IMG/VR virus record: IMGVR_UViG_3300044639_001193 | Location: 35,751 to 99,750 of that record | Source: a virus | Length of the DNA: 64,000 nt | Reading direction: 5' to 3' (one strand) | Made by a program: the position numbers and the translations under genes | In this document: positions 1 through 64,000 of the stretch, in pieces | How the letters are laid out: each line of letters begins with the position of its first letter | Position numbering within the stretch: the first letter of the stretch is position 1 | The notes under the pieces: model-generated | Told to the model about the DNA's origin: nothing | The model's database searches: none | The model's input: only the letters and a program-made list of their open reading frames with translations

Positions 1-650
1 CTCAAGGCACAATTATTGATGCACAAACTTTGGACTACTTTAAAGCACGTACTGGAGATATTTCTGAGTCTGGTTCCCACAGTAAAAAAGATAAAACTAT
101 TCACGGCATTGACCCTATTACTGGAAAAAGCCATAGCCATACAACTAGCCCAAATAAAGTTGGAAAACAAATTAGAGTGAGCAATACAGATGTACTTTTT
201 AAAGAAGTTTCTTCAACGGTTGTAGCAGAAACAAAATCAATTGCTAAAGAACTTTCTGAAGGAATGGCGCACCTTGCTCGTTTCTCTATGCACGCTGAGG
301 GTAATGGGCAAGGCGACCCACGTATGGCTCCGTATAGAACTGTAGAAATAAACGGAACGGGAAGTAACACAGACGGTTTTTGGGTTTTAAAAAAAGTAGA
401 ACATTTAGTTACTTTTGATGGGCGTTACACTGTTGACTTTAAATGCATGACAGATGGGCTTGGTAAAAACAAAGAAGGCGCTTTTCGTAAGACAACAGCC
501 TCAATTGTACCCACACGAGATGTTGCATACGAAATGGCTACAGGCGGAAATCAAGCCCCTTCAACCCCTACAATTAGTTCTAGACAGCCTATGGTGAACG
601 AAACAAGTGGCGGGTTTACAACCAGTACAAAAAGATGGGTAGGTCTCTAA
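1..650 (+). CDS. Baseplate hub protein, gpD-like (5'-truncated)
   Basis: The frame is open from the left edge, so this is the C-terminal part of a longer gene; the first internal start, a TTG, is not needed. The segment around GDPRMAPYRTVEINGTG and GFWVLKKVEH resembles the late-control gpD / gp27-like hub fold of contractile tails, with small beta-strand blocks and a glycine-rich turn before the VxxVxH segment. In that family the protein forms the ring at the tail tip that holds the spike. It is followed without a gap by a gp25-like wedge gene, and the spike gene lies close by, the usual order in myovirus baseplate operons. The hub call comes from this motif resemblance plus synteny. Confidence 0.7.
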   Translation, partial: QGTIIDAQTLDYFKARTGDISESGSHSKKDKTIHGIDPITGKSHSHTTSPNKVGKQIRVSNTDVLFKEVSSTVVAETKSIAKELSEGMAHLARFSMHAEGNGQGDPRMAPYRTVEINGTGSNTDGFWVLKKVEHLVTFDGRYTVDFKCMTDGLGKNKEGAFRKTTASIVPTRDVAYEMATGGNQAPSTPTISSRQPMVNETSGGFTTSTKRWVGL

Positions 651-1051
651 TGGCTGAAGTAGCACTAACGCTTCCATTTACAATAAACGCTTACGGCAGT
701 GTTTCTACAACAACTGAACAAAGTAAAATTTGGTCAGATAGAGTTCGGTTTGTGATTGGTACCAACCTTCATGAAAGAATTTTAGACCCTCAGTTTGGAA
801 CCCTTGTTCCAGAAGCCTTTATGCAAACATCAGATGATGCTGAATCTATGATTATTGCTGAAGTAGAAAGAGCATTTCCAGAACAACTTGAACTCTTAAC
901 CCTTCAAAGTGTTGATGTTTCTTTTGACGAATACACCAGCACTACTAATGTAAACATCATTTACGAACTTCCAAATGGTGAAGTAACCGACACCGTTGTG
1001 GCTGTAACTTCTATTGGCGGAAACAACATATCAGTACAGGAGATATTATGA
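650..1051 (+). CDS. Baseplate wedge protein, gp25/gpW-like
   Basis: A 133-residue protein of the gpW/gp25 lysozyme-like wedge family, which links the baseplate hub to the sheath. Typical features are an early region where a ring protein meets the tail, then ERILDPQFGT, a match to the family pattern of an arginine followed by a P-x-(F/Y)-G-T/S turn, and a C-terminal beta-strand segment. An ATG 15 bases upstream is in frame, but the start used here overlaps the preceding stop as TAATG and has GGTAGG just upstream. The next gene overlaps by four bases, so translation is probably coupled through the baseplate operon. Confidence 0.8.
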   Translation: MAEVALTLPFTINAYGSVSTTTEQSKIWSDRVRFVIGTNLHERILDPQFGTLVPEAFMQTSDDAESMIIAEVERAFPEQLELLTLQSVDVSFDEYTSTTNVNIIYELPNGEVTDTVVAVTSIGGNNISVQEIL

Positions 1052-2607
1052 GCATAGTTGCTCCAAGCGATACACCCGTTCCACTAGACTATACAAGTCG
1101 TGATTACTACTCCATTCGTGAGCAGTTAATCAAACGTATTCAAGACCGCATACCTGATTGGGCTGCATCAGACCCAGCAGACTTTGGTGTGGCTCTTGTA
1201 GAGGCTTTTGCATATATGGGCGATTTAATGTCTTACTATATTGACCGCAACGTAAACGAATCATTTATTGCAACTGCAACACAACGAGATAGCGTTGTAA
1301 ACATTGCTCAGGCTTATGGGTACATTCCAACAGGATACCGTCAAGCATTTGTAACTTTAACTTTTACAAACTCTTCTGCAACCGATGTTATAACAATTCC
1401 TGCAGGTACAGTAATTAATGGAGATGTAATCAGTGGCGATACTGTAAACACCGTTTACTTCACAACTGATGCCGAGTTAACTTTAGACCCAGACGTTGAC
1501 AATGGTATTGGGACAATGACTGCACGAGAAGGTCGCAGTGTTACTTTAGTTGCTCCCGACTACACAAACATTTATGGAGAACTAGTTGGAACTTCTGATG
1601 GCACACCTAACCAAACTTTTGCTTTAGGAGAATCTCCAGCAGTAGATGGTTCTTTAAGCGTATATGTACAAGGCGGTCCTGAGTACTCTAAGTGGCGCCA
1701 AGTTCAACACTTAATTGACGCTAATCCTTTTGACCAGGTGTTTTCCGTAACTAGCGATGCCAACGATTTACTGTACGTAAATTTTGGTGACGGCGTATCT
1801 GGAGCAATTCCAGTTAATTTTTCTGCAGTTCGTGTGCTTTACACGGTTGGTGGAGGAACTATTGGAAATGTAACTACTGGTCTGCTTACAAACATTGATT
1901 ATGTACCAGGCCTTTCTACAAACGACGTTATTGCGTTACAGTCTCTTGTAACTGTTACAAACGATGAAGTTGCACTTGGCGGCGCTGACCCAGAAACTTT
2001 GTCTCAAATCCGTTATGCAGCGCCGTTAACTCTCCGTGCAAACACACGTGCTATTTCTCTTGAGGACTTTAACAGCCTTGCATTAAACGTAACAAACTGC
2101 GGTAAAGCAAACGCAACTGCAGACCTTTGGACATCCGTAACTTTGTATGTAGCACCTTCGCGTAACTCTGGTGATTCTGATTTACAACCTGGCCTTGATG
2201 AGGCCCAAGACCCAACAAGCGAGTATACAACCCTTGCTGAAGATGTATATGATTACGTTTTTCCTCGTACTTTGATTGGGTCTAGTTTGACCATTCAACC
2301 ACCAACTTATGTAGACGTTGTTTTGACTGTTCAATATGCAAAACTTCCTCAATACACTGAAACTGAAGTTGAGGCTTCAATTAAATCAGTTTTAGTAAAC
2401 GACTATGGTTATGTAAACAACACTTTTCAACAGACTATTTACGTACAAGACATTGAAACCACGCTCAACAACAGAGTTACTGGAATTAAGATTTCAAAAC
2501 TAGCAGCACTTTATCGTGCAGGCGGTAGTGGGTTAAACACTCTTGTAGGAGCAGCGGATGAAATTTTCCGAATTAAAGAAGAAAATATCACCATTGGACT
2601 TATTTAA
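1048..2607 (+). CDS. Baseplate J-like protein
   Basis: A 519-residue baseplate J / gp6-like wedge protein. The N-terminus carries the family's typical DYTSRDYYSIREQLI and DPADFGVALVEAFAYMGD segments, followed by DRNVNESF and a long beta-rich middle with repeated TIPAGT-like strands. The C-terminus has the usual region of about 100 residues with alternating strands and helices (DVVLTVQYAK, VNDYGYVNN). Family members form the outer wedge ring of contractile baseplates. The start has AGGAGAT a few bases upstream. Length and position between gp25 and the spike are normal for the family. Confidence 0.9.
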   Translation: MSIVAPSDTPVPLDYTSRDYYSIREQLIKRIQDRIPDWAASDPADFGVALVEAFAYMGDLMSYYIDRNVNESFIATATQRDSVVNIAQAYGYIPTGYRQAFVTLTFTNSSATDVITIPAGTVINGDVISGDTVNTVYFTTDAELTLDPDVDNGIGTMTAREGRSVTLVAPDYTNIYGELVGTSDGTPNQTFALGESPAVDGSLSVYVQGGPEYSKWRQVQHLIDANPFDQVFSVTSDANDLLYVNFGDGVSGAIPVNFSAVRVLYTVGGGTIGNVTTGLLTNIDYVPGLSTNDVIALQSLVTVTNDEVALGGADPETLSQIRYAAPLTLRANTRAISLEDFNSLALNVTNCGKANATADLWTSVTLYVAPSRNSGDSDLQPGLDEAQDPTSEYTTLAEDVYDYVFPRTLIGSSLTIQPPTYVDVVLTVQYAKLPQYTETEVEASIKSVLVNDYGYVNNTFQQTIYVQDIETTLNNRVTGIKISKLAALYRAGGSGLNTLVGAADEIFRIKEENITIGLI

Positions 2608-2609
2608 AG

Positions 2610-3086
2610 ATGGCAAAAGAAAGACAACAATTTTCTGGCGTTTATAGAGGAACTATTGTAAACAATAGAGACCCTAAAAAACAGCGTCGGTTACAAGTAG
2701 AAGTCACAACTTCAGTAGGGCATTACACCGACTGGGTTTGGCCTATGGAGCCTGCCAACATAAGCACTGAAGTACCTGAAATTGGTCAAGGTGTTTGGAT
2801 TCATTTCCAAGCAGCAGACCATGAGTATCCAGTATGGTTTGGCGCCTTTGGTAAACACCAAGGAAAAAGCAAAAAACTTTATGTTAAAGCGCTTGCGGAT
2901 TCCGTAAATATTTCTACAGTAACAACTTATTTAAAAACAATTCAACAACCAGACGGAACTACCGAAGTAGATTTGATGGCAACTCTAGTTGCTATGGCAA
3001 ACTCTTTAAAAAATTATGAAACCAGAATTGCCTCTTTAGAGACCCAAATTACTCAAAAAGCAAGCACTAGCCATAGCCATCCATGA
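2610..3086 (+). CDS. Baseplate spike / OB-fold protein (gp5- or gpV-like)
   Basis: A 158-residue protein with an N-terminal OB-fold segment (YRGTIVNNRDPKKQRRLQV, then GQGVWIHFQAADHEYPVWFG) matching the gp5 N-terminal / VgrG-type OB domain that joins the hub to the membrane-piercing spike. A short helical, coiled-coil-like stretch follows (residues about 125-150). The protein ends in HSHP, a histidine-rich tip; metal-binding histidines at the apex are known in trimeric spikes, so this may be the apex, which is inference. It lacks the lysozyme domain of T4 gp5. Confidence 0.8.
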   Translation: MAKERQQFSGVYRGTIVNNRDPKKQRRLQVEVTTSVGHYTDWVWPMEPANISTEVPEIGQGVWIHFQAADHEYPVWFGAFGKHQGKSKKLYVKALADSVNISTVTTYLKTIQQPDGTTEVDLMATLVAMANSLKNYETRIASLETQITQKASTSHSHP

Positions 3087-3149
3087 CTTTAGCCAGTAAA
3101 TAAATGACAAAGACGAGAAAATACAAACAGATATTGAGAGGATAACCTA

Positions 3150-3698
3150 GTGCCAACATCACCCCTGTACCCAGGTGCCGTACGCAATTTTGGGTCTGAC
3201 GTTGTTAACTTCACTGACACCATCCTTGCCGAGCACGTTAACTTTTTACGTGCTGAAGTTAACTCTATTGAAACAGTGCTTGGTACTTACTTAACCCTTA
3301 GTTCTGGTTGGAGTGGCTCGTTTACCCGTCCTAACATTTCTTACACTTGGGACAGTCTTAAGGACCGTCTTGCAAATATTGAGTATGGGTTAAACACTGC
3401 TTACTCAGCAAGAACTCCTATCGGGGGTAGCACGGGTCAAGTGTTAGTAAAATCTTCAAGTACCGATTACGACTTTGCTTGGACAACGTTTACTGGCCTT
3501 CCTTCACAGTCTACTAACACTGGAAAGTTTTTAACAACAGACGGCAGTTCTGCTTCTTGGGCATCTATTAGCCAAGTCCCAACTCAAACTGGTGAAAGTG
3601 GAAAATATTTAACTACAAATGGAACTAATGCTTCTTGGGCAACTGTTGAAGCATCTGGTGGCGCAAATGAATTTGTCCTAATGATGATGGGCGCATAA
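3150..3698 (+). CDS. Tail fibre-like or baseplate-associated protein with short repeats
   Basis: A 182-residue protein beginning at a GTG preceded by GAGAGGAT. Residues 1-80 contain a helical segment (NFTDTILAEHVNFLRAEVNS) as in trimeric fibre shafts. The C-terminal half holds imperfect repeats of the form TG-(K/Q)-(F/V/Y)-L-(T/V)-T-(D/N)-G-x-x-A-S-W, seen three times, typical of short phage fibre or collar proteins in which each repeat supplies one strand set per monomer. The protein ends in a small glycine/methionine stretch. It may contact receptors or connect the baseplate to another fibre; a specific role cannot be assigned. Confidence 0.55.
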   Translation: MPTSPLYPGAVRNFGSDVVNFTDTILAEHVNFLRAEVNSIETVLGTYLTLSSGWSGSFTRPNISYTWDSLKDRLANIEYGLNTAYSARTPIGGSTGQVLVKSSSTDYDFAWTTFTGLPSQSTNTGKFLTTDGSSASWASISQVPTQTGESGKYLTTNGTNASWATVEASGGANEFVLMMMGA

Positions 3699-3711
3699 AG
3701 AAGGGCACTAA

Positions 3712-5661
3712 ATGTCAAAGTACGGCTATTCCGTATATGGGTACTCTAAATACGGTATAACACCAAAGTTGGCTTACTCAGTTGAGCCAATGGATGTCAA
3801 CGTGATTAAATTTCACGAAGTGTACGTTTCTTGGCAATTGCCAACAGGTGATTTTACTCGTTTTCGTGTAGTTCGTAATCAAAATGCATACCCAGAAACA
3901 GCAGAAGATGGAATAATTATTTATGAATTACTTTCTACAGATGGTGAAAGCCTTGAAGGTAATTCAACTTTAAGGTATGACTTTTACGATGGTTCAGATA
4001 ATCCTACACAACCAAGTATTGCTCCAGGACGCAATATTTTTTATCGTGTTTTTTTGTATACCTCAGATAATGTTTGGGTTAAAGCAGGGCAAATAAGCGA
4101 AGTAGTACCAGAAGATACTGGTGCAATTACAAAAATGATGGATTTATTACCGCGTGTGTTGACCAGTTCAGTGCTAAGTCCTTTGGGCGTTATACAAGAA
4201 GACTCAGAGTTATATCAATTTTTAGACGGCCTTGCTTTTTCGTATGAACAAATGATGACTGAAATTAAACTAGCACGTCCTGCACATAACTTAGAAAACT
4301 CCAACTACAAAACAATTCCTGGAGAAGTGCTTAACTTAGGTTTAACCTCAGAAGCAAACATGCCAATGATTCGTCAACGTGCTTTGATACGTGAAGCAAT
4401 TGGACTATATTCAAATAAAGGAACTGCTTTAGGCGTAGAAAATTACTCTGAAGCACTTACGGGATTTGCTCCCACAGTAACTACTTCTCCTAATTTGATG
4501 CTTTCAATTCAAGACTCTACGTTTTACGAAAGCACGGGACGTTGGGTTGCGGTTAACGCCACAATTTCATCATCTGATGAGATGGTTCCAAACAACGTTA
4601 ACAAATCTATTGATTTGGTTTATACACTAAAAATTATAGCAGCCACTACTAGCGCCAGCATTTCTTTAGGTCTTGACGACCCAATAACTCAAGGGATTCC
4701 AGTTCAACCAAGTACTGAATACGTGTACAAAACAAACATAAAATGCCCAGCAAGTGGTAACGCTACTTTAAAAATAGAGTATTACGATAAAAATGGAACT
4801 GTAATATCAAATATTACTCAAGCAATTTCTGCAACAAATTCTTGGCAAACAATTAGTAAAACTGCTACTTCTCCAAGTAATGCTTCTTACGTTGTGTTGT
4901 ATGTTTTATTTAGTACAGCAACTACGTATTATGTAGACATGATTTATGTAGGGTCTACACCATTTGTTGAATACGATGAGGCACGTGCAACGACAATTCA
5001 ACTGGCACCAACTTATGAGAATTACGTAGAGAACCCATCGTTTGAGGTAGATGCTAGTAATTGGACTCTTACGGGGTTAACTTTTACTCAAGATGCTGAT
5101 GTTCCGTTAGTAGGTTATCCAGGTTCATTTAGCGGAAAATTTGTTGCTGCTGGTGCTTGGACATTAGAGTGTGATTCAATTTTTCCTGTAGAAACAGGTA
5201 TTTACTTTAACGTTTCTCACTACATAAAATCAGCAAATATGACGACTATGGATGTAACTATAGAACTATACGATGCCGATGATGAACTTGTAGACACTGC
5301 AGTTAGTTCTCATGACGTAACCAATACGTGGGAAAGAAGTTATACTTCTATCCTTATCCCACCTGAGTCAACAGCGGTTTACGCAAAGGCTCGCCATGAA
5401 GGAACTGCTGGAACTTTCTACTTAGACATGGTTATGGCACAAGATACTTATGCCCCAAGTGATTACTTTGACGGTTCTATGCCAGAACTAGTAGGAGCAA
5501 TTTGGGAAGGCACCGCAAATGCCTCAACAAGCCTTTACTACCCAAATAAATCTACTAAGATTTTACGCCTTGCCCAGACACTAAATGACTGGATGCCAAT
5601 GAACTCTTGGTGGAGAATTACTACTCCTGCTGGATTGGAATATACCAACTTAGACGTGTAG
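3712..5661 (+). CDS. Tail protein gpI-like with carbohydrate-binding modules
   Basis: A 649-residue tail-tip protein. The N-terminus is rich in repeated YGYS/YGI motifs and is followed by a fibronectin-like domain (VYVSWQLPTGDFTRFRVVR). Residues about 140-250 (LPRVL..., YQFLDGLAFSYEQMMTEI, RALIREAIGLY..KGT) match the P2 gpI / tail protein I fold that caps the baseplate wedge. The rest holds two jelly-roll modules; the second opens with NPSFEVDASNWTL, the classic start of CBM4/9-like carbohydrate-binding domains. This suggests recognition of cell-surface sugars. It is the last gene of the baseplate block. Confidence 0.75.
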   Translation: MSKYGYSVYGYSKYGITPKLAYSVEPMDVNVIKFHEVYVSWQLPTGDFTRFRVVRNQNAYPETAEDGIIIYELLSTDGESLEGNSTLRYDFYDGSDNPTQPSIAPGRNIFYRVFLYTSDNVWVKAGQISEVVPEDTGAITKMMDLLPRVLTSSVLSPLGVIQEDSELYQFLDGLAFSYEQMMTEIKLARPAHNLENSNYKTIPGEVLNLGLTSEANMPMIRQRALIREAIGLYSNKGTALGVENYSEALTGFAPTVTTSPNLMLSIQDSTFYESTGRWVAVNATISSSDEMVPNNVNKSIDLVYTLKIIAATTSASISLGLDDPITQGIPVQPSTEYVYKTNIKCPASGNATLKIEYYDKNGTVISNITQAISATNSWQTISKTATSPSNASYVVLYVLFSTATTYYVDMIYVGSTPFVEYDEARATTIQLAPTYENYVENPSFEVDASNWTLTGLTFTQDADVPLVGYPGSFSGKFVAAGAWTLECDSIFPVETGIYFNVSHYIKSANMTTMDVTIELYDADDELVDTAVSSHDVTNTWERSYTSILIPPESTAVYAKARHEGTAGTFYLDMVMAQDTYAPSDYFDGSMPELVGAIWEGTANASTSLYYPNKSTKILRLAQTLNDWMPMNSWWRITTPAGLEYTNLDV

Positions 5662-5671
5662 GCTCTGCCGT

Positions 5672-5941
5672 ATGGCTGACCTATTTATATCAATAATCCT
5701 TGCAGGATTTGCTGTTACATTCGTTGTAGAACTACTGTCTTTAGTTACTTCGTGGTTCTTTCAAAAAGAAACGCTATATGCGGTTCTATCGCTTCCGCTT
5801 TCATTTGGAGCAATGTATGTGATGTACGACATTACTGATTACTTTTTTGTAACAGTACCAGCAACTGCTTTTATAGCGTTGATTCTTAAAAAGTATTTGA
5901 ACACAAAGACAGTGACTAGCACTCGGTTAAACCGTTTATGA
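5672..5941 (+). CDS. Small membrane protein, three predicted segments
   Basis: An 89-residue, strongly hydrophobic protein with segments at about residues 5-27, 35-55 and 57-73 and a basic C-terminal tail (KKYLNTKTVTSTRLNRL). It starts just after the tail gene and overlaps the next start by four bases (ATGA). No family is recognised. A holin is possible on size and topology, but it lies far from the endolysin and beside replication genes, so a membrane role in entry or takeover is as likely. Confidence 0.55.
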   Translation: MADLFISIILAGFAVTFVVELLSLVTSWFFQKETLYAVLSLPLSFGAMYVMYDITDYFFVTVPATAFIALILKKYLNTKTVTSTRLNRL

Positions 5942-6507
5942 AAATTGCTATCTTTTCAGAACTTGATAAAGACGCACATGAAGGCGCACTTCAATTACTC
6001 ACGAGGTATGCTAACAAGTCGCCCGAAGTTATTTTTCCAGTATCGGAAGATAATCAACAGTTTGCAACCTCTGTAGGAAACCTCTGTAAGCAACTAGGCA
6101 TAAGAACCACTGCTTACTGTAGTCACGAGTTCTTGCTGGCTGATGAGATTGAGTACGCCGATGACGAGGTAGTTGCTGTATTGCACCAGTTGGAAAAGGG
6201 TGATGCCATCGGCATACTCTGGCGAGATAGCGAGTACGACCATTTCGTACTTCACAGTGTTGAAGACCTTGCCCTAGACGTTTGGGATATCACCAAGGGT
6301 CTATCTGCCATTGAGCACGCAAGCCTAGGTCCACTAGACCCAGATGCGTTGCGAGATGCCATGATGGATTCCTTTGAGGACTTTGTGGACTTGATGGCTA
6401 CCTATGTCGCTGCTACAGTCCTGAGTTCTATCACGCAAGCCGTAGAGGAGAACATCCGCGATATGGTTGACAAGAAAGATATTTCACCATTTGATGAAGA
6501 ACAGTAA
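5938..6507 (+). CDS. Hypothetical protein with Rossmann-like N-terminus
   Basis: A 189-residue protein, first of the early operon. The N-terminus MKIAIFSELDKDAHEGA reads as a first beta-strand and loop of a nucleotide-binding fold, followed by alternating helices and strands (EVVAVLHQLEKGDAIGILW). The final third is acidic and helical (DSFEDFVDLMATYVAA). It resembles SLOG-like or TOPRIM-like small Rossmann proteins in layout only; no catalytic motif is visible and no function is claimed. Start overlaps the preceding gene by four bases. Confidence 0.5.
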   Translation: MKIAIFSELDKDAHEGALQLLTRYANKSPEVIFPVSEDNQQFATSVGNLCKQLGIRTTAYCSHEFLLADEIEYADDEVVAVLHQLEKGDAIGILWRDSEYDHFVLHSVEDLALDVWDITKGLSAIEHASLGPLDPDALRDAMMDSFEDFVDLMATYVAATVLSSITQAVEENIRDMVDKKDISPFDEEQ

Positions 6508-7489
6508 AGCCGTGAACATCCCCTTAGAAGCCTATTCTGCTGAGATAACCGATTTTCAGTTCAGGCTACTAGCGGTTTTATGCCGTTTAGCGGGGCCTGG
6601 AGGCCTATTACAGACCTCCGTAGCCGAGTTGTGTGTAGCGACTAACAAAAAGAGCGACAAGACGGTCCGTACGGCCTTACAAGGCTTAGAGACGGCTGGA
6701 CTTATCTACACCGAAGCCACCAAACGAGCCAACGGTTACCAGGGAAAGAAAATGATATTGGTAAAAAATTACCGTCTTGTGGATAACCCACCAGAGCAAA
6801 CGGTAAAGAATTACCGCACCTCACATGACTACGTGACTAATAGTTACAATAGCCAAATAGTAGATAAGCCATTAGTACCTAATAGCCAAGATAGTTATAA
6901 ATTAAAAGAATCTGCAAACACGAAACGTGTTTCCACAAAGGAGATTGCTATGCCTATGAAACAATACGACGATGGAGAAGATTTGGCAGGCTTTGGACTT
7001 GTGGAACCGACAGACCCACCAGCGGTCAGGGTTCGCAAAAGCGACCCCAAAACGCGGGGCAAGAGGCCGCAGCATGAGTGGACGTCTATGGACATCGCTG
7101 CTGAGTTTAGTTACCAAGTCGGGCGCCGATATCCTCTTTTACCAGGCACGGTCAACGTCGCCAAACTTGCAGGAGCCTTGCGAAAGTTCCGAGGCCAGTA
7201 CAACACCTCAGCGTTAATTGAACTTGAGTTGCTTCGTCTGTTCATGGCAGATGAACGTAACTTTAAAGATATCGGGGACGAAGCGCCTCACCTGTACAAG
7301 AAGTTCCTAGCATCCTTTGGCAAGAAGATGAACCAAGCCAGAGAGAACCTTGGGTTGAGCAAAGTAACAGCCAAGGTAGACACCACCCCAACCTCTGGTA
7401 CGCTACTTGCCAGTGACGGGCGTGCATTCCAGAATTCATTATCTGGTCGTGCACAACTAGAGCGATACGAAAAACGATTGAAGGGTTAA
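6494..7489 (+). CDS. Winged-helix protein, candidate replication initiator
   Basis: About 331 residues. The N-terminal 90 residues form a winged-helix domain (FQFRLLAVLCRLAGPGG...SVAELCVATNKKSDKTVRTALQGLETAGLI), like the DnaD/replication-initiator type found at the head of phage replication operons. A long low-complexity linker rich in serine, asparagine and tyrosine follows, then a helical C-terminal region (YPLLPGTVNVAKLAGALRKF) that could be the loader-interacting part. The start is uncertain: TTG 27 bases upstream, this ATG, or a GTG 18 bases downstream are all in frame and none has a strong Shine-Dalgarno. It precedes a DnaC-like loader and DnaB-like helicase. Confidence 0.55.
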   Translation: MKNSKAVNIPLEAYSAEITDFQFRLLAVLCRLAGPGGLLQTSVAELCVATNKKSDKTVRTALQGLETAGLIYTEATKRANGYQGKKMILVKNYRLVDNPPEQTVKNYRTSHDYVTNSYNSQIVDKPLVPNSQDSYKLKESANTKRVSTKEIAMPMKQYDDGEDLAGFGLVEPTDPPAVRVRKSDPKTRGKRPQHEWTSMDIAAEFSYQVGRRYPLLPGTVNVAKLAGALRKFRGQYNTSALIELELLRLFMADERNFKDIGDEAPHLYKKFLASFGKKMNQARENLGLSKVTAKVDTTPTSGTLLASDGRAFQNSLSGRAQLERYEKRLKG

Positions 7490-7492
7490 CAC

Positions 7493-7798
7493 ATGGCTAA
7501 GAAAACAAGCAAGACGTTCACTGCAACTCTTGAACTGAATCCAGAAAAAGCAGGTGCATGGATGGCAACTGTTTTTGTAACGTACCTTGATACAACAGAT
7601 ACCTTGAACTCAATTCCAAACACAATCGGTGTTAGTGAACAGAGTGCATGGAAAAATGCATCTGCTGCAAAGCGTTGGATTAAAGTAAAGGTTCAAGAAC
7701 TAACACCACGTAAGTCAGTAAAAATGACTGCAACAAAGTTTGATAAAATTACAGAGAAGCCAAGTTCTTTCTCTGGCGTACTTGAATACAAGGAGTAA
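7493..7798 (+). CDS. Hypothetical 101-residue protein
   Basis: A small, basic and threonine-rich protein with predicted beta-strands (FTATLELNPEKAGAWMATVFV, KRWIKVKVQEL) and a lysine-rich tail. No family recognised. It follows the initiator candidate by four bases and is in the early operon, so expression at the start of infection is likely. Confidence 0.55.
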   Translation: MAKKTSKTFTATLELNPEKAGAWMATVFVTYLDTTDTLNSIPNTIGVSEQSAWKNASAAKRWIKVKVQELTPRKSVKMTATKFDKITEKPSSFSGVLEYKE

Positions 7799-7800
7799 AA

Positions 7801-7956
7801 ATGTTTCCAGGAGAACACCTACTAAAAGAAAAAGAAACTGCATTGCCAAATCTAATGAAGGATGCTGATTTTCTAGAGTACCTAGAAGAGAACTCAGTAC
7901 CAGAAGAAGAGACACAAATCGCGTTTGCTGCTTGGTTAAAAGAAAACCAACAGTAA
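7801..7956 (+). CDS. Small acidic hypothetical protein
   Basis: A 51-residue ORF, opening MFPGEHLLKEKETALPNL and ending WLKENQQ. It is acidic and helical with several Glu/Leu pairs. AAGGAG lies seven bases before the ATG, inside the end of the preceding gene, so the start is well supported. No family recognised; its position suggests a small partner of the replication proteins, which is inference. Confidence 0.55.
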   Translation: MFPGEHLLKEKETALPNLMKDADFLEYLEENSVPEEETQIAFAAWLKENQQ

Positions 7957-7959
7957 CAA

Positions 7960-8121
7960 ATGGGGTACAGCAGCGAGGAAATAGAGGAGGCGCTGATGAA
8001 CCTTTTTAATCTAGGAATTGTTTCAGTAGATTACGATGAGAACTTGGAAGCAAGATTCTCAGTCAAAGATGATGCAAAGTTTGAAAATGCAATAAAGAAA
8101 GTGAGGGACAACGATGTATGA
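7960..8121 (+). CDS. Small hypothetical protein (53 residues)
   Basis: Opens MGYSSEEIEEALMNLFNLG and reads as a single small helical domain of winged-helix size, with a strand pair in the middle (IVSVDYDENLEARFSV). It overlaps the DnaC-like gene by eight bases, which supports coupling and so a real gene. The layout resembles small wHTH modules, but no family can be named. Confidence 0.5.
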   Translation: MGYSSEEIEEALMNLFNLGIVSVDYDENLEARFSVKDDAKFENAIKKVRDNDV

Positions 8122-8836
8122 CGTCAACACTCTCTCGCCACTTAAGAAGCATTGGTTACTTCGTACATCAAATATTCCACGACGTTTCCTAGGATTAGAA
8201 CCAAGCGACATTATTGACCGTGTTGGTTCTTTTCCTATGGAAGTCAGTGGTTGGGTTGATGACGTTGCCCATAAGCAGGTTATTAAGCAGATTGGGCACA
8301 TCGGTATCAACGGTGTCGGTCTTGTCTTTGATGGCGGCCCAGGGCTAGGCAAAACAACACATGCCGTAGTTGCTGCTATGGAAGTTATTCGCAACATGCC
8401 AGAGAACGAACTTGTAGCAGCAGATTTGATGGGTCTAAAGCAAAGTGATTACGGACTGAGTTTTCGTCCCGTTTATTACATGACCTATCCAGAGTTTCTT
8501 TCTCGTAAGAAGTCATCTTTTGATGCAGACGTCGCAGACAAGCGAGAGATGATGTACGAGTTAGATGGCTTCCATGGTCGTTCTAAGTTTGACTGGTTAA
8601 ACGTAAGAGTACTTATTCTTGACGATTTAGGTAAAGAATACGGTTCTAAGTATGACGATACTTCTTTTGATGAAATTCTAAGACTTCGTTATGACAAAGG
8701 ATTACCAACAATTGTTACTACGAATGTACGTTTAGAAAATTGGGAAGCACAATATGGAGAAGCAATGGCGAGTTTCGCCAACGAAGCATTCATTAGAGTC
8801 CCTATCATTGGTTCAGACCTTAGAGGCGCCCAATGA
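8114..8836 (+). CDS. DnaC-like helicase loader (AAA+ ATPase)
   Basis: A 240-residue AAA+ protein of the DnaC/IstB type. Walker A is GGPGLGKTT (residues about 76-84) and Walker B is VLILDDLG (about 173-180), followed by sensor-like IVTTNV. These proteins load the replicative helicase onto DNA. The gene overlaps its upstream neighbour by eight bases and lies a few genes before the DnaB-like helicase, the expected pairing. An upstream partner protein could supply the helicase-binding domain, as the N-terminus here is short. Confidence 0.8.
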   Translation: MYDVNTLSPLKKHWLLRTSNIPRRFLGLEPSDIIDRVGSFPMEVSGWVDDVAHKQVIKQIGHIGINGVGLVFDGGPGLGKTTHAVVAAMEVIRNMPENELVAADLMGLKQSDYGLSFRPVYYMTYPEFLSRKKSSFDADVADKREMMYELDGFHGRSKFDWLNVRVLILDDLGKEYGSKYDDTSFDEILRLRYDKGLPTIVTTNVRLENWEAQYGEAMASFANEAFIRVPIIGSDLRGAQ

Positions 8837-9138
8837 AAGGACCTTCAATGAGTACTCAGTGGAGAACTGTGCAGCAGTTTATCTCTGCACAAGGTGCTGG
8901 TATTTTTGAAGTTGAGTTGGATACAGAAACAAAAGAAACACGTTGTAACTGTCCAGTGTGGGAAAAAAAGAAGTTGTGTAAACATGTAGCCTTTGTGAAT
9001 ACACGGATACAAACACGAGGTCATTACTCAATCACGGTACCGATTGAAGTTCCAGAAGAACTGGCAATTGAAGCAAACGAAAACCCTGATTCATTTAGAG
9101 AGTTCGTAGTTAACTACGCAAAAATAGAGGTGCTATGA
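8833..9138 (+). CDS. SWIM-type zinc-finger protein
   Basis: A 101-residue protein with a SWIM motif, CNCPVWEKKKLCKHVAF, that is C-x-C then C-x-H, the zinc ligands of SWIM domains that bind DNA or proteins. A second ATG 15 bases downstream has its own AAAGGA and could be the true start; the first gives a four-base overlap with the loader gene. The rest is short and beta-rich. SWIM proteins often accompany helicases and recombinases, fitting the replication operon. Confidence 0.7.
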   Translation: MKGPSMSTQWRTVQQFISAQGAGIFEVELDTETKETRCNCPVWEKKKLCKHVAFVNTRIQTRGHYSITVPIEVPEELAIEANENPDSFREFVVNYAKIEVL

Positions 9139-9551
9139 GAGGCGGAGACATCTCCAATGTCTCATCTCCTCAGTGTATTGCTACAGCAACGCTTGTTATA
9201 AAACTAGTAGAAGAAGAAACACGTAAGTTCTTAAGCAAGCAAGTGGGATACAAACTGGGCGAGATTGATATGCTGGCTGCAAACAAACTGTGGAGCATCT
9301 CTAACCAGTACGGGTTGTCTTTAGAACTTGCTGGATTTGCGGACGAGGGTTGGACAGAAGAACTCCTTGACAAAGCATTTGAGAAATTAGAGCGTAGGGT
9401 TGTCAACCCTTTTAACTATCACCAGTTGTATGAGAGCGTAGACGAGTTAGTCGGTACGCTCCCCTACCGTCCAAACCTAAAGGCTGTGGTTGATGTCTCT
9501 AACAGAGTTGCGCGATATGGCTCTGCTGGTGTACAAATAGACAATATCTAG
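9135..9551 (+). CDS. Hypothetical 138-residue protein
   Basis: A helical protein with an acidic surface and no recognised domain. Repeated segments of leucine-rich helix (LVIKLVEEETRKFLSKQ, WTEELLDKAFEKLERRV) suggest a small bundle. It is translationally coupled to the SWIM gene by a four-base overlap and precedes a tiny zinc-ribbon gene and the helicase. Confidence 0.5.
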   Translation: MRGGDISNVSSPQCIATATLVIKLVEEETRKFLSKQVGYKLGEIDMLAANKLWSISNQYGLSLELAGFADEGWTEELLDKAFEKLERRVVNPFNYHQLYESVDELVGTLPYRPNLKAVVDVSNRVARYGSAGVQIDNI

Positions 9552-9569
9552 TCCTTGAGGGAGGGCGCT

Positions 9570-9686
9570 ATGTTCGGTATCGCAAATACAAACTGTCCGA
9601 TGTGTCATGCAAACACTATTGCACGAATCTACGTAAACGGTAACTCTTATCTGCAGTGTCAAGAATGCGGGGAACGGTGGAAGTAA
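9570..9686 (+). CDS. Tiny zinc-ribbon protein (38 residues)
   Basis: The reading frame carries NCPMCHANT and QCQECGERWK, a classic pair of C-x2-C knuckles forming a zinc ribbon. GGGAGGG lies six bases before the ATG, a strong start. The stop is directly followed by the ATG of the DnaB-like helicase. Such tiny ribbons often act as nucleic-acid or protein docking modules, but the partner is unknown. Confidence 0.6.
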   Translation: MFGIANTNCPMCHANTIARIYVNGNSYLQCQECGERWK

Positions 9687-10940
9687 ATGTCTGCAGATAA
9701 TGAACATCGGTTAGTCAGCAAGGTAATCAAAGAACGTGACATCACTCCCGCTTTACAACGCGGAGTTATGGAGGCATGGTTTCTAGATGAGGACAACCGT
9801 AAGGTTTGGTCTTTTGTACGAAAGCACTACAGCGAGTACAGCGAAGTTCCAACTGCAACTACTGTCCTAGACCATTACCCAAATTACAAAGTTCTTAATG
9901 TAGAAGATTCTGTTGACTATCTTTTGGACACGATGGTGGATTTTCGCCGTCGTATGCTCACACGTCAAGGTCTTGAAAATGCTGTTGAAGAACTGCAGAG
10001 CAACGACCACAACGCTGCACTCCTTGCTATGGAGAAAACTGTTGCAAAGGTTAACGAGCAAGGCGTATTGGGCACCCACGAAGTTGACTTAACTAAGAAC
10101 ACAGAAGAACGTTACAAGGAATATCAAGCAATTCAGAACCAAGAGTTTTTAGGTATACCTACAGGATTTAAAGATATTGATGAAGCAACTGCAGGATTAC
10201 AGGGCGGACAATTAGTAACCATCATTGCACCACCTAAGACTGGTAAGTCACAGGTTGCATTACAGATTGCTATTAACACGCATCAAATTGGCAAGACACC
10301 AATGTTTCAATCGTTTGAAATGAACAACCATGAGCAGCAACAACGTCACGATGCAATGCGAGCACACATTGACCACGGACGTTTGCGACGAGGAAAGTTG
10401 TTACCAGCAGAAGAAAGTCGTTACATAGATACCCTCAACGCTATGGAGAAAGAGCATTCATTTCATTTGGTTGATGCCGTTAACGGTATTACCGTTTCAG
10501 CATTAGCCGCAAAGATTGAGCACTTAAAACCAGACATTGTATTTGTAGACGGTGTGTATTTGATGATGGATGAGTTAACTGGCGAGATGAACACGCCAGG
10601 TGCCATTACTAACATCACTCGTGCGCTTAAGCGGTTAGCACAGCGCATTGATAAGCCAATTGTTATTACTACTCAGACTCTTCTTTGGAAGATGCGTGCT
10701 GGAAAAGTTACTGCTGATTCAATCGGTTACTCATCATCATTCTTTCAAGACTCAGATGTTATCTTAGGTCTAGAGCCTGTAGAAGAAGACGATTCAATTC
10801 GTTTATTAAAGGTCGTTGCTTCCCGTAACTGCCCACCAAAAGAAACTTCATTAACTTGGAAGTGGGAAACAGGTTGTTTCCACGACGAATCAAAGATGAT
10901 GAGTTGTGAGTTCTGTTCTAACTGGGGCGGAAATGGTTGA
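9687..10940 (+). CDS. dnaB: Replicative DNA helicase, DnaB-like (SF4)
   Basis: A 417-residue hexameric helicase of superfamily 4. Residues 1-115 look like a shortened N-terminal domain, then the RecA-like core: GIPTGFKDIDEATAGLQGG precedes the Walker A PPKTGKS, and FEMNNHEQQQRHDAM carries the conserved Glu-Met segment seen in DnaB. Walker B is DIVFVDG and motif H4 is VITTQT. It unwinds DNA at the fork and is loaded by the DnaC-like protein upstream. The primase start overlaps its end, which suggests the two are made together. Confidence 0.85.
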   Translation: MSADNEHRLVSKVIKERDITPALQRGVMEAWFLDEDNRKVWSFVRKHYSEYSEVPTATTVLDHYPNYKVLNVEDSVDYLLDTMVDFRRRMLTRQGLENAVEELQSNDHNAALLAMEKTVAKVNEQGVLGTHEVDLTKNTEERYKEYQAIQNQEFLGIPTGFKDIDEATAGLQGGQLVTIIAPPKTGKSQVALQIAINTHQIGKTPMFQSFEMNNHEQQQRHDAMRAHIDHGRLRRGKLLPAEESRYIDTLNAMEKEHSFHLVDAVNGITVSALAAKIEHLKPDIVFVDGVYLMMDELTGEMNTPGAITNITRALKRLAQRIDKPIVITTQTLLWKMRAGKVTADSIGYSSSFFQDSDVILGLEPVEEDDSIRLLKVVASRNCPPKETSLTWKWETGCFHDESKMMSCEFCSNWGGNG

Positions 10941-11871
10941 TGTTGAAAAGATTCTTCTTAATTTAGACGTATCACTTACTGCTCAACGTAGTGATGAGGT
11001 GCAGGGCTATTGCCCTATGCATGAGAAACGCACAGGTAAAGAAGACCACAATCCGTCTTGGTGGATTAACACCAACACTGGAGCACACATTTGTTTTTCT
11101 TGCGGTTACAAAGGAAACATTTACACATTAGTTGCTGACATCAAGGGCATTGATTACTTTGATGCAAAAGACTATATCAATGAAGGCGCCGAGATTCCGT
11201 TGGATTCTCTAATGAAGAGAATCAAGGAGTTACCACAGTATGTTGCAGCAGATGAGCCAATCATCATGTCAGAAGCAAGACTTGCGGTTTACACAGACCC
11301 TCCTGAAAATGAATTACGTAAAAGATTCATCAAACCAACAGATGCAAAACATCACGGCATCTTATGGGATACAAATAACTCAGCCTGGATTCTCCCAATC
11401 CGTGACCCTAACAATTACACTCTTTGGGGATGGCAAGAAAAAGGTGCACGTGGTCGTTTCTTCCGTAACCAGCCGCAAGGTGTAAAGAAATCTAAAACTG
11501 TTTTTGGTGTAGAGGTTATGTCTACGGAAACTCTTATAGTTGTTGAATCACCGCTTGACGTGCCTCGTCTTGCATCTGCGGGATACACAGGAGCCATATC
11601 TACTTTTGGCGCTATACCTAGTGAAGAACAAGCAAAGGTCATGAGAAGAGCACAGAGGGTTATAGCAGCCTTTGATAAAGATGAAGCAGGAAGACACGCC
11701 AATGAACTTATGCGTGGCTTTGCTCGCAAGTATGGTATTGAATTGTCCTACTTCAATTACACAGGTATTGATGTTAAGGACCCAGGAGACATGACAGAGA
11801 GCCAAATTAAACAAGGCATAGAAACTGCTCGTGACATGATTTACGGCAAGGAAGCCTTTACATGGTCTTAG
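10933..11871 (+). CDS. DNA primase (CHC2 zinc finger and TOPRIM)
   Basis: About 312 residues. The N-terminus has a CHC2 zinc finger, GYCPMHEKR... then HICFSCGYKGN, as in DnaG. The centre carries a TOPRIM domain with the catalytic Glu in LIVVESPLDV and the DxD in AAFDKDEAG. It makes RNA primers for lagging-strand synthesis. A GTG start 27 bases upstream is in frame, but this ATG overlaps the helicase stop and follows GGGGCGG. It is shorter than host DnaG and lacks the C-terminal helicase-binding domain, typical of phage forms. Confidence 0.8.
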   Translation: MVDVEKILLNLDVSLTAQRSDEVQGYCPMHEKRTGKEDHNPSWWINTNTGAHICFSCGYKGNIYTLVADIKGIDYFDAKDYINEGAEIPLDSLMKRIKELPQYVAADEPIIMSEARLAVYTDPPENELRKRFIKPTDAKHHGILWDTNNSAWILPIRDPNNYTLWGWQEKGARGRFFRNQPQGVKKSKTVFGVEVMSTETLIVVESPLDVPRLASAGYTGAISTFGAIPSEEQAKVMRRAQRVIAAFDKDEAGRHANELMRGFARKYGIELSYFNYTGIDVKDPGDMTESQIKQGIETARDMIYGKEAFTWS

Positions 11872-12047
11872 ATGCTAGGGGTGTTCCTACCCATGCTTGT
11901 CCCAATTGTGGTGAACAAGTTTTTATTATTAGAGCAATGTTTTATGAGTACGAAATTGCTATGTGGATGACAGATGGGGAATGTTCTGGTTGTGGAACAT
12001 TGTTAACCGTACCTACACCATTGGATGACCCAGATGTTTACGGGTGA
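11862..12047 (+). CDS. Small zinc-ribbon protein
   Basis: A 61-residue protein with ACPNCGE and ECSGCGTLL, a pair of C-x2-C knuckles making a zinc ribbon, and a central segment with aromatic residues. It overlaps both neighbours (primase and SNF2-like helicase), so it is part of the coupled early operon. No named family. Confidence 0.6.
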   Translation: MVLDARGVPTHACPNCGEQVFIIRAMFYEYEIAMWMTDGECSGCGTLLTVPTPLDDPDVYG

Positions 12048-13653
12048 GTTAAAGCCGTATCAAGTTGAGGCTGTTGACAAAATGGCTTCTCGTAAAAAGA
12101 TGCTAGTTGCATACGAGATGGGTTTAGGTAAAACCTGTATGACTATTGCTGCTCTTGAAAAATTAAAAGAAGAAGGAACACTTACTAAACCAACTTTAAT
12201 TATTGCGTTGTCTAGTCTGAAATACCAATGGCAAAAAGAAATTAATAAATTCTCAGATGATTATTCCTCTGTAGTAGACGGTTCAAAAGGAACTCGTTAC
12301 ATTCGTTGGGAACGAGACATGACCTGGGAAGAACATACTGGTTACATTATTGCTAACTACGAAACCATTGTTGCAGATTGGGATGTAATTAAAGACTACG
12401 AGTGGGGCGCAATTGTTTGCGATGAAGCCACTGCCATTAAAAGTTTTAAATCCCAACGTTCAAAAGTAGTAAAGAAACTTGCTAGAAACATCCCAATTAG
12501 ATTTGCACTTACAGGTACTCCAATTGAAAACGGACGCCCAGAAGAGTTGTATAGCATTATGCAGTTTGTAGACGACACATTACTTGGTCGTTTTGATTTG
12601 TTTGACCAAACTTTTATTGTACGCAATCACTTTGGTGGAGTGCAGCGGTATCGCAATCTCCCTATCTTTCACGAAAAAATGAAACAAGTGTTTGTTAGAA
12701 AAACTCAAAAAGACCCAGACGTAGCCCCGTATCTTCCTGAAACTATTCATTTGGAACCAACGTTTATTTCCTTAGACAAAAAAACAAAAGAACTTTACGA
12801 CAAAATTGCTAATGATTTAAAACAAGAACTTATAGAAGCACAAACACTTCTTGGTGGTGGGTTCTCATTAGAAGCCCATTACGGTCATGGATTTCAACCT
12901 GGTTCTCCAGCAGACCAATTGCGTGGCTCAATTATGAGCAAAATAACTTCTTTAAGAATGATATGTGATTCTCCTTTACTGCTTGTTGATAGCGCTACAA
13001 AATTTAAAAATGGTTGGGTTGATGTAGACGGTGAGTCTATAAACATTGAAGGCTCAAAAGGTGGCAGCGCTTACGTGGCAGGGTTAGCCGACCAAGGGCT
13101 TCTTGATGGGTTAACTAAATCGCCAAAATTAGATGCGGTTATTGACTACATAATTGACCATCTCAACATGGAGGAAAGTCATAAAGTTGTTATTTTTACT
13201 TGCTATTTAGGTGTGCTACCACTTCTCCAAAATGCTTTAACCCAAAAGAAGATAACCAGCACTCTGTACTCTGGACAAATGGACGCCAAGGCTAAAGAAG
13301 AATCAAAGACTTTGTTCCAAACTTCTTTAGACGTACGAGTATTAATTTCTACTGATGCTGGCGGCTACGGCGTAGACTTACCTCAAGCCAATCTTCTTGT
13401 TAATTATGATTTACCTTGGTCGTCAGGAACTGCGGTCCAAAGAAACTCACGAATTCGTCGTGCTTCTAGTACTTGGAAAAGCGTTGTTATTCAAGACTTT
13501 TTAGTGCTAGGCTCCATAGAAGAGCGCCAGCACCAGATGTTATTACAGAAGAATGCCGTAGCAGATGCTGTAATGGATGGAGCAGGAATCAATAAAAAAG
13601 GCGGAATTGACCTAACCGTTGGTAGCCTGATAAACTTCTTGCAGGGAAAATAG
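12025..13653 (+). CDS. SNF2/SF2-type DNA helicase
   Basis: A 542-residue superfamily 2 translocase. Motifs in order: Q-like LKPYQVEAVDK, motif I EMGLGKT, motif II CDEATA (DEAx), motif III ALTGTPIENG, a C-terminal RecA domain with VVIFTCYLG, GVDLPQA and motif VI QRNSRIRRAS. The insertion between domains and the Asp-Glu-Ala box match the SNF2-like helicases of actinophages. Such enzymes translocate on dsDNA and probably help replication or recombination. The start is ATG with a second ATG three codons later. Confidence 0.85.
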   Translation: MTQMFTGELKPYQVEAVDKMASRKKMLVAYEMGLGKTCMTIAALEKLKEEGTLTKPTLIIALSSLKYQWQKEINKFSDDYSSVVDGSKGTRYIRWERDMTWEEHTGYIIANYETIVADWDVIKDYEWGAIVCDEATAIKSFKSQRSKVVKKLARNIPIRFALTGTPIENGRPEELYSIMQFVDDTLLGRFDLFDQTFIVRNHFGGVQRYRNLPIFHEKMKQVFVRKTQKDPDVAPYLPETIHLEPTFISLDKKTKELYDKIANDLKQELIEAQTLLGGGFSLEAHYGHGFQPGSPADQLRGSIMSKITSLRMICDSPLLLVDSATKFKNGWVDVDGESINIEGSKGGSAYVAGLADQGLLDGLTKSPKLDAVIDYIIDHLNMEESHKVVIFTCYLGVLPLLQNALTQKKITSTLYSGQMDAKAKEESKTLFQTSLDVRVLISTDAGGYGVDLPQANLLVNYDLPWSSGTAVQRNSRIRRASSTWKSVVIQDFLVLGSIEERQHQMLLQKNAVADAVMDGAGINKKGGIDLTVGSLINFLQGK

Positions 13654-13663
13654 GGGGAACAAA

Positions 13664-14104
13664 ATGGCACGAATCAAAGCAGAAGCAACACGTACAGCAG
13701 ACCAAGACAGCCTTGTTAATCAGGCTAAAGAATATGCGTTCATCAAATCACAGATGGATTATCTAGAAAAACAACAAAAAGAACTTCGTGAGAAGTTGTT
13801 TGAGGTTCTTGATACTTCAGGTGAACCTGATGATAAAGGCAACATAATTGTAGAACTTCCTCAAGAAGTTGATGGGTTTTTTTCCATTGTAAAACAAAAG
13901 CGAGTATCTCGTAAAGTTGATGAACTTGTTGCAGATGAAATTATTACCGCAAAAGGTATGGAAGAAACTTTGTACAAAACAGTTCGTATGGTAGACGAAG
14001 ACGCACTAATGGCTGCGTTGTATAACGATGAACTTACAGAAGAAGAAATTGACCAAATGTATCCACAGAAAATTACGTGGGCACTTGTTCTAAGTAAGAA
14101 GTAA
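13664..14104 (+). CDS. Hypothetical coiled-coil protein of the replication operon
   Basis: A 146-residue protein with a heptad-like helix near residues 25-60 (YAFIKSQMDYLEKQQKELRE) and a compact alpha/beta remainder. No enzymatic motif. AGGGGGAAC lies before the ATG. Its place between the SNF2-like helicase and a MerR-like gene suggests a replication or recombination accessory, but nothing in the sequence fixes a role. Confidence 0.55.
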   Translation: MARIKAEATRTADQDSLVNQAKEYAFIKSQMDYLEKQQKELREKLFEVLDTSGEPDDKGNIIVELPQEVDGFFSIVKQKRVSRKVDELVADEIITAKGMEETLYKTVRMVDEDALMAALYNDELTEEEIDQMYPQKITWALVLSKK

Positions 14105-14106
14105 TC

Positions 14107-14592
14107 ATGGCAGGTCTACGGGGTCAAGACGAAATTGAAAAAGCGTTTGCTGATTTGGAATACGTTCCAGGTTCTAAGAAAAAACGCCGTGAACTAGACC
14201 CAAAAGTTTCTCGCCGTAAGGTGGGGGAAAGTAATGGTTGGGATGCAAACCCAGTCATTAAAACATTAGGCGGAAAAGAAACGGAAGTCTTTACGATTAG
14301 TGCATTAGCACTAGCGTTGGAGAAGTCCATAGTAACAATCCGTTTATGGGAGCGCAAAGGGTATATCCCACGTGCACCATACAGACTTCGTGCCAAGACT
14401 CTTGGTGGGAAGAAGACTGGTGGTAATCGTGTGTACACCAGAGCGCTCATTGAGTCCACACTTGAAGAGTTTTCAAAGCGTGGCTTACTAGGAACTGCTC
14501 GTGTAGAGTGGAACCAACACGATGACTTAACAGAAACGTTAGTAAGAACCTGGAAAGTCATCATATCCGAAGAGAGCCGTGAGGCCTCATGA
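14107..14592 (+). CDS. MerR-like helix-turn-helix protein
   Basis: A 161-residue protein with a MerR/excisionase-like winged helix at about residues 62-115: FTISALALALEKSIVTIRLWERKGYIP is the recognition helix pattern and GGNRVYTRALIESTL the following wing and helix. Such domains bind DNA; this could regulate the early operon or act as a recombination directionality factor for the integrase, which cannot be told from sequence. Flanking regions are basic. It overlaps the ssDNA-binding gene by four bases. Confidence 0.65.
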   Translation: MAGLRGQDEIEKAFADLEYVPGSKKKRRELDPKVSRRKVGESNGWDANPVIKTLGGKETEVFTISALALALEKSIVTIRLWERKGYIPRAPYRLRAKTLGGKKTGGNRVYTRALIESTLEEFSKRGLLGTARVEWNQHDDLTETLVRTWKVIISEESREAS

Positions 14593-15257
14593 CCGAAAGA
14601 AACCAAATGCCGATTAAAATGCCAGCAGTAAACGCTGAAACCTATCTTGAAGAAGATAGCGCTGATATCCAACCTACAGTTGGAACAACCGTGCAAGAAG
14701 GCTGGGATGCAGCCGAAGCACTACTCAAAGTAGAGACATCTGAATTTCCAACAGATTTCCGATTCTCTGACGAACCACGCCTTGTAAAGTTTTTACAAGA
14801 CCGCCCATTCGCTACTTACGAGCAGCATTGGATTGAACGTCCAAAGGGCAAGAAGTCTTTTGTTTGCATCGGAGATGGTTGCCCACTCTGTGAAATCCTT
14901 GGCGATAAGCCACGAGGCAAGTTTGCATTCAATGTTCTTGTATTAACTGGCGATGTTCAGGGCGTACAAATTTTGACTGCACCTCCGTCACTTGCCCGCC
15001 AGATTAAGAAAGCCCACGATGATGAGCGCAAAGGCCCTCTTGACCGTGAGTTCTGGGAAATTTCTCGCATGGGAACAGGCCCTACTACGCAGTACACCCT
15101 CAACTTCGTACGTGGTCGTGACCTTGCAGAGGAATGGAAGTTGTCATTAGACAACGTTAATGAGTTAATTGCAAACGCTGAGTCTTTTTCAGCCGAAGAT
15201 GTAGTTCGTGAGACCCCTCGCTCTGAACTTCTTGAAATTGCTCGCTCAATAGCGTAA
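14589..15257 (+). CDS. Single-stranded DNA-binding protein, gp32-like type
   Basis: A 222-residue protein whose centre carries FVCIGDGCPLCEILGDKPRGKFAFNVL, a C-x4-C-x2-C zinc knuckle in an OB-like context as in T4 gp32-type and actinophage ssDNA-binding proteins. It has an acidic N-terminus (YLEEDSADIQ) and a helical C-terminal part rather than a short acidic tail. It would coat single strands at the fork. Placed between helicases and the polymerase, which supports the call; the family assignment is by pattern and context. Confidence 0.65.
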   Translation: MTERNQMPIKMPAVNAETYLEEDSADIQPTVGTTVQEGWDAAEALLKVETSEFPTDFRFSDEPRLVKFLQDRPFATYEQHWIERPKGKKSFVCIGDGCPLCEILGDKPRGKFAFNVLVLTGDVQGVQILTAPPSLARQIKKAHDDERKGPLDREFWEISRMGTGPTTQYTLNFVRGRDLAEEWKLSLDNVNELIANAESFSAEDVVRETPRSELLEIARSIA

Positions 15258-15271
15258 GACTTCCAAGTAGC

Positions 15272-15305
15272 AGGGGGCCTGTTTATATCCGTTTCCAGGC
15301 CCCCT
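15272..15305 (+). terminator. GC-rich stem-loop between SSB and DNA polymerase
   Basis: A ten-base perfect stem (AGGGGGCCTG paired with CAGGCCCCCT) around a 14-base loop. No run of T follows, so it is not a classic rho-independent terminator. It may partly terminate, protect the upstream mRNA 3' end, or limit read-through into the polymerase. It is the only gap of note in this part of the operon. Confidence 0.5.
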
Positions 15306-15328
15306 CTACACACTTAGAGGGGATTTAG

Positions 15329-17338
15329 ATGAACATAATTACAACTAAACAACAGTTAGCAGACCTTGTTGAGTTTTACTCCAAGGTAGAGGGTTTTGCT
15401 TTTGACGTTGAAACCGTTGGTGATAACCGTATCCAACCAGTAGTAAACGACGTGCTATGGATTTCATTAGCAACAGATGACCGCACAGACGTTATACCTA
15501 TGGGTCACCCTAATGGTGAATTTTTGCATTGGGATAAAGAACTTTTATTAAGTGGTCAAAAGAAACTTGCTGCAGGAAAAGAACGTGACGATTTAAAAGA
15601 CACAGACTTTACAAAGAACCAAGCCAAGTGGACACCCGTGTTTGACGCTCCACCAGAACAATTACTTCCAGGAGATGTCTTTAAGGCATTAAAGCCATTG
15701 TTCTTTAGTGACCAGTTAAAAGTTGGTCACAACATTAAATTTGACCTTAAATCAATTGCCAAATATTACCGTGGTGTAGTTCCAACAAAACCGTTCTTTG
15801 ACACAATGATGGCAGCGTTTGTACTTGATAACCGTAACCGTGGAAAACTAGGACTTAAAGATTGCGCTGAAAAGTTTCTCAAGATTAAAGTTGAAAAAGG
15901 TATTGGTGCAATGGTGGAGGTTCATTCCTTCTCAGACGTAGCACATTACTCAGGGTTTGACTCAGAGGTTACTTGGAAGTTATACCGTTTATTAGCGCCT
16001 AAGTTAACAGGCGGGTTATCCCGTGTATGGGGATTAGAGATGGATGTTGTTGCAGCGCTTTGCGATATGGAACTTGCTGGAGCATCTATTGATGTAGAGG
16101 AACTTAAACTTCTTAAAGAGCGGTTAGAGACAGACATTGATTTAGCACGAGGCAAGGCATACAAGTTGGCTGGCAAACCATTTGCTATGAACTCAGTGCC
16201 AGAGAAACAGAAGTTGCTATTCCTTCCTAAAGACGAAGGTGGTCGTGGTATCAAGCCAAACGTTAAGATTAAAATTGCTTTAACGGCTAAAGGCCAAGAC
16301 ATAGCGTATGCACACGGAGAGTTAACAATCAATCATTTTTCTGTATCATCAGATGCTTTGGAGTTTTATCGCGCTAAAGACGAGTTAGTAGATGCAATCC
16401 TTGAGTACCAGGACTTGAACAAGTTGATGACTACTTATGTGATTCCATATTTAGGTGGCGAGGTAACTCGCACCAACTTAGGTAAGTCAAAGATTGTGCA
16501 AAAAGATTCGCTCCTAATCAAGGGTAAAGTACATACTAACTTTAAATCACATGGAGCAGAGACAGGTCGTTTCTCCAGTAGTGACCCAAACCTACAGAAC
16601 ATCCCTTCATCAGGTAAGTACGGTAAGTTGATTCGTAATCTGTTTATTGCACCACCAGGATACAAACTGGTTGTAGCAGACTACTCGCAGATTGAACCAC
16701 GCATTATTGCAGCGTTTTCTGGTGACCCAATTATGGTTGATAACTATGTAACTGGTGGAGATATCTATACAACTATCGGTAACACAATGGGTGTAGACCG
16801 CAAAGCAGGTAAAGTTTTAGTGTTATCTATTGCCTACGGTGTAGGGCCAGACAAGATTGCACAACAAGTTGGTTGTTCTATTACTGAAGCAAAAGATTTG
16901 CTTAATCGGTTTACAGCGCAGTTTAGTGACATTGCAAAATACAAAGCAAAGGTTATTCGTATGGCAGCACAGCAGTCTCCAGTACCGTTTGTAGAGACTT
17001 TAATGGGCCGTCGTCGTTACATTCCTGACCTACGAAGCATTGATAAAGGATTAAAGTCAAGAGCAGACCGACAAGCATTTAATACAGTTATTCAAGGTTC
17101 TGCAGCAGACATTATGAAACTAGCCATTATTAGGGCACATTCGTGTTTTATTGATGAACCAGATGTAAATGTTGTATTGACTGTGCACGATGAACTTGTT
17201 ACAGTTGCACGTGATGATTTAGCCGAGGAAACCGCCGAAGCAATTCGTTTGTCAATGGAAGGAATCAAATTGAAAGAGATTACAGTTCCCTTGATTGCAG
17301 ACGTAAAAATAGTAGACAAGTGGGGAGAAGCGAAGTGA
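15329..17338 (+). CDS. polA: DNA polymerase I (family A) with 3'-5' exonuclease
   Basis: A 669-residue family A polymerase. The N-terminal exonuclease domain has Exo I FAFDVETVGD, Exo II VGHNIKFDLK and Exo III YSGFDSEV, so proofreading is probably active. The polymerase domain carries TGRFSSSDPNLQNIPS, motif A VVADYSQIEPRI, motif B KAGKVLVLSIAYGVG and motif C TVHDELV. It lacks the 5' nuclease domain, as in T7-like phage enzymes. AGAGGGGA precedes the ATG. It is the replicative polymerase of the phage. Confidence 0.95.
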   Translation: MNIITTKQQLADLVEFYSKVEGFAFDVETVGDNRIQPVVNDVLWISLATDDRTDVIPMGHPNGEFLHWDKELLLSGQKKLAAGKERDDLKDTDFTKNQAKWTPVFDAPPEQLLPGDVFKALKPLFFSDQLKVGHNIKFDLKSIAKYYRGVVPTKPFFDTMMAAFVLDNRNRGKLGLKDCAEKFLKIKVEKGIGAMVEVHSFSDVAHYSGFDSEVTWKLYRLLAPKLTGGLSRVWGLEMDVVAALCDMELAGASIDVEELKLLKERLETDIDLARGKAYKLAGKPFAMNSVPEKQKLLFLPKDEGGRGIKPNVKIKIALTAKGQDIAYAHGELTINHFSVSSDALEFYRAKDELVDAILEYQDLNKLMTTYVIPYLGGEVTRTNLGKSKIVQKDSLLIKGKVHTNFKSHGAETGRFSSSDPNLQNIPSSGKYGKLIRNLFIAPPGYKLVVADYSQIEPRIIAAFSGDPIMVDNYVTGGDIYTTIGNTMGVDRKAGKVLVLSIAYGVGPDKIAQQVGCSITEAKDLLNRFTAQFSDIAKYKAKVIRMAAQQSPVPFVETLMGRRRYIPDLRSIDKGLKSRADRQAFNTVIQGSAADIMKLAIIRAHSCFIDEPDVNVVLTVHDELVTVARDDLAEETAEAIRLSMEGIKLKEITVPLIADVKIVDKWGEAK

Positions 17339-17451
17339 AATTTATTTGTAAATTATTTGGACATAAGATGTATAACATTGTGTGGTCTAGCCTAGACCAA
17401 GACTTTACAGTCTTGTGCGTACGTTGCGAGTCACGTTGGGAAACCAAGTGA
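17335..17451 (+). CDS. Tiny DUF1660-like zinc protein
   Basis: A 38-residue frame starting at GTG with GGGGAG eight bases upstream, overlapping the polymerase stop by four bases. The sequence begins MKFICKLFGHKM and has CVRCESRW, matching the C...H...C-x2-C pattern of the small prophage DUF1660 proteins. Function unknown; probably zinc-binding. Confidence 0.6.
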   Translation: MKFICKLFGHKMYNIVWSSLDQDFTVLCVRCESRWETK

Positions 17452-17819
17452 CAAACGCAGATTGGTGGGCTAAACAACTAGGTGCACAACCACAACAAGC
17501 ACCCGTAGCAGCACGTCCAGCAAATAACCCTATGCCGCCATCACAGCAGCCTATGACTACCTTTCAACAGCCTGCTCCTATGTCTAAAGCCCAGAGTTCT
17601 ACTCAGACACAGTTGTGTCCAGATTGCGGTGGCGGTAACTACATGACCGTACAAAATGCAGCAGCACGTTGTTACGATTGTGGTTATCCGCTTACTCAAG
17701 CAGGCAGCCGTTATGGAGCACTAACAGGTGCAAGCGTAGAAGGTAGCGCAAAACAAGCAAACGGTAATGACGTAGCAAGTAATTGGAACCCACAAGGAAT
17801 TATTGGGAGAATTAATTGA
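17448..17819 (+). CDS. Proline/glutamine-rich protein with zinc ribbon
   Basis: About 123 residues from a GTG overlapping the previous stop. The first half is a disordered stretch rich in proline, glutamine and alanine; the second half has a zinc ribbon LCPDCGGGN ... RCYDCGYPL. An in-frame start 33 bases upstream is possible. Ribbons with disordered tails often bridge DNA-processing proteins. It overlaps the next gene, a nuclease, by four bases. Confidence 0.55.
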   Translation: MTNADWWAKQLGAQPQQAPVAARPANNPMPPSQQPMTTFQQPAPMSKAQSSTQTQLCPDCGGGNYMTVQNAAARCYDCGYPLTQAGSRYGALTGASVEGSAKQANGNDVASNWNPQGIIGRIN

Positions 17820-18208
17820 GTAGTAAAGCATTTTCAGCGTTTGATTTGGACCTTGAATTTGGGCAAGAAGGAGAAGCCCTTGTACAAGAGTTGCTTACCG
17901 ATGGGCGCACCATTGAAGTTAAACGAGATAGAAAATGGAAAGATACTCACAACGTTTATGTTGAAACAGAATGTTATTTTGTTGGAAAACAGAGTTGGGG
18001 TTTGTCTGGGTTAAGCGTAACTGAAGCCAAGTATTGGGCTTTTGTACTAGAGGAAGCAGTTCTTCTGGTTCCTACCGATGCTTTGCGTTACGCAATAAAA
18101 GAATTTGGCGGATATACGGAGTGTCGTATTCCTCCGAACTACAGTAAAGGATACCTTTTGACTGTGCCGCAAATATTAAAATCTATAAAGGAGTACAAAG
18201 GTGATTAA
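17816..18208 (+). CDS. PD-(D/E)XK nuclease-like protein
   Basis: A 130-residue protein with LDLEFGQEGE as the possible first acidic helix and RTIEVKRDR as a likely E-x-K active-site strand, followed by alternating strands (VYVETECY). This matches small endonuclease folds such as VRR-NUC or Holliday-junction-like enzymes. Start is a TTG overlapping the upstream stop, with GGGAGAA before it. Its place before RecA suggests recombination or end processing. Confidence 0.55.
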   Translation: MSSKAFSAFDLDLEFGQEGEALVQELLTDGRTIEVKRDRKWKDTHNVYVETECYFVGKQSWGLSGLSVTEAKYWAFVLEEAVLLVPTDALRYAIKEFGGYTECRIPPNYSKGYLLTVPQILKSIKEYKGD

Positions 18209-19247
18209 TGATGAAGCCAAAAAGATTGTTGCTCAACTTAATAAAAGGTTTGGGGACAACGTTGTTGTTCTTGCCAGTGATATTCGTAGCGACACTATTC
18301 CTCGTATTACAAGCGGCTCTACTACTCTTGACTATGTTCTTGGGGGCGGTTTTCCAGGTAACCAATGGAATGAACTCATCGGTGAACCATCTCACGGAAA
18401 AACTGCTGTTGCTCTTAAAACCATTGCAGCCAATCAGCAACGAGACCCCAACTACACAACCGTTTGGGTTGCCGCTGAACAATGGGTCCCAGACTATGCA
18501 GCAATGTGTGGTGTGGATACAACACGGGTCATTGTCATTGAAACGTCAGTCATGGAAGAGGCCTATCAAGCCGTAATTGAATTTGCTGAATCAAAAGCAG
18601 TTGATGCAATTGTAATTGATTCATTACCTGCCCTATCCCCTGCTCCAGAAATGGAAAAGGACATGTCAGAAATGACTGTAGGAAGGGGCGCATTACTTAC
18701 TAACAAGTTCTTCAGAGTCGTCGGGACAGCGATGAAGCGGTCATTGGTTGAGGATGAGCGTCCTGTATTGGGCCTCATCATCAATCAATACCGAATGAAG
18801 ATTGGCGTAATGCATGGCGACCCACGGACAACTCCTGGCGGAGAAGGAAAGAACTATGCATTCTTTACACGTTGTGAAGTACGTCGTAAGGAATGGATTG
18901 AAATCGGTTCAGGAACAAATAAAGTACGAGTAGGACAACAAATTGTTGTTCGTACATTAAAGAACAAGACTGCACCACCACAACGTGTTGCATACTTTGA
19001 TTTCTACTTTGCAGAAGGTGGCAACTGTGCTCCAGGAGAATACGATTTTGCAAAAGAAATTGCTTCTTTAGGAGTAATCATGGGAGTCATTAACCGCAAG
19101 GGTGGTTGGTTCTACCACGGTGAGCGCAAGTGGCAGGGTATTGACTCTGTTATTGCCAGCATCCGTGAAGAAGTTGACCTTAAAGAAGAGATACAAAAAG
19201 CAGTACTAGCATCTGATGCCGCACCTTTGGCGGCTGATGAAGACTGA
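18201..19247 (+). CDS. recA: RecA-like recombinase
   Basis: A 348-residue RecA/UvsX-type ATPase. Features: TTLDYVLGGGFPGNQWNELIGEPSHGKTAVA, whose Walker A is GEPSHGKT, then Walker B VDAIVIDSLPAL and a downstream QYR segment (LIINQYRMKIG) like the MAW/L2 region that contacts DNA. It has the typical acidic C-terminus. It promotes strand exchange, probably in recombination-dependent replication and repair. AAAGGAG lies before the GTG start, and the gene overlaps both neighbours. Confidence 0.85.
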   Translation: MINDEAKKIVAQLNKRFGDNVVVLASDIRSDTIPRITSGSTTLDYVLGGGFPGNQWNELIGEPSHGKTAVALKTIAANQQRDPNYTTVWVAAEQWVPDYAAMCGVDTTRVIVIETSVMEEAYQAVIEFAESKAVDAIVIDSLPALSPAPEMEKDMSEMTVGRGALLTNKFFRVVGTAMKRSLVEDERPVLGLIINQYRMKIGVMHGDPRTTPGGEGKNYAFFTRCEVRRKEWIEIGSGTNKVRVGQQIVVRTLKNKTAPPQRVAYFDFYFAEGGNCAPGEYDFAKEIASLGVIMGVINRKGGWFYHGERKWQGIDSVIASIREEVDLKEEIQKAVLASDAAPLAADED

Positions 19248-19554
19248 AGGACAGAAACAATCTCAGAAGCACGAGAAGAGACTTGCTAAGAAAATTGGCG
19301 GTAAAACTATGGCTGCATCTGGAGCGTTTTGGTCTCACAAAGGAGATGTTCGGTCAAGCGACCTCTTGATTGAACATAAATTTACAGGTAAAAAACAAAC
19401 GACGTTAAAGTCGGATGTGTTACGCAAAATCACGAGAGAGGCAATTCTTGATGGACGTATGCCCGTACTGGGAGTTCATCTAGACGGGGAGGACTACGTG
19501 GTCCTTCTTGAGAACGATTTCTTGGAGATGAGGGACCGACTAAAGGATGCCTAA
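19237..19554 (+). CDS. Holliday-junction resolvase-like nuclease
   Basis: A 105-residue protein resembling phage PD-(D/E)XK resolvases: KKIGGKTMAASGAFWSHKGDVRSSDLLIEHKFT has an Asp in KGDV and the E-x-K of IEHK, the usual D and E-K catalytic pair of this fold, then a helix and two strands. Start is taken at the ATG overlapping the RecA end rather than 21 bases earlier. Resolvases of this type debranch replication intermediates before packaging. A RuvC-like gene lies 2.1 kb on, so there may be two systems. Confidence 0.65.
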   Translation: MKTEGQKQSQKHEKRLAKKIGGKTMAASGAFWSHKGDVRSSDLLIEHKFTGKKQTTLKSDVLRKITREAILDGRMPVLGVHLDGEDYVVLLENDFLEMRDRLKDA

Positions 19555-19557
19555 CAC

Positions 19558-19872
19558 ATGGAAGAACCAGAGTATGCGTGGCGTTACAGCGCACGCTGTA
19601 AGGGTGAAGACACCGACATCTTCTACCCACCACGAGATAAAGAACAATACAAAATCATTGCTAATCAAGCAAAGGTATTTTGTTTTGGAGAGAATAAAAA
19701 GAACCCGTGTCCCGTACAAAAGCAATGTTTATGGGATGCAGTTAAACGTGAGGAGCCTCACGGTATTTGGGGGGGCTTGAGTCATAGAGAAAGAAATGCT
19801 TTAATTCGTAAGTGGAAGAAATCGCATAAAAAGAAAATGTCGTTGCAAGAATTTATCTTAACTAAGGAATAA
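19558..19872 (+). CDS. WhiB-family iron-sulfur transcription factor
   Basis: A 104-residue WhiB-like protein. It has the first cysteine in SARCKGED, then C-x8-C-x5-C in VFCFGENKKNPCPVQKQC, and the hallmark turn HGIWGGLSHRER. WhiB proteins bind a 4Fe-4S cluster and regulate sigma-factor-dependent transcription in actinobacteria only, so this gene points to the host group. The second and third cysteines here are eight residues apart instead of the typical two. Probably alters host or phage promoter choice during infection. Confidence 0.85.
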   Translation: MEEPEYAWRYSARCKGEDTDIFYPPRDKEQYKIIANQAKVFCFGENKKNPCPVQKQCLWDAVKREEPHGIWGGLSHRERNALIRKWKKSHKKKMSLQEFILTKE

Positions 19873-19873
19873 A

Positions 19874-20713
19874 ATGACAACTGAATTAAAGCGTTTTCTA
19901 GACGCAAAGAAACGTGAACCACGTCTCGTTGGAGATGTTGAACGTCACCTTATGCGTCGTCCGTTAGGTGACCGTTCTACAACAGTTCTGCACCCTTCAG
20001 AAATGATTAAAGATGATTTTTGTTTAAGGTATTCGTATTACCTTATGACAGGCGGAGAACAAAAGCAAGAAAAGCCAAACCTTCGTCTTCAATCTATTTT
20101 TGATGAAGGCCACTTCATCCATGAAAAATGGCAAACATGGTTTCATGAGATGGATGTTTTATACGGACGTTTTCAGTGCAAGCACTGCGGTACTTCTGTT
20201 ACAGGCATATCACCAAAGTGGTGTTTAAACTGCGAAGACCGTCGTATGGAATACAAGGAAGTCACACTCATAGACAATGACCTTCGTATTGCAGGGCACA
20301 CAGATGGTTGGATTAAGGGTATTGGCGAAGATTGCTTAATTGAGATTAAATCAATTGGGGCAGGAACTTTCCGTTACGAAGCACCCGACCTTCTTAGAGA
20401 CAACGATGGTGACATCTTTAAAGCATTTAACGGGATTAAACGACCATTCCGTAGCCACTTGTTACAGGGTCAAATGTATTTAGAGTTAGCACATCGTATG
20501 TTTGGTGAACAAGCGCCAAAAGAAATTGTATTTTTATATGAACTAAAGGCAGACCAAGCGTATAAAGAATTCACGGTAAAAGCAGATTATGAAATTGTAG
20601 ACCGTATTTTCTTTAAGGCTGAGAAAGTTATTAAAGCAATCAAGGATGAAATAATGCCTGAGTGCAACATAAGTCCAGAAGAAGGTTGTAAATCATGCAA
20701 CTTGATTCCATAA
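19874..20713 (+). CDS. Cas4/RecB-like exonuclease with Fe-S and zinc motifs
   Basis: A 279-residue PD-(D/E)XK exonuclease of the Cas4/AddB type. DDFCLRYSYYL carries the first cysteine; the C-terminus has ECNISPEEGCKSC with three more, matching the four-cysteine 4Fe-4S cluster of Cas4. The catalytic core shows GHTDGWI (Asp) and CLIEIKS (E-x-K). An inserted zinc knuckle, CKHCGT...WCLNC, lies at residues about 100-120. It likely resects DNA ends for RecA-like strand exchange. No Cas genes are near, so no CRISPR role is implied. Confidence 0.75.
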   Translation: MTTELKRFLDAKKREPRLVGDVERHLMRRPLGDRSTTVLHPSEMIKDDFCLRYSYYLMTGGEQKQEKPNLRLQSIFDEGHFIHEKWQTWFHEMDVLYGRFQCKHCGTSVTGISPKWCLNCEDRRMEYKEVTLIDNDLRIAGHTDGWIKGIGEDCLIEIKSIGAGTFRYEAPDLLRDNDGDIFKAFNGIKRPFRSHLLQGQMYLELAHRMFGEQAPKEIVFLYELKADQAYKEFTVKADYEIVDRIFFKAEKVIKAIKDEIMPECNISPEEGCKSCNLIP

Positions 20714-21162
20714 CAGTTAAAGACCAACTCATTAACGCTAAGCAACCCAACTATGACATGGTTAAGTTGCCACCAGATATTACTGCTTTGTCTAGTGAAC
20801 AATTAGCAGAGATGTTTACGGTGTTAACAGGATGGGCAGACTACATTGCTACTCAACTAGCAAATGCTCAAATTATGGAGAAGGTTGCTGAGAAAAAAGT
20901 AGACCGACTTATTGCGTCACTAACTGTAGACAAAATGGGCGCTGCAACAAAAGCAGATAGAGTCACTTTAATCAAAGCACAAATTGCAATAGACCCAGAT
21001 GTACAAGACCTAGAAGACAGACACCATCAAACATACGCCCAACGCAAAGCGTGGGAAGTTATGTTGACTAACCAGGAACGTGATATCACACTGGTATCAC
21101 GAGAGATAACTCGTCGTACTTCAGACCAACGAGCAATGCGAAAGGATTACAACGGCGCATGA
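20695..21162 (+). CDS. Hypothetical helical protein of the recombination cluster
   Basis: A 155-residue, largely helical and charged protein with heptad-like stretches (EKVAEKKVDRLIASLTVDKM, VQDLEDRHHQTYAQRKAWEV). It overlaps the Cas4-like gene by 19 bases and the dNMP kinase by four, so it is part of the coupled operon. A recombination-mediator role would fit the place, but there is no motif to support it. Confidence 0.55.
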   Translation: MQLDSITVKDQLINAKQPNYDMVKLPPDITALSSEQLAEMFTVLTGWADYIATQLANAQIMEKVAEKKVDRLIASLTVDKMGAATKADRVTLIKAQIAIDPDVQDLEDRHHQTYAQRKAWEVMLTNQERDITLVSREITRRTSDQRAMRKDYNGA

Positions 21163-21695
21163 TTATTGGACTATCAGGTTACGCACGTTCTGGAAAAGAT
21201 GAAGTAGCAAAGATTTTGGTAGAAGAATACGGCTATAAACGAATTGCGTTTGCTGACAACATTCGTAAATTGTTATACGCAACCAACCCTCAAGTAGGTG
21301 GGAACAGGTTACAGTTTTTAGTAGAAGACTATGGTTGGGATGTTGCTAAGTCCCAACCCGAAGTACGTCATTTGTTACAGTCTTTAGGCGTTGCAGCACG
21401 CAATCTTTTTGGAGAAGACTTTTGGATTAATAGTGCATTAAGACATTTAGAAATTCAAAAGAACTATGTTATTACCGATGTTAGGTTTGCTAATGAAGCA
21501 GACACTATAAAACTTAATGTAGAGTCTCAAATATGGCGCATTAAACGCAACGGTGTAGAGGCAGTAAACGGGCATGTATCAGAGCATGATATGGATAGTT
21601 ATCAAGTAGATATGATTTTAAAGAACGAGGGTACTTTAGAAGACCTACGAACATTGGTTCGTAAGCGTATGGAGACTTCCCTCAATGCCAACTAA
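21159..21695 (+). CDS. Deoxynucleoside monophosphate kinase
   Basis: A 178-residue P-loop kinase of the T4 gp1 type. GYARSGKDEVAKIL is the Walker A; IAFADNIRKLL the nucleotide-binding LID-proximal segment; ITDVRFANEADTI matches the D-(V)-R-F-x-x-E motif of phage dNMP kinases that bind the base. It phosphorylates dNMPs so that host DNA breakdown can supply dNTPs, and works with the ribonucleotide reductase gene downstream. Confidence 0.85.
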   Translation: MIIGLSGYARSGKDEVAKILVEEYGYKRIAFADNIRKLLYATNPQVGGNRLQFLVEDYGWDVAKSQPEVRHLLQSLGVAARNLFGEDFWINSALRHLEIQKNYVITDVRFANEADTIKLNVESQIWRIKRNGVEAVNGHVSEHDMDSYQVDMILKNEGTLEDLRTLVRKRMETSLNAN

Positions 21696-22266
21696 ACTTA
21701 TAGAAGGCGGATTAAGTAAAGCAGGAGACATAGCGTTAGGTATAGACCAGTCGTTAACAGGTTTTGCTTTAACAGCATTAAGCGTAGAAGACCCCAGTAA
21801 ACATTTAACGTGGGTTTATAAATCTCCTTATTTTGGTATTGAAAGATTAGTAGATATTAGACAGTGGTTAGTAGACCACTTTATGTGGTTTGAAGAACAG
21901 AATTTAGATGTAGTAGACATTGCAATGGAAGGCACAGTACTAGCCAGTCATGCAGCCCTTGTATTGGGCGAGTTATCTGCAACAGTGCGGTTAGCAATAT
22001 ATGACCATTATGACGATTACTTACGATTCCCCCTTAAAGTTCCGCCAATGACGTTGAAGAAATATGCAGCAGGCAAGGGCAATGCCAAGAAACAAGAGAT
22101 GTTGTTACAAATCTACAAACGTTGGGGTATGGAGTTTAATGACGATAATGCTGCTGATTCGTACGCATTAGCCCGATTAGTATCAGGAAGCACTGATGGC
22201 GCTATTGAGGCAGCAATTGTTGAGCAAATGAAAGATGCCAAATACCGAGACCAACCAGCGATTTAG
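21685..22266 (+). CDS. ruvC: RuvC-like Holliday-junction resolvase
   Basis: A 193-residue RNase H-fold endonuclease. The first Asp lies in ALGIDQSLTGFAL, the Glu in IAMEGTV, and the final acidic pair near NDDNAADSYALA, giving the D-E-D-D pattern of RuvC resolvases. It resolves four-way junctions made by recombination. It overlaps the kinase by eleven bases. Length is normal for RuvC-type enzymes. Confidence 0.75.
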   Translation: MPTKLIEGGLSKAGDIALGIDQSLTGFALTALSVEDPSKHLTWVYKSPYFGIERLVDIRQWLVDHFMWFEEQNLDVVDIAMEGTVLASHAALVLGELSATVRLAIYDHYDDYLRFPLKVPPMTLKKYAAGKGNAKKQEMLLQIYKRWGMEFNDDNAADSYALARLVSGSTDGAIEAAIVEQMKDAKYRDQPAI

Positions 22267-22286
22267 CCTTACCCTTTAGGTTAGGA

Positions 22287-22610
22287 GTGGCACACCAAAC
22301 CGAACCAAAGGACTATAAATTGAATACACCCCCTGAAGTATCTGCTGAAGAGCCGTTCCTACGTGTCAGCGCATCCTCAAATCCGCAGAGCGTTGCCTCA
22401 GCAATTGCTCATGCCATCTACGATAAGCATGAAGTAAAACTCCGTGCAGTAGGTGCAGGCGCAGTAAACCAAGCAGTTAAAGCAATTGCTATTGCCCGTG
22501 GATACGTGGCACCTCGTGGTATGGATTTAACAGATAAGCCAGGATTTACCACCATTCAAAGTCGTGATGGTGAAATTTCCGCTATCGTGTTTCACATTAC
22601 AGCGTCTTAA
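22287..22610 (+). CDS. SpoVS-family protein
   Basis: About 107 residues from a GTG, or 96 from a TTG 33 bases later with AAAGGA upstream. The core LRVSASSNPQSVASAIAHAI, then AVGAGAVNQAVKAIAIARGY and GFTTIQS, closely matches SpoVS, the small Alba-like sporulation protein of Bacillus and Thermus. The family binds nucleic acid or helps transcription or RNA processing; its molecular role is still unclear. It marks the end of the replication operon. Why a phage carries it is unknown. Confidence 0.85.
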   Translation: MAHQTEPKDYKLNTPPEVSAEEPFLRVSASSNPQSVASAIAHAIYDKHEVKLRAVGAGAVNQAVKAIAIARGYVAPRGMDLTDKPGFTTIQSRDGEISAIVFHITAS

Positions 22611-22646
22611 AACAGCCTTATCCTTATCCAAGAGCAAGGAGTCAAA

Positions 22647-23105
22647 ATGGCACTATGGACATCAATGGGTCACGCAATGCGTCGTCGTATGGGCGCCCCA
22701 TCCTCACATCATGAAGCGGCAGGTAAATCTATGAGTAAATCTGTTCCAACAACAGAAGAGATTCTCGCTTCTGCAGCACATTCAAAGTCACCACGTCGCT
22801 ACATGGGCATGGATGCAGCAAAGTTCACTAACGCAAGTGGTACACCTGAAAAGGGAAACCTTATGCCAAAGAAGAACGCACAAGCATCTGACCCAACAGC
22901 AGGCGGCAAGGCGAACAGAGCGAATGTTTCTGCAGGAAGCGCAGCACAATCAGAACGTATGGGAGCACGTTACAACATTAACGTAAAGTTTCCTGTAGGT
23001 CATGACCCAGCAGCATCTGCAACAATGGGAAGTGCAAAAATTGTTCCATCAATTGCAGGGCGCCAAGCACCAAATTTTGGCGACGGGATTAGTAGCGTAC
23101 GCTAA
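22647..23105 (+). CDS. Hypothetical basic, low-complexity protein
   Basis: A 152-residue protein with an arginine-rich start (MALWTSMGHAMRRRMGAPSSHHE), alternating small polar stretches and no recognisable fold. It begins a series of small, basic, overlapping genes. GCAAGGAG lies nine bases before the ATG. Composition suggests a virion-associated or DNA-contacting protein; this is inference. Confidence 0.5.
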   Translation: MALWTSMGHAMRRRMGAPSSHHEAAGKSMSKSVPTTEEILASAAHSKSPRRYMGMDAAKFTNASGTPEKGNLMPKKNAQASDPTAGGKANRANVSAGSAAQSERMGARYNINVKFPVGHDPAASATMGSAKIVPSIAGRQAPNFGDGISSVR

Positions 23106-23374
23106 TGTCAATCCTATCTTCTTCAGAATTTATGGATGATAATTTTTCTGGTCAACCAACTCATCATGGCCCAGATACTGACCCACCATTGTCATTAAGT
23201 TCTAGCACCACAGGTTCTGCTAACCAAGCAACTGCTTGGCGTAACAGAGGCCTTGGTGGAGGAAGACCAATGTCTTACTCAAGCAAGACTCGTGGAACTA
23301 CATTTAGTTTTGATGATGCAAAACAAACTACGTTACCAGAGGCAGATAAAGGCGCTAGTTTCGGAAAAGGATAG
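23105..23374 (+). CDS. Hypothetical 89-residue protein
   Basis: A small protein, glycine- and serine-rich, that overlaps the previous stop by one base (TAATG). It has no predicted hydrophobic segment and no family match. The composition (GLGGGRPMSYSSKTR) resembles disordered virion proteins. It belongs to the same coupled series of small genes. Confidence 0.5.
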   Translation: MSILSSSEFMDDNFSGQPTHHGPDTDPPLSLSSSTTGSANQATAWRNRGLGGGRPMSYSSKTRGTTFSFDDAKQTTLPEADKGASFGKG

Positions 23375-23377
23375 TTT

Positions 23378-23914
23378 ATGGCAGGCGGCACTAACAACTA
23401 TTCAGCCACACAAAACTGGCAATCACTTGGCGGCGGCGGTCTGTATGGTTATAACAATCAAGGTGGTGCAGGAACTTCTGTAGCCCGTGACAGTATGGAT
23501 GCTTCCCGCATTGGTGTGGGAAGAGTTCCGTCTGCAGAATATCCAGATGGTTACCTTGGTACTATTCGTTCACGTCGTGATGACCGTTTACTTGATAGCG
23601 TTAAGAATCGTGTAAACCAAAAAGCATATCAACGTGGTGTACACAAGGGTGAGCGTATTGAGCCATCCATGTATTTTTGGCCTGAAAACATTAACGATAT
23701 GTCAGGCATTGAACGTCAAATGAAAGCAGCACGTGTACGCATCAATGGCGTCAACGTTTATCAAACAGAACGTGCTGCTCCACAAATTGGATTGACCCCT
23801 GCACCTCACCTAGTAAACGACGGTAAAGCAAACACAATTGCTACAGAGCCAGGACAAATCAATGAACGTCGCCAAGCAATGCTCGCTTACTTAAGGCCAG
23901 CGTGGTCTAATTGA
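23378..23914 (+). CDS. Hypothetical 178-residue protein
   Basis: Starts with a glycine/asparagine-rich tail (MAGGTNNYSATQNWQSLGGGG), followed by a folded part with RRDDRLLDSVKNRV and MYFWPENINDMSGIERQMKAARV. No family match. It overlaps the next gene by four bases. Placement among short glycine-rich genes suggests a structural or cargo role. Confidence 0.5.
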   Translation: MAGGTNNYSATQNWQSLGGGGLYGYNNQGGAGTSVARDSMDASRIGVGRVPSAEYPDGYLGTIRSRRDDRLLDSVKNRVNQKAYQRGVHKGERIEPSMYFWPENINDMSGIERQMKAARVRINGVNVYQTERAAPQIGLTPAPHLVNDGKANTIATEPGQINERRQAMLAYLRPAWSN

Positions 23915-24273
23915 CACAACATACTGATGGAGTATACGACTACACAAAACCGTGGCGTCCACCAATCCAACCTGACCAGGTAGCAAAGCGTTACTCTTAT
24001 AACGGCCCATGGTCAACGAATATGGAACGTTTAACTCAACAAGCCTTAATGGTTATGCAAATTCCTGGTGCTGATATTCAAGCAATGGTTCGTCCACCAT
24101 TGCCACAAATTCGTTTGTTTCCAGACCGTTATGGTTATGGAGACCGTCGTTCCCCAGGTATTGCAGACGTAGTAACTATTGACCGTGTGTATGCAGAGCC
24201 ACGCATCTCTTGGTTCTCAGGAGGTCCTGCAGGATTTAGCGGAACATCTACAAACTCTTTAGGCGGCATCTAA
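23911..24273 (+). CDS. Hypothetical 120-residue protein
   Basis: A TTG-start gene overlapping its upstream neighbour by four bases and the next by one. It is aromatic- and proline-rich (YDYTKPWRPPIQPDQVAKRY, WSTNMERLTQQALMVMQIPG) and ends in a glycine tail. No family match; the proline/tyrosine pattern is seen in small capsid or tail accessory proteins. Confidence 0.5.
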   Translation: MTQHTDGVYDYTKPWRPPIQPDQVAKRYSYNGPWSTNMERLTQQALMVMQIPGADIQAMVRPPLPQIRLFPDRYGYGDRRSPGIADVVTIDRVYAEPRISWFSGGPAGFSGTSTNSLGGI

Positions 24274-24857
24274 TGTCTAAAGAAGATGCGTTTCCTCATT
24301 TTGTAGAGTACTCACCTAAAGAGGCTGGACACTTTAAAGCGTTTATTCAGCGTGCAAAAAAAGCAAGCCCAATGGGTGCAGCCGTTGATGTGCACAAAGT
24401 AAGTGACTACAAGAACATGCGTATGTTCTCAACTTCAGATGGATTAGCGGGGTACGCAGTAAACCAAGCAGGAGAAATTAACTCAGTATTTAAACATCCA
24501 GATGCACCGTATCAAAACGTTGCTCGCCATGCTGCAGAGCACGCTGTGTTAATGGCTGGTGGAACACACGCCTCAGCATTTGACCCTAAGTTGCCAGACA
24601 TGTATGCCAAGGGTGGATTACGTCCACTGTCACACGTTCAATGGAATGAAGATTACAAACCACCTAAATGGAAAGTTAAAGCCCAAGGTCGCCCAGATGT
24701 AGCATTTTTAGGCGCAGACCGTTCCGTTGCTAGAGAAGCAAACTCAGGCAAGTTAAACTACAAAGCAATGAGTACTCCTGAAACAACAGATTACGACACA
24801 GGTATGGGACAAGCAAAAGCCCATGGCGAAGCAGAGACAAAGAAACGGGGTAAGTAA
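24273..24857 (+). CDS. GNAT-like protein, possible virion cargo
   Basis: A 194-residue protein with the layout of a GNAT acetyltransferase-like domain: GLAGYAVNQAGEINSVFKH, a helix with HAAEHAVLMAGGTHASAFD, then MYAKGGLRPLSHVQWNEDY, which resembles the GNAT-type domains found in phage minor-head and polymorphic-toxin proteins. The strands and helix order fit, but the acyl-CoA pyrophosphate loop is not obvious. It may modify host targets if delivered with the virion. The C-terminus is a short basic tail. Confidence 0.5.
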   Translation: MSKEDAFPHFVEYSPKEAGHFKAFIQRAKKASPMGAAVDVHKVSDYKNMRMFSTSDGLAGYAVNQAGEINSVFKHPDAPYQNVARHAAEHAVLMAGGTHASAFDPKLPDMYAKGGLRPLSHVQWNEDYKPPKWKVKAQGRPDVAFLGADRSVAREANSGKLNYKAMSTPETTDYDTGMGQAKAHGEAETKKRGK

Positions 24858-25060
24858 TGGATATGGAAGGCGGCGGATTCCCGCTAGAAATTCAAGCCAA
24901 GCAAGTTGCAGAGAATGCAATGCGCTATGGCGGTTCATTGCCATGCCCATCTTGCGGCGTTATTATGAACCCAATAGAAGCCATGTACAGCAAAGGTAAT
25001 TGCGTTAAATGCTATAGCCAGATTCAAGCAAAGCGTGCTAAGAATCGTATGGTTGGATAA
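24857..25060 (+). CDS. Small zinc-ribbon protein
   Basis: A 67-residue protein with CPSCGVIM ... NCVKCYSQ, two C-x2-C knuckles about 16 residues apart, and a basic C-terminus. It overlaps both neighbours by one base. Such a ribbon could bind DNA or RNA; no named family. Confidence 0.55.
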   Translation: MDMEGGGFPLEIQAKQVAENAMRYGGSLPCPSCGVIMNPIEAMYSKGNCVKCYSQIQAKRAKNRMVG

Positions 25061-26091
25061 TGGCACGTAAAAAGAAGGTTATTAAAAGCGACGCTGCTAA
25101 AATGGACGTTGCTCCACATATACCGATGAGTGAAAAGTCAAAAGATATTGGTGCTGTCAAATCTTTAATTCCTGATTCTGCAGGAGTTGAAAAAATAGCA
25201 AGCATGGAACCAAATGCATTAAAAGAACATTTAAAGACTGCTCAACTTGACCGTACAACAGTTGACGCCGTTATGAAACGTCACTTGGAAATTCAAGGTT
25301 CAAAACCTAAACCAGTTAAACCAGCCGTACTTCGTGACAAGACAACTGGACGAGCAATCCCACGAGTTCCTGCAACTCCTACAAACGTTAAATCACCTGA
25401 CCCTCAAACGCCAGGAAAAAGATTAACAGCGGTTACTGGAGAAACAATTCGTCCAGCAACAAACCCAGAATTAAAACGTGGAATTCCTTCCAGAGTTGTT
25501 CGTGACCAAACCAGACCAACACAATCGGCAGGTCCAAGTCTTCCACGTATTGGTCAAATTTATAAACATAGCGATGGACGCATGATGCGTGTTAATCCAG
25601 AAAATATTGATGAAGTACACTCAGATGCAAAGCGCACAGTTTTGCCAACAGCAGGTCGTGACGTAATGATGCCAGAAGGTCGTCCAGCACCACTTCCAGG
25701 ACCTCGTGGCGGAGTACGAGTTAACATTCCTAAAAACACCAAAGGTAACCGTTCTGGTCTTGGTGTTGACCACGCTACGGCAAAAGAACACGTGGATAGA
25801 GCAGTAGGCCACCTAGATGCTATGGCGTCGTCAGAGCACGGAAGCGGCGTTTACCGACAAGCCCAAAAGAGTTTTCAGGTTGTACATGGAGCAATTGGGG
25901 AAAAGAACATGTCCAAACCCATTCATACCATGCTTCAACTAGCCCATAACCACATAGATAGCAAACTTCCTGGTACAGAAAAGATGTTAAACGCAACAAA
26001 AGAAGCCGTAGGAGATACACTTAAAGCAGGAAAAAAGGCAGAAGAGGAACGTACGTTCCGCCAGATACAGACCGACAAAGGTGGTAACTAA
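25060..26091 (+). CDS. Large basic low-complexity protein
   Basis: A 343-residue protein rich in lysine, arginine, proline and threonine. The first 230 residues look largely disordered, with repeats of KPVKPA- and TPTNVK-like segments and RVVRDQTRP. A more ordered helical stretch follows, near KEHVDRAVGHLDAMASSEHG and MSKPIHTMLQLAHNHI. It has no recognised domain. This is the longest gene of the small-protein block and may organise it, for instance as an internal virion or DNA-condensing protein, which is inference. Confidence 0.5.
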   Translation: MARKKKVIKSDAAKMDVAPHIPMSEKSKDIGAVKSLIPDSAGVEKIASMEPNALKEHLKTAQLDRTTVDAVMKRHLEIQGSKPKPVKPAVLRDKTTGRAIPRVPATPTNVKSPDPQTPGKRLTAVTGETIRPATNPELKRGIPSRVVRDQTRPTQSAGPSLPRIGQIYKHSDGRMMRVNPENIDEVHSDAKRTVLPTAGRDVMMPEGRPAPLPGPRGGVRVNIPKNTKGNRSGLGVDHATAKEHVDRAVGHLDAMASSEHGSGVYRQAQKSFQVVHGAIGEKNMSKPIHTMLQLAHNHIDSKLPGTEKMLNATKEAVGDTLKAGKKAEEERTFRQIQTDKGGN

Positions 26092-26450
26092 TGTTATTTA
26101 ATGACCGTAAAAAAAAAGCAGCACCTAAACCTTCAATGAAACCTGCGATGAGCGAAGACGGTAAGTCTTATCAAGTCAGTAAAAACGTAACTGTACGAGG
26201 TTCCGCAAAGATGTCATTAGCAGGCAATGCTGGTCGTGGAAAGATTGACCCTAGAGATTTAAAAGGTGCAGCACAAGCAGTTCGTCAAAATGTAAATGCT
26301 GTTACTCCTATTTCAAAATCAGAAGCAAAAGCAAATGCTCGTGGACTAAAGGCTGCAAATTCAAAGAAACAACCTTCTCCTTTAAGTCAAAAGATTGCAA
26401 AGAAGATGTATCCAGCAGGAGTGCCAAAAGATAATAAAGGTGGTTACTAA
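26091..26450 (+). CDS. Small basic protein of the FNDR(R/K) group
   Basis: A 119-residue lysine-rich protein beginning MLFNDRKKK, a variant of the FNDRR motif shared by three further genes in this block. The remainder is basic and mostly disordered (KSEAKANARGLKAANSKKQP). It overlaps its upstream neighbour by one base. Confidence 0.5.
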   Translation: MLFNDRKKKAAPKPSMKPAMSEDGKSYQVSKNVTVRGSAKMSLAGNAGRGKIDPRDLKGAAQAVRQNVNAVTPISKSEAKANARGLKAANSKKQPSPLSQKIAKKMYPAGVPKDNKGGY

Positions 26451-26451
26451 A

Positions 26452-26658
26452 ATGGCAGTTAATTCATCACGCTCAATGAACAAGTCTTTAGACGAGGGCG
26501 CAACAGATGGTAAGTACCGCAAGGTGCGTCCAGATACTGAAGTTATTCCAGGTCTTGGAGACTCAGCAACTGTAGACAACCGTGCATCACTCAACCCATT
26601 TTACAATTATGGTTTTGTAACAACAGAGTTTCCAACTAAGGTAAACCCAGGTAAGTAA
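26452..26658 (+). CDS. Hypothetical 68-residue protein
   Basis: Begins at an ATG immediately after the upstream stop; an in-frame start 57 bases upstream overlaps that gene more and is less likely. The protein (MAVNSSRSMNKSLDEGATDG) is serine-rich and ends in a short hydrophobic and aromatic stretch. No family match. Confidence 0.5.
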   Translation: MAVNSSRSMNKSLDEGATDGKYRKVRPDTEVIPGLGDSATVDNRASLNPFYNYGFVTTEFPTKVNPGK

Positions 26659-26660
26659 CC

Positions 26661-26870
26661 GTGGAGTTCAATGACCGTAGGTCCGTACCTAAACACAAAC
26701 ACGAGTGGTATAGCGTGGGTGGCGATAATTATGGTCCTGTTTTTGATATGTGTGTAGCAAAAGAAGGTTGCACAGCAGAACGTCACAATGAAGAACGTAA
26801 AACTCCAAAAAGAGTAAACGGTTCAACATCGTTGTATGCAACACGCACTTACCCTGAAGGAAAGAAGTAA
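26661..26870 (+). CDS. FNDRR-motif protein
   Basis: A 69-residue GTG-start protein beginning MEFNDRRSV. It contains several histidines and cysteines (KHKHEWYS, MCVAKEGCTAERH) that could bind metal. The MEFNDRR start is repeated in the next gene. No known family. Confidence 0.5.
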   Translation: MEFNDRRSVPKHKHEWYSVGGDNYGPVFDMCVAKEGCTAERHNEERKTPKRVNGSTSLYATRTYPEGKK

Positions 26871-26872
26871 TC

Positions 26873-27085
26873 ATGGAGTTTAATGACCGTCGTAAATTTG
26901 TCACTAAAAAAACTGACAAAGGCATTCACGTTGAAGCAACCAATGACCGCAATGACTCTGGCGGTGCTATTTACGCAGTTGATTCAGCAGAAAAAGCCAT
27001 TGAATTACACGCAGACCGTATAAAAAAACAATCGTTTGCTCCACGTAATAAGAAAAGACGTTCAAAGGGAAGGAACTACTTGTAA
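26873..27085 (+). CDS. FNDRR-motif protein
   Basis: A 70-residue protein beginning MEFNDRRKF, directly behind another gene with the same start. The middle has a strand-helix pattern (GGAIYAVDSAEKAIELHADR) and the end is strongly basic (RNKKRRSKGRNYL). It may be an accessory or nucleoid-like protein, but nothing names it. Confidence 0.5.
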   Translation: MEFNDRRKFVTKKTDKGIHVEATNDRNDSGGAIYAVDSAEKAIELHADRIKKQSFAPRNKKRRSKGRNYL

Positions 27086-27087
27086 TC

Positions 27088-27369
27088 ATGGCTGCATTTG
27101 ACCCAAAAAAATCTGCAAGTGCAAATTACCTTGCTGGTCTTCAGGCTGCACGTAAAGCCAGTGGAGCATTCTCTAAAGTACAACCTTTAATTGACGCTCA
27201 CTTAAACCGCGACCGTTCAATTGACAAAAGTATTGTTTCTAAAAAAAGAACACCTAAAAAGGCTACAGTTAAAAAACCAAACGAAATGGGTCCAACTAAC
27301 TACACGCCAAAAAAAGGTAAAAATAAACCTAATCCAAATATTGAACATGCACCAATAAGAGGTAAGTAA
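27088..27369 (+). CDS. Small basic protein
   Basis: A 93-residue protein whose first 45 residues are helical (SANYLAGLQAARKASGAFSKV), followed by a lysine/proline-rich tail (KKRTPKKATVKKPNE). Basic tails of this kind are typical of DNA-contacting phage proteins. No family match. Confidence 0.5.
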   Translation: MAAFDPKKSASANYLAGLQAARKASGAFSKVQPLIDAHLNRDRSIDKSIVSKKRTPKKATVKKPNEMGPTNYTPKKGKNKPNPNIEHAPIRGK

Positions 27370-27371
27370 CC

Positions 27372-27590
27372 ATGAGAACAGCGATAGGCGCACCAGACCC
27401 TGGTGATTTTGAGCGTAACCAACCTCATAATTTGTTCAATGACCGTCGCATTGGCGGCAAATCAAAGAACCGTTCTTTTGCTCAATCTATTTTTACAAAG
27501 AAAAACCCACCAAGATTAAAACCAGACAAGAACCAACGTGGCGTTGAACGCGGCGGCGGTTGGTCAGAAGGGCCAATGTATAATGGCTAA
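27372..27590 (+). CDS. FNDRR-motif protein
   Basis: A 72-residue protein with an internal NLFNDRRIGGK segment near residue 25, the same motif as in three upstream neighbours, and a basic, proline-rich C-terminus. It overlaps the next gene by eight bases. Confidence 0.5.
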   Translation: MRTAIGAPDPGDFERNQPHNLFNDRRIGGKSKNRSFAQSIFTKKNPPRLKPDKNQRGVERGGGWSEGPMYNG

Positions 27591-27876
27591 AAAGATTAAG
27601 TACTCTGATATGTCGGTAGAAAAAGTGCGTCCATCTGGAGCCTACGTCATTTCCCATTTATCTGACGGTGTATTGAACTCTAAGCAATACCAGGGGTACA
27701 CTAAGAAACAAGCAATGAAATTACACAAAGATAATTACGAAAAGGGTTTAACTCCACGTAAAGTTACGGCCCAAAATAAACGAGATGCTATGGACGCTGA
27801 ACTTGGCGAATCGTATGCAGATAATGCTTTGGATAAAAAGATAAACAACAGATTTTCTAATGAAAGGAAAAAATAG
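27583..27876 (+). CDS. Hypothetical basic protein
   Basis: A 97-residue protein, start placed at the ATG that overlaps the upstream stop rather than 45 bases earlier. It has a beta-rich front (VEKVRPSGAYVISHLSDGVL), a helical middle and ends NRFSNERKK, a distant echo of the FNDRR motif. No known family. Confidence 0.5.
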   Translation: MAKKIKYSDMSVEKVRPSGAYVISHLSDGVLNSKQYQGYTKKQAMKLHKDNYEKGLTPRKVTAQNKRDAMDAELGESYADNALDKKINNRFSNERKK

Positions 27877-27878
27877 TA

Positions 27879-28211
27879 ATGGCTAAAGCACGCAGAGTTA
27901 CACACAAAACCGTAGGCGAAGCCGTTGCTAACCGTGAGCGCTTTGAAGGCCCAAGCAGCCGTGGTGGAGCACCTGACGAAGTAGGTAGTACACTTGGTCG
28001 TCTGTCTGAAGGCGAAGCCGAAACTATGAAACAGCACAATCCTTCGTATGTGGTAAAGTCATACGACACACCGATTGCGTGGCATTCAAGTGACTACGGA
28101 TGGCACGTTGCTAACGACAAGCACAGCCAGACAACTTCACGTTTGCAGAATAATATTCGTCGTTCATTGAACGGGCACTTTACGTCAGGGCACGACGCAG
28201 CAAAAAACTAG
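27879..28211 (+). CDS. Hypothetical 110-residue protein
   Basis: A basic protein whose C-terminal half (SYVVKSYDTPIAWHSSDYGW, then TTSRLQNNIRRSLNGHF) resembles a small DNA-binding-like domain seen in several actinophage and plasmid proteins of unknown function. No catalytic motif. It closes the small-gene block. Confidence 0.5.
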   Translation: MAKARRVTHKTVGEAVANRERFEGPSSRGGAPDEVGSTLGRLSEGEAETMKQHNPSYVVKSYDTPIAWHSSDYGWHVANDKHSQTTSRLQNNIRRSLNGHFTSGHDAAKN

Positions 28212-28244
28212 CAAAGATTTAAACCGAACACTATAAGGAGCACT

Positions 28245-28799
28245 ATGAGTAACGTCCCATTACTGGGTCAACGTGACCAAAAACCAGATGAACCAATGTT
28301 TCGTTTGTTACATTGCCTTGTTTGTGACACTTTAGAAGAACTACCGCCTTATGACGGAGACCCAGAGTTAGACCATTTACTAGCAATTGCTTGTGAGCAA
28401 CACGTTTTTCCTTCAGGGGAACCCCACAAAGGTAAGTTATTTGTTTTGCCGTTGCGTACCTGGGCAAAAACTGAATCTAAGAAAGAAATTATCCGCCAGA
28501 TTAAAGGTGGAGGCTCTAAGGGTTTAGCAGAAATAGATGACACTTTCTATGAGTCACGCTCTACTTTCCTTGACGATGCAATGACTTGCTATGGACGTCA
28601 CAATAAGCCAAAAGACGGTTGCGATGATTGGCAACACTCCAGCAAACTTCTTATACCTAACACCGCTAAAGAACGTAAAGCAGAAGGTATGGCAAAGTAT
28701 CAAGACGAAGCAGGCCCAAAGACGTATCTGTGCAATTTCTGCCCAGTATCAATTGCTGTAAACCAACGTAAACAAAGACTACTAGAAGGACGACCATAA
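28245..28799 (+). CDS. Hypothetical cysteine-containing protein
   Basis: A 184-residue protein with a cysteine pair in LHCLVCDTL near the N-terminus and further cysteines near the C-terminus (LCNFCPVSI), so metal binding is possible. The centre is charged with helices (KKEIIRQIKGGGSKGLAEID). No family match. TAAGGAGC precedes the ATG. It overlaps the next gene by one base. Confidence 0.55.
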   Translation: MSNVPLLGQRDQKPDEPMFRLLHCLVCDTLEELPPYDGDPELDHLLAIACEQHVFPSGEPHKGKLFVLPLRTWAKTESKKEIIRQIKGGGSKGLAEIDDTFYESRSTFLDDAMTCYGRHNKPKDGCDDWQHSSKLLIPNTAKERKAEGMAKYQDEAGPKTYLCNFCPVSIAVNQRKQRLLEGRP

Positions 28800-29086
28800 T
28801 GGCTGAAGAGACACCAGACGTACAAGCATCTTACGTAGTAGCAATTAACCATGATGGTTCAGTTACTACCCAAGCACTTACTGTAGGTGTTGCCCGTAAA
28901 GCAACCACTTATGATATCTACCAAACTAGCAAACAACTGTCGTCTGAAATTGAAGAGATGTTATTGGCAGACCGTATTGCAAAGCACATCGTTGATGCAA
29001 TGCAGCCAGCCAATCCCACAGAGGAACAGCGTAAAAAGATTGCTGAAGCATTATCAGAACGCGGGATAGACCCCTCACAAGCCTAA
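28799..29086 (+). CDS. Hypothetical 95-residue protein
   Basis: A small acidic protein with a beta-strand pair (SYVVAINHDGSVTTQALTV) followed by helices. No family match. It is the last of a short two-gene unit before a promoter-like site. Confidence 0.5.
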   Translation: MAEETPDVQASYVVAINHDGSVTTQALTVGVARKATTYDIYQTSKQLSSEIEEMLLADRIAKHIVDAMQPANPTEEQRKKIAEALSERGIDPSQA

Positions 29087-29093
29087 AACCCCC

Positions 29094-29105
29094 TAAACTA
29101 TTATC
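29094..29105 (+). promoter_or_regulatory. Leaderless-type promoter -10 site
   Basis: TAAACT lies exactly six bases before the ATG of the nucleotidyltransferase and there is no Shine-Dalgarno between them. This matches the pattern seen at several later genes, where transcription would start at or next to the A of ATG. No clear -35 box is seen. Confidence 0.45.
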
Positions 29106-30038
29106 ATGTTTAGGTACAGTGGAAGCAACGCTCAGCCAGTCCTGATTCAAGGGTCTGCAACGTCATACTTCTCTGCTCCAGAGTCTGAGTTAGACCCAAA
29201 GTTATTTGATGGTATGCACCTCAAAGGCTGGGTTCGCAATGGAATTTTGCAATTGTTAATGGGTTTCTTAAATTCTCAGTATAGACACCCAGACCTATGG
29301 TGTCGTGTATGGATTGCAGGTTCTGGAGTCTCATACCAATGGTCAGCAGCACGTGAGCCAGGAGACTTAGACGTCCTTATTGGCGTTAACTACATTCAAT
29401 TCCGTAAAGCACACCCAGAATACGTGGGTCTTACAGATGTTGAAGTAAGCAGAATGCTTAACGAAGATTTCCGCAATCATCTTCAAGAAGAAACCAAAAA
29501 TTGGAACGGATACGAAGTTACATTCTACGTTAATCCTGGCGCAACTGATATTCGTTCCATAAACCCTTATGCAGCATACGACTTAACCAATGATGAGTGG
29601 ACTGTTCATCCTGCACAGCAAACAGCACCAACCAACGCGGTTTGGGAAGAGATGGCAAAGCGTGACTTATCAATGGCAAGTGACATTGTTATGCGCTACA
29701 GCCAAGCAAGTACTGACTTTCAAGGCGCACAAAATGATGCAGCCCGCCGTAATGCTGAGGCAAAGATACACGCATCGTTGATACAAGCATCAGCGTTATT
29801 TGATGATATTCACAGTGCTCGTCGTTTTGCCTTTAAGCCAGATGGTAAAGGTTACGAAGATTACTACAACTATAGATGGCAGGCTGGAAAGAAGTATGGA
29901 ACAGTTCCTGCCTTACGTAAAATGTCTGAGTACTGGTCAGCGTACAAAGCACAACTAGCAGATGAAACTTATGGCATTGACCTGCCAGATACTCAGACCC
30001 TTATTAGGAGAGCGGCAACGTACCGAGCAAAGGGATAA
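29106..30038 (+). CDS. Nucleotidyltransferase-fold protein
   Basis: A 310-residue protein with AGSGVSYQW and PGDLDVLIG, the G-S and D-x-D signature of the polymerase-beta-like nucleotidyltransferase fold. The core ends near residue 150 and is followed by a helical region rich in alanine. Members transfer nucleotides to RNA, DNA, protein or small molecules; the acceptor here is unknown. Start is an ATG with a TAAACT -10 box six bases upstream and no ribosome-binding site. A HAD-like gene and a TIM-barrel-like gene follow directly. Confidence 0.65.
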   Translation: MFRYSGSNAQPVLIQGSATSYFSAPESELDPKLFDGMHLKGWVRNGILQLLMGFLNSQYRHPDLWCRVWIAGSGVSYQWSAAREPGDLDVLIGVNYIQFRKAHPEYVGLTDVEVSRMLNEDFRNHLQEETKNWNGYEVTFYVNPGATDIRSINPYAAYDLTNDEWTVHPAQQTAPTNAVWEEMAKRDLSMASDIVMRYSQASTDFQGAQNDAARRNAEAKIHASLIQASALFDDIHSARRFAFKPDGKGYEDYYNYRWQAGKKYGTVPALRKMSEYWSAYKAQLADETYGIDLPDTQTLIRRAATYRAKG

Positions 30039-30527
30039 ATGAATATACTCGTATCACTAGACGGCGTACTAAGTTCGGAATCTGGGGAACCAATCCGTGC
30101 AGGAGTAGCACTTTACTACGCCCTAAATATCAATAACCGTGTAGCACTGATGACCTCTCGTGGTGAAGAAGACGCTAAACAATGGTTACAGAACCACGGC
30201 ATTATTAACTATGACGATTTGATTGATACTTCTTTTGCACTAGAAGGCGAAGACTTAAAGAAGCGCCAGTTCACAACCAGTAGAAGTAGAGCGCCTATTG
30301 AGTTGTATGTAGATAGCGACCCACACATGGTTGCTTGGGTATTCCAAGAACACATGGTGCCAACGGTTCTCTTTACACACCCAGGCTACGTACGAGTTGA
30401 ACACCGTCCAGATGCTCCAAAGAAGGTTAGAGCATGGTCTGAGATTGAAGAATCAATTAACCGTGTTAACAAGGCTAAATCATTAGCAGCACAGGCTCCT
30501 AAAGAACAAAACTTCTTTGGAGACTAA
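30039..30527 (+). CDS. HAD-superfamily-like protein
   Basis: A 162-residue protein. MNILVSLDGVLSS could be HAD motif I (first Asp) but lacks the usual second Asp, as the sequence reads D-G-V-L. Motif II is MTSRG and motif III may be YVDSDPHM. This suggests a phosphatase- or phosphodiesterase-like fold with a changed active site. It abuts the nucleotidyltransferase without a gap and shares its next overlap with a large gene, so all three may act in one pathway, which is inference. Confidence 0.55.
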   Translation: MNILVSLDGVLSSESGEPIRAGVALYYALNINNRVALMTSRGEEDAKQWLQNHGIINYDDLIDTSFALEGEDLKKRQFTTSRSRAPIELYVDSDPHMVAWVFQEHMVPTVLFTHPGYVRVEHRPDAPKKVRAWSEIEESINRVNKAKSLAAQAPKEQNFFGD

Positions 30528-32032
30528 TGCAAGTTATCTTTAGCGGTGTTGAAGTTGGGTCTAACCGCACCCTTTTAGAGGGTATGAAAGTTGAGTCAAT
30601 GGGACTCAACTTTTGGGGGCTACGCAAAAGAGGTTTGCCCAAGAACAAACTTTGGCTTATTAGCGAGCATTTTGACCCTGAGACCAAAGTTTACATTGAG
30701 TCAGGTGCGGCCCAGGCAGATAAAGCAGGGCTATCTAAAGAAGAGTTAATGTCTTTAGCCGTTGAATACCAAGAGTTCCTGGTTAACAACTCAGAGCGTG
30801 CCACAGCGTTTATGGAGTTTGATTCCCTGGTTCTGGGCGAAGATTGGGTCAAAGCCCAGCGTCCGTTCTATGAGTACGACCCTAAGTTTTGGGTGGTCTG
30901 GCATGAAGAATACGGACTACCAGCCCTTAAAGCCATGTCCCAGACCTACACAAACGTAGTCATACCCAACGACGAGATTGAGGCGGTCACAAGCCTCTCA
31001 GCGGTCACCAGAGGCTACCAAAGGCAGTTCGGTACCGCGTACCACGCCCTAGCCTGCGCCAAACCAGACAACCTTAGACAGGTACCATTTAGCACAGCCA
31101 GCACATTGTCATGGCTAAGCCCGATGCGCCGAGGGGAGACAATCGTTTGGGATGGCACCAAACTTAACCGTTATCCAAAGCGTATGAAAGCCCAAGCAAG
31201 ACCTCGCTACAAGTCTGTAGTAGAGAAGGCAGGGCTAGACTATTTAGAGTTTAATAAAGATAGTACCCTAGAAGCGACTAGAGTTGCGGTCTGGTCATAC
31301 CTACAGTTGGAGAAGTCAATGGACAAGAAAACCCCTGATTTACACATCATTGAAGGTGGTAGAAATGCCCAAGTATCTGACAACAGTGATACCCCACTAC
31401 TATCAGGTTTCGCGGAATTTGGGGGGTCACCTTCTGATAACAGCGACCTTGAGATGCGGAAAGTTTCTTCTCCAGAACTGATACAAAGAGATGTAAGTGA
31501 GATACAAAACCTACCTGTTTTCGGCTACAAGATGAAGACTGTAGTGGAAACAGATGATGACGGTAAAGACGTTCTCATGGAAGTGCCAGTGGTTCAGACC
31601 CAGCAATCTTCTTTACGCCAGTGCGATACTTGCTTTGTCGCCGCCAACTGTCCCGCCTTCAAACCTCAAAATACCTGTGCCTTCAACCTTCCTATAGAGG
31701 TAAAGACTAAAGACCAACTGAAGGCATTGATGACTTCAATGATTGAAATGCAGGGTCAAAGAGTTGCTTTTATGCGTTTTGCTGAGGAAATGAACGGTGG
31801 CTACGCAGACCCTAACGTCTCTCAAGAAGTTGACCGTCTTATCAAGATGGTTAAAGAAGTTAATGACATGGCATCAGATAAAGAGTTTGTTCAGATTACC
31901 GCCAGCCGCCAATCATCAGGTGGAGTTCTTTCATCCATCTTTGGTGACCGTGCTCAAGCACTTAGAGAACTGCCAGAAGCCCTGAAGGAAGAGACTGTAA
32001 CTAAGATTATCCAATCGTCTATAGAAGATTGA
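30527..32032 (+). CDS. Large TIM-barrel-like protein with zinc cluster
   Basis: A 501-residue protein. The N-terminal 270 residues alternate strands and helices (MQVIFSGVEV, VYIESGAAQADKAGLS, EYQEFLVNN) and include STASTLSWLSPMRRGE, which recalls the SxDS-x-W segment of DpdA/tRNA-guanine transglycosylase-like barrels; this is a weak, motif-level resemblance. The C-terminus carries CDTCFVAANCPAF...CAF, a zinc knuckle, then a well-conserved-looking helical segment (RVAFMRFAEEMNGGYADP). No PreQ0 synthesis genes are in the window. The specific role is unknown. Confidence 0.45.
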   Translation: MQVIFSGVEVGSNRTLLEGMKVESMGLNFWGLRKRGLPKNKLWLISEHFDPETKVYIESGAAQADKAGLSKEELMSLAVEYQEFLVNNSERATAFMEFDSLVLGEDWVKAQRPFYEYDPKFWVVWHEEYGLPALKAMSQTYTNVVIPNDEIEAVTSLSAVTRGYQRQFGTAYHALACAKPDNLRQVPFSTASTLSWLSPMRRGETIVWDGTKLNRYPKRMKAQARPRYKSVVEKAGLDYLEFNKDSTLEATRVAVWSYLQLEKSMDKKTPDLHIIEGGRNAQVSDNSDTPLLSGFAEFGGSPSDNSDLEMRKVSSPELIQRDVSEIQNLPVFGYKMKTVVETDDDGKDVLMEVPVVQTQQSSLRQCDTCFVAANCPAFKPQNTCAFNLPIEVKTKDQLKALMTSMIEMQGQRVAFMRFAEEMNGGYADPNVSQEVDRLIKMVKEVNDMASDKEFVQITASRQSSGGVLSSIFGDRAQALRELPEALKEETVTKIIQSSIED

Positions 32033-32156
32033 TTATCTGATAATAGCAATTCATAGGTGTTGAACCAGGGTTCACCCTGCCATGAGTATTTTGTTGGTCA
32101 ACAAAGTTAACAAGTGCATGATAGGTTCTCCTACGCAACAATAGGCTCCCCGATAG
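32033..32156 (+). other. Structured leader of the ribonucleotide reductase gene
   Basis: This 124-base gap holds a perfect five-base hairpin (CAGGG-TTCA-CCCTG) and two related segments ATAGGTTCTCCTA and AATAGGCTCCCC just before the coding start. It also contains a possible 20-codon peptide (ATG at 32082). A cobalamin riboswitch would be expected before a B12-dependent enzyme, but the B12-box was not found. An nrdJ-type structured RNA is another possibility; no consensus was matched. Confidence 0.35.
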
Positions 32157-34232
32157 ATGGGGTATTTGAGCAAACATAGAAATGGTGGTATGTCAATGGG
32201 GTTATTCTCATTTGAACTTCAAAAGGAATTCGTAGAGGGATACAAGGACAAGAAGGCTCCGTTTGGGTACAGGGATGCCGCTGGAAACTCAGTGGGCGAA
32301 ATCACTTTCTTGCGTACCTATTCACGTTTGAAGGCAGATGGTACTAAGGAGACTTGGGTAGATGTATGTGAGCGTGTTATCAACGGCATGTATTCCCTAC
32401 AGAAAGACCACGCCAAAAGACAGCGCTTACCTTGGTCTGATGCCAAGGCAGCAGCCTCGGCTAAAGAAGCATTTGACCGTCTCTTCAACTTGAAGTGGAC
32501 TCCACCAGGTCGTGGACTATGGGTAATGGGTACCCCACTAGTAAATGAGCAGCGCAACTCGGCAGCCTTGCAGAACTGTGCTTTTGTTTCAACAGGAGCG
32601 ATGGTCAAGACCGACCCAGCAAAACCGTTTGCCTTCCTCATGGAAGCCTCAATGCTCGGAGTGGGCGTTGGCTTTGATGATAAGGGCGCAGAAAAGGACT
32701 TCACAATATATGAACCAAAAGAAACCTATGAGTATAAAATCCCTGACACCAGAGAAGGATGGGTTGAGTCAGTCTCTGCCCTCATCAATGCCTACCTCAA
32801 ATCAGATACGAAGGCTCCAGTATTTGATTACCAAGAAATCCGCCCAGCAGGTGCGCCAATCAAAACTTTTGGCGGAACCGCAGCAGGACACGAACCTCTC
32901 CTAAGACTCCACAACCACATCACCAAGATGTTTGCTGGTCGTGCAGGTCAGAAGTTAACCAAGATTGACATTGCTGATATTGGCAACATGATTGGTGTCT
33001 GTGTTGTATCAGGGAACGTTCGTCGTTCAGCAGAACTTCTTATTGGTCAGATTGACGACGAGAACTTCTTAAACCTTAAAAACCCAGAGGTATACCCAGA
33101 GCGTAACTCTTACGACCCTGAGAATCCAGGCTGGGCTTGGATGTCTAACAACTCTGTGGAAGCAAAGGTTGGCTCAGACTTTTCAAAGATTATTGACGGC
33201 ATTGTCCGTAACGGCGAACCAGGCGTTGTGTGGATGGATGTATCACGCAAGTATGGTCGTCTTATTGACCCACCTAACAACAAAGATTGGCGAATCGCTG
33301 GCTACAACCCTTGTGCAGAACAGTCACTTGAGTCTTATGAGTGTTGCACACTTGTTGAAACCTATTTGAATCGCCACACAGACCTTGATGACTTCAAAAG
33401 AACATTAAAGTTTGCTTATCTTTATGCCAAGACTGTAACTCTCTTGCCTACTCACTGGGAAGAAACCAATGCAATCATGCAACGCAACCGCCGTATTGGA
33501 ACTTCAATCTCTGGCATTGCGAACTTTGCAGATAACAATGGTTGGACTGTGCTTCGTGATTGGCTTAACAGCGGCTATGAAGTTGTAAAGAAGTATGACG
33601 AGTCTTACTCAGAGTGGCTTGGCATCCGTCAGTCCATAAAGATGACTACGGTCAAACCATCAGGAACAGTTTCAATCTTAGCGGGAGAATCTCCTGGAGT
33701 TCACTGGGCATCAGGCGGTAAGTTCTTTAACAGAGCAATTCGCTTTGCAAACAGTGACCCAATGCTTCCGCTATTTAAGATGGCAAACTACAGAGTAGAA
33801 CCAGCCTCTGAATCTCCAGAAACAACTTCAGTAGTATTCTTTCCAATCCAAACTAATGCTAAGAGAGCGGAAAAAGAAGTCTCAGTTCACGAGAAAGTTT
33901 CTTTAGCAGTGGTTGTGCAGCGATACTGGTCGGATAACTCCGTATCAGTAACAGTTACCTTTGACCCTGAGAAAGAAGCAGAAGCAATCCCCTCTATCTT
34001 GCACATGCACGACGGTCAGTTAAAGACGATTAGTTTCTTGCCTATGGGCAACATGACTTATCCACAAATGCCATATACACAGATTACTCAAGAAGAATAT
34101 GAAGCAGCAACTATGTCTTTGTTCCCGATTGACTTGTCAGGTGTCTACGCTGGTATGGCAAGTGACGCTATTGGTGAGGCTTACTGCACCACGGACGCTT
34201 GTGAAGTTAAGTTGATTAAAGACAATCAGTAA
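32157..34232 (+). CDS. nrdJ: Class II (B12-dependent) ribonucleotide reductase, monomeric RTPR type
   Basis: About 691 residues, or 680 from an ATG 33 bases downstream, which may be the real start. Hallmarks: GRGLWVMGTP, NCAFVST (redox Cys141), MLGVGVGFDDKG, NPCAEQ with the thiyl-radical Cys386, and a C-terminal EAYCTTDACEVK cysteine pair that passes electrons. It reduces ribonucleotides to dNTP precursors using adenosylcobalamin and needs no oxygen. It provides dNTPs to the replisome upstream. The gene is the last of its transcription unit and ends in a strong terminator. Confidence 0.95.
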   Translation: MGYLSKHRNGGMSMGLFSFELQKEFVEGYKDKKAPFGYRDAAGNSVGEITFLRTYSRLKADGTKETWVDVCERVINGMYSLQKDHAKRQRLPWSDAKAAASAKEAFDRLFNLKWTPPGRGLWVMGTPLVNEQRNSAALQNCAFVSTGAMVKTDPAKPFAFLMEASMLGVGVGFDDKGAEKDFTIYEPKETYEYKIPDTREGWVESVSALINAYLKSDTKAPVFDYQEIRPAGAPIKTFGGTAAGHEPLLRLHNHITKMFAGRAGQKLTKIDIADIGNMIGVCVVSGNVRRSAELLIGQIDDENFLNLKNPEVYPERNSYDPENPGWAWMSNNSVEAKVGSDFSKIIDGIVRNGEPGVVWMDVSRKYGRLIDPPNNKDWRIAGYNPCAEQSLESYECCTLVETYLNRHTDLDDFKRTLKFAYLYAKTVTLLPTHWEETNAIMQRNRRIGTSISGIANFADNNGWTVLRDWLNSGYEVVKKYDESYSEWLGIRQSIKMTTVKPSGTVSILAGESPGVHWASGGKFFNRAIRFANSDPMLPLFKMANYRVEPASESPETTSVVFFPIQTNAKRAEKEVSVHEKVSLAVVVQRYWSDNSVSVTVTFDPEKEAEAIPSILHMHDGQLKTISFLPMGNMTYPQMPYTQITQEEYEAATMSLFPIDLSGVYAGMASDAIGEAYCTTDACEVKLIKDNQ

Positions 34233-34241
34233 TTGCTAAAG

Positions 34242-34278
34242 AAGAAAGCCCCTAACCGTAATGGCTAGGGGCTTTCTT
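34242..34278. terminator. Bidirectional rho-independent terminator
   Basis: Thirteen-base perfect stem (AAGAAAGCCCCTA paired with TAGGGGCTTTCTT) around an 11-base loop, flanked by A on one side and T on the other. It lies between the convergent RNR and lysozyme-like genes and should stop transcription from both sides. Confidence 0.9.
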
Positions 34279-34313
34279 TATGCGCCTGCTTTTGCTATGG
34301 CTTCTTGCTTTGG

Positions 34314-34853
34314 CTACGACTTGTGCTGAGAAGGGAACTTTGCTAACCAACGCTTTACTACGTCAGTATGCAATCCCTTCCATGCGCTCCAGTCTTTACC
34401 ACCATTGCTCATGTGATAAGCAATTTTGGCATTGACCACAGGGTTGAACAGTTCGGCATTTGAAACCAAATTGAACTTATCTCGTCTATCTGACCCCAAT
34501 GAACCAAGCATATTTACTTGGAATAGACCGTAGGAGTTATCCCCAGTCTTACGATTACCGTTGTGCGATAGCGGATTACCATGTGATTCTTTCTTAGCGA
34601 TAGCCCATGCTTCTTTAAGGTCTTGACCTTTGAAACCGACTGCACTGAGCAGTTCAATCAACTGTTTGTCGTTGAGGCTATCGGCGTTCGCATACTTGGC
34701 AAGTGTGCGAACCTGCAATGTTTGTTTAACAGTTATTGCTTCTGCTTTTGTTGGGGCTACGGCTGGCGTTGCTACGCCTACCATAATCCCTGCTACAAGA
34801 GGGGCTAGTGAAATAGTTCCAATAGCCACTTTTAGTTTCTTTGTTAGGTTCAT
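34314..34853 (-). CDS. Secreted lysozyme-like (SLT/Rpf type) protein
   Basis: About 179 residues with a signal peptide (basic start, hydrophobic LAPLVAGIMVGVATPAVA, then a lysine). The mature part has AIAKKESHGNP with the catalytic-type Glu, and SYGLFQVNM, which match lytic transglycosylase/resuscitation-factor folds that cleave peptidoglycan. It is downstream of the integrase, whose end carries its TTGGAG ribosome-binding site. It might act in virion entry, in cell-wall remodelling of lysogens, or as an accessory to lysis. Start is taken at ATG, not the GTG six bases upstream. Confidence 0.75.
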   Translation of the reverse strand: MNLTKKLKVAIGTISLAPLVAGIMVGVATPAVAPTKAEAITVKQTLQVRTLAKYANADSLNDKQLIELLSAVGFKGQDLKEAWAIAKKESHGNPLSHNGNRKTGDNSYGLFQVNMLGSLGSDRRDKFNLVSNAELFNPVVNAKIAYHMSNGGKDWSAWKGLHTDVVKRWLAKFPSQHKS

Positions 34854-34855
34854 AA

Positions 34856-36172
34856 TCACTCCAAATAGTCATTAACAACCTCGGCTGCCTTTGACTGCTG
34901 GTGACGGATACGGTGCAGATACCTCTCCGTCGTTGTAATTGACTGGTGACCTAGCCTCTCTTTAACCTCATGCACATCCACCCCGTTCTTTAGCAACTGG
35001 GTAGCGTTTGCGTGTCTAAGGTCGTGAGTGGTGGGATACCAACCAATTCCTGACTGTTCTATGGCTTCGTTCCAAATGGCTCGCCACTTGTCACGGGGTA
35101 GATGACCTTCGCTTTTGCTATCGCTTCTGCTATTGCTTCTGCTATCGCTTTTGCTATGGCTTTCTACTTCTGCCTTCGCTTTGTCCTTCCTATAGTGATT
35201 GCGGTATTCCTTGACCGCTTGTTTGCATTGACTACACCTACAGCCCCCTACATTGTAGGAGTAAGGTGTTCCATGTTGAAATGTTCTGCTTTCAACTTTG
35301 TATTTAGTTGTACCCTTGCTTTCGCTAGGGCTTCCTAGTTTACATGACTTCTCTATAAGGCTCTTTGAGAAGACAAGGCTATCTTTTACTAGTGCTTTGG
35401 CTTTGACAAATGCTTTTACCTCTGCTATGAGGCTCTCGCTCAGCACTACGGTGCGCTTATTGCCGTTTTTTGTGGCGTCCACGACCATGAACCTTCTCCC
35501 CTCGGAACTCCATCTGTACCCTATATCACTTACAGTTCTACGAATATAGACTTCTTTTGAGGCAAAGTTAAAGTCTTTAACCCTGAGTTCTGTTGCTTCT
35601 CCAAAACGGCAGCCAGAACCAATGAGAAATCTGGCAAAAAGAACTGCCCCGTCTGTGGGTAACTTCTTTAGAACCTTGTGAAAGTCTTTAGGCTCTAGCG
35701 TGTAGGTTGGGTCGGGCTTGGGTACTTGGACTTTGATACGGTGGGTTGGGTTGGTTGGGATTACCTCATCATCAACGGCTAGTCTGAATAGATAACCTAG
35801 TGCCGTTTTGAGGTGGGAGATAGTGCTTTGGCTAACCCCTTGTGATTGCAGGGTTTCCAGCAGGGTCTTTATGTCTTTCTTTTGTATTGACGATATGCGC
35901 TTAGTACCTAAAGAGGGTTGGGCATACTTCTTTAGCAGGGTGATATATGTCTTGCGTGTGATAACCCGTAGGTCATTTCGCTTCGTAAGTTGTTCAAGGT
36001 AAGTGTTAAAGGTTTGTTGAAATTCGGGCAGAGTTTGGAACTCTCCTGCTTCGGCTAGTAACGCCGATTGAAGTGCCTTAGCCCTAGAGTTGAAAGTGCC
36101 TACTGACTTTGCTTTGCCGTCTATGCGGTAGTAGGCGGTATATCTTTTGTTGCGTTCAATGACATAAGCCAT
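34856..36172 (-). CDS. int: Tyrosine integrase with inserted zinc-finger and SKS-rich linker
   Basis: A 438-residue integrase. The arm and core-binding domains lie at residues about 1-160; the catalytic domain has the first Arg in IGSGCRFGEATELRV, the HDLRHANATQLL box and the nucleophile in TTERYLHR. Between the beta-strand lysine region and HDLRH is an insert of about 100 residues: a HGTPYSYNVGGCRCSQCKQ zinc knuckle followed by a repetitive Ser/Lys/Arg/Asp linker. The same knuckle type starts the HNH gene upstream. The gene is the basis for calling the phage temperate. Preceded by GGGGGGT. Confidence 0.9.
   Translation of the reverse strand: MAYVIERNKRYTAYYRIDGKAKSVGTFNSRAKALQSALLAEAGEFQTLPEFQQTFNTYLEQLTKRNDLRVITRKTYITLLKKYAQPSLGTKRISSIQKKDIKTLLETLQSQGVSQSTISHLKTALGYLFRLAVDDEVIPTNPTHRIKVQVPKPDPTYTLEPKDFHKVLKKLPTDGAVLFARFLIGSGCRFGEATELRVKDFNFASKEVYIRRTVSDIGYRWSSEGRRFMVVDATKNGNKRTVVLSESLIAEVKAFVKAKALVKDSLVFSKSLIEKSCKLGSPSESKGTTKYKVESRTFQHGTPYSYNVGGCRCSQCKQAVKEYRNHYRKDKAKAEVESHSKSDSRSNSRSDSKSEGHLPRDKWRAIWNEAIEQSGIGWYPTTHDLRHANATQLLKNGVDVHEVKERLGHQSITTTERYLHRIRHQQSKAAEVVNDYLE
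35111..35160. repeat. Short tandem repeat inside the integrase gene
   Basis: About four copies of a 12-base unit related to GCTATCGCTTCT in the region encoding the Ser/Lys/Arg/Asp-rich linker of the integrase insert. It makes the linker polymorphic in length by slippage; this is a prediction. Confidence 0.7.
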
Positions 36173-36237
36173 TAGTTACCCCCCAGTAATGTGATGTGGG
36201 TCACACTATCAGACTCGGTACTGGGGGTCAAAATAGA

Positions 36238-36288
36238 ACAAAAAAAGGGGGTGAATTGCCTTGCCTTTCGGCTTGGCAATCCACCCCC
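36238..36288 (-). terminator. Rho-independent terminator of the minus-strand operon
   Basis: Long imperfect hairpin: GGGGGTG ... CACCCCC outer arms, ATTGCC ... GGCAAT inner arms with a short internal loop, then a run of seven T on the minus strand. It lies between the HNH gene and the integrase, so integrase is read from its own promoter in the 65-base gap or by read-through. Confidence 0.85.
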
Positions 36289-36307
36289 TAGAGTGCTAAC
36301 TGTTGGT

Positions 36308-36334
36308 CTAAAGAAGTCTGTCAAACTTCTTTAG
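36308..36334 (-). terminator. Second hairpin after the HNH gene
   Basis: A perfect ten-base stem, CTAAAGAAGT with ACTTCTTTAG, and a seven-base loop directly after the HNH stop. It may be a first, weaker terminator before the main one, or a 3'-end stabiliser. It also contains the octamer that is frequent on this strand. Confidence 0.5.
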
Positions 36335-36342
36335 TTCTTAAC

Positions 36343-36984
36343 TTACTTGGCGAGAAGATTAACTCGCAATAATGAGTCACCCTTCTTTAGGTTGCATAGT
36401 CCATGAGCAGGTCTAATGTTGCCTAACTTATCGTGACCACCTTTGATTAAAGGAATTAGGTGGTCTAAGTGCAAGCCCATTGTTTTATGCCCTGTGCGAG
36501 GTAGTGATAGGTCAATATCAGTACCGCAAACCCAACACGCTACGCCGTAATGGTCAATAACTTGTTGCAGGTTATATGCGTGGTGACCGACTCCGTATTT
36601 TCTTGCTCGCCTTGCTCGGTCATGATTAGCGTACTTCTCCTTGTTGTGGAGATAGTTAAAGTGGTCACCAACTTTTTTCTTGCGTGGGTGTTTATCTTTC
36701 CACTCCTGACTTCTTTTGCGAGCCTTATCTTGTAAGTCGGGGCGGTTAGCATAACGCTCATTTCTTTGTTCTTTAGTTGGTGTTTTACCAGCGAGAGTTC
36801 TTTTGCTGACACTCTCTCGGTTGATACGGCGATACCACTCAGGGTTCTCTGAACGGTACTGCGCTGTTTTCTTGCGAGTGTATTCTCGCGAGGCTTCAAC
36901 GCATGGTTGGCAAGGCGTTTCTCCTATTGACTTGTGCCGTCTATAAGAGGCGCGAGTACCGCAAGGGCTAAGTTCTTTAGCCAT
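36343..36984 (-). CDS. HNH endonuclease with N-terminal zinc knuckle
   Basis: A 213-residue HNH nuclease: the C-terminal part has CWVCG, LHLDHLIPLIKGGHDKLGNIRP and LCNLKKG, the H-N-H core. The N-terminus, CGTRASYRRHKSIGETPCQPC, is the same knuckle type found as an insert in the integrase. A basic spacer links the two. HNH proteins in phages may be homing endonucleases or packaging nucleases; nothing here decides. It ends the minus-strand operon. Confidence 0.8.
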   Translation of the reverse strand: MAKELSPCGTRASYRRHKSIGETPCQPCVEASREYTRKKTAQYRSENPEWYRRINRESVSKRTLAGKTPTKEQRNERYANRPDLQDKARKRSQEWKDKHPRKKKVGDHFNYLHNKEKYANHDRARRARKYGVGHHAYNLQQVIDHYGVACWVCGTDIDLSLPRTGHKTMGLHLDHLIPLIKGGHDKLGNIRPAHGLCNLKKGDSLLRVNLLAK

Positions 36985-37141
36985 TGACTTGCTTCTCTAC
37001 GCAATTAAAGCAGAACCACATAACAACTTCTTTATTGCCTTGTATATCTTTGCCATTGGCTCTAACTCCTTCTTGGTTACAACTATCACATAACCATAGT
37101 TCATCACTAGCAGTTAGTTTTCGTGCAGTTACATATCCCAT
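36977..37141 (-). CDS. Small zinc-ribbon protein (54 residues)
   Basis: Overlaps the HNH start by eight bases. The frame has LCDSCNQEG and FCFNCVEK, two C-x2-C knuckles. GGAAGT lies just before the ATG. Too short for many gene finders but coupled on both sides, so likely real. Confidence 0.6.
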   Translation of the reverse strand: MGYVTARKLTASDELWLCDSCNQEGVRANGKDIQGNKEVVMWFCFNCVEKQVNG

Positions 37142-37297
37142 TTAACTTCCCTTCTCTATGATTGCAAGTGCTTCTTGGAACGCCTCTGACTTTGCTTTGT
37201 GGTAACTAATTGTTCCCTGCTTGAACACTCTCCCCATGCGTTCCATTTTTTGGTGGTGTTCTACTCTTTCAAGTAGTTTTCTTTTTAATACTTCCAT
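37142..37297 (-). CDS. Small basic helical protein (51 residues)
   Basis: Begins MEVLKRKLLERVEHHQKM and ends AIIEKGS; basic and helical throughout. It is one base from its downstream neighbour and overlaps the upstream one by a base (TAATG). AAGGATAA lies before the ATG. No family. Confidence 0.55.
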   Translation of the reverse strand: MEVLKRKLLERVEHHQKMERMGRVFKQGTISYHKAKSEAFQEALAIIEKGS

Positions 37298-37443
37298 TAT
37301 TCTTTATCCTTATCTATAACTTCTTTAACTAAGGCATAAGTGTTAGCGCATAGATAGCAAACCTTCTCTGTTGGTACTCCCAACACAAAAGCGTCTGTTC
37401 CTGACCATACAACTTCTTTTGAGTCGCATACTTTGCAGTTCAT
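37297..37443 (-). CDS. Small zinc-ribbon protein (48 residues)
   Basis: Begins MNCKVCDSKEVVWSG and later has VCYLCANTY, a double C-x2-C ribbon. GAGGGAAAC precedes the ATG. Overlaps its neighbours by one and four bases. Confidence 0.6.
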   Translation of the reverse strand: MNCKVCDSKEVVWSGTDAFVLGVPTEKVCYLCANTYALVKEVIDKDKE

Positions 37444-37607
37444 TTGTTTCCCTCTTTCTTTTGCATTTGCAAAATCTTTATGACTTTGCGTAGGTCGTTG
37501 TTCTGTCTTACTAATTGACCATACTTTACAATACTTAGTATGATTACAAAACTAGCACCAAGTAGTGCTATGAGTATTGCTATTACATCAGTTAGTAGTA
37601 GTTGCAT
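37440..37607 (-). CDS. Small single-pass membrane protein
   Basis: A 55-residue protein with one hydrophobic segment (LLLTDVIAILIALLGASFVIIL) and a basic helical tail. GGAGAAATAC lies before the ATG. ATGA overlap with the next gene. Function unknown. Confidence 0.6.
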   Translation of the reverse strand: MQLLLTDVIAILIALLGASFVIILSIVKYGQLVRQNNDLRKVIKILQMQKKEGNK

Positions 37608-37785
37608 TTGTATTTCTCCTTTTGTTTTGGGCTTGGCTTGTTAGGTGGTACTTACTGCATATCGGGCATTTGTAACTTGAACATGGCTTCTTGCGTGACG
37701 ATAGCCAATTTGTTTTCCATATTTTATTTAAGGCTCTCTCTGCACTCGTCTGTGAGTTGAAAGCCTTTTTTTCCTCGCACCGCAT
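37588..37785 (-). CDS. Small basic protein with zinc knuckle
   Basis: A 65-residue basic protein with YKCPICSKYHLTS, a single C-x2-C plus His pattern that could bind one zinc with partners. It overlaps the membrane protein by 20 bases. Its ribbon resembles the small finger proteins common in actinophages. Confidence 0.55.
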   Translation of the reverse strand: MRCEEKKAFNSQTSAERALNKIWKTNWLSSRKKPCSSYKCPICSKYHLTSQAQNKRRNTNATTTN

Positions 37786-37788
37786 TGT

Positions 37789-38028
37789 CTATCCTTCCCA
37801 TAGTTGTTGTTCATTTTTGTTGTCTTGTATATCGTTTCGTACTTCATGCTTGCATGAGTTCATTGTTCTATGCTTCTTTGACTTCACTTCATACTCTTTT
37901 GTTTGCTCATTAAGAACACTCCAAAACCAATTATGAAATTCGTCTTTACCTATGAGGTATTTATCGTCATGCGTTAGATAGCAACTCTTTGCTGTCGGGT
38001 GTTTCTTTAGCGATAGATTGAACCTCAT
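37789..38028 (-). CDS. Hypothetical protein ending in QLWEG
   Basis: A 79-residue basic protein that starts inside the end of the Api92-like gene (62-base overlap, different frame). It shares only the last residues, NEQQLWEG, with its operon neighbours. The stretch that encodes this tail also contains the GGAAGGA ribosome-binding site of the next gene. Confidence 0.55.
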   Translation of the reverse strand: MRFNLSLKKHPTAKSCYLTHDDKYLIGKDEFHNWFWSVLNEQTKEYEVKSKKHRTMNSCKHEVRNDIQDNKNEQQLWEG

Positions 38029-38641
38029 CTGCTTCTCCTTCCCATAGTTCTTTATCTATTGTTAGTAGTTCTGTTTCACACTCAACGCATAGGTCTTGTG
38101 GCTCACCGTCACACTCAAACTGCTCATGGCATTGGTCGCATGAGTGGTGGTAGTTGTCACCGTAATACTCCCGATAGATTTCGCAAGGCGTTCCTTTCTC
38201 AAAAGAACCTTGCAATACAACTTCGGGAATACCTTTGCGATAGATATAAGTTCCGTAGAACGCCATACCTTCCTCGGTGAATTTGTGAGTGATAGTTACT
38301 TTTGGATTGTCTTTAGACAACTGACTTAGAACTGGTACTGGTGGTGACCACGCTGTTTGGAAGTTGATAACTAAGTCACCGCCTTCCCAACAAGTATCGT
38401 CATACTTCTCTGACCACTCGCCGTCATTTAAGAACATCACATCACTAGCGTTCCACTTTGTTCCCCAATTTTCAATACGCCACTCGTACCACTCAGCACC
38501 AGTAGGCATTGGAACTACCTTCTCAAAGTCAAAGAGTGCTTCATCACCTTCACTTTGAGTTGTGGCAATTTGCTTTAGAAGTTTGTTTAACATTTTTGGC
38601 TTACCAACAATAGTTAATTCGTTACTGCACCAATTCGGCAT
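37967..38641 (-). CDS. Api92-like protein with ferredoxin-like domain
   Basis: A 224-residue protein starting MPNWCSNELTIVGKPKML and containing WYEWRIENWGTKWN, the signature of the Api92/YubB-like ferredoxin-fold family found in phages and plasmids. A C-terminal zinc-knuckle-like segment (CDQCHEQF...CVEC) follows, then IDKELWEGEADE, the same tail motif as the downstream paralogues but internal here because the next gene overlaps. Role unknown; it is not obviously an enzyme. Confidence 0.65.
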   Translation of the reverse strand: MPNWCSNELTIVGKPKMLNKLLKQIATTQSEGDEALFDFEKVVPMPTGAEWYEWRIENWGTKWNASDVMFLNDGEWSEKYDDTCWEGGDLVINFQTAWSPPVPVLSQLSKDNPKVTITHKFTEEGMAFYGTYIYRKGIPEVVLQGSFEKGTPCEIYREYYGDNYHHSCDQCHEQFECDGEPQDLCVECETELLTIDKELWEGEADEVQSIAKETPDSKELLSNA

Positions 38642-39233
38642 TTGCTTCTCCTTCTGCTTGTAGTCGGTGAGTTAGTGGGCGATACACGATTGACTTACCG
38701 CCACCAGTTTTGTACCCGTAGCGAGCAAACCTGAATTGAAGTGCGCTAGTAGTAATGCCTAACGCCTTTGCTACGGCATAGACACTAACGCCCCTCTCAA
38801 CCTGTGCATAAGCAAGTTGTGTAAAGTCCTCGGCTTCTTGACGATACTTCTTTCCCCTACCTCTAACTAACTTTGCTTTTGAGTAAAGTTCTTTTAACTC
38901 AGTTAATACATCATTAGGAATTTGCACTCGGTTAATGACTTCTCTATTGAGTGTGCGAGTAGGTATTGGTGGTATTGGCAAACTTGCGATTGCTTTTCTC
39001 ACCTCGGACTCATTATTTGTTTTAGAAGTTTCATATAACCTAATTGACTCTCTAGTTATATTAAGAACATCTGCAATACATTGTAGAGTCCAACCTGCTT
39101 TAGATAGTTCTGCTGAGTAAGCCCTGCGCTCTTTAAGTGCTAAGCCCCTAAGTATGTCTGCAACTTCTTTAGGCAAAGTGTGCTTACTCTTTTGTGGTAG
39201 TTCTACTGTAAGTGTGACTTTTTCTCTTGTCAT
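38622..39233 (-). CDS. Helix-turn-helix protein
   Basis: A 203-residue protein with two HTH-like segments: GWTLQCIADVLNITRESIRLYE (about residues 47-70) and VSVYAVAKALGITTSALQFRF (about 150-172). It is basic overall with an N-terminal strand. Dual HTH with a basic spacer suggests DNA binding in two contacts, as a regulator of the operon or a replication/partition factor. The start overlaps the next upstream gene end by four bases. Confidence 0.65.
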   Translation of the reverse strand: MTREKVTLTVELPQKSKHTLPKEVADILRGLALKERRAYSAELSKAGWTLQCIADVLNITRESIRLYETSKTNNESEVRKAIASLPIPPIPTRTLNREVINRVQIPNDVLTELKELYSKAKLVRGRGKKYRQEAEDFTQLAYAQVERGVSVYAVAKALGITTSALQFRFARYGYKTGGGKSIVYRPLTHRLQAEGEANAELVQ

Positions 39234-39670
39234 TTGATTACTACTCCGTTCTTGATAGTGGTTTCTAACTCCTTTTGCAGGTCTGCCATTTTTTCATCAA
39301 AGGCTTGTCGTGCGTAGTCGTGATAGTGGTCGGGTATTTGCGCTAAGACTTCTTGAATAGCATGGTGAGGAATATAAGTAGTTCTATACCTTAAAGCACC
39401 GTCTTTTCTAAAGCCTCGTACAACTGCATTATGAAAGGTTGCGGTGTTTGCTTCATCACCGTATCCCAAGTGGTATTGCAGTTCCTCTAGTTGATACTTC
39501 TCTTTGTCGGCAGATAAAACATATTTTCTTAGATTTTGGTCATAAACCATTTGACCCATTTCAATAAATATGCGTTCTGTTTCGGCTAGTTGCACATAAC
39601 AACTAAAGCCAAAACTTGATTGTGCATTGACGGTTGCTTCTGTTGTTGGTGCGATTGTTGTTGTAGTCAT
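39230..39670 (-). CDS. Hypothetical 146-residue protein
   Basis: Start is set at the ATG beginning MTTTTIAPT because GGGAGAAA lies just before it; an upstream in-frame ATG overlaps that site. The N-terminus is threonine-rich, then a mixed alpha/beta domain (FGFSCYVQLAETERIFIEMG, YIPHHAIQEVLAQIPDHYHD). No family match. Confidence 0.5.
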   Translation of the reverse strand: MTTTTIAPTTEATVNAQSSFGFSCYVQLAETERIFIEMGQMVYDQNLRKYVLSADKEKYQLEELQYHLGYGDEANTATFHNAVVRGFRKDGALRYRTTYIPHHAIQEVLAQIPDHYHDYARQAFDEKMADLQKELETTIKNGVVIK

Positions 39671-39672
39671 TT

Positions 39673-39966
39673 TTATTTCTCCCATAGTTCTTTATCTAGT
39701 TGTTCTACTTGTGTATCTATTTGTATTTCACTTATGCGCTTAAAGTCAAAGCGCATACTCTCCATAATTGCGTCTGCAATTCTGTCGTCACCCTCAGTAC
39801 CATTAACAACTGTTTCCCACTCATCATCATTGACAACTGGCAACTCTGTTGTTTCTGCCCACTCGCTAAACTCATACATGAATTCGGTTTTGTCAAACCA
39901 AGTAATATAAATTACATCATCAGGGTTTAACTTTTCCAATAACGCTATTGCTCTTGATACTTGCAT
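39673..39966 (-). CDS. Acidic paralogue A of the P-D-D/ELW family
   Basis: A 97-residue acidic protein. It shares with three following genes a helical start LLEKLNPDDVIYITWFDKTEF of the form (L/I)-L-x-(K/E)-x-x-P-D-x-x-(V/I)-x-(V/I)-x-(Y/W)-x-(D/N)-K and the C-terminal tail DKELWEK. Nothing named matches. It is a clear member of a tandem family of unknown function. Confidence 0.65.
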   Translation of the reverse strand: MQVSRAIALLEKLNPDDVIYITWFDKTEFMYEFSEWAETTELPVVNDDEWETVVNGTEGDDRIADAIMESMRFDFKRISEIQIDTQVEQLDKELWEK

Positions 39967-39969
39967 TTT

Positions 39970-40278
39970 TTATCCTTCCCATAGTTGTTCATCAGTTATA
40001 CCTGCCTTGTAATTAGCCATGAAGTCTGCAATAAACTTCTCGGTGTGTTCATCTGTTTCTTTCATCATTAGTTCTAAGTCTTTACGGATACCAGCACCTA
40101 ACATTTGGTCATTGAATTGCACATTAAAGTTATCTGCAACTAAATCCCACTCGCTATCCATTAGTAACCTTGCTTCGGTATCTAAGTGCTTAAAGCACTC
40201 TTTATCCCATAACGCAACAACCAGTTGTGTATCGGGTTGATACTTCTTTAGCAGTTCTTGTAACTCACTTACTTTCAT
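39970..40278 (-). CDS. Acidic paralogue B of the P-D-D/ELW family
   Basis: A 102-residue protein with LLKKYQPDTQLVVALWDKECF at the start and TDEQLWEG at the end. Centre is acidic and helical. GTGAGGGA-type spacing is not visible; the ribosome-binding site lies in the tail of the upstream gene. Same family as its neighbours by the start and the tail motif. Confidence 0.65.
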   Translation of the reverse strand: MKVSELQELLKKYQPDTQLVVALWDKECFKHLDTEARLLMDSEWDLVADNFNVQFNDQMLGAGIRKDLELMMKETDEHTEKFIADFMANYKAGITDEQLWEG

Positions 40279-40612
40279 TTGTTGTTCTCCCCTCGGTATC
40301 CCATAGTTCTGTATCTGACTCTGCTTCTTTTACTTCACCAATTAGTCGGCTCAATACATCTCGGCAACTATCGTTAAAGTTTTCATTGAACCGTTCCCAA
40401 ATATAATCGTCATTGTCTATGCTGTTAATAATTTCTTTAACAACATCATCAGTAACAAATTTATTTGTATCTATTACTTCATCATTTTCATCTGTGTATT
40501 CCATTTGACTAAAGGCTTCTGCAATATCGTCTTTGTTGATATAAGTAACCCACACTTCATCATCAGGGTTCATACTGCTAAAGCGTTCTGCAAGGTCTTT
40601 TGCTTTTGACAT
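40265..40612 (-). CDS. Acidic paralogue C of the P-D-D/ELW family
   Basis: A 115-residue protein with LAERFSSMNPDDEVWVTYINK near the start and DTELWDTEGRTTNESK at the end, where the tail motif is followed by ten more residues because the next gene starts inside it. Very acidic, with DENDEVIDTN and IDNDDYIW stretches. Confidence 0.65.
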   Translation of the reverse strand: MSKAKDLAERFSSMNPDDEVWVTYINKDDIAEAFSQMEYTDENDEVIDTNKFVTDDVVKEIINSIDNDDYIWERFNENFNDSCRDVLSRLIGEVKEAESDTELWDTEGRTTNESK

Positions 40613-40617
40613 TGTTG

Positions 40618-40947
40618 CTACTCCTTATCCCATAGTTGTTTATCTAGTTGTTCATCATAAGTTGCTTCTGATTGTTCATTACTCCACTCGTCTAACGCTT
40701 CAATTAGTGATTGAGTAATACCGTCACCAACATCAGGGGTGTCATATTGCTGTTCTGTTGCGTACTCCCATGACTCATTGAAGGCTTCATTAACTTCTTT
40801 ATCAGTTAAGTTGTGTTCATCTTTGAGTTCTGTAAGTGTTTCCTCAACCCACTCTTTGCAGAGTTCTTTATCCCAATAAAGAACAAGTAAATGTTCTTTA
40901 GGGTCATAAGCAGATAGTTCTTTGATAATACTTTCTACTGTTGCCAT
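40618..40947 (-). CDS. Acidic paralogue D of the P-D-D/ELW family
   Basis: A 109-residue protein with IIKELSAYDPKEHLLVLYWDK near the start and LDKQLWDKE at the end. Highly acidic in the middle (EEVNEAFNESWEYATEQQYD-like composition). The first of the four tandem paralogues in transcription order. AAGGAAT lies before the ATG. Confidence 0.65.
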   Translation of the reverse strand: MATVESIIKELSAYDPKEHLLVLYWDKELCKEWVEETLTELKDEHNLTDKEVNEAFNESWEYATEQQYDTPDVGDGITQSLIEALDEWSNEQSEATYDEQLDKQLWDKE

Positions 40948-40961
40948 TTGTTATTCCTTTC

Positions 40962-41669
40962 CTAGTGATACTTCTTAGCGCAATATGCACCCATGCCACC
41001 AGCAACACTCTTTAGAAGTGTGAGTGTGCGACCACAATGAACGCATATACCAACCTGTGCTGAATACTTGATTGCAAGTTCCAGCGTTAGTCGGTCTTTA
41101 GGTTCTAATTGAAATAGAACATCATGCTTTTCACTATTGCGTACATATTTTTTTGCAACATCTGAGTAAGTCCAAACACTCCAACGCCGACTCTCAGAAC
41201 CTAGACGGATTGAATAGATAACTCCGTCTAGTAGATAAGCACCTACCTCTGTGATTTTCATTGGTGGTTTAATTTCGTAATTAGACTTTAATGCGTTAAT
41301 GATTGCAGATACATCTTTGCGGTCTAGTTCATTAAGCGCATTAACTTTGCGATTGCGTAGATAGTGATTGAGAGTGTCAAACCCACCTTCTTTTGTTTTG
41401 ATTAGTGCTGTTGCAAAAGAAAGTTGCTTCTCTGTTGCAGGGTTAATGACTCCTGCCTTGTTAGGTAGCAAAAGTAACTTAGAAATTAGTTCTCCAGCAC
41501 CTTGCACATTAAGTTGTTCAATATCAACCTCACCAAAGGTATGCTCTTTAGTTTCCAGTAATGATTTGATAAAGAACTGTTGTCTTTCACTTGCGTAGCG
41601 CACTTGGTACTGCCCATAACCATTTGCGCCTGTTGAACCGCCTGTGCGGTGTTTAGTTGCTGTTGTCAT
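40962..41669 (-). CDS. Protein with DUF6011-like C-terminal zinc knuckle
   Basis: A 235-residue protein. The C-terminal part, IKYSAQVGICVHCGRTLTLL then GMGAYCAKKYH, has the C-x2-C...C pattern and GxGxxC end of DUF6011-like domains, common in actinobacteria and their phages. The first 150 residues have no named domain and are charged and helical. It starts behind CCGATAGGAGAAA, a ribosome-binding-site block seen at two more starts. Confidence 0.6.
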   Translation of the reverse strand: MTTATKHRTGGSTGANGYGQYQVRYASERQQFFIKSLLETKEHTFGEVDIEQLNVQGAGELISKLLLLPNKAGVINPATEKQLSFATALIKTKEGGFDTLNHYLRNRKVNALNELDRKDVSAIINALKSNYEIKPPMKITEVGAYLLDGVIYSIRLGSESRRWSVWTYSDVAKKYVRNSEKHDVLFQLEPKDRLTLELAIKYSAQVGICVHCGRTLTLLKSVAGGMGAYCAKKYH

Positions 41670-42012
41670 TTGTTTCTCCTATCGGTGTTGTTGTTAGTAG
41701 TCGGTAATTAGATATTTCTTTTTTGATTAGTCTTGCTTCTTTAGCAGTTACAAGTTCTGCTTTAACTACTTCGTAGCGTTCTTTATCTGCTTTCTTGTTC
41801 CATGTCTTGCAGTAACGATTAGCGTTGTGTTGTGTTGCTGACCATGAGGAATAGATAGCACCCCACTCGCTAATTTCTTTTGAGATTATGCAATAAGAAT
41901 AATCTTTATCTGCACTCCCTCTAACTGCTTTGTATCCTGCGCTGTTAGTTGCAACAAAATACTTGCGTGGTTGTCGTACCCAACCTGTTTGGTTTAGTAA
42001 GTCTTGACCCAT
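41653..42012 (-). CDS. Hypothetical 119-residue protein
   Basis: A basic, tryptophan/tyrosine-rich protein (YKAVRGSADKDYSYCIISKEIS, WGAIYSSWSATQHNAN). It overlaps the DUF6011-like gene by 17 bases and lies in the CobT-like operon. No family match. AAGGATAACTA precedes its ATG. Confidence 0.5.
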   Translation of the reverse strand: MGQDLLNQTGWVRQPRKYFVATNSAGYKAVRGSADKDYSYCIISKEISEWGAIYSSWSATQHNANRYCKTWNKKADKERYEVVKAELVTAKEARLIKKEISNYRLLTTTPIGETNDNSN

Positions 42013-42014
42013 GA

Positions 42015-42593
42015 TTAGTTATCCTTTCCTGCATAGGCGAGTTCAATTAACTGCTCAAACTCTTTGATACTGAAAGTCACAACGCCGTAAGCCTCAATTC
42101 CATAACCGTTTTGAGTTACTTCAACATTGTTATTAGAACCTAGAAGTTCTTTAGCACTATCTATAATGGATTGGCGTGAGCGTTCTATCTCTTGTGCAAT
42201 TCGCTCAATATGAGCGCGTTCCAAAAGACGGCGTTCTTTTTCCTCTATCTCGCGCTTCTCTTGTTCTGATTGCTTTGCTTTCCAACGAGGCTCTAGCACC
42301 GACCACTCAGCAACAATATCTGCAAGGCGTGAAGTCCAATAGAAGTCTGTGCCACCGTTATCTGTTGCCTTCACAAGTACGCCAACGGAACGATTGCCCT
42401 GCTGTGCTTTTGTGAAGGTAGGTTCATGCTTGCGTTGTGAAGGCTCGTACTCGTACTTAGTTAGTTCAACAAGCGTTGCCTTAACAACATCATTTTCTCG
42501 TACATTGTCTATCTCTCTTGAACCGCGACTTGAATATGTCCATGAAGGAACGATTGCGTATTCTTTTCCAACTGTTAGTTCTGATAGTTTCAT
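42015..42593 (-). CDS. Hypothetical protein next to the CobT-like gene
   Basis: A 192-residue protein: a beta-rich first half (KEYAIVPSWTYSSRGSREI, DVVKATLVELTKYEY), a coiled-coil-like middle (EQEKREIEEKERRLLERAHI) and a short C-terminal alpha/beta part. The layout resembles small partner proteins of MoxR/VWA systems only in context. The upstream hairpin and ribosome-binding block lie just ahead of the start. Confidence 0.5.
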   Translation of the reverse strand: MKLSELTVGKEYAIVPSWTYSSRGSREIDNVRENDVVKATLVELTKYEYEPSQRKHEPTFTKAQQGNRSVGVLVKATDNGGTDFYWTSRLADIVAEWSVLEPRWKAKQSEQEKREIEEKERRLLERAHIERIAQEIERSRQSIIDSAKELLGSNNNVEVTQNGYGIEAYGVVTFSIKEFEQLIELAYAGKDN

Positions 42594-42620
42594 TTTATTT
42601 ATTCCGTTTCTTTTTCTCCT

Positions 42621-42648
42621 ATCGGGGTAGCCCTGTTGCTACCCCGAT
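42621..42648. other. Perfect stem-loop between CobT-like gene and next gene
   Basis: An eleven-base perfect stem (ATCGGGGTAGC paired with GCTACCCCGAT) and a six-base loop. On the minus strand it is followed by AGGAGAAAAAG, the ribosome-binding site of the next gene, not by T, so it is unlikely to be a terminator. It may modulate translation of the downstream gene or protect the upstream mRNA. Confidence 0.6.
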
Positions 42649-42658
42649 ATTTATTTAC

Positions 42659-44695
42659 TTACTTAACTAGATTGCGTGAGATTGCAAGGCGCACTAAAGA
42701 CTTACCTAAAGTTGTAATGTCTTTAGCAGATTGAAGTTGTGTTACCAACTCAAACGAGTGCCGTACTCCGTTTAAGTAATCGGCACTTAGATTGCGACCC
42801 TCATATAGCAACGCTTGGCAAGTAAGAACGCCAGCGTTTTTCATTTCGGTAACGGCTTGTTCTCCTGCTTCACTATCCCAAGCACCGTCGGTAATCATGC
42901 AAAGCAACTTAATTGGCTTGTCGCTCTCAGCAAGTACCTTCTTAGCGTAAAGGATTGAGTCTTTAGGATTTGTGCCACCGTTAGCACCTGAGTCGCGGAT
43001 AGTTGTACCAGCCTTCTCGTTCTTGTCATAAAGAAGTGTGGTACTGCTATCAAAGAGAACAACTGTTGTTGTTGCTTCTACTGACTCTAGTGCTTTCTTA
43101 ATAGCCCACATGGATTTGTAGGCTTCTTTAGCGTTATGCCCTGCCATTGAGGAACTTCTATCTAACAAAATTACTGCTTCAATAGCAGTAACATCATCAC
43201 GCCCCTCTTGCCACTCATCAAAACAAGTGTCTAAGTCATTACCCATTAGATAACGAGTTGCATTTATTTTTCCGTTGTCGGTTTGCTTTAACCAAGCAGG
43301 GTCGTGGTCTGCTCGCAAGCGTTCTAACTCTCGCGCAAAGGCTCTCGCACTAAGCACTAACTCAGGGCTTGCAGGAACATTTGAGTAGCGAGCCTTGTCG
43401 GGTGTCTTTGCATTACCGCCAGTTAGTTCAACCTCAACGCCAGCCTGTTTTGCAATTCGGTTAATCTCTTTTGATAGTTGCTCAACAATATCGTTCATAA
43501 CATCATTGAGAACATCAGTAACTTGTTGATTGCTACCAGTAACGCCTTGCGCGTTACCAGCACTATTGCCACCGTTACCGTCACTATCATCAACTTCATC
43601 ACTTAGTTCATCATCAAAGTCCTCAAACTCATCAGCAAACTCATCATCAGAAGTTTTCTCATCTTGGTCAAAAGAATTATCTTTTGACTTTGGTTGAGTA
43701 GCACCACCGCAACCACCTGCGTTGATTGGCTTGCTATCGCTATCTGAATTGTCTTTAGAAGTTTCATCAGACTTATCTTGGATAACAACATCAAGCACAA
43801 CATTTTTCTTTTGATTAGCGATTGCAGTTTGTTGGTCACGCTTTTGTTGTGCGGTCTTTGCAGGTCGCACACTAGAACTTTCCACGCCCTCTACTGGGCG
43901 ATTACCATGACCGTTAGGGCTATGGATACGGATAGTTACTGTTGTGCCTTCACCGTTACCGTTGCCACCGTCTTGCGGTGATTGCGGTTGCTTAGGCAAG
44001 TTGTCCAAAAGATTATTGAACGCAACGATAAGTTCTTTTGCTCTTTCGGTATCGTCATTACTTGCAAATATCAGTAAGCGATATTCGTCAATAATGGTTG
44101 CGAGTGCTTTTATGTCGCTCGGTACTTTGTATTTATCTACTGCAAGTTGTCGCAACTCAACTGGTAGATATTGCCGACCATAAACCAAAGGGAACGCTGT
44201 TGTTACTGCTTCATCATTACCGAGAAGGTAATCAACGATTGTTGCAGTAAGCCAGTTTTCAACTGTTGGTAGATAACCAGTTAGCAAAGTTTCAATACGC
44301 ATATCCTCTAGGCAATTAAAACTTTCCCAAAGTGCTTGTGCATTGTCTTGTTCTCTTATCCATATCGGCAAGGCATGACCATTTCTAGGCGTATATAAAA
44401 GATGACTCAATTCGTGGAACGATAACCCTTGCAAAGAAAGAATTGAGTGTGCAGATAGGTCAAACTTAATCTCAGATAAGTTCAACCACATTTCGCTAGT
44501 GCTTGACCAAGCAGGTGCTTTATATTCGGGTTGCTCAACGATATTAACTTTTATTCTGCGACCCGTTAAAACACTATTGACTCGCGCCAATACTGTTGCG
44601 ATTGAGTTTAAGTGCTTGCGTGTAACTTGTTTTGCTTGTTCCGCTTTATCTATTTGCTCTTGCAATAGTTGCGGTGCTGAGTTTCCTGCTCTCAC
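42659..44695 (-). CDS. CobT-like VWA protein with zincin-type motif
   Basis: A 678-residue protein. N-terminus: LSFHELSHLLYTP contains HELSH, an HExxH metallopeptidase motif, and FNCLEDMRIETLL supplies a possible third ligand. This zincin-like part is followed by a long acidic, glutamine/aspartate-rich linker (residues about 250-440; DSDSKPINAGGCG, DEFEDFDDELSDEVDD) and a C-terminal VWA domain with MIDAS motif LLDRSSSM. The plan matches CobT and other VWA partners of MoxR ATPases. The CobS-like ATPase is the next gene upstream. No CobN subunit is seen, so true cobalt chelation is unlikely. Confidence 0.75.
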   Translation of the reverse strand: MRAGNSAPQLLQEQIDKAEQAKQVTRKHLNSIATVLARVNSVLTGRRIKVNIVEQPEYKAPAWSSTSEMWLNLSEIKFDLSAHSILSLQGLSFHELSHLLYTPRNGHALPIWIREQDNAQALWESFNCLEDMRIETLLTGYLPTVENWLTATIVDYLLGNDEAVTTAFPLVYGRQYLPVELRQLAVDKYKVPSDIKALATIIDEYRLLIFASNDDTERAKELIVAFNNLLDNLPKQPQSPQDGGNGNGEGTTVTIRIHSPNGHGNRPVEGVESSSVRPAKTAQQKRDQQTAIANQKKNVVLDVVIQDKSDETSKDNSDSDSKPINAGGCGGATQPKSKDNSFDQDEKTSDDEFADEFEDFDDELSDEVDDSDGNGGNSAGNAQGVTGSNQQVTDVLNDVMNDIVEQLSKEINRIAKQAGVEVELTGGNAKTPDKARYSNVPASPELVLSARAFARELERLRADHDPAWLKQTDNGKINATRYLMGNDLDTCFDEWQEGRDDVTAIEAVILLDRSSSMAGHNAKEAYKSMWAIKKALESVEATTTVVLFDSSTTLLYDKNEKAGTTIRDSGANGGTNPKDSILYAKKVLAESDKPIKLLCMITDGAWDSEAGEQAVTEMKNAGVLTCQALLYEGRNLSADYLNGVRHSFELVTQLQSAKDITTLGKSLVRLAISRNLVK

Positions 44696-44714
44696 TTTAT
44701 TTTCTCCTATCGGT

Positions 44715-46070
44715 TTAGTTGCGGATTAGTGTTGTAGTGCTGTTGAGTTCTTGCTCTAGGTCGTGGCGGTGTGCTTCTAAAAGAAGTTTCACACTTGGGC
44801 GTTCATCATCATTGAAGTTGTTTAGGAAGTTATCTACTGCATACTCGTAACCCAACTCTTGTGCAAACTTCTGAAAGTTCTTTAGCAAGCGAGTTGAGAG
44901 TGGTGTTTCGTAGATACCTTGAATTGAGTCTGCTCTCATTTGCTGAACTAGATTAAGCAAGGTTGCAGACTTAATGAACTTCTTTTCAATTTCAATGTCG
45001 TACTCAAAACGCAACTTGTGGTGAAAGCGGTCAATAAACGCTTGATTGAGTTTATTGTTGCCATGATATTTGTCGTTGTAAGAACCAACGATTAAAACAT
45101 TTTCACCTTTTGGAATTACCTCGCCCCTGTTATCAAGCAAAGTAAGTGTGCGAGTGCTATCAAGTGTTGGGAATAAAACGCCCGATTGCTTTGCAATAAT
45201 GAAAGTCAATTCGTCTAAGTGAATTACTGCATTACCTTCACGCCAGCACTCAGTAAAGCCACCGTCTTGCCAAAACAAATTACCAATTTGATTAGGCATA
45301 ATTTTTCCAAACAACTGGCTACTTTCAATTCCTGCATTGAAGTTAATGCGGTAGTAATTAAGCCCACGCTTACCTGCATAAGCCATTGTGCTTGTTGTCT
45401 TACCTGTTCCTGCTTCACCAACGATTGCAACATTGAGATTATTTATTAACGCATGGTCATAAATATCTGTTTCTGTTTTACCGTTAGCAAAAGTTCTTTC
45501 AATATAACCTGAAATCTCAGGGTCACTTAAAGAAGGAACAAAAGAAAGATTGCTTGTTGATTGAGTTGCTTTGCGTTCAATGACGATTGCAGGTGCAACT
45601 GCTACTGGTACTGGTGTAACTGTTGGTGTTGATTGCGTTGTTGTTGCTGACTTGTCGCTTCTCCCGTCGGAACGGTATTGCGATAGCAACTCAGGGTCTT
45701 GCTCTATTTGTGCATACACTTCTTTAAGCACCTCTCCGATAGTTTGCTGGCTGATTGTTTTGTCACGCAAACCAAACTGCTTTGTCAATTTCTGAATTAG
45801 CACGATTGGTTTTTCATTTGTAGTGATTGCATGAATATCTGTTGCTGTTAATGGTGTTGATAGAACTGAACCAACGATTAAAGAAGTTTCGCTATCGGCG
45901 TTACTGACGATTGCTAAATAACTATCGTTGTTCCAAGCATTATCGGTACCGCGACCACCATTGGTAGTGCGTGACCATGCAAAGTTCTTTCCGTTGTAAT
46001 TGGCGATTAGATATTGCTTTAGTGTTCCGACTTCATTTGTTTGCCCTGTAATTAGGATTGCGTGTGACAT
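44715..46070 (-). CDS. CobS-like MoxR-type AAA+ ATPase
   Basis: A 451-residue AAA+ ATPase. Residues about 1-150 are a unique N-terminal region; then VAIVGEAGTGKTTSTM is Walker A, AVIHLDELTF Walker B and LIVGSYNDKY the sensor region, close to CobS and MoxR enzymes that remodel partners through ATP hydrolysis. It lies 19 bases upstream of the CobT-like VWA gene, the invariable pairing of such systems. It probably works as the motor, the VWA protein as adaptor. The substrate is unknown. Confidence 0.8.
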   Translation of the reverse strand: MSHAILITGQTNEVGTLKQYLIANYNGKNFAWSRTTNGGRGTDNAWNNDSYLAIVSNADSETSLIVGSVLSTPLTATDIHAITTNEKPIVLIQKLTKQFGLRDKTISQQTIGEVLKEVYAQIEQDPELLSQYRSDGRSDKSATTTQSTPTVTPVPVAVAPAIVIERKATQSTSNLSFVPSLSDPEISGYIERTFANGKTETDIYDHALINNLNVAIVGEAGTGKTTSTMAYAGKRGLNYYRINFNAGIESSQLFGKIMPNQIGNLFWQDGGFTECWREGNAVIHLDELTFIIAKQSGVLFPTLDSTRTLTLLDNRGEVIPKGENVLIVGSYNDKYHGNNKLNQAFIDRFHHKLRFEYDIEIEKKFIKSATLLNLVQQMRADSIQGIYETPLSTRLLKNFQKFAQELGYEYAVDNFLNNFNDDERPSVKLLLEAHRHDLEQELNSTTTLIRN

Positions 46071-46087
46071 TTTTTATTCCGTTTCTG

Positions 46088-46378
46088 TTAGTTGTTGTTG
46101 GTAGTTGTTGCAGGTGCATTGAACATATCGTTTAGGTCTGACACTTCTTTAGCCTTCTTAACGGCTTCATCAGTTGCGACTTGAACGGCTTTACTTAGTC
46201 TAGTTGGGTCTGAAATTGCAAGTAGCGTTGTAGTTCCCATATAGAAAACCTCTTGCTCGCTTGCTGTTGGGTTGAGGTACTCAATGGCTTGAAGTAACTC
46301 ATGGAACTGATTGGCGTTACTAAAGAAGGTTGCCCCTGTAATTTTCGCCCCTCGGAACTTACTTAGTGGATTACGCAT
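46088..46378 (-). CDS. Hypothetical 96-residue protein of the CobS operon
   Basis: Start is taken at the ATG after GGAGAAAATAAAA; an upstream in-frame start is weaker. Small alpha/beta protein with FFSNANQFHELLQAIEYL and a helical end (DEAVKKAKEVSDLND). Asparagine-rich tail. It is directly upstream of the CobS-like gene, so it may be a specificity factor, which is inference. Confidence 0.5.
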   Translation of the reverse strand: MRNPLSKFRGAKITGATFFSNANQFHELLQAIEYLNPTASEQEVFYMGTTTLLAISDPTRLSKAVQVATDEAVKKAKEVSDLNDMFNAPATTTNNN

Positions 46379-46502
46379 TTTTATTTTCTCCTTTATTTTG
46401 TAACGACGATTTAATATCAAGGATTACTAAGCGGATAACAAGTAGTGCAGGTACTCCGATAAGTACCTGCACTAAAGAAGTTAGCAAGCGATTGAGTGTC
46501 AT
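46371..46502 (-). CDS. Small membrane protein (43 residues)
   Basis: Starts MTLNRLLTSLVQVL with one hydrophobic helix (LVQVLIGVPALLVIRLVIL) and a basic, asparagine-rich tail. GGAGAAAATAA precedes the ATG, and the end overlaps the next gene by eight bases. A membrane anchor or small regulator; no family. Confidence 0.55.
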   Translation of the reverse strand: MTLNRLLTSLVQVLIGVPALLVIRLVILDIKSSLQNKGENKNA

Positions 46503-46733
46503 TTATTTTCTCCGTTTCATTAGTTTGATTATGCGTTTCGGTTCTTTGTCCAAGCAAACATCAACAACTATCACGCTGTTTTTATTTACCTGTTTTAAGT
46601 GATTGTCAATTACTTTTGTAATGCAAAGTTCATAGTCATACTCGTCGGGAGTTAAGTCGTTCTTATCAACTATGAACTTATCGTTAGCAGTTTCATCAAA
46701 ATAAACTGTTACTAGAAAGGATTGGCGTTGCAT
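46503..46733 (-). CDS. Hypothetical 76-residue protein
   Basis: A small alpha/beta protein (MQRQSFLVTVYFDETANDKF, VIVVDVCLDKEPKR) with a basic C-terminus. It is one base upstream of the membrane protein gene. No family match; the strand pattern could be a small nucleotide- or metal-binding fold. Confidence 0.5.
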   Translation of the reverse strand: MQRQSFLVTVYFDETANDKFIVDKNDLTPDEYDYELCITKVIDNHLKQVNKNSVIVVDVCLDKEPKRIIKLMKRRK

Positions 46734-46997
46734 TTATTTCACCCACGCTTCTAATCGCAACTGGTCAATTACTTGGTAAGCAAGTACGGAACTGTCACCG
46801 CGAAAGGTAACGCCATTAGATAGTTCCAGTACCAAGTTAGGTTGCTGTTCATTACACGCATGAATTGCCTCAACTGCAACCTCAACCATGAATTGCGGAA
46901 CTGGTGGATAGCAATTAGTTGAGAAGTGAATTGAGATTTGATTTTCAAGTGTTAAAGAAGTTTGAGCAGATAAGTCATTAGCGAAGTTAGAACCCAT
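46734..46997 (-). CDS. Hypothetical 87-residue protein
   Basis: Start placed at the ATG that follows GGAGAAAATAAA, 216 bases inside a longer open frame. The protein has a beta-rich start (SLTLENQISIHFSTNCYPP) and ends with a helix (SVLAYQVIDQLRLEAWV). No family. The reading frame continues in the same operon. Confidence 0.5.
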   Translation of the reverse strand: MGSNFANDLSAQTSLTLENQISIHFSTNCYPPVPQFMVEVAVEAIHACNEQQPNLVLELSNGVTFRGDSSVLAYQVIDQLRLEAWVK

Positions 46998-47076
46998 TTT
47001 ATTTTCTCCATTTGTTAGTAGTTGTTTGTTTGTTTTTGCAAGTAAGTATTTAGTTGTTATTAAGTTGTTAAAGAAG

Positions 47077-47457
47077 TTAGAACTCAATTTTTCCGTAGAG
47101 TGCCTGTTGCAAAACAAAATACGCAAAGCAACCGTCGTACTCATTATGGTCAAGTGAGTGACCGCCACAATGAGTGCTGTTGTTATCAAGTAATTCTGCG
47201 TAAGCGTTAGCAAGTTTTTCTAGTGTTAATTTCTTACTGCGTACTTTCCAATAACCACCAGTTGGATTGGTGTCTATATCGTAATACTTAACTGAAACTG
47301 TCAAAGTATTTTCGTTGTAACCGATTAACTCGGTGAAGTCCGAGCAACCGTAGAAGTCTGAACCAGTAATTGCCTCAAAGAAATCTTTAGCGTTAATTTC
47401 TTTTGTTGTTGTAATTGTGATTGCTTTATTTTTTGCGATTGTTGTTGTTGTAGTCAT
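47077..47457 (-). CDS. Hypothetical 126-residue protein, first gene of minus operon
   Basis: A protein starting with a threonine-rich stretch (MTTTTTIAKNKAITITTTKE) and a small alpha/beta domain (FYGCSDFTELIGYNENTLTV, YDIDTNPTGGYWKV). A pair of histidines and cysteines (THCGGHSLDHNEYDGC) could bind metal. GGAGAATAAAAA precedes the ATG. It begins the long minus-strand operon and its promoter must lie in the repeat-rich region upstream. Confidence 0.55.
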   Translation of the reverse strand: MTTTTTIAKNKAITITTTKEINAKDFFEAITGSDFYGCSDFTELIGYNENTLTVSVKYYDIDTNPTGGYWKVRSKKLTLEKLANAYAELLDNNSTHCGGHSLDHNEYDGCFAYFVLQQALYGKIEF

Positions 47458-47529
47458 TTTTTATTCTCCAGTTCATAGTTGTTAATTGGATTGAATTGCA
47501 AGTTGAGTAGTAACAACTACTCACCACCA

Positions 47530-47558
47530 CTTACTAATTGCTCATAACAATTAGTAAG
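47530..47558. promoter_or_regulatory. Inverted repeat upstream of the minus-strand operon
   Basis: Eleven-base perfect arms, CTTACTAATTG and CAATTAGTAAG, with a 7-base spacer. It lies 73 bases upstream of the first gene of the operon and could be an operator for the HTH protein or a stem-loop in the leader. Confidence 0.55.
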
Positions 47559-47643
47559 CGATAGAAAGTATTTGCATACCTTTAATTTATTTTTTCTAAG
47601 TAGTAACGCCAATATATTTATGCAAGTGTTATGCAAGGCGAGA

Positions 47644-47660
47644 GTAAGAATTATTCTTAC
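47644..47660. promoter_or_regulatory. Short palindrome GTAAGAATTATTCTTAC
   Basis: A 17-base perfect palindrome with a single central base, in the same control region. It has the size of an operator for a dimeric HTH protein. Location upstream of the minus-operon promoter area supports a regulatory role. Confidence 0.45.
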
Positions 47661-48024
47661 CGATAATCAGAACCCATACTCGTTCATAAGTTTTGCAAAA
47701 GAAGTTTGATTGTTGTTATCCAAACGAAAGTTTGCGGGCAATAGCAGACGATAAAAATATGTCACAAAATTATTTTTATTTAATTTGCAATTTAATTTGC
47801 AAAATAAAAATAATTTTTATTTTTATTTTCTGCCACTCGGTCGCGAGGCGAGGAGTTGCTGATAAGAGAATTGAACCATATCGGGGAACAAGGCGCAACT
47901 ACCCCCAAAGTGAGCGTGTTCTGAGCGTGAGTCGGGGGCAGAATTGACCCAAACCGCCACCGCCACCGCAACCGCAACCGCCGTATCCGCCACCGACCTG
48001 AAGAAAAAAACAAAAATAAATACG

Positions 48025-48074
48025 CAAAAGATATTTAGTTAATGATAAATAAATACAAAAGATATTTAGTTAAT
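48025..48074. repeat. Direct repeats of CAAAAGATATTTAGTTAAT
   Basis: Two 19-base direct copies 31 bases apart at 48025 and 48056; a third, inverted copy of the first 16 bases is at 48607-48622. Iteron-like spacing and AT-rich context suit a replication origin or a regulatory array. Confidence 0.7.
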
Positions 48075-48309
48075 AGTTAATTAACGACGGCGCATCTATT
48101 TTTATTGTTGTTTATTTATTTATTATTTAGCAAGTAATAGATAGGTAAATAAAGCGCATGAGTTCTTTCCTTTTATTTTGTAATGATTACTAATAGAGAT
48201 AGATACTAAAGAGATATAGATATAACTATTACCTTGTCACTTATCTTGTTGTTAGTTGTTAGTGCTTGCATAAGATAGTTGAACATAATAAGTAATACAC
48301 AATGCCTAT

Positions 48310-48377
48310 GAAACATATTGTTAGTGATAGTTGTATAAACATAACAACATAACAAGTGAAACATATTGTTAATGATT
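48310..48377. repeat. Direct repeats of GAAACATATTGTTARTGATTA type
   Basis: Two near-identical copies, GAAACATATTGTTAGTGAT and GAAACATATTGTTAATGAT, start at 48310 and 48358. AAGTGATAGATA also repeats just downstream at 48377-48410. These repeated blocks next to the iteron-like copies add to the impression of a control region. Confidence 0.6.
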
Positions 48378-48700
48378 AAGTGATAGATATAAATAAGTGA
48401 TAGATAAGTACCTGATAACAACAATGAAAGGTGCATGACAGGCTGGTGTTACAACTGCACGCAAGCAATAAATAAATAGCAGTAGCCAATAGTTAAAGTA
48501 ACTCACTATCAAAAGCACTATCAAACTATTTAATTGTTCTGATAACAACGCATAGATAGAACAATAAATACTTCTTTAAGAAACAAGTTGTAAGTGTAAT
48601 CGTGCAAACTAAATATCTTTTGGCACAAATGACCCCCACAGTTAAAGCGAATTACGCAGATGTCCCTCCAGGTTGGAGCCACGGTTGAGGGTGTGGGAGC

Positions 48701-48726
48701 AAGGCAGTAGCCGTAAAATCGCCATT
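48701..48726 (+). promoter_or_regulatory. Promoter with AAGGCAGTAGCCG element (leaderless)
   Basis: AAGGCAGTAGCCG is followed directly by the -10-like TAAAAT, and the ATG of the tiny zinc gene is seven bases on. The 13-base element recurs 160 bases downstream in the same position. No Shine-Dalgarno is present. Confidence 0.5.
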
Positions 48727-48822
48727 ATGGACGATTTCTCCAGATGGACCTGCCAGACATGTGGAAAACGCTATGTGGTGCCTGGTTTGGCACGAGATTG
48801 CGAAGAACGTCACCTAGAATAG
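48727..48822 (+). CDS. Tiny zinc-finger protein (31 residues)
   Basis: Begins MDDFSRWTCQTCGKRY and later has RDCEERH, a C-x2-C ... C-x3-H finger pattern. It lies behind a promoter-like element placed so close that the mRNA should have no leader. Too short for most gene finders; supported by the matched promoter and the finger. Confidence 0.5.
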   Translation: MDDFSRWTCQTCGKRYVVPGLARDCEERHLE

Positions 48823-48860
48823 TACCTCCCCTAAGTAATATCTTTTTTCTCAGTAAAAGT

Positions 48861-48886
48861 AAGGCAGTAGCCGCTACACTTGGGAA
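48861..48886 (+). promoter_or_regulatory. Promoter with AAGGCAGTAGCCG element (leaderless)
   Basis: The same 13-base element, then TACACT as the -10, six bases before the ATG of the next gene. Two copies at the same distance from two starts make a shared promoter element likely. Confidence 0.6.
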
Positions 48887-49111
48887 ATGCTAAGTAACGA
48901 AGAGTTTAAGGTCTATGACTTTGAGGCCGCTAAGAACATGAAGAAGCACACTGGTCGTGCCGTTGCTTGGCAGGTAGACCCAGGTGAGTATCATCCAGAG
49001 ACCAAGAAGCATGATGATGAGGCTATGGCTATTCATGACGAGCCAAAGAAGCCTGACTCTAAGTTAACTAAAGCCGCCAAGTTTATTGGCCTGATGGACC
49101 CACTGCCTTAA
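48887..49111 (+). CDS. Hypothetical 74-residue protein
   Basis: An acidic then basic small protein (VYDFEAAKNMKKHTGRAVAW, HDEPKKPDSKLTKAAKF). First gene of the right-hand plus operon, behind a leaderless-type promoter. No family match. Confidence 0.55.
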   Translation: MLSNEEFKVYDFEAAKNMKKHTGRAVAWQVDPGEYHPETKKHDDEAMAIHDEPKKPDSKLTKAAKFIGLMDPLP

Positions 49112-49627
49112 ATGAGCGCTAGATACTCAGAGTTTTCTGATGCCAAAGGGCGTCACTACGTTGAACATGATATGCCAGAAGATATGGCGTACTCACACCC
49201 AATTCGTTCATACGGTGAGCCACGTCGTTTATCTGTATATGACCAATCTGACCCAACCCCACGCATCGTGACACCAGAAGGTGGCGGCATAGTTGAGCAC
49301 CCAAAGGGTGAACCAGGGCTAGTTGGTTACTCAGACTTCTATCGTGAAGAACCACGTAGCACTGTCACAAACATCTCAAGAGATGAACACGGCAATGAGG
49401 TACGTACTCCCGCTCCTCCTATTGCAGATACTAATATTGGCTACATGCACGTGCTAGACCGCCACGCAGGTGGAGGTATTGGGCGCCAGATGTTTGACTA
49501 TATGCACAAGACAACACCAGAAGGTTCAGTCTTAAACGTAGGAAGAGTTGCACACGATAAAACAGAGCACATGGCAAAGAAGTTACGTGAAGAAAAGCCC
49601 AACTCAGTACATTATAAGTTGTTCTAA
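49112..49627 (+). CDS. GNAT-like protein starting MSARYSEF
   Basis: A 171-residue protein. The C-terminal part, GYMHVLDRHAGGGIGRQMFDY, recalls the acetyl-CoA binding loop (R-x-x-G-x-G) of GNAT acetyltransferases, followed by helix and strand (VLNVGRVAHDKTEHMAKKL). The front is glycine/proline-rich and disordered. It stands directly before three genes sharing an MSASDNLS start, and its own MSAR start is similar. Probably a virion-delivered modifier if the tag idea holds. Confidence 0.5.
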   Translation: MSARYSEFSDAKGRHYVEHDMPEDMAYSHPIRSYGEPRRLSVYDQSDPTPRIVTPEGGGIVEHPKGEPGLVGYSDFYREEPRSTVTNISRDEHGNEVRTPAPPIADTNIGYMHVLDRHAGGGIGRQMFDYMHKTTPEGSVLNVGRVAHDKTEHMAKKLREEKPNSVHYKLF

Positions 49628-50029
49628 ATGAGCGCTTCAGATAACTTATCGCCTAGTCAATTTGACTCTGCTAACATGAACTTTTTTCATGTGTCCCATA
49701 AATCAAACCGAGAAGGAATTTCAACCACAGGAATTGACCCAAAAAGTTCTAAAGGTAAAACAGAGTGGAAAGGAACCAAACAAAAACCCGTACCACAATT
49801 AGCCTGGTTTACTACAAAACAGAGTGCTGTACATGACACCTATCCAATGCCTAATTCGGATATCTGGCACTCCAGTGATGTTGGAGATTGGCGTGAAAAA
49901 GAAGAACAAGGAGGCCCTTACGCTGTATCTACCCGTAAGAAAGTTTCTCCATCAAAACTTACTCGTGTTGGTCATATCACTTCCGACAACCAAGTTCATT
50001 GGCATAAAGAAGAAGATTGCCCTAAATGA
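49628..50029 (+). CDS. MSASDNLS-tagged protein, ADP-ribosyltransferase-like
   Basis: A 133-residue protein. After the tag MSASDNLSPSQF comes FFHVSHKSNREGISTTGIDP and LAWFTTKQSA, a pattern like the first strand and H/R/Y residues of ADP-ribosyltransferase-like proteins that phages inject or encode. The fold assignment is at motif level only. It overlaps neighbours in typical operon fashion and is followed by two more tagged genes. Confidence 0.5.
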   Translation: MSASDNLSPSQFDSANMNFFHVSHKSNREGISTTGIDPKSSKGKTEWKGTKQKPVPQLAWFTTKQSAVHDTYPMPNSDIWHSSDVGDWREKEEQGGPYAVSTRKKVSPSKLTRVGHITSDNQVHWHKEEDCPK

Positions 50030-50352
50030 GCGCTTCAGATAACTTATCATTAGAGCAATTACAGGAATGGGTTGCCAAATCCCAGGCTGAACTAAAACAA
50101 AGTCGTGCAGAAAATAGGGCAAGTCGCAAATCAGGCTCACCTACTACTCCATCTGATTGGACAAAAGAACACGACAAGGACACAAACGTCACATACCACG
50201 TTCATGGGCCTAGCGGAGCAAAGGTTTGGAATACTTACAATACCGCTCATAAGTGGCAGATAGAAGGTTCTAGCCTTCACGGAGAAATCTTTAAAACTGC
50301 GCAAGAAGCAAAGAGCCGTGTTGAGGCTCACCATCGGCGGTGGAACGAATGA
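50026..50352 (+). CDS. MSASDNLS-tagged hypothetical protein
   Basis: A 108-residue protein with MSASDNLSLEQLQEW, then a highly charged helix (SQAELKQSRAENRASRKSG) and a folded part with a repeated HVHGPSG / WNTYNTAHKW region of many aromatic and histidine residues. No family match. The shared tag ties it to the genes on either side. Confidence 0.5.
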   Translation: MSASDNLSLEQLQEWVAKSQAELKQSRAENRASRKSGSPTTPSDWTKEHDKDTNVTYHVHGPSGAKVWNTYNTAHKWQIEGSSLHGEIFKTAQEAKSRVEAHHRRWNE

Positions 50353-50948
50353 GCGCATCAGATAACTTAAGTAGTATGCAAATGTCTAAATGGCATCGTA
50401 AAGAGAAAATCTCATTTTTATCCCAAAACGATAAGGGTGGAGTGAGTGCTTCGCTATATCCTCCTTCTACCCACTTTTATCCACACCATGCTTATGACGA
50501 ACATGGTGTACCTACTTTGTTTGACCATTCTCACCTTCCTCCTTCAATAGATAACCTTTTTGCTCATGGACACTCTGGTGCGGATGTAGCAACTCACCTT
50601 GGGACTATGGCTCTTGAATCGTTGCATAGATACGGAGAGTTGCCTAGTACAGACGTCCGTACCAGCCTAAGCAAAGATAGTGTCAAGTTAGTAAACAAAG
50701 TCAATGAAAAAATGGGTAAAAAGCCTGAGTCTATTGACCCCTATAACCCTGCAACCAAAGAAGATGCAGTACACGAGGTTGAAGGCTCCAAACGAGTTCA
50801 TGCTCATTTAGGTGAGGAAAAAGACCCAAGACACTCCAAGATAGATGCTTCAACCGTTGGCTCAGGACGAGCACTGATGCGTGACATGCTTGTTCCTAAA
50901 AAGAACCTAAGCACCAAGCAGTTTAACCAACCAGAGTTGAATCTTTAA
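50349..50948 (+). CDS. MSASDNLS-tagged hypothetical protein
   Basis: A 199-residue protein whose start is placed at the ATG of MSASDNLSSMQMSKW, overlapping the previous stop (ATGA) rather than nine bases earlier. The body has a histidine-rich segment (HSHLPPSIDNLFAHGHSGAD) and helices (DSVKLVNKVNEKMGKK). No family match. It closes the tagged trio. Confidence 0.5.
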   Translation: MSASDNLSSMQMSKWHRKEKISFLSQNDKGGVSASLYPPSTHFYPHHAYDEHGVPTLFDHSHLPPSIDNLFAHGHSGADVATHLGTMALESLHRYGELPSTDVRTSLSKDSVKLVNKVNEKMGKKPESIDPYNPATKEDAVHEVEGSKRVHAHLGEEKDPRHSKIDASTVGSGRALMRDMLVPKKNLSTKQFNQPELNL

Positions 50949-50962
50949 TGGCTGCGCCCTGA

Positions 50963-50974
50963 TAGAGTGGGGCT
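50963..50974 (+). promoter_or_regulatory. Leaderless-type promoter -10 site
   Basis: TAGAGT lies exactly six bases before the ATG of the next small gene, with GGGG too close to act as a Shine-Dalgarno. Same geometry as the other leaderless-type sites. Confidence 0.45.
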
Positions 50975-51106
50975 ATGAATATAAAAGCAGGATGGGGCAA
51001 GTGGGACTCTTGGGGTTTCGGCATATCTTATTGTCACTACGATAATTCACTAACAATTAATTTCATACACTGGTATGCATACGTAGAGATATGGACAAAA
51101 CACTAA
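50975..51106 (+). CDS. Small aromatic protein (43 residues)
   Basis: Begins MNIKAGWGKWDSWGFG and contains several tryptophans and tyrosines with a cysteine and histidine (SYCHYDNS). Its stop overlaps a start for the following membrane protein (TAATG). Supported by the promoter-like site and the overlap; no family. Confidence 0.45.
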   Translation: MNIKAGWGKWDSWGFGISYCHYDNSLTINFIHWYAYVEIWTKH

Positions 51107-51318
51107 TGTGGTCTTGGGTATTAGCCGTAATCGGTGTAGCAGGTATCTACTTTGTTGGGCGCAAGACTATTTGGGGTTGGTTAATACTCTGCGCCAATGA
51201 AGTCTTATGGATTACCTATGCAATTATCACAGAACAATATGGTTTTATATTCTCCGCCATTGCTTATGCCGCAGTTTACATTAAGTCATTCATCCACTGG
51301 AAGAGAGAAGAAGCATGA
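51091..51318 (+). CDS. Small membrane protein, three segments
   Basis: A 75-residue hydrophobic protein (WSWVLAVIGVAGIYFVG, WGWLILCANEVLWITYAII, FIFSAIAYAAVYIKSF) with tryptophans at segment ends. It resembles half of a PnuC-like vitamin/nucleoside transporter in pattern, but is far too short to be a full one. A start 15 bases downstream, overlapping the preceding stop, is also possible. Confidence 0.55.
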   Translation: MDKTLMWSWVLAVIGVAGIYFVGRKTIWGWLILCANEVLWITYAIITEQYGFIFSAIAYAAVYIKSFIHWKREEA

Positions 51319-51458
51319 AGATACCTAAGAACACTGCAAGTGAGTATCACGAGTTAAAGAAATTAAAGAAACAAGTAACACAGAAAGTTAAGAAAGATAC
51401 TCGTGGGACATTGACCGACCCATCAGCCCATCCAAAGGGTAAGAATGAAACTAGGTAA
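51315..51458 (+). CDS. Small basic protein (47 residues)
   Basis: Starts MKIPKNTASEYHELKKLKKQ; strongly lysine-rich with a helix followed by a proline-containing tail. ATGA overlap with the membrane protein and overlap with the next gene. No family. Confidence 0.5.
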   Translation: MKIPKNTASEYHELKKLKKQVTQKVKKDTRGTLTDPSAHPKGKNETR

Positions 51459-51630
51459 TTACGAACTTCGTAAGCCATGGGTGAAGATGGTTGACCTGCC
51501 CATTGAGGCAGAGTTGTACATTGCCATTCGCAAATCAGTTTTAGATGATGTGATGAAGGAGTTTCACGATGCTGCTAATCGTGTACTAGAACTTAACGAG
51601 GAACGTGTTAAGGAGCACTATGCTAAATAA
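51445..51630 (+). CDS. Hypothetical 61-residue protein
   Basis: A helical acidic protein (YIAIRKSVLDDVMKEFHDAANRV). Overlaps neighbours at both ends by about a dozen bases, which suggests coupling. No family match. Confidence 0.5.
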   Translation: MKLGNYELRKPWVKMVDLPIEAELYIAIRKSVLDDVMKEFHDAANRVLELNEERVKEHYAK

Positions 51631-51769
51631 CATTTGGCTAGGGATACTCATTGGCATTGTGATAGGTAGAGGTTTTGACCTATGGGTAGATATTAGAGAC
51701 AGAAGAGCGGTTACTGAGGAAAAAAGCACCGCCAGCGTTTTGCCAACGGCAGAGGGAGATGGGCAATGA
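51620..51769 (+). CDS. Small membrane protein (49 residues)
   Basis: Has one hydrophobic segment (IWLGILIGIVIGRGF) near the N-terminus and a charged tail. GTTAAGGAG lies just upstream. Overlaps neighbours. It could be a small spanin-like or membrane-anchored factor, but no motif supports that. Confidence 0.5.
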   Translation: MLNNIWLGILIGIVIGRGFDLWVDIRDRRAVTEEKSTASVLPTAEGDGQ

Positions 51770-52179
51770 TAAAACAATCACAGCATAAAATTAATGGCAA
51801 GATTAACGAGCAGTTTAAAAATCATTTAGAACAAGAGGGTTGGACGACCACCACCTATCCAGATTACAACCACCTCAAAGAAGAGCACGCCAAAAAGAGA
51901 GAAGTACTTAATAAAAATGTAAAGACCTTTGGTAACTCAGTTACACTTGCCGCTCCCATGGTCGTGCAAGATGGGGCCGTCGCAATTGCCTATGAAAACG
52001 TGCTCAAAGATTATTTTAACGCAAAGGTAAAAAACTTTCCGCTCTGGTCAGGTTTGCCCGACATTACCGTTAAGCCACAACCCAATTTAGATATGATGAT
52101 TTCTTGGCACGTGAATGTTCCCAAGCATTTAGTGATTAACCCTGATGACTTGCTGGAAGAAGACCTCTGGAACTCATGA
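51766..52179 (+). CDS. Hypothetical 137-residue protein
   Basis: An alpha/beta protein with a charged N-terminal helix (EQFKNHLEQEGWTTTTYPDY) and a beta-rich remainder (VQDGAVAIAYENVLKDYFNA, FPLWSGLPDITVKPQ). No family match. The overlap with the next gene suggests a functional pair with the nuclease-like protein. Confidence 0.5.
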   Translation: MIKQSQHKINGKINEQFKNHLEQEGWTTTTYPDYNHLKEEHAKKREVLNKNVKTFGNSVTLAAPMVVQDGAVAIAYENVLKDYFNAKVKNFPLWSGLPDITVKPQPNLDMMISWHVNVPKHLVINPDDLLEEDLWNS

Positions 52180-52655
52180 CATTTGATTATCACGCCGCTA
52201 TGACGCAGGGGCACTCCTACAACGAGATGGTTGCCCAAAGGCTCCAAGGTGAGAAAATCGGGTGCGAGGTTCCTGAGTTAGAGTTGGTCTCTACTAAAGA
52301 AGAGATACAGCGCATGACCGAGAACGAGAAAGACATCATCTTAGATAACGGCCTCATCCTTGAGGTGAAGTCACGTAACTTAGGTTTCTCAGAGGACCCA
52401 GCGCTGTTCTGGCAGAAAGATATCTATGTAGATACCGTCTCAGGTTATGAGGCTAAGAAGGTAAAGCCATACGCCTATGTGATGGTTAGCCAGAAGTCAG
52501 GCAACATGCTAGTTGTCCACTCCAACACCAAAGATAAGTGGTTTAAGAAAACTGTCACTGACCCTTACCGCAAAGTCACCGATGTCTTCTACAAGATTGA
52601 ACGGCAACACCTGATAACTTGGGCATCGCTTGTTGAGGATTTAAAAGCCAAGTAA
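52176..52655 (+). CDS. PD-(D/E)XK nuclease-like protein
   Basis: A 159-residue protein with KDIILDNGLILEVKSRNLGF, where D and E-x-K form a candidate active site of a restriction-endonuclease fold. Following strands (YAYVMVSQKSGNMLVVHS) complete the fold. It may degrade host DNA or process phage ends. Start overlaps the previous gene by four bases. Confidence 0.6.
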   Translation: MTFDYHAAMTQGHSYNEMVAQRLQGEKIGCEVPELELVSTKEEIQRMTENEKDIILDNGLILEVKSRNLGFSEDPALFWQKDIYVDTVSGYEAKKVKPYAYVMVSQKSGNMLVVHSNTKDKWFKKTVTDPYRKVTDVFYKIERQHLITWASLVEDLKAK

Positions 52656-52670
52656 TGGCACAATACTCAC
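52656..52670 (+). promoter_or_regulatory. Extended -10 leaderless-type promoter
   Basis: TG-G-CACAAT is an extended -10 pattern, six bases before the ATG of the following gene, with no Shine-Dalgarno. Confidence 0.45.
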
Positions 52671-52886
52671 ATGGCCCGTCAAAAAGTTCCAGGTACTGAT
52701 ATCAACAAGCCTATTAAGGCTGAGACAAACTTGCCCAATAAAAGCAAGATGACCCCTGAGAAGGTAGCAGAACAACAGAACCTTCTTAAGAAGTTAAAGA
52801 CTCCTTCAAGCAAAAAGGTTAAAAAGGGTGCTATGACTAAGAAGGCTAATACCAATAACCCGAACAGGAAACCAAAGAATGGCTAA
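52671..52886 (+). CDS. Small basic protein
   Basis: A 71-residue lysine/proline-rich protein (MARQKVPGTDINKPIKAETN, VKKGAMTKKANTNNPNRKP), mostly disordered. It overlaps the next gene by eight bases. Likely nucleic-acid binding by composition. Confidence 0.5.
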   Translation: MARQKVPGTDINKPIKAETNLPNKSKMTPEKVAEQQNLLKKLKTPSSKKVKKGAMTKKANTNNPNRKPKNG

Positions 52887-52986
52887 TTGCATTAAGTGTG
52901 AGCATTCTATGTACCTCAATGTTTGTTTGGAAGATACTTGTAAGTGCATCTGTGAGTCTGACAACTCCTACGAAAGCCAATCATGA
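52879..52986 (+). CDS. Tiny cysteine-rich protein (35 residues)
   Basis: Begins MANCIKCEHSMYLNVC and later has TCKCICESD, six cysteines in 35 residues plus a histidine. It could bind zinc or an iron-sulfur centre. Overlaps its neighbours by four to eight bases. No family. Confidence 0.5.
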   Translation: MANCIKCEHSMYLNVCLEDTCKCICESDNSYESQS

Positions 52987-53252
52987 CAGTTAAGGCATAC
53001 GGCCCTTACGCCGATAAATCCAAAGATGGTCGTAAGAAGATGACCATCGTTGATAACAAGACTGGTAAACATACTTCTACTAATGCTGCTCGTTACAAGA
53101 AAGAAAAAGCATTGGGGCGCAAACTGCCAAAGAACGTGGACGTTGACCACGCAGATAACAACAAGCACCACGACGGTGCAAAGAATTTAAAAGTTATGAG
53201 CCACTCCGACAATGTTGCTAAGGGCAACAAGCATCGGACAAAGAAAAAATGA
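52983..53252 (+). CDS. HNH nuclease-like protein
   Basis: An 89-residue basic protein with LGRKLPKNVDVDHADNNKHHDGAKNLKVMSHS shortened to the H-N-H signature: DVDHADNN holds the first His region and GAKNLKV the Asn, with HS as the last. It lacks the flanking zinc knuckles of many HNH proteins. Probably a small endonuclease. Overlaps the next gene. Confidence 0.65.
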   Translation: MTVKAYGPYADKSKDGRKKMTIVDNKTGKHTSTNAARYKKEKALGRKLPKNVDVDHADNNKHHDGAKNLKVMSHSDNVAKGNKHRTKKK

Positions 53253-53533
53253 GCAAACTAACTAACCCTCAGCAATTTGGCAGTTCTATGAATGCTCATG
53301 AGATTCTAGAGTCTGTTGAGATGGCGCCAGGTAAAGACTTGAACGAGGTAAGCGCTGCAGCGTGGGCATCAGGTTTAGGGTCTAGTATTCAAAAGCATTG
53401 GATTACTGAACCACTAACCATTTGGCACGAGAAAGAGCGGGCTAGACTTGCTGATGGTCATCACCGTCTTGCAGTTGCTCACGATATTGACCCAGCAAAA
53501 CCAATGCCAGTTCGTCACCAGTACAAAGACTAA
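53249..53533 (+). CDS. ParB/sulfiredoxin-like nuclease-fold protein
   Basis: A 94-residue protein with RLADGHHRLAVAHDI, the GHHR box of ParB-like (ParB/Srx) domains that act as CTP-dependent clamps or as nucleases. The full DNA-binding HTH of chromosomal ParB is absent, so this is a stand-alone small ParB-like domain. Next to an HNH gene, a role in nuclease or packaging pathways is possible. Confidence 0.65.
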   Translation: MSKLTNPQQFGSSMNAHEILESVEMAPGKDLNEVSAAAWASGLGSSIQKHWITEPLTIWHEKERARLADGHHRLAVAHDIDPAKPMPVRHQYKD

Positions 53534-53549
53534 AGAAAGAAGAGAATAA

Positions 53550-53861
53550 ATGGCTGACTATCACGAAGACCCACAGTACTTAGCGCATGAGACCGCCTAC
53601 ATGAAACTTCATCCTATAGGTAACGAAAGGGTTGGAAAAGGAATGGGTCCTCAGCACCCGTCAGCCATTCACCAACATTTAGCAAACGATTACGGCGGAG
53701 TACGAACTGCTAATCACGTTCGTGGAGATATACGTCATGGACTTAATATGTTAAAAGAAAGTGGAGTCACTAAACATGGCGGTATGCTAACTGCAGAAGA
53801 TATGGGACATAGTGCTCGTGCACACCTGTACTTGGAAGCACAATCTAAACTTAAAAAGTAA
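53550..53861 (+). CDS. Hypothetical 103-residue protein
   Basis: A histidine-rich protein (HEDPQYLAHETAYMKLHPIG, MGPQHPSAIHQHLAND) with helices near the end. AAAGAAGAGA precedes the start. No family match; histidine content suggests metal binding. Confidence 0.5.
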   Translation: MADYHEDPQYLAHETAYMKLHPIGNERVGKGMGPQHPSAIHQHLANDYGGVRTANHVRGDIRHGLNMLKESGVTKHGGMLTAEDMGHSARAHLYLEAQSKLKK

Positions 53862-53885
53862 ATAATCTTAAGAAAGGTAAAACCC

Positions 53886-54629
53886 ATGGCTGAACAAGGA
53901 ACAGCAGCAGCAATCATTGAAGTTGCTAAAAAAGAATTGGGCGTTATTGAAGGCCCTAAAGATAATGAGACAAAGTACGGCAAGTTTACAAAAGCCAACT
54001 TCCTACCGTGGTGTGGTTCCTTTGTTATGTGGTGTGCTAAAGAAGCAGGCGTAAAAGTTCCTAACACAGTGTCTACTGTGGCTGGTGCTGGCGCTTTTAA
54101 AAAGATGAAGACTTGGTTTGACGCAGACTGCGGGCAGTCACCACAACCAGGAGATATCTTGTATTTTGATTTCCCAGGAGACGGTGTAGACCGTATCTCA
54201 CATGTTGGTATTTGCACAGGCGTTGATTCTGATGGCGTTGTAACCGCCATTGAGGGAAACACTTCTGGCAAGAAGAGAGGTGACCAACGGAATGGTGGCG
54301 AAGTTTGCGCCCAAGTGCGTGCCTACAAGCCCAACAAAAAGAAAGTTTTAGTCTCTATCGTAGGTTGGGGTCGCCCTAACTATAAGGGCAACGAGGTTGA
54401 GGCTGAGGTACCTGTCTCAGACGCTCCAGCCTTCCCAGGCAAGATTAAACCTGGTGACAAGGGTGAATCTGTCAAGATTGTACAGACGGCTCTAGGATTG
54501 GCTGCAGACGGCGATTACGGCCCAGCAACCAAGAAAGCAGTTGTTGCATTTCAAGACAATAACGACCTAGTGGACTCAAACGGCATCATCGGCCCTAAAA
54601 CATGGGCAGAACTGGTCAAATTGCTCTAA
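53886..54629 (+). CDS. Endolysin: CHAP amidase plus peptidoglycan-binding domain
   Basis: A 247-residue endolysin. CHAP domain at residues about 1-160 with the catalytic Cys in FLPWCGSFVMW and His in ISHVGICTG. A linker (VPVSDAPAFPG) leads to a peptidoglycan-binding domain PGDKGESVKIVQTALGLAADGDYGPATKKAV. It cuts peptidoglycan to free virions. No signal peptide is seen, so export depends on a holin. AAGAAAGG precedes the ATG, and a stem-loop follows the stop. Confidence 0.9.
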   Translation: MAEQGTAAAIIEVAKKELGVIEGPKDNETKYGKFTKANFLPWCGSFVMWCAKEAGVKVPNTVSTVAGAGAFKKMKTWFDADCGQSPQPGDILYFDFPGDGVDRISHVGICTGVDSDGVVTAIEGNTSGKKRGDQRNGGEVCAQVRAYKPNKKKVLVSIVGWGRPNYKGNEVEAEVPVSDAPAFPGKIKPGDKGESVKIVQTALGLAADGDYGPATKKAVVAFQDNNDLVDSNGIIGPKTWAELVKLL

Positions 54630-54643
54630 TCGGACATTACACA

Positions 54644-54679
54644 ATAACCCCCTTAGACCTGATAGGCTAGGGGGGTTAT
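54644..54679 (+). terminator. GC-rich stem-loop after the endolysin
   Basis: ATAACCCCC and GGGGGGTTAT form a long stem with a TAGACC/GGCTAG inner part. Only a short T stretch follows, so it is a possible terminator or mRNA 3' stabiliser. Confidence 0.6.
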
Positions 54680-54695
54680 CTGTGAAGGAGCAGTC

Positions 54696-55244
54696 ATGAC
54701 CACAATAGTTGCGGTTCAATACAACGATAAATGCGTTATTGCTGCTGATAACCAGGTTACTGGTGACGGCGGACGTCGTTACAACCATCCTGATATGAAA
54801 AAGATTTCACAACGTGGGGCTTTCCTTGTTGCAGGCAGTGGTGAAGTTCAACCCTGCGATGTTGTTCAACACTTTTGGGTTCCACCAAAACTAACAATTA
54901 AAGAGTCTGAAGACATTTATCACTTCATGATTACCAAAGCAATGCCTTCTCTTAGAAAATGCTTAACTGATAATGGTTATGATTTCAATGAAGGTAAGGG
55001 TGAAGGAAAAGCGGAAGAAAACCGTTTTAGTTTCATTATGGCTGTTGGTGGAGAACTATTTGATATTGGGGATGACTTATCTGTAATTCGTTCAGGAAGT
55101 GGAATTTACGGAGTGGGTTCTGGGGCTGATTACGCAATGGGCGCCCTATACGCAGGAGCAACTCCAGAAAAAGCCGTAGAGATTGCGGCTAAATTAGATG
55201 TGAATACATCAGGGCCTGTACAGGTTGTGGAACAATACAAGTAA
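54696..55244 (+). CDS. HslV/proteasome-beta-like Ntn peptidase
   Basis: A 182-residue protein. The start MTTIVAVQYNDKCVIAAD matches HslV: removal of Met exposes Thr as the N-terminal nucleophile. Asp in AADNQVTGD and a Lys pair in HPDMKKIS match the second and third catalytic-region residues, and YGVGSGADYAMGAL the conserved glycine-rich segment of HslV. No HslU ATPase is in the window. It may self-assemble to a peptidase, use the host's unfoldase, or be a structural relative. Strong Shine-Dalgarno (GAAGGAG). Confidence 0.8.
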   Translation: MTTIVAVQYNDKCVIAADNQVTGDGGRRYNHPDMKKISQRGAFLVAGSGEVQPCDVVQHFWVPPKLTIKESEDIYHFMITKAMPSLRKCLTDNGYDFNEGKGEGKAEENRFSFIMAVGGELFDIGDDLSVIRSGSGIYGVGSGADYAMGALYAGATPEKAVEIAAKLDVNTSGPVQVVEQYK

Positions 55245-55249
55245 CCTGA

Positions 55250-55261
55250 TAGGGTTAGAAC
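55250..55261 (+). promoter_or_regulatory. Leaderless-type promoter -10 site
   Basis: TAGGGT lies exactly six bases before the ATG of the coiled-coil gene and immediately behind the HslV-like stop. No Shine-Dalgarno between them. Same spacing as other sites in this part of the window. Confidence 0.45.
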
Positions 55262-55576
55262 ATGGACAAAATACTTTACAAATCAAACAAAGAAAAGAAG
55301 CGCCTCTCTAGAGCGCTGGAACAAGAGCAGTTTCTAGAAGAAAAGAAGACAGAGCCATTCCTAAAAGCATGGGAAGAGGCACAAGTAAAAGCGGCGACTA
55401 TTCAGTCAGCCCTAGATTATGCGGTTGAACAATACAGCCAGCACAAAGATGAATTGGAAGAGAAAGTGCAAAAAGAAATAGAAGAACAGATTAGTTTACG
55501 ACAAGAAGAGATTAAAGATTTCCTTATGACAGAAAAAGAACGTTACTTAGCCAGTATTGGCATTTTAGAAGACTGA
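55262..55576 (+). CDS. Coiled-coil protein
   Basis: A 104-residue, charged helical protein (KKRLSRALEQEQFLEEKK, VQKEIEEQISLRQEEIKDFL) with repeated glutamates, clearly coiled-coil. It stands between the HslV-like peptidase and a holin-like protein, perhaps as a lysis accessory or tail-like spacer. No family match. Confidence 0.55.
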   Translation: MDKILYKSNKEKKRLSRALEQEQFLEEKKTEPFLKAWEEAQVKAATIQSALDYAVEQYSQHKDELEEKVQKEIEEQISLRQEEIKDFLMTEKERYLASIGILED

Positions 55577-55611
55577 TAATAGGTATCTAATTGAGGGGGA
55601 AAGAGAACGGT

Positions 55612-55953
55612 ATGAGGAATCTTATGAAAAGTTTAAACAATGTGCTAATGCGTATTGTGGCAGTTTTTGCTGCCAGTGGTTTAAGTGTTATTGGTGCTGG
55701 TGCAATTGCTGGTATCTCAACTGTTAAGGCTGTAACAGTTGCAGGGTTAACAGCAGTTGCTGCTGTTATTGAGAAGTTGGCTCGTGCTTTTATGGACGAT
55801 GGAAAACTAACTCTAGACGAAATCAACGCAGCGTTTTCAACCGTTGATAAAGGCGCAAAGACTGTGGCAGATGTAGAAGTAGAAGAACGTCAAGCAAAGG
55901 CTAAAACAGCAAAAACTGTTCCTGCTAAAGAAGACGACCCAGACTACAACTAA
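55612..55953 (+). CDS. Holin-like membrane protein with calcium-loop-like segment
   Basis: About 113 residues with two hydrophobic segments (IVAVFAASGLSVIGAGAIAG and VAGLTAVAAVIEKLA), then DDGKLTLDEINAAF, an EF-hand-like loop, and a charged C-terminal tail. This matches holin candidates in actinophages: two helices and a soluble tail, encoded after the endolysin. It would form the lesion that releases the endolysin. Start at the ATG behind GAGGGGGA, not at an upstream TTG. Confidence 0.65.
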   Translation: MRNLMKSLNNVLMRIVAVFAASGLSVIGAGAIAGISTVKAVTVAGLTAVAAVIEKLARAFMDDGKLTLDEINAAFSTVDKGAKTVADVEVEERQAKAKTAKTVPAKEDDPDYN

Positions 55954-56126
55954 TTTCCAGTTTTATAAAAACCTGAGCCTTTAAACTGAAGGCCAAAAGG
56001 TGTAAAGACACGTTGAAGAGCGTAGCCGCACGTATCGCAGACATAATTAGGTTCTGCGTCGTGAATGCTACGCTCTTTCTCGTAGTCTAAGTCACACTGT
56101 ATACAAGCGTATTCGTACTTTGGCAT
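55950..56126 (-). CDS. FmdB-type zinc-ribbon protein
   Basis: A 58-residue protein starting MPKYEYACIQCDLDYE and having VCDTCGYALQRVF then LQFKGSGFYKTG, the C-x2-C ... C-x2-C ribbon with the FKGxGFY end typical of FmdB-family regulators. It overlaps the stop of the subtilase as TAATG, so it is coupled to it. Overlaps the plus-strand holin-like gene by four bases at its end. Confidence 0.7.
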   Translation of the reverse strand: MPKYEYACIQCDLDYEKERSIHDAEPNYVCDTCGYALQRVFTPFGLQFKGSGFYKTGN

Positions 56127-57022
56127 TACTGTATTAAAACATACTTTCCAGTAGCGTACTCATTAGACGCTGTTGTTGTAGTAGCAAGAATAGTTGCATA
56201 GGTCTCATCTACTGAGGACTTTCTATTTAAAAGCCATAACCCTGCAATAGATGCAGTTGCGTTAGATGTGCCAACAGTAAACTTGGTAGTTCCGTTAGCA
56301 TTAGTTACAAACCAACGACCATTAGCGTAGAAGTCAATAGCAGAAGAAATATTGGTGTAACGGGCAATGTAAGGCTTTGCTTTGCTATCCCAAGCAAAAG
56401 GCTCAGAACCAGACCATGGATTATCGGTGGCTCCTACCGCAATGACGTCCGCAATGCAGGCAGGTGAGTTAATTGCTGTTTTATTACTGTTGTTTCCTGT
56501 TGCTGAAATGACAGCAACATTGCGTGCTTTGAGTGTTGCAATTTGCTCAACCATGCCTGCAGGGACTTTACAGTTAGCAAACACTCTACCCTGAGAAATG
56601 CTTACTACTGCAATGTTGTATTTTGCCTGATTAGCAATGACCCAATCAAGAGCCATCTTTACAGAGTCCAAGGAGTACAGACCAGCGTTACCATTTGGAT
56701 TTACCCCAACAATACGAATTGGCAATAACTTTGCTGAAGGATTCACCTTTGCAACAATAGAGAGCATCTGTGTTCCGTGGTCAAGAGCCTTGTCCTTAAA
56801 AGCAGGAAGTAATGATGCTCCAGCACCTTCCATAGAAGTTTTACCATTTGCACATTTGTACGACTCAACAACACAATACTCAGCAACAATTCTGTCGCCA
56901 AAGAGTGATGGGGTTGTGCCTGTATCAATAACTGCAATTGATGGTGCTACTTCTGCATGTGTTGGTGCTGCTGTAGTACCTATTAAAAATATCGTTACAA
57001 ATAAATAAATAACTTTTTTCAT
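56126..57022 (-). CDS. Secreted subtilisin-like serine protease
   Basis: A 298-residue subtilase. A signal peptide (residues 1-23, cleaved after THA) precedes a short peptidase S8 domain with catalytic Asp33 in AVIDTG, His82 in LDHGTQM and Ser253 in GTSNATA; NNSN near residue 190 matches the oxyanion region. It is shorter than many subtilases and has no pro-domain or C-terminal extension. It should be exported from the host. AGAGGG lies before the ATG. A moron-like gene on the minus strand inside a plus-strand lysis block. Confidence 0.85.
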   Translation of the reverse strand: MKKVIYLFVTIFLIGTTAAPTHAEVAPSIAVIDTGTTPSLFGDRIVAEYCVVESYKCANGKTSMEGAGASLLPAFKDKALDHGTQMLSIVAKVNPSAKLLPIRIVGVNPNGNAGLYSLDSVKMALDWVIANQAKYNIAVVSISQGRVFANCKVPAGMVEQIATLKARNVAVISATGNNSNKTAINSPACIADVIAVGATDNPWSGSEPFAWDSKAKPYIARYTNISSAIDFYANGRWFVTNANGTTKFTVGTSNATASIAGLWLLNRKSSVDETYATILATTTTASNEYATGKYVLIQ

Positions 57023-57072
57023 TTTCCCTCTTCCGTTGTTTGTGGTCTTAGACTACAGACCTAAGCCTTTCT

Positions 57073-57543
57073 TTACAAATTTTCTCGGTAGTCCAAGGCA
57101 TCTACGCTTAGGCCATGCTGGTAGCGCCACCGCCAGTTGTTGGTGCGCTCAGCGGTGACCTTCCTGTGACAGTTAGAGCAACGGACTTCCCCATACTCAA
57201 GTTCAGCCTTGATACGCTCAAGCGGTAGCACGTCTCGTATGGCGTTGTTTATCCCAAAGTTCTTTTCCAAAAGATGGTCAAAGTCCAAAACCACAATGTC
57301 TGTCTCTCCGCAGTCCACGCAAGGATGCGTACTGTAGTACTCGGCTAAAAAGAGTCTAATAACTTTTTTGCGTTTCTTACGGTTTTCATAAATATTGTCT
57401 AACCTGTCTACGCGGGTATCCTCGTAGTTTTCTCGTTGGTAGTCGCCTTGACAGGTTCTGCAATAAGGTTGCACACCACTGGCTCTTTTCTTATTAAAAT
57501 CTGTCAATGGTTTTTCTGTTTTGCAACGATTGCAGGTTTTCAT
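57073..57543 (-). CDS. HNH endonuclease with two zinc knuckles
   Basis: A 156-residue protein. N-terminus: CNRCKTEKPLTDFNKKRASG...CRTCQ, a zinc finger of the type common in phage HNH proteins; then CVDCGETDIVVLDFDH and RCSNCHRKVTAERT, the HNH core. Probably a homing or packaging-associated endonuclease. It is transcribed away from the plus-strand genes behind it. The reading frame is intact. Confidence 0.75.
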   Translation of the reverse strand: MKTCNRCKTEKPLTDFNKKRASGVQPYCRTCQGDYQRENYEDTRVDRLDNIYENRKKRKKVIRLFLAEYYSTHPCVDCGETDIVVLDFDHLLEKNFGINNAIRDVLPLERIKAELEYGEVRCSNCHRKVTAERTNNWRWRYQHGLSVDALDYRENL

Positions 57544-57573
57544 GGGTTCACCATACAGAACAATCTTAAAGGG

Positions 57574-57587
57574 TGCAAAATAGATAC
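57574..57587 (+). promoter_or_regulatory. Leaderless-type promoter site between divergent genes
   Basis: TG followed by CAAAAT lies six bases before the ATG of the next plus-strand gene and no Shine-Dalgarno is present. The site sits in the 44-base gap to the minus-strand HNH gene. Confidence 0.4.
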
Positions 57588-57749
57588 ATGTTATCTCAGG
57601 CAGAGTTTAATCCCATGACACAAAGCAAAGAAGCCATGCCAGAGAGTTCTAAGTTTGATGGTCCTAAAGGTTTAACTATTTCTAACGTTCAAGATAAATT
57701 TGCTGCTAACAGTCATACGTCCTTACCAAAACCAGGATTTAGTTCATGA
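57588..57749 (+). CDS. Hypothetical small protein (53 residues)
   Basis: Begins MLSQAEFNPMTQSKEAMPE and is polar with no hydrophobic segment. The stop overlaps the next start by four bases. Supported by a leaderless-type promoter; no family. Confidence 0.5.
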   Translation: MLSQAEFNPMTQSKEAMPESSKFDGPKGLTISNVQDKFAANSHTSLPKPGFSS

Positions 57750-57949
57750 ACGATGTAATTGAACAAGTAGAGTTAACAGCCACTGACCGCTGCGACAAGT
57801 GCGGTGCACGAGCAATGGTTAGGGCAACGTTAAAAACAGGTGAACTGTACTTCTGCGGACACCACGCAAAAGAAACTGGCTACACACTAGTCCTTCAGGC
57901 TTTAGAGGTTTATGACCCAGAAGGACTTTTAAAATATGAAGACCGATAA
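57746..57949 (+). CDS. DUF7455-like zinc protein
   Basis: A 67-residue protein: DRCDKCGARAMVRATLKTG and YFCGHHAKETGY match the C-x2-C ... C-x-H-H pattern of DUF7455, a zinc-binding protein widespread in actinobacteria and their phages. Its function is unknown. It supports the host assignment. Confidence 0.8.
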   Translation: MNDVIEQVELTATDRCDKCGARAMVRATLKTGELYFCGHHAKETGYTLVLQALEVYDPEGLLKYEDR

Positions 57950-58085
57950 TGAATTAACACAGGTTGACTACTACAAGTTATGGCAACCGATTTCTGGTCA
58001 ACAGTTTTACGGGCTAGGAATGTATGGAGCAGTTAAACAAGATATGGGTAAGTACGATAAAGAGAATTTGGATAAAACATCATGA
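57936..58085 (+). CDS. Small hypothetical protein (49 residues)
   Basis: Begins MKTDNELTQVDYYKLWQPIS. Polar, with tyrosines and a lysine-rich end. Overlaps both neighbours by 14 and 4 bases. No family. Confidence 0.5.
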   Translation: MKTDNELTQVDYYKLWQPISGQQFYGLGMYGAVKQDMGKYDKENLDKTS

Positions 58086-58393
58086 GTAATCTTAGTCACC
58101 AGTTTGATGGTCAGAAGGCAGCCTGGGAAGACATACAGCGTCGTCGTTATGCTCGCAAACAAGGTGTCTCAGGATTCATTGGTAACGGCTATTGGTTCTT
58201 TAACTACCCAAACATGGTAGGTGGAATTGGTTCTGGAACAATCATTCAATCCCAAACTGGAGAAGATAAAAAAGATTTAGGACAAAACTTAGGTGTTGGT
58301 GCAGAAAACCTTGACGCAATGGCTGGAAACTCTACGGGTATGGGCGAAGGCGGAACCGCAGTAACTGGTGACACAGGTGGAGCGGTGGCGTGA
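58082..58393 (+). CDS. Hypothetical 103-residue protein
   Basis: An aromatic, glycine-rich protein (QHQ..AWEDIQRRRYARKQ, FFNYPNMVGGIGSGTIIQSQ) with a glycine/threonine-rich end. It overlaps neighbours by four bases. No family; composition suits a structural or capsid-decorating role. Confidence 0.5.
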   Translation: MSNLSHQFDGQKAAWEDIQRRRYARKQGVSGFIGNGYWFFNYPNMVGGIGSGTIIQSQTGEDKKDLGQNLGVGAENLDAMAGNSTGMGEGGTAVTGDTGGAVA

Positions 58394-58602
58394 GCAACCA
58401 ACTCAACCGTAAACTTTTAAAGATAAATAACCGCACAAGCACCACACAGCGTTTTGAAGCCGCTAAACCTGTTGTAAAGAGTGAAACACGTGCATCTATC
58501 TTTGCGTGGGCAAGTCGCGGTAGAGGCGTACAAGGAGAGTCCACTAACTCTCAAGACAACAACTCAAAACAAATTATTAATAAACTAAGAAAACCAATGT
58601 AA
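58390..58602 (+). CDS. Hypothetical 70-residue protein
   Basis: A GTG-start, basic protein (MSNQLNRKLLKINNRTSTTQ) overlapping the upstream stop by four bases. No family match. It ends before the gene for the large secreted protein. Confidence 0.5.
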   Translation: MSNQLNRKLLKINNRTSTTQRFEAAKPVVKSETRASIFAWASRGRGVQGESTNSQDNNSKQIINKLRKPM

Positions 58603-58652
58603 CTTCTGCTTTAATATACAGAGAGAGCGTTATAGTTATCCGAGGGGAAAAC

Positions 58653-61112
58653 TTGAAAGCACTGCGTACTATCGCAGCACTATTTGTCGCATTATCCGCA
58701 TCCTTATTACCTTCAATATTTGCAGAATCTGCCCACGGTAATTCACCTAACCCTGGGTTAACCGCCGAAGTCTATGACGTACTTGGGCAAAATGGTGCTC
58801 CCTTTATTCCACAAGGACAATCACCTGTGCTTGTTACTACGGTTCCTAACGTTTCTTTTGACTGGGATAGCGGAAGTGTTCTTGGCGGCCCAAGCGAAGA
58901 TGTAATTGTTCGCTTTATTGGGTACATAACAAGCCCAACAACACAAACTGTTTTATTTTCAACAGATGCAGATGATGGTACTCGTCTTTACATTGACGGA
59001 AGTCTTATAGCGGATGATTGGGTAGATAAAGGTGGTGGAGGAACTACAAGCGCACCCATCTCTTTTACCGCAGGAGTTTCCCGTTCTATTGAACTTATGT
59101 ACTACGAAAATGGTGGGGGAGCGAGAGCCGTTCTTTTGTGGGACCAAGGAGGTGGAACGAATGTTGTTCCTTCTTCAGCATTTACAACTTCACCAACAGT
59201 AGTTATACCACCAGAGGTACTAACCATAGGTGCGCCAACAAACTTAACAGTAGTTGATGGTCCTACTTCTGCATTACTCACCTGGAACGCTCCTACGGAT
59301 GGAAATAGACAACCAGAACGCTACGCTATTAGTTTTACGTGTGATGGTTGCAATGGTTGGGGAATTGCCACAGGAAACGTGGGAGACGCTAATGCACTAA
59401 ATACGACGATAACAATTAACCATTCGTTGCTTGAGTCTTTAAAGCCAAGCGGTACGGTGTGGTCATTTCATATTAGGTCAGATAACGATACATTAGCACT
59501 TTACTCTGCAAACTCAAATGTTGTTACATTAAAAATTGGAAAAACTGCAGAAGAAATTGCTGCAGAGCAGGCAGCATCTGAGGCCGCTATAGCAGCCGCT
59601 ACCGCAGAAGCAGCAAGGATTACAGAAATAGCAAGATTAGCAGAAGTTGCACGACTAGCAGAAGTTGCCAGATTAGCAGAGGTTGCAAGATTGGCTGAAG
59701 TTGCAAGACTTGCAGAAGTTGCAAGATTGGCTGAAGTAGCACGACTTCAAGCAGAAGCAGCAGCAGTATTGGCGGCACAGCAAGAGGCTGCAAGAATCGC
59801 AGCCATCACTGCAGAAGTTGCCAGACTCGCAGAAGTTGCCAGACTCGCAGAAGTTGCCAGATTAGCAGAAGTGGAAAGACTTGCAGAAATTGCTAGGTTA
59901 GCAGAAGCAGCAAGGATTACAGAAATAGCAAGATTAGCAGAAGTTGCACGACTAGCAGAGGTGGCAAGGCTTGCAGAAGCAGAAAGACTTGAGGCTGCAA
60001 GAATAGCAGCAGCGGTTGAGGCTGCTCGCGTAGCAGCAGAAGTTGAGGCTGCAAGAATTGCTGCTGAAGTTGAGGCTGCAAGACTAGCAGCAGAAGCAGC
60101 AGCCAAAGCAGAGGCTGCAAGAATTGCTGCAGAACAAGAGGCTGCTCGTGTAGAAGCAGAAAGAATTGCAGCGGAAGAAGCCGCAAAGAAAGCAGAAGCA
60201 GAAAGACTTGCTGCAGAAGCAGCAGCAGCGAAGGCTGAAGCAGAACGAATTGCTGCTGAAGAAGCAAAAGCCAAAGCAGAAGCAGAAGCAGAAGCAAAAG
60301 CCAAAGCAGAAGAAGAACGATTAGCAGCGGAAGCAAAGGCTAAGGCTGAAGCGGAAGCAAAAGCCGCAGAAGAAGCAAAGGCCAAAGCCGATGCAGAAGC
60401 CAAGGCTGCTGAAGAAGCAAGACTAAAAGCAGAAGCAGAAGCAAAGGCTGCGGCAGATGCTGCTGCAAAAGCAGAGGCAGACCGTCTAGCAGCAGAAGCA
60501 GCATCAAAGGCAAGGGCTGAAGCAGATGCAAGGGCTGCTGCTGAAGCAGCACGAGTTGCTGAGGCAAAAGCAGCAGCAGAAAAACTTGCAGAACAGGAAG
60601 CGCTGAAGAAGGCGGCAGAAGAAGGTAAACTAAGTGAAGAACAAAAAACCGTTATTGCAACTGAGTTAATTGCATCAGTTGCTCCTGGAGAATCAATTTC
60701 CGCTGCAGCAATCAAAGAAGCAGGCATTGAGTATAAGGATTTACCTCCAGAGACTCCCGTAGATGTTCGTACCGATGAGCAAGGAAACGCAGTAGTTATT
60801 TCTGCTGAAGTTGCTGCACAAGTTGAACTGCTACAAGACCCTGGAGCCTTACTTGCCGAAGCATTTTCTGACCCAGGAGCAGCATTAGCAGCCCTTGGAA
60901 GTATTGGCGCCGACATGTCTACCGAAGAACGGGAAGAGGCAACCGACATGGTTGTTGCAACGGTTGTTGCCGCAGGTGCTGCTATGAACGCAGTTGGTGC
61001 AGCAGCAGGTTCTACTGGAAGTTCATCTTCTGGTGGAAGTAGTGGAGGCGGAAGTTCTGGTGGTGGAGGCTCATCAGGTGAGAGTAAAGGCGTAAGGAGA
61101 CGAAAGCCATGA
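58653..61112 (+). CDS. Large secreted PA14 / fibronectin / coiled-coil protein
   Basis: An 819-residue protein starting at TTG behind GAGGGGAAAAC. A signal peptide (residues 1-25) is followed by a PA14 domain (residues about 35-180; FSTDADDGTRLYIDG is its metal/sugar-facing loop) and a fibronectin type III domain (about 195-290). Then comes a long Ala/Glu/Arg coiled-coil of about 350 residues made of repeated LAEVAR and later KAEAEAKA units, and a C-terminal Ser/Gly tail (GSSSSGGSSGGGSSGG). No sortase signal. It may be a surface adhesin or exclusion protein of lysogens, or a virion fibre. Confidence 0.7.
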   Translation: MKALRTIAALFVALSASLLPSIFAESAHGNSPNPGLTAEVYDVLGQNGAPFIPQGQSPVLVTTVPNVSFDWDSGSVLGGPSEDVIVRFIGYITSPTTQTVLFSTDADDGTRLYIDGSLIADDWVDKGGGGTTSAPISFTAGVSRSIELMYYENGGGARAVLLWDQGGGTNVVPSSAFTTSPTVVIPPEVLTIGAPTNLTVVDGPTSALLTWNAPTDGNRQPERYAISFTCDGCNGWGIATGNVGDANALNTTITINHSLLESLKPSGTVWSFHIRSDNDTLALYSANSNVVTLKIGKTAEEIAAEQAASEAAIAAATAEAARITEIARLAEVARLAEVARLAEVARLAEVARLAEVARLAEVARLQAEAAAVLAAQQEAARIAAITAEVARLAEVARLAEVARLAEVERLAEIARLAEAARITEIARLAEVARLAEVARLAEAERLEAARIAAAVEAARVAAEVEAARIAAEVEAARLAAEAAAKAEAARIAAEQEAARVEAERIAAEEAAKKAEAERLAAEAAAAKAEAERIAAEEAKAKAEAEAEAKAKAEEERLAAEAKAKAEAEAKAAEEAKAKADAEAKAAEEARLKAEAEAKAAADAAAKAEADRLAAEAASKARAEADARAAAEAARVAEAKAAAEKLAEQEALKKAAEEGKLSEEQKTVIATELIASVAPGESISAAAIKEAGIEYKDLPPETPVDVRTDEQGNAVVISAEVAAQVELLQDPGALLAEAFSDPGAALAALGSIGADMSTEEREEATDMVVATVVAAGAAMNAVGAAAGSTGSSSSGGSSGGGSSGGGGSSGESKGVRRRKP
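59631..59995. repeat. LAEVAR-coding 18-base repeat array
   Basis: Many copies of an 18-base unit (GCAAGATTAGCAGAAGTT and variants) that encodes LAEVAR hexapeptides, in two blocks separated by about 60 bases, grading into longer Ala/Glu units. Repeats differ in codon use, so recent slippage is partial. A hexapeptide period in a helical array is unusual for coiled coils, which normally follow sevens or elevens. Confidence 0.75.
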
Positions 61113-61273
61113 AAGTACTAAAAGACATGATTGACCAACTATGGACTCTGCTTGGCATGTTTATTGCTTGGGTAGTTTTAGACGGAAGCGCTAAAACCAT
61201 TGTTGGATACGCAATCATTGCAACACTATTTGCATGGGCTATTACGTATCCCCTGCGTAACCGCGACGAATAA
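61109..61273 (+). CDS. Small membrane protein (54 residues)
   Basis: Starts MKVLKDMIDQLWTLLG and has two hydrophobic segments (LWTLLGMFIAWVVL and IVGYAIIATLFAWAITY). It overlaps the stop of the large secreted gene by four bases. A holin- or anti-holin-like role is possible. Confidence 0.55.
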   Translation: MKVLKDMIDQLWTLLGMFIAWVVLDGSAKTIVGYAIIATLFAWAITYPLRNRDE

Positions 61274-61314
61274 GAGACCATTACTTCTGAGTTGGGCAAT
61301 TAGTAAGGAGTAAC

Positions 61315-61506
61315 ATGGATATCAACGCACTTAAGGCTGCAGGAGCAACTTGGCTCCGTGCATCAGTTGCTGCTGTTGCAGCGCTTTATATGTCTGGAAT
61401 TTCGGACCCAAAGACTTTGGCTAATGCTTTTATTGCAGGTCTACTTGGACCAGCAGCAAAGTTTGTAAATCCAAAAGACCCATCATACGGTTTCGGCAAG
61501 AAGTAA
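61315..61506 (+). CDS. Small membrane protein (63 residues)
   Basis: A protein with one to two hydrophobic segments (ATWLRASVAAVAALYMSG, LANAFIAGLLGPAAKFV). AAGGAG lies before the ATG. Typical of small phage holin-like or tail-anchor proteins; not assigned. Confidence 0.55.
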   Translation: MDINALKAAGATWLRASVAAVAALYMSGISDPKTLANAFIAGLLGPAAKFVNPKDPSYGFGKK

Positions 61507-61524
61507 TTTAGAGGAGATGCACCA

Positions 61525-61905
61525 GTGACAAGTACCTTTGCAACTATTGGCATTGTCGCTGGTGCTCTCATTAGCCTAGGAGTGCTCTTGAGTCCGTTTT
61601 ACAAGAAAGTAAAACGTTGGGCTGCATGGATGGAGCGCTTCATGCGTGACTGGGAAGGCGAAGAAGAGTCTCCAGGACGGGATGCAGTTCCAGGAATCAT
61701 GGAACGTATGAACCGTATGGATGGAGAACTTAGCCAAAATGGTGGATATACCACTGTTAAAGACCGAGTAGACCGTCTTTACGAAAATCAAACAAAGGTT
61801 ATTGAAACTCAAGATAAGTTGCTTGATGCTTTTGTAGAGATGGGTGAGCGCCTAATTAACATTGAAAATTGTTTGACGCATACCACATCAGAACCAAAAA
61901 ACTAA
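61525..61905 (+). CDS. Membrane-anchored coiled-coil protein
   Basis: A 126-residue GTG-start protein with an N-terminal hydrophobic segment (TIGIVAGALISLGVLLSP) and a charged helical remainder with heptad-like stretches (VKDRVDRLYENQTKVIETQD). AGAGGAG precedes the start. Perhaps a spanin-like or holin-accessory protein; no motif confirms it. Confidence 0.55.
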   Translation: MTSTFATIGIVAGALISLGVLLSPFYKKVKRWAAWMERFMRDWEGEEESPGRDAVPGIMERMNRMDGELSQNGGYTTVKDRVDRLYENQTKVIETQDKLLDAFVEMGERLINIENCLTHTTSEPKN

Positions 61906-61919
61906 GGGAAGATTAGACC

Positions 61920-62525
61920 ATGTCACAGATGAACAGAGTAACCGCAGGCCATGGCTCTAGCGGCAATCCATTTAATTGGCTTGGTAGCAAAAGGTCTGGT
62001 CGTCTTAATGCTATGCAACAAGGTATTGCAAGTGCTGCGTCACAACAGGCTGACCAAGAACATGACATACGTCGCATGGTTACGAAACATGTTCTTGCAA
62101 AAGATATGCACAGCCATGTTTACAAAGGTGCTCAAGGTGAAACTCCTATTACTATGGACTACGAAGGTATCCAAACTGGTAGCGTAAAAAAAGCCAGTAA
62201 AACTCGTGCGCCAAAAGCAGAGGCTCCACAAGCGGCAGAGGCTCCAACAGAAACTAAAGCGCCTGAAGCACCAGCGGCTACTCATAGCACTGGACAAGTT
62301 ATTGCTACAAATATTCCAACTAATCCTGGTGAGTGGAAGGGCGGAACTGTACAGCGTAATCCAAAAACAAAAAGAGCAGAAGCCAATCCAGCCTACAGAG
62401 ACTTTAAAACACGCAAACAACATTTTGACACAAGCATTGCAACACAAACAGGTCACTTTGCTGTTAAACCAGAAATTAAAATTCCTAATTACGCACGTAA
62501 GGCTATGCAGCCAAAAAAGGGGTAG
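61920..62525 (+). CDS. Alanine/proline/lysine-rich protein
   Basis: A 201-residue protein: a basic first part (SGRLNAMQQGIASAASQQAD), a disordered Ala/Pro/Glu middle (EAPQAAEAPTETKAPEAP) and a lysine-rich end. No recognised domain. Its composition resembles scaffold or internal virion proteins; GGGAAGATTAG lies before the ATG. Confidence 0.5.
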   Translation: MSQMNRVTAGHGSSGNPFNWLGSKRSGRLNAMQQGIASAASQQADQEHDIRRMVTKHVLAKDMHSHVYKGAQGETPITMDYEGIQTGSVKKASKTRAPKAEAPQAAEAPTETKAPEAPAATHSTGQVIATNIPTNPGEWKGGTVQRNPKTKRAEANPAYRDFKTRKQHFDTSIATQTGHFAVKPEIKIPNYARKAMQPKKG

Positions 62526-62528
62526 TTA

Positions 62529-62810
62529 ATGGCAACTAAAAAAACTGCAGCATGGTCCCGTAGCGAGGGCAAGAACAAAAAAGGTGGCCTTAACGAAAAA
62601 GGTCGTAAGTCCTATGAGCGTGCACATCCAGGTTCTGATTTAAAACCTCCCGTTAAAAAAGAACAGGCTAAAAAGTCTCCTAAGTCTGCAGCACGTCGTA
62701 AGTCTTTTTGTGCAAGGATGGAAGGTATGAAGAAGGTTAATACGTCTGCAAAAACGGCGAATGACCCTAACAGCCGTATTAATAAATCGTTGAGAGCGTG
62801 GGATTGCTAA
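62529..62810 (+). CDS. DUF6321-like small protein
   Basis: A 93-residue basic protein with AAWSRSEGKNKKGGLNEKGR and RKSFCARMEGMKK then NDPNSRINKSLRAWDC, a close match to the DUF6321 family of phage-encoded proteins of unknown role, seen near structural genes. The segment reads as a full-length family copy. Start has TAGTTA before it; the adjacent gene overlaps its last base. Confidence 0.75.
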   Translation: MATKKTAAWSRSEGKNKKGGLNEKGRKSYERAHPGSDLKPPVKKEQAKKSPKSAARRKSFCARMEGMKKVNTSAKTANDPNSRINKSLRAWDC

Positions 62811-63103
62811 TGAAGTGTGCAAACTGTAAAAAAGATGCTTTTTATATTTACCAAATGACAGAAAAAACACAGGTTCTATATTGCAATGTACATTTGCCAA
62901 CTTTTTTAGAAAACGCAAAAAATGCTGGTCTTCTTAAGACAACTGACTCTTTTAAATCAGTTATTGAAGAAGGCTTAAAGAACATTGTTACCCCTAAAGT
63001 AGAAATTACTCCTGTAGAAGAACCAGTAGTTGACAAACTACAAGATGAAGAAGAAACAACCGAAGAGCCAAAGAAGAAAGCGACAAAGAAGAAGGCAGAA
63101 TAA
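62810..63103 (+). CDS. Small zinc-finger protein with acidic tail
   Basis: A 97-residue protein: MKCANCKKDAFYIYQ begins with a C-x2-C knuckle; YCNVHLPTF supplies further Cys and His. The rest is acidic then lysine-rich. It overlaps the DUF6321-like stop as TAATG; an upstream GTG is less likely. Confidence 0.6.
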   Translation: MKCANCKKDAFYIYQMTEKTQVLYCNVHLPTFLENAKNAGLLKTTDSFKSVIEEGLKNIVTPKVEITPVEEPVVDKLQDEEETTEEPKKKATKKKAE

Positions 63104-63334
63104 ATGCCTATCATTCGTAAGTTTGCAATTCAAGGCCATGCCATTCCCGCTATTTCCCATAGCCCTAGAGGGCCTTTTCCTCCAGAAGTGTTAGCCCAAC
63201 CACAAATGCACGTTGATGAACATCATTCTGATTCTTTACATGTTGGATTAGATGATGTTCGGTTCTTTAAGTGTAAAAATTGTGACGAGATTCTTCTTCA
63301 AGAAGAGTTAGATGAACACGAGTGTGACGAATAA
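63104..63334 (+). CDS. Small zinc-finger-like protein
   Basis: A 76-residue protein with FKCKNCDEILLQEELDEHECDE at the end, which is a C-x2-C ... H-x-C finger. The N-terminus is basic then proline/histidine-rich. No family; it ends the small-gene run before a structural gene. Confidence 0.55.
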   Translation: MPIIRKFAIQGHAIPAISHSPRGPFPPEVLAQPQMHVDEHHSDSLHVGLDDVRFFKCKNCDEILLQEELDEHECDE

Positions 63335-63377
63335 ACCCTGACATAGAGCAATTCTTCTTGGATACTACATACCAAGG

Positions 63378-63398
63378 TTCCCCTAAGCGCATGGGGAA
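63378..63398 (+). other. Stem-loop in the leader of the last gene
   Basis: TTCCCC and GGGGAA form a six-base stem with a nine-base loop in the 96-base gap before the structural gene, 32 bases upstream of its ATG. It could be part of a promoter/leader or a weak terminator of the small-gene block. Confidence 0.35.
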
Positions 63399-63430
63399 AT
63401 TAACACCTCTATAGAGAAAGAAGAAAATAA

Positions 63431-64000
63431 ATGGCAACGAATAACAACGGAAACTTGCTTGATGATTTAGGCGAGGTAGCAATTGATTTCGTATGGGGTA
63501 ATTTCCCTATTCAACCAAACGATGCTCGTCCAAACACAACTGCAGAACGTTTAGACCCAGCATTAGATAACCACATCATCGCTCTTTCAGGATGGGGCGG
63601 GTACCCACAGTTCACAGCAAACTCTGCTGGTGAAGATGTAGCAGGAGCAACTGACTACGTACTTGTACCTTCAGTAATTGGTTTGACAACAGCACTTGCA
63701 ACTGACGCAATGAAGGACGCATCACTTGTTCCTACAACTGCAACAGCAGCAACAAACGCTGCTAAAACAGCAACCGCAATTGCTCGTACTGCTGGAAGCA
63801 CAACTATCACAGTAACAGCAACATCCCACGGATTCTCAGTTGGTCAGAAGGTTGTTATTGCTAACTCAGGCGATGCAACAGCAAACGGCACATACACCGT
63901 TGCAACTTCAAGCACCAACTCATTTACTGCAACAGGTACAAACACTGATGTTCTTGCACTTACAGGACTATCAGCAACTGTTGTTGGTCTTGAAGGAACT
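63431..64000 (+). CDS. Structural protein, 3'-truncated by the window
   Basis: The frame is open to the right edge, at least 190 residues. It starts MATNNNGNLLDDLGEVAIDF with GAGAAAGAAG upstream. Middle residues are rich in threonine and alanine with a repeated strand pattern (STTITVTATSHGFSVGQKVV, ATANGTYTVATSSTN) similar to immunoglobulin-like decoration domains of capsid or tail proteins. Major structural proteins of this kind are usual near the capsid module, so the next genes outside the window are likely to be virion genes. Confidence 0.55.
   Translation, partial: MATNNNGNLLDDLGEVAIDFVWGNFPIQPNDARPNTTAERLDPALDNHIIALSGWGGYPQFTANSAGEDVAGATDYVLVPSVIGLTTALATDAMKDASLVPTTATAATNAAKTATAIARTAGSTTITVTATSHGFSVGQKVVIANSGDATANGTYTVATSSTNSFTATGTNTDVLALTGLSATVVGLEGT

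Follow-up and report, generated by a model that had tools for sequence, protein, structure and literature searches.

What does a virus do with genes that look like cobS and cobT? Viral cobS belongs to the cyanophage core genes and frequently figures among the vitamin B12 auxiliary metabolic genes. The stretch analysed here (the window: 64,000 nucleotides, positions 35751-99750 of the 99,750-bp IMG/VR virus record IMGVR_UViG_3300044639_001193, the rest of which was examined as two loci) carries such a pair. A preliminary description, made from the sequence, had noticed a CobS-like MoxR ATPase gene beside a CobT-like gene with an HExxH motif and no CobN gene, and had proposed a chaperone or regulated protease used in virion assembly or host takeover. 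Our ORF check confirmed both genes on the minus strand, the CobT-like ORF, with a GTG start and AGGAG upstream, lying about 20 bp downstream of the CobS-like one. The features discussed below are, in window coordinates:

44715-46070 (-): CobS-like, MoxR-type AAA+ ATPase, 451 aa (AAA_5, phrog_249)
45396-45419 (-): Walker A GEAGTGKT, residues 218-225 (G, K and T conserved in a 14-sequence alignment)
45207-45227 (-): Walker B-like VIHLDEL, residues 282-288 (E287 invariant in the same 14 sequences)
42659-44695 (-): CobT-like protein, predicted metallopeptidase-VWA, 678 aa
43991-44695 (-): zincin-like N-terminal domain, residues 1-235 (AlphaFold2 model, abylysin as top PDB match)
44402-44416 (-): HELSH, residues 94-98, with predicted zinc ligands H94 and H98 and predicted catalytic E95 (alignment and model helix)
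44291-44311 (-): LEDMRIE, residues 129-135, with predicted third zinc ligand E130 (alignment and model helix)
43526-43795 (-): acidic low-complexity linker, residues about 301-390, 29% D+E (composition, very low pLDDT)
42680-43186 (-): VWA domain, residues about 504-672 (Pfam VWA, Foldseek)
43145-43162 (-): MIDAS motif DRSSSM, residues 512-517 (D, S, S and M invariant in the alignment)
42015-42593 (-): third gene of the operon, 192 aa, no known family (homologs follow the CobT-like gene)
32157-34232 (+): class II (B12-dependent) ribonucleotide reductase (RNR-II_ins_dom 4.9e-16, phrog_367 8e-142)
37789-38028, 37967-38641, 39673-39966, 39970-40278, 40265-40612 and 40618-40947 (-): small proteins with a C-terminal LW tag
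51766-52179 (+): small protein with the same LW tag

Domains and predicted fold of the two proteins

The upstream protein matches AAA_5 in Pfam (E 1.4e-14) and, among the PHROG families, phrog_249, annotated 'porphyrin biosynthesis' (E 5.6e-31). The solved structures nearest to it are Midasin, NorQ and CbbQ, the match to CobS being weaker, and its score against the CobS family TIGR01650 is 13.3 bits, below the cut-off of 558.55. A single CobS-like protein used as query against viral contigs found no relative. The Staphylococcus, Lactobacillus and one Acinetobacter phage matched by the cyanophage CobS were not counted, no recognised VWA partner being present among the neighbours checked.

In the downstream protein the C-terminal part is a VWA domain (Pfam VWA, E 8e-4), which bears GGT and TDG besides the MIDAS motif; in the full-length model, this domain is matched by Foldseek to NorQD (3e-7) and to MDN1-MIDAS (9e-7). 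The acidic linker that precedes it is probably disordered, as judged from its very low pLDDT. The two proteins bear the Walker motifs and the MIDAS residues of a MoxR/VWA pair. The CobT families PF06213 and TIGR01651 did not match the window protein at E 0.1, and neither did the metallopeptidase family DUF2201_N (PF13203) at the same threshold; a search for DUF2201_N loci gave none that could serve for comparison.

The HExxH motif arises by chance in 0.85% of shuffles of the CobT-like protein. Does it stand in a suitable fold? The N-terminal domain (234-235 residues), modelled with AlphaFold2 from an input alignment of 29 N-terminal domains, reached a pLDDT of 93.2 and a pTM of 0.86. The model shows one long helix and three short strands; HELSH is on a helix spanning residues 81-100 and LEDMRIE on another spanning 118-140, so that both motifs lie on neighbouring helices after a small sheet. 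The prediction, a confident one with HExxH on a helix, gives no indication of the non-zincin fold that would have spoken against a peptidase. Its best PDB match is 4jiu, the minigluzincin abylysin (probability 0.84, E 1.0, 3.0 A over 69 columns), and projannalysin and selecase are also among the matches; the abylysin match, not significant at E 1.0, suggests a gluzincin-like fold. No match to the zincin domain was found among PDB sequences. In a comparison with models of viral proteins, the domain found its counterparts in other phage VWA and 'CobT' proteins; its matches to HHTV-2, HCTV-2 and GMA2 are weaker. The zincin-like layout of HELSH and LEDMRIE read earlier from the letters is supported, and the acidic linker and the VWA domain are confirmed.

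The predicted zinc site in viral relatives and in cellular CobT

HEL.H and LED.RIE are invariant among seven actinophage and IMG/VR proteins, the window's included, and in 29 aligned sequences, where relatives are 30-59% identical to the window protein, no variation was seen in the H, E and H of HExxH or in the L, E, D, R and I of LEDMRIE. A profile search yielded 80 IMG/VR loci, with HExxH in 80/80 and LEDxRxE in 79/80, a conservation that is partly circular because the search used both motifs as patterns. In all 80 loci the ATPase gene lies directly upstream, as in the window, and the pairing of a MoxR ATPase with a VWA protein noticed in the preliminary description holds throughout.

Is the site also kept where the motifs played no part in the sampling? 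Gordonia and Brevibacterium phages were collected by whole-protein tblastn, and partners of CobS were picked by annotation or neighbourhood in cyanophages, ICP2 and phage-plasmids. In these motif-independent samples, which cover actinophages, cyanophages, haloviruses, the vibriophage and phage-plasmids, HExxH is kept in all cases except one. The CobS partner reads HEVGH in the cyanophages P-SSM2, P-SSM4, S-H35 and S-SRM01 and HECYH in vibriophage ICP2, the enterobacterial phage-plasmids pJN2-26 and pRHB17 have HEVGH and HEVAH, respectively, and the layout is also found in GMA2 and in the haloviruses HHTV-2 and HCTV-2. In HHTV-2 (locus L143) the zincin part, with HEVQH, forms an ORF of its own (gp2, 416-1483) and the VWA domain the next one (gp3, 1703-2989). 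The exception is the Acinetobacter phage-plasmid pNY5301 (locus L099, 3526-5445), which keeps the pair and has lost the zinc site (QEVAK); catalysis is therefore dispensable in at least one lineage.

How do these proteins relate to the cobaltochelatase subunit? The pRHB17 protein, which has HExxH, does match Pfam CobT (2.2e-35), and a phage-plasmid-type CobT profile aligns over its full length with 19 cellular CobT (E 6e-48). In this profile alignment HEVAH stands opposite S-I-A-L-K-like residues of cellular CobT, which are incapable of forming the site, and LEDVFIE faces VEQARVE, the following glutamate being retained. Cellular CobT from 30 proteobacterial loci shows HDxxxH a few residues later, and no HExxH. 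The N-terminal link from the viral proteins to cellular CobT runs through the phage-plasmid members, since direct hhalign of the 29 viral proteins against cellular CobT aligned the VWA region alone.

In the tree, which is unrooted, has long branches and includes read-through upstream sequence in one row (L090), cellular CobT forms one supported clade beside L096 (HEAGH), grouped with phage-plasmid and ICP2 proteins. The window protein falls elsewhere, in a group with full support that is distant from the chelatases, and pNY5301 represents a separate, independent loss of the zinc site beside phage-plasmids that retain it. The simplest reading of such an unrooted tree, although it is no proof, is that the ancestor possessed the zinc site. 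Our literature search found no report of the loss of this site in CobT.

CobN was compared along the same division. It is present in 31 of the 37 genomes with zinc-less CobT. The absence of CobN first remarked on in the window extends to the rest of the genome and beyond: searches of the 99,750-bp record and of 27 related records, each at least 65 kb long, found none (0/28 for the clade). Nor was any found in 16 other viral or plasmid records and three bacterial MAGs with HExxH proteins. Some of the viral records may be mere fragments, and the MAGs may be incomplete. True CobT is a related branch, without the zinc site, that accompanies CobN. Because of the model scores, the zinc site and the lack of CobN, we rejected a cobaltochelatase identity for the window pair.

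Candidate roles of the pair and its gene context

We propose, with a probability of roughly 0.6, that the two genes encode a phage MoxR-type chaperone/protease machine, an AAA+ ring with a gluzincin-like metallopeptidase-VWA partner, likely acting at the takeover or replication stage, and not a cobaltochelatase. In such a machine, the CobS-like ATPase ring would work in contact with the VWA protein, whose MIDAS would grip a target complex by one of its acidic residues. ATP hydrolysis would then remodel this complex, and the N-terminal domain, with zinc presumably held by H94, H98 and E130 and with E95 as the putative catalytic residue, would cut it. The protease part of the original proposal gains from the fold prediction and from the depth of conservation; the part concerning virion assembly finds no support in the gene context.

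That context can be described as follows. The genes for terminase, portal and tail fibre occupy the plus strand of the record's first part. The pair is separate from these structural genes: it belongs to a minus-strand cluster that also contains an integrase gene, an HNH nuclease gene and small unknown ORFs. In P-SSM2, P-SSM4, ICP2 and pJN2-26, the pair is found among replication or recombination genes. It is from gene position alone that we favour host takeover or genome replication over virion assembly as the stage at which the machine may act. Homologs of the operon's third gene were found in 44 of the 86 loci, where they follow the CobT-like gene by a median of 70 bp. The gene has no PHROG match and may encode an adaptor or a substrate.

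Other genes of the region deserve mention. The HNH endonuclease (36343-36984, minus strand) has a WhiB-like N-terminal match; this and the kinship with actinophages point tentatively to an actinobacterial host. A queuine tRNA-ribosyltransferase-like gene (phrog_887) occupies 30527-32032 on the plus strand. A C-terminal tag of the type [DE]xxLW[DE][GKE] is common to small proteins, encoded downstream of the pair, that belong to several unrelated families. In the near clade, its 44 pattern matches resolve into five families and a few singletons, two of them probably due to chance. The four small genes in tandem at 39673-40947 (minus strand) are paralogous, all belonging to one family (MKVSELQELLKKY...). 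Within the MPNWC family the tag is present in members from the near clade, and at the loci of remote homologs none was seen except unrelated chance matches. A link between the tag and the MoxR/VWA pair may exist, but distant carriers of the pair are without the tag.

The first alternative is a chaperone/protease for virion assembly and the processing of structural proteins, as proposed for jumbo phages and, without a peptidase, as for the p618/p892 pair of ATV. This role has already been proposed for the same domain architecture, with the ATV precedent (PMC7824862). However, the separation of the pair from the terminase, portal and tail genes, and its company of replication and recombination genes in relatives, make it rather unlikely for the window.

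A second possibility is that the zincin fold serves, without catalysis, as a scaffold for structure or peptide binding, and that the pair is a pure MoxR-VWA chaperone. Indeed, pNY5301 and all cellular CobT examined keep the architecture without the site. We nevertheless consider this unlikely, as H, E, H and an acidic third residue are near-universal in highly diverged viral members and as the zincin ORF of HHTV-2 is free-standing.

The least probable alternative, and in our view a poor candidate, is that viral CobST hijacks the host CobN and raises cobalamin during infection (PMC8651126), which here would feed the class II ribonucleotide reductase of the phage. It keeps some weight because a phrog_367 reductase is carried by 28/28 clade records, class II by its insertion domain in 7/7 tested, and both proteins are distantly related to CobS and CobT. 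However, the class II insertion domain was found in 0/13 tested carriers outside the clade, and for this reason a B12-reductase link was rejected as a general rule. Moreover, the viral proteins keep a zinc site that is absent from working CobT, CobN was found in no viral record searched, and the window's branch is distant from the chelatase branch. Enterobacterial and Vibrio elements also carry the pair, and their hosts are not known to have CobN. A B12 role of the pair is therefore weakened.

Since nearly all viral relatives examined retain the zinc site and CobT has lost it, the viral 'B12 genes' more likely encode a machine that remodels or cuts proteins. Whether this can be generalized to viral cobS/cobT overall, the cyanophage cobS included, as an ATP-driven zinc-protease machine, CobT being a dead-protease branch recruited for metal insertion, is to us an evenly balanced question. 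The conservation of the site in viruses and its loss in CobT make the conflict between a chaperone/protease and a B12 function testable and suggest that a check of many metagenomic B12 annotations is due, and the family relation offers a testable origin for the chelatase subunit CobT.

Comparison with known systems

The pairing of an AAA+ ATPase with a MIDAS-VWA protein is shared with NorQ-NorD, CbbQ-CbbO, RavA-ViaA and ATV p618-p892, the VWA fold of the window protein being closest to NorD and to the Midasin MIDAS. In none of these systems, to our knowledge, does the VWA partner carry a metallopeptidase domain. CobS and CobT (TIGR01650, TIGR01651, PF06213, PF11775) have the same domain order and a homologous VWA, and the N-terminal domain, of which a solved CobT structure exists (21vu), is homologous via phage-plasmid intermediates. 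Cellular CobT differs in that the zinc site is absent and the genomes mostly have CobN. Against the CobS and CobT models, the window proteins either give no match or reach scores much too low.

The viral CobST clusters of Liu et al. 2021 (PMC8651126) are of the same kind as the window pair, and their HHTV-2, HCTV-2 and cyanophage members share the HExxH layout. These authors regarded viral CobST as a cobaltochelatase and the 'peptidase' label as a mistake; the present sequence comparisons favour the peptidase annotation.

The window protein resembles the minigluzincins (abylysin, projannalysin and selecase) and their relatives, the Wss1/SPRTN proteases, in its predicted pair of helices, which bear HExxH and a glutamate as ligand. 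However, there is no significant sequence match, the structural match stands at E 1.0, and abylysin has neither linker nor VWA. Wss1, a minigluzincin-like protease, partners with the AAA ATPase Cdc48 and clears DNA-bound proteins (PMC4559962), and it may serve as a functional analogy for the pair.

The closest system is that of jumbo phages, in which a MoxR ATPase accompanies a vWA protein with a metallopeptidase fused at its N-terminus and for which virion assembly was proposed (Iyer et al. 2021, PMC7824862). Compared by description, the group 2.2 pair has the same AAA+ MoxR and metallopeptidase-vWA architecture. Unlike in jumbo phages, the window pair belongs to a clade of phages of about 100 kb with a class II ribonucleotide reductase: a kind of pair already published for jumbo phages is found here in another phage clade.
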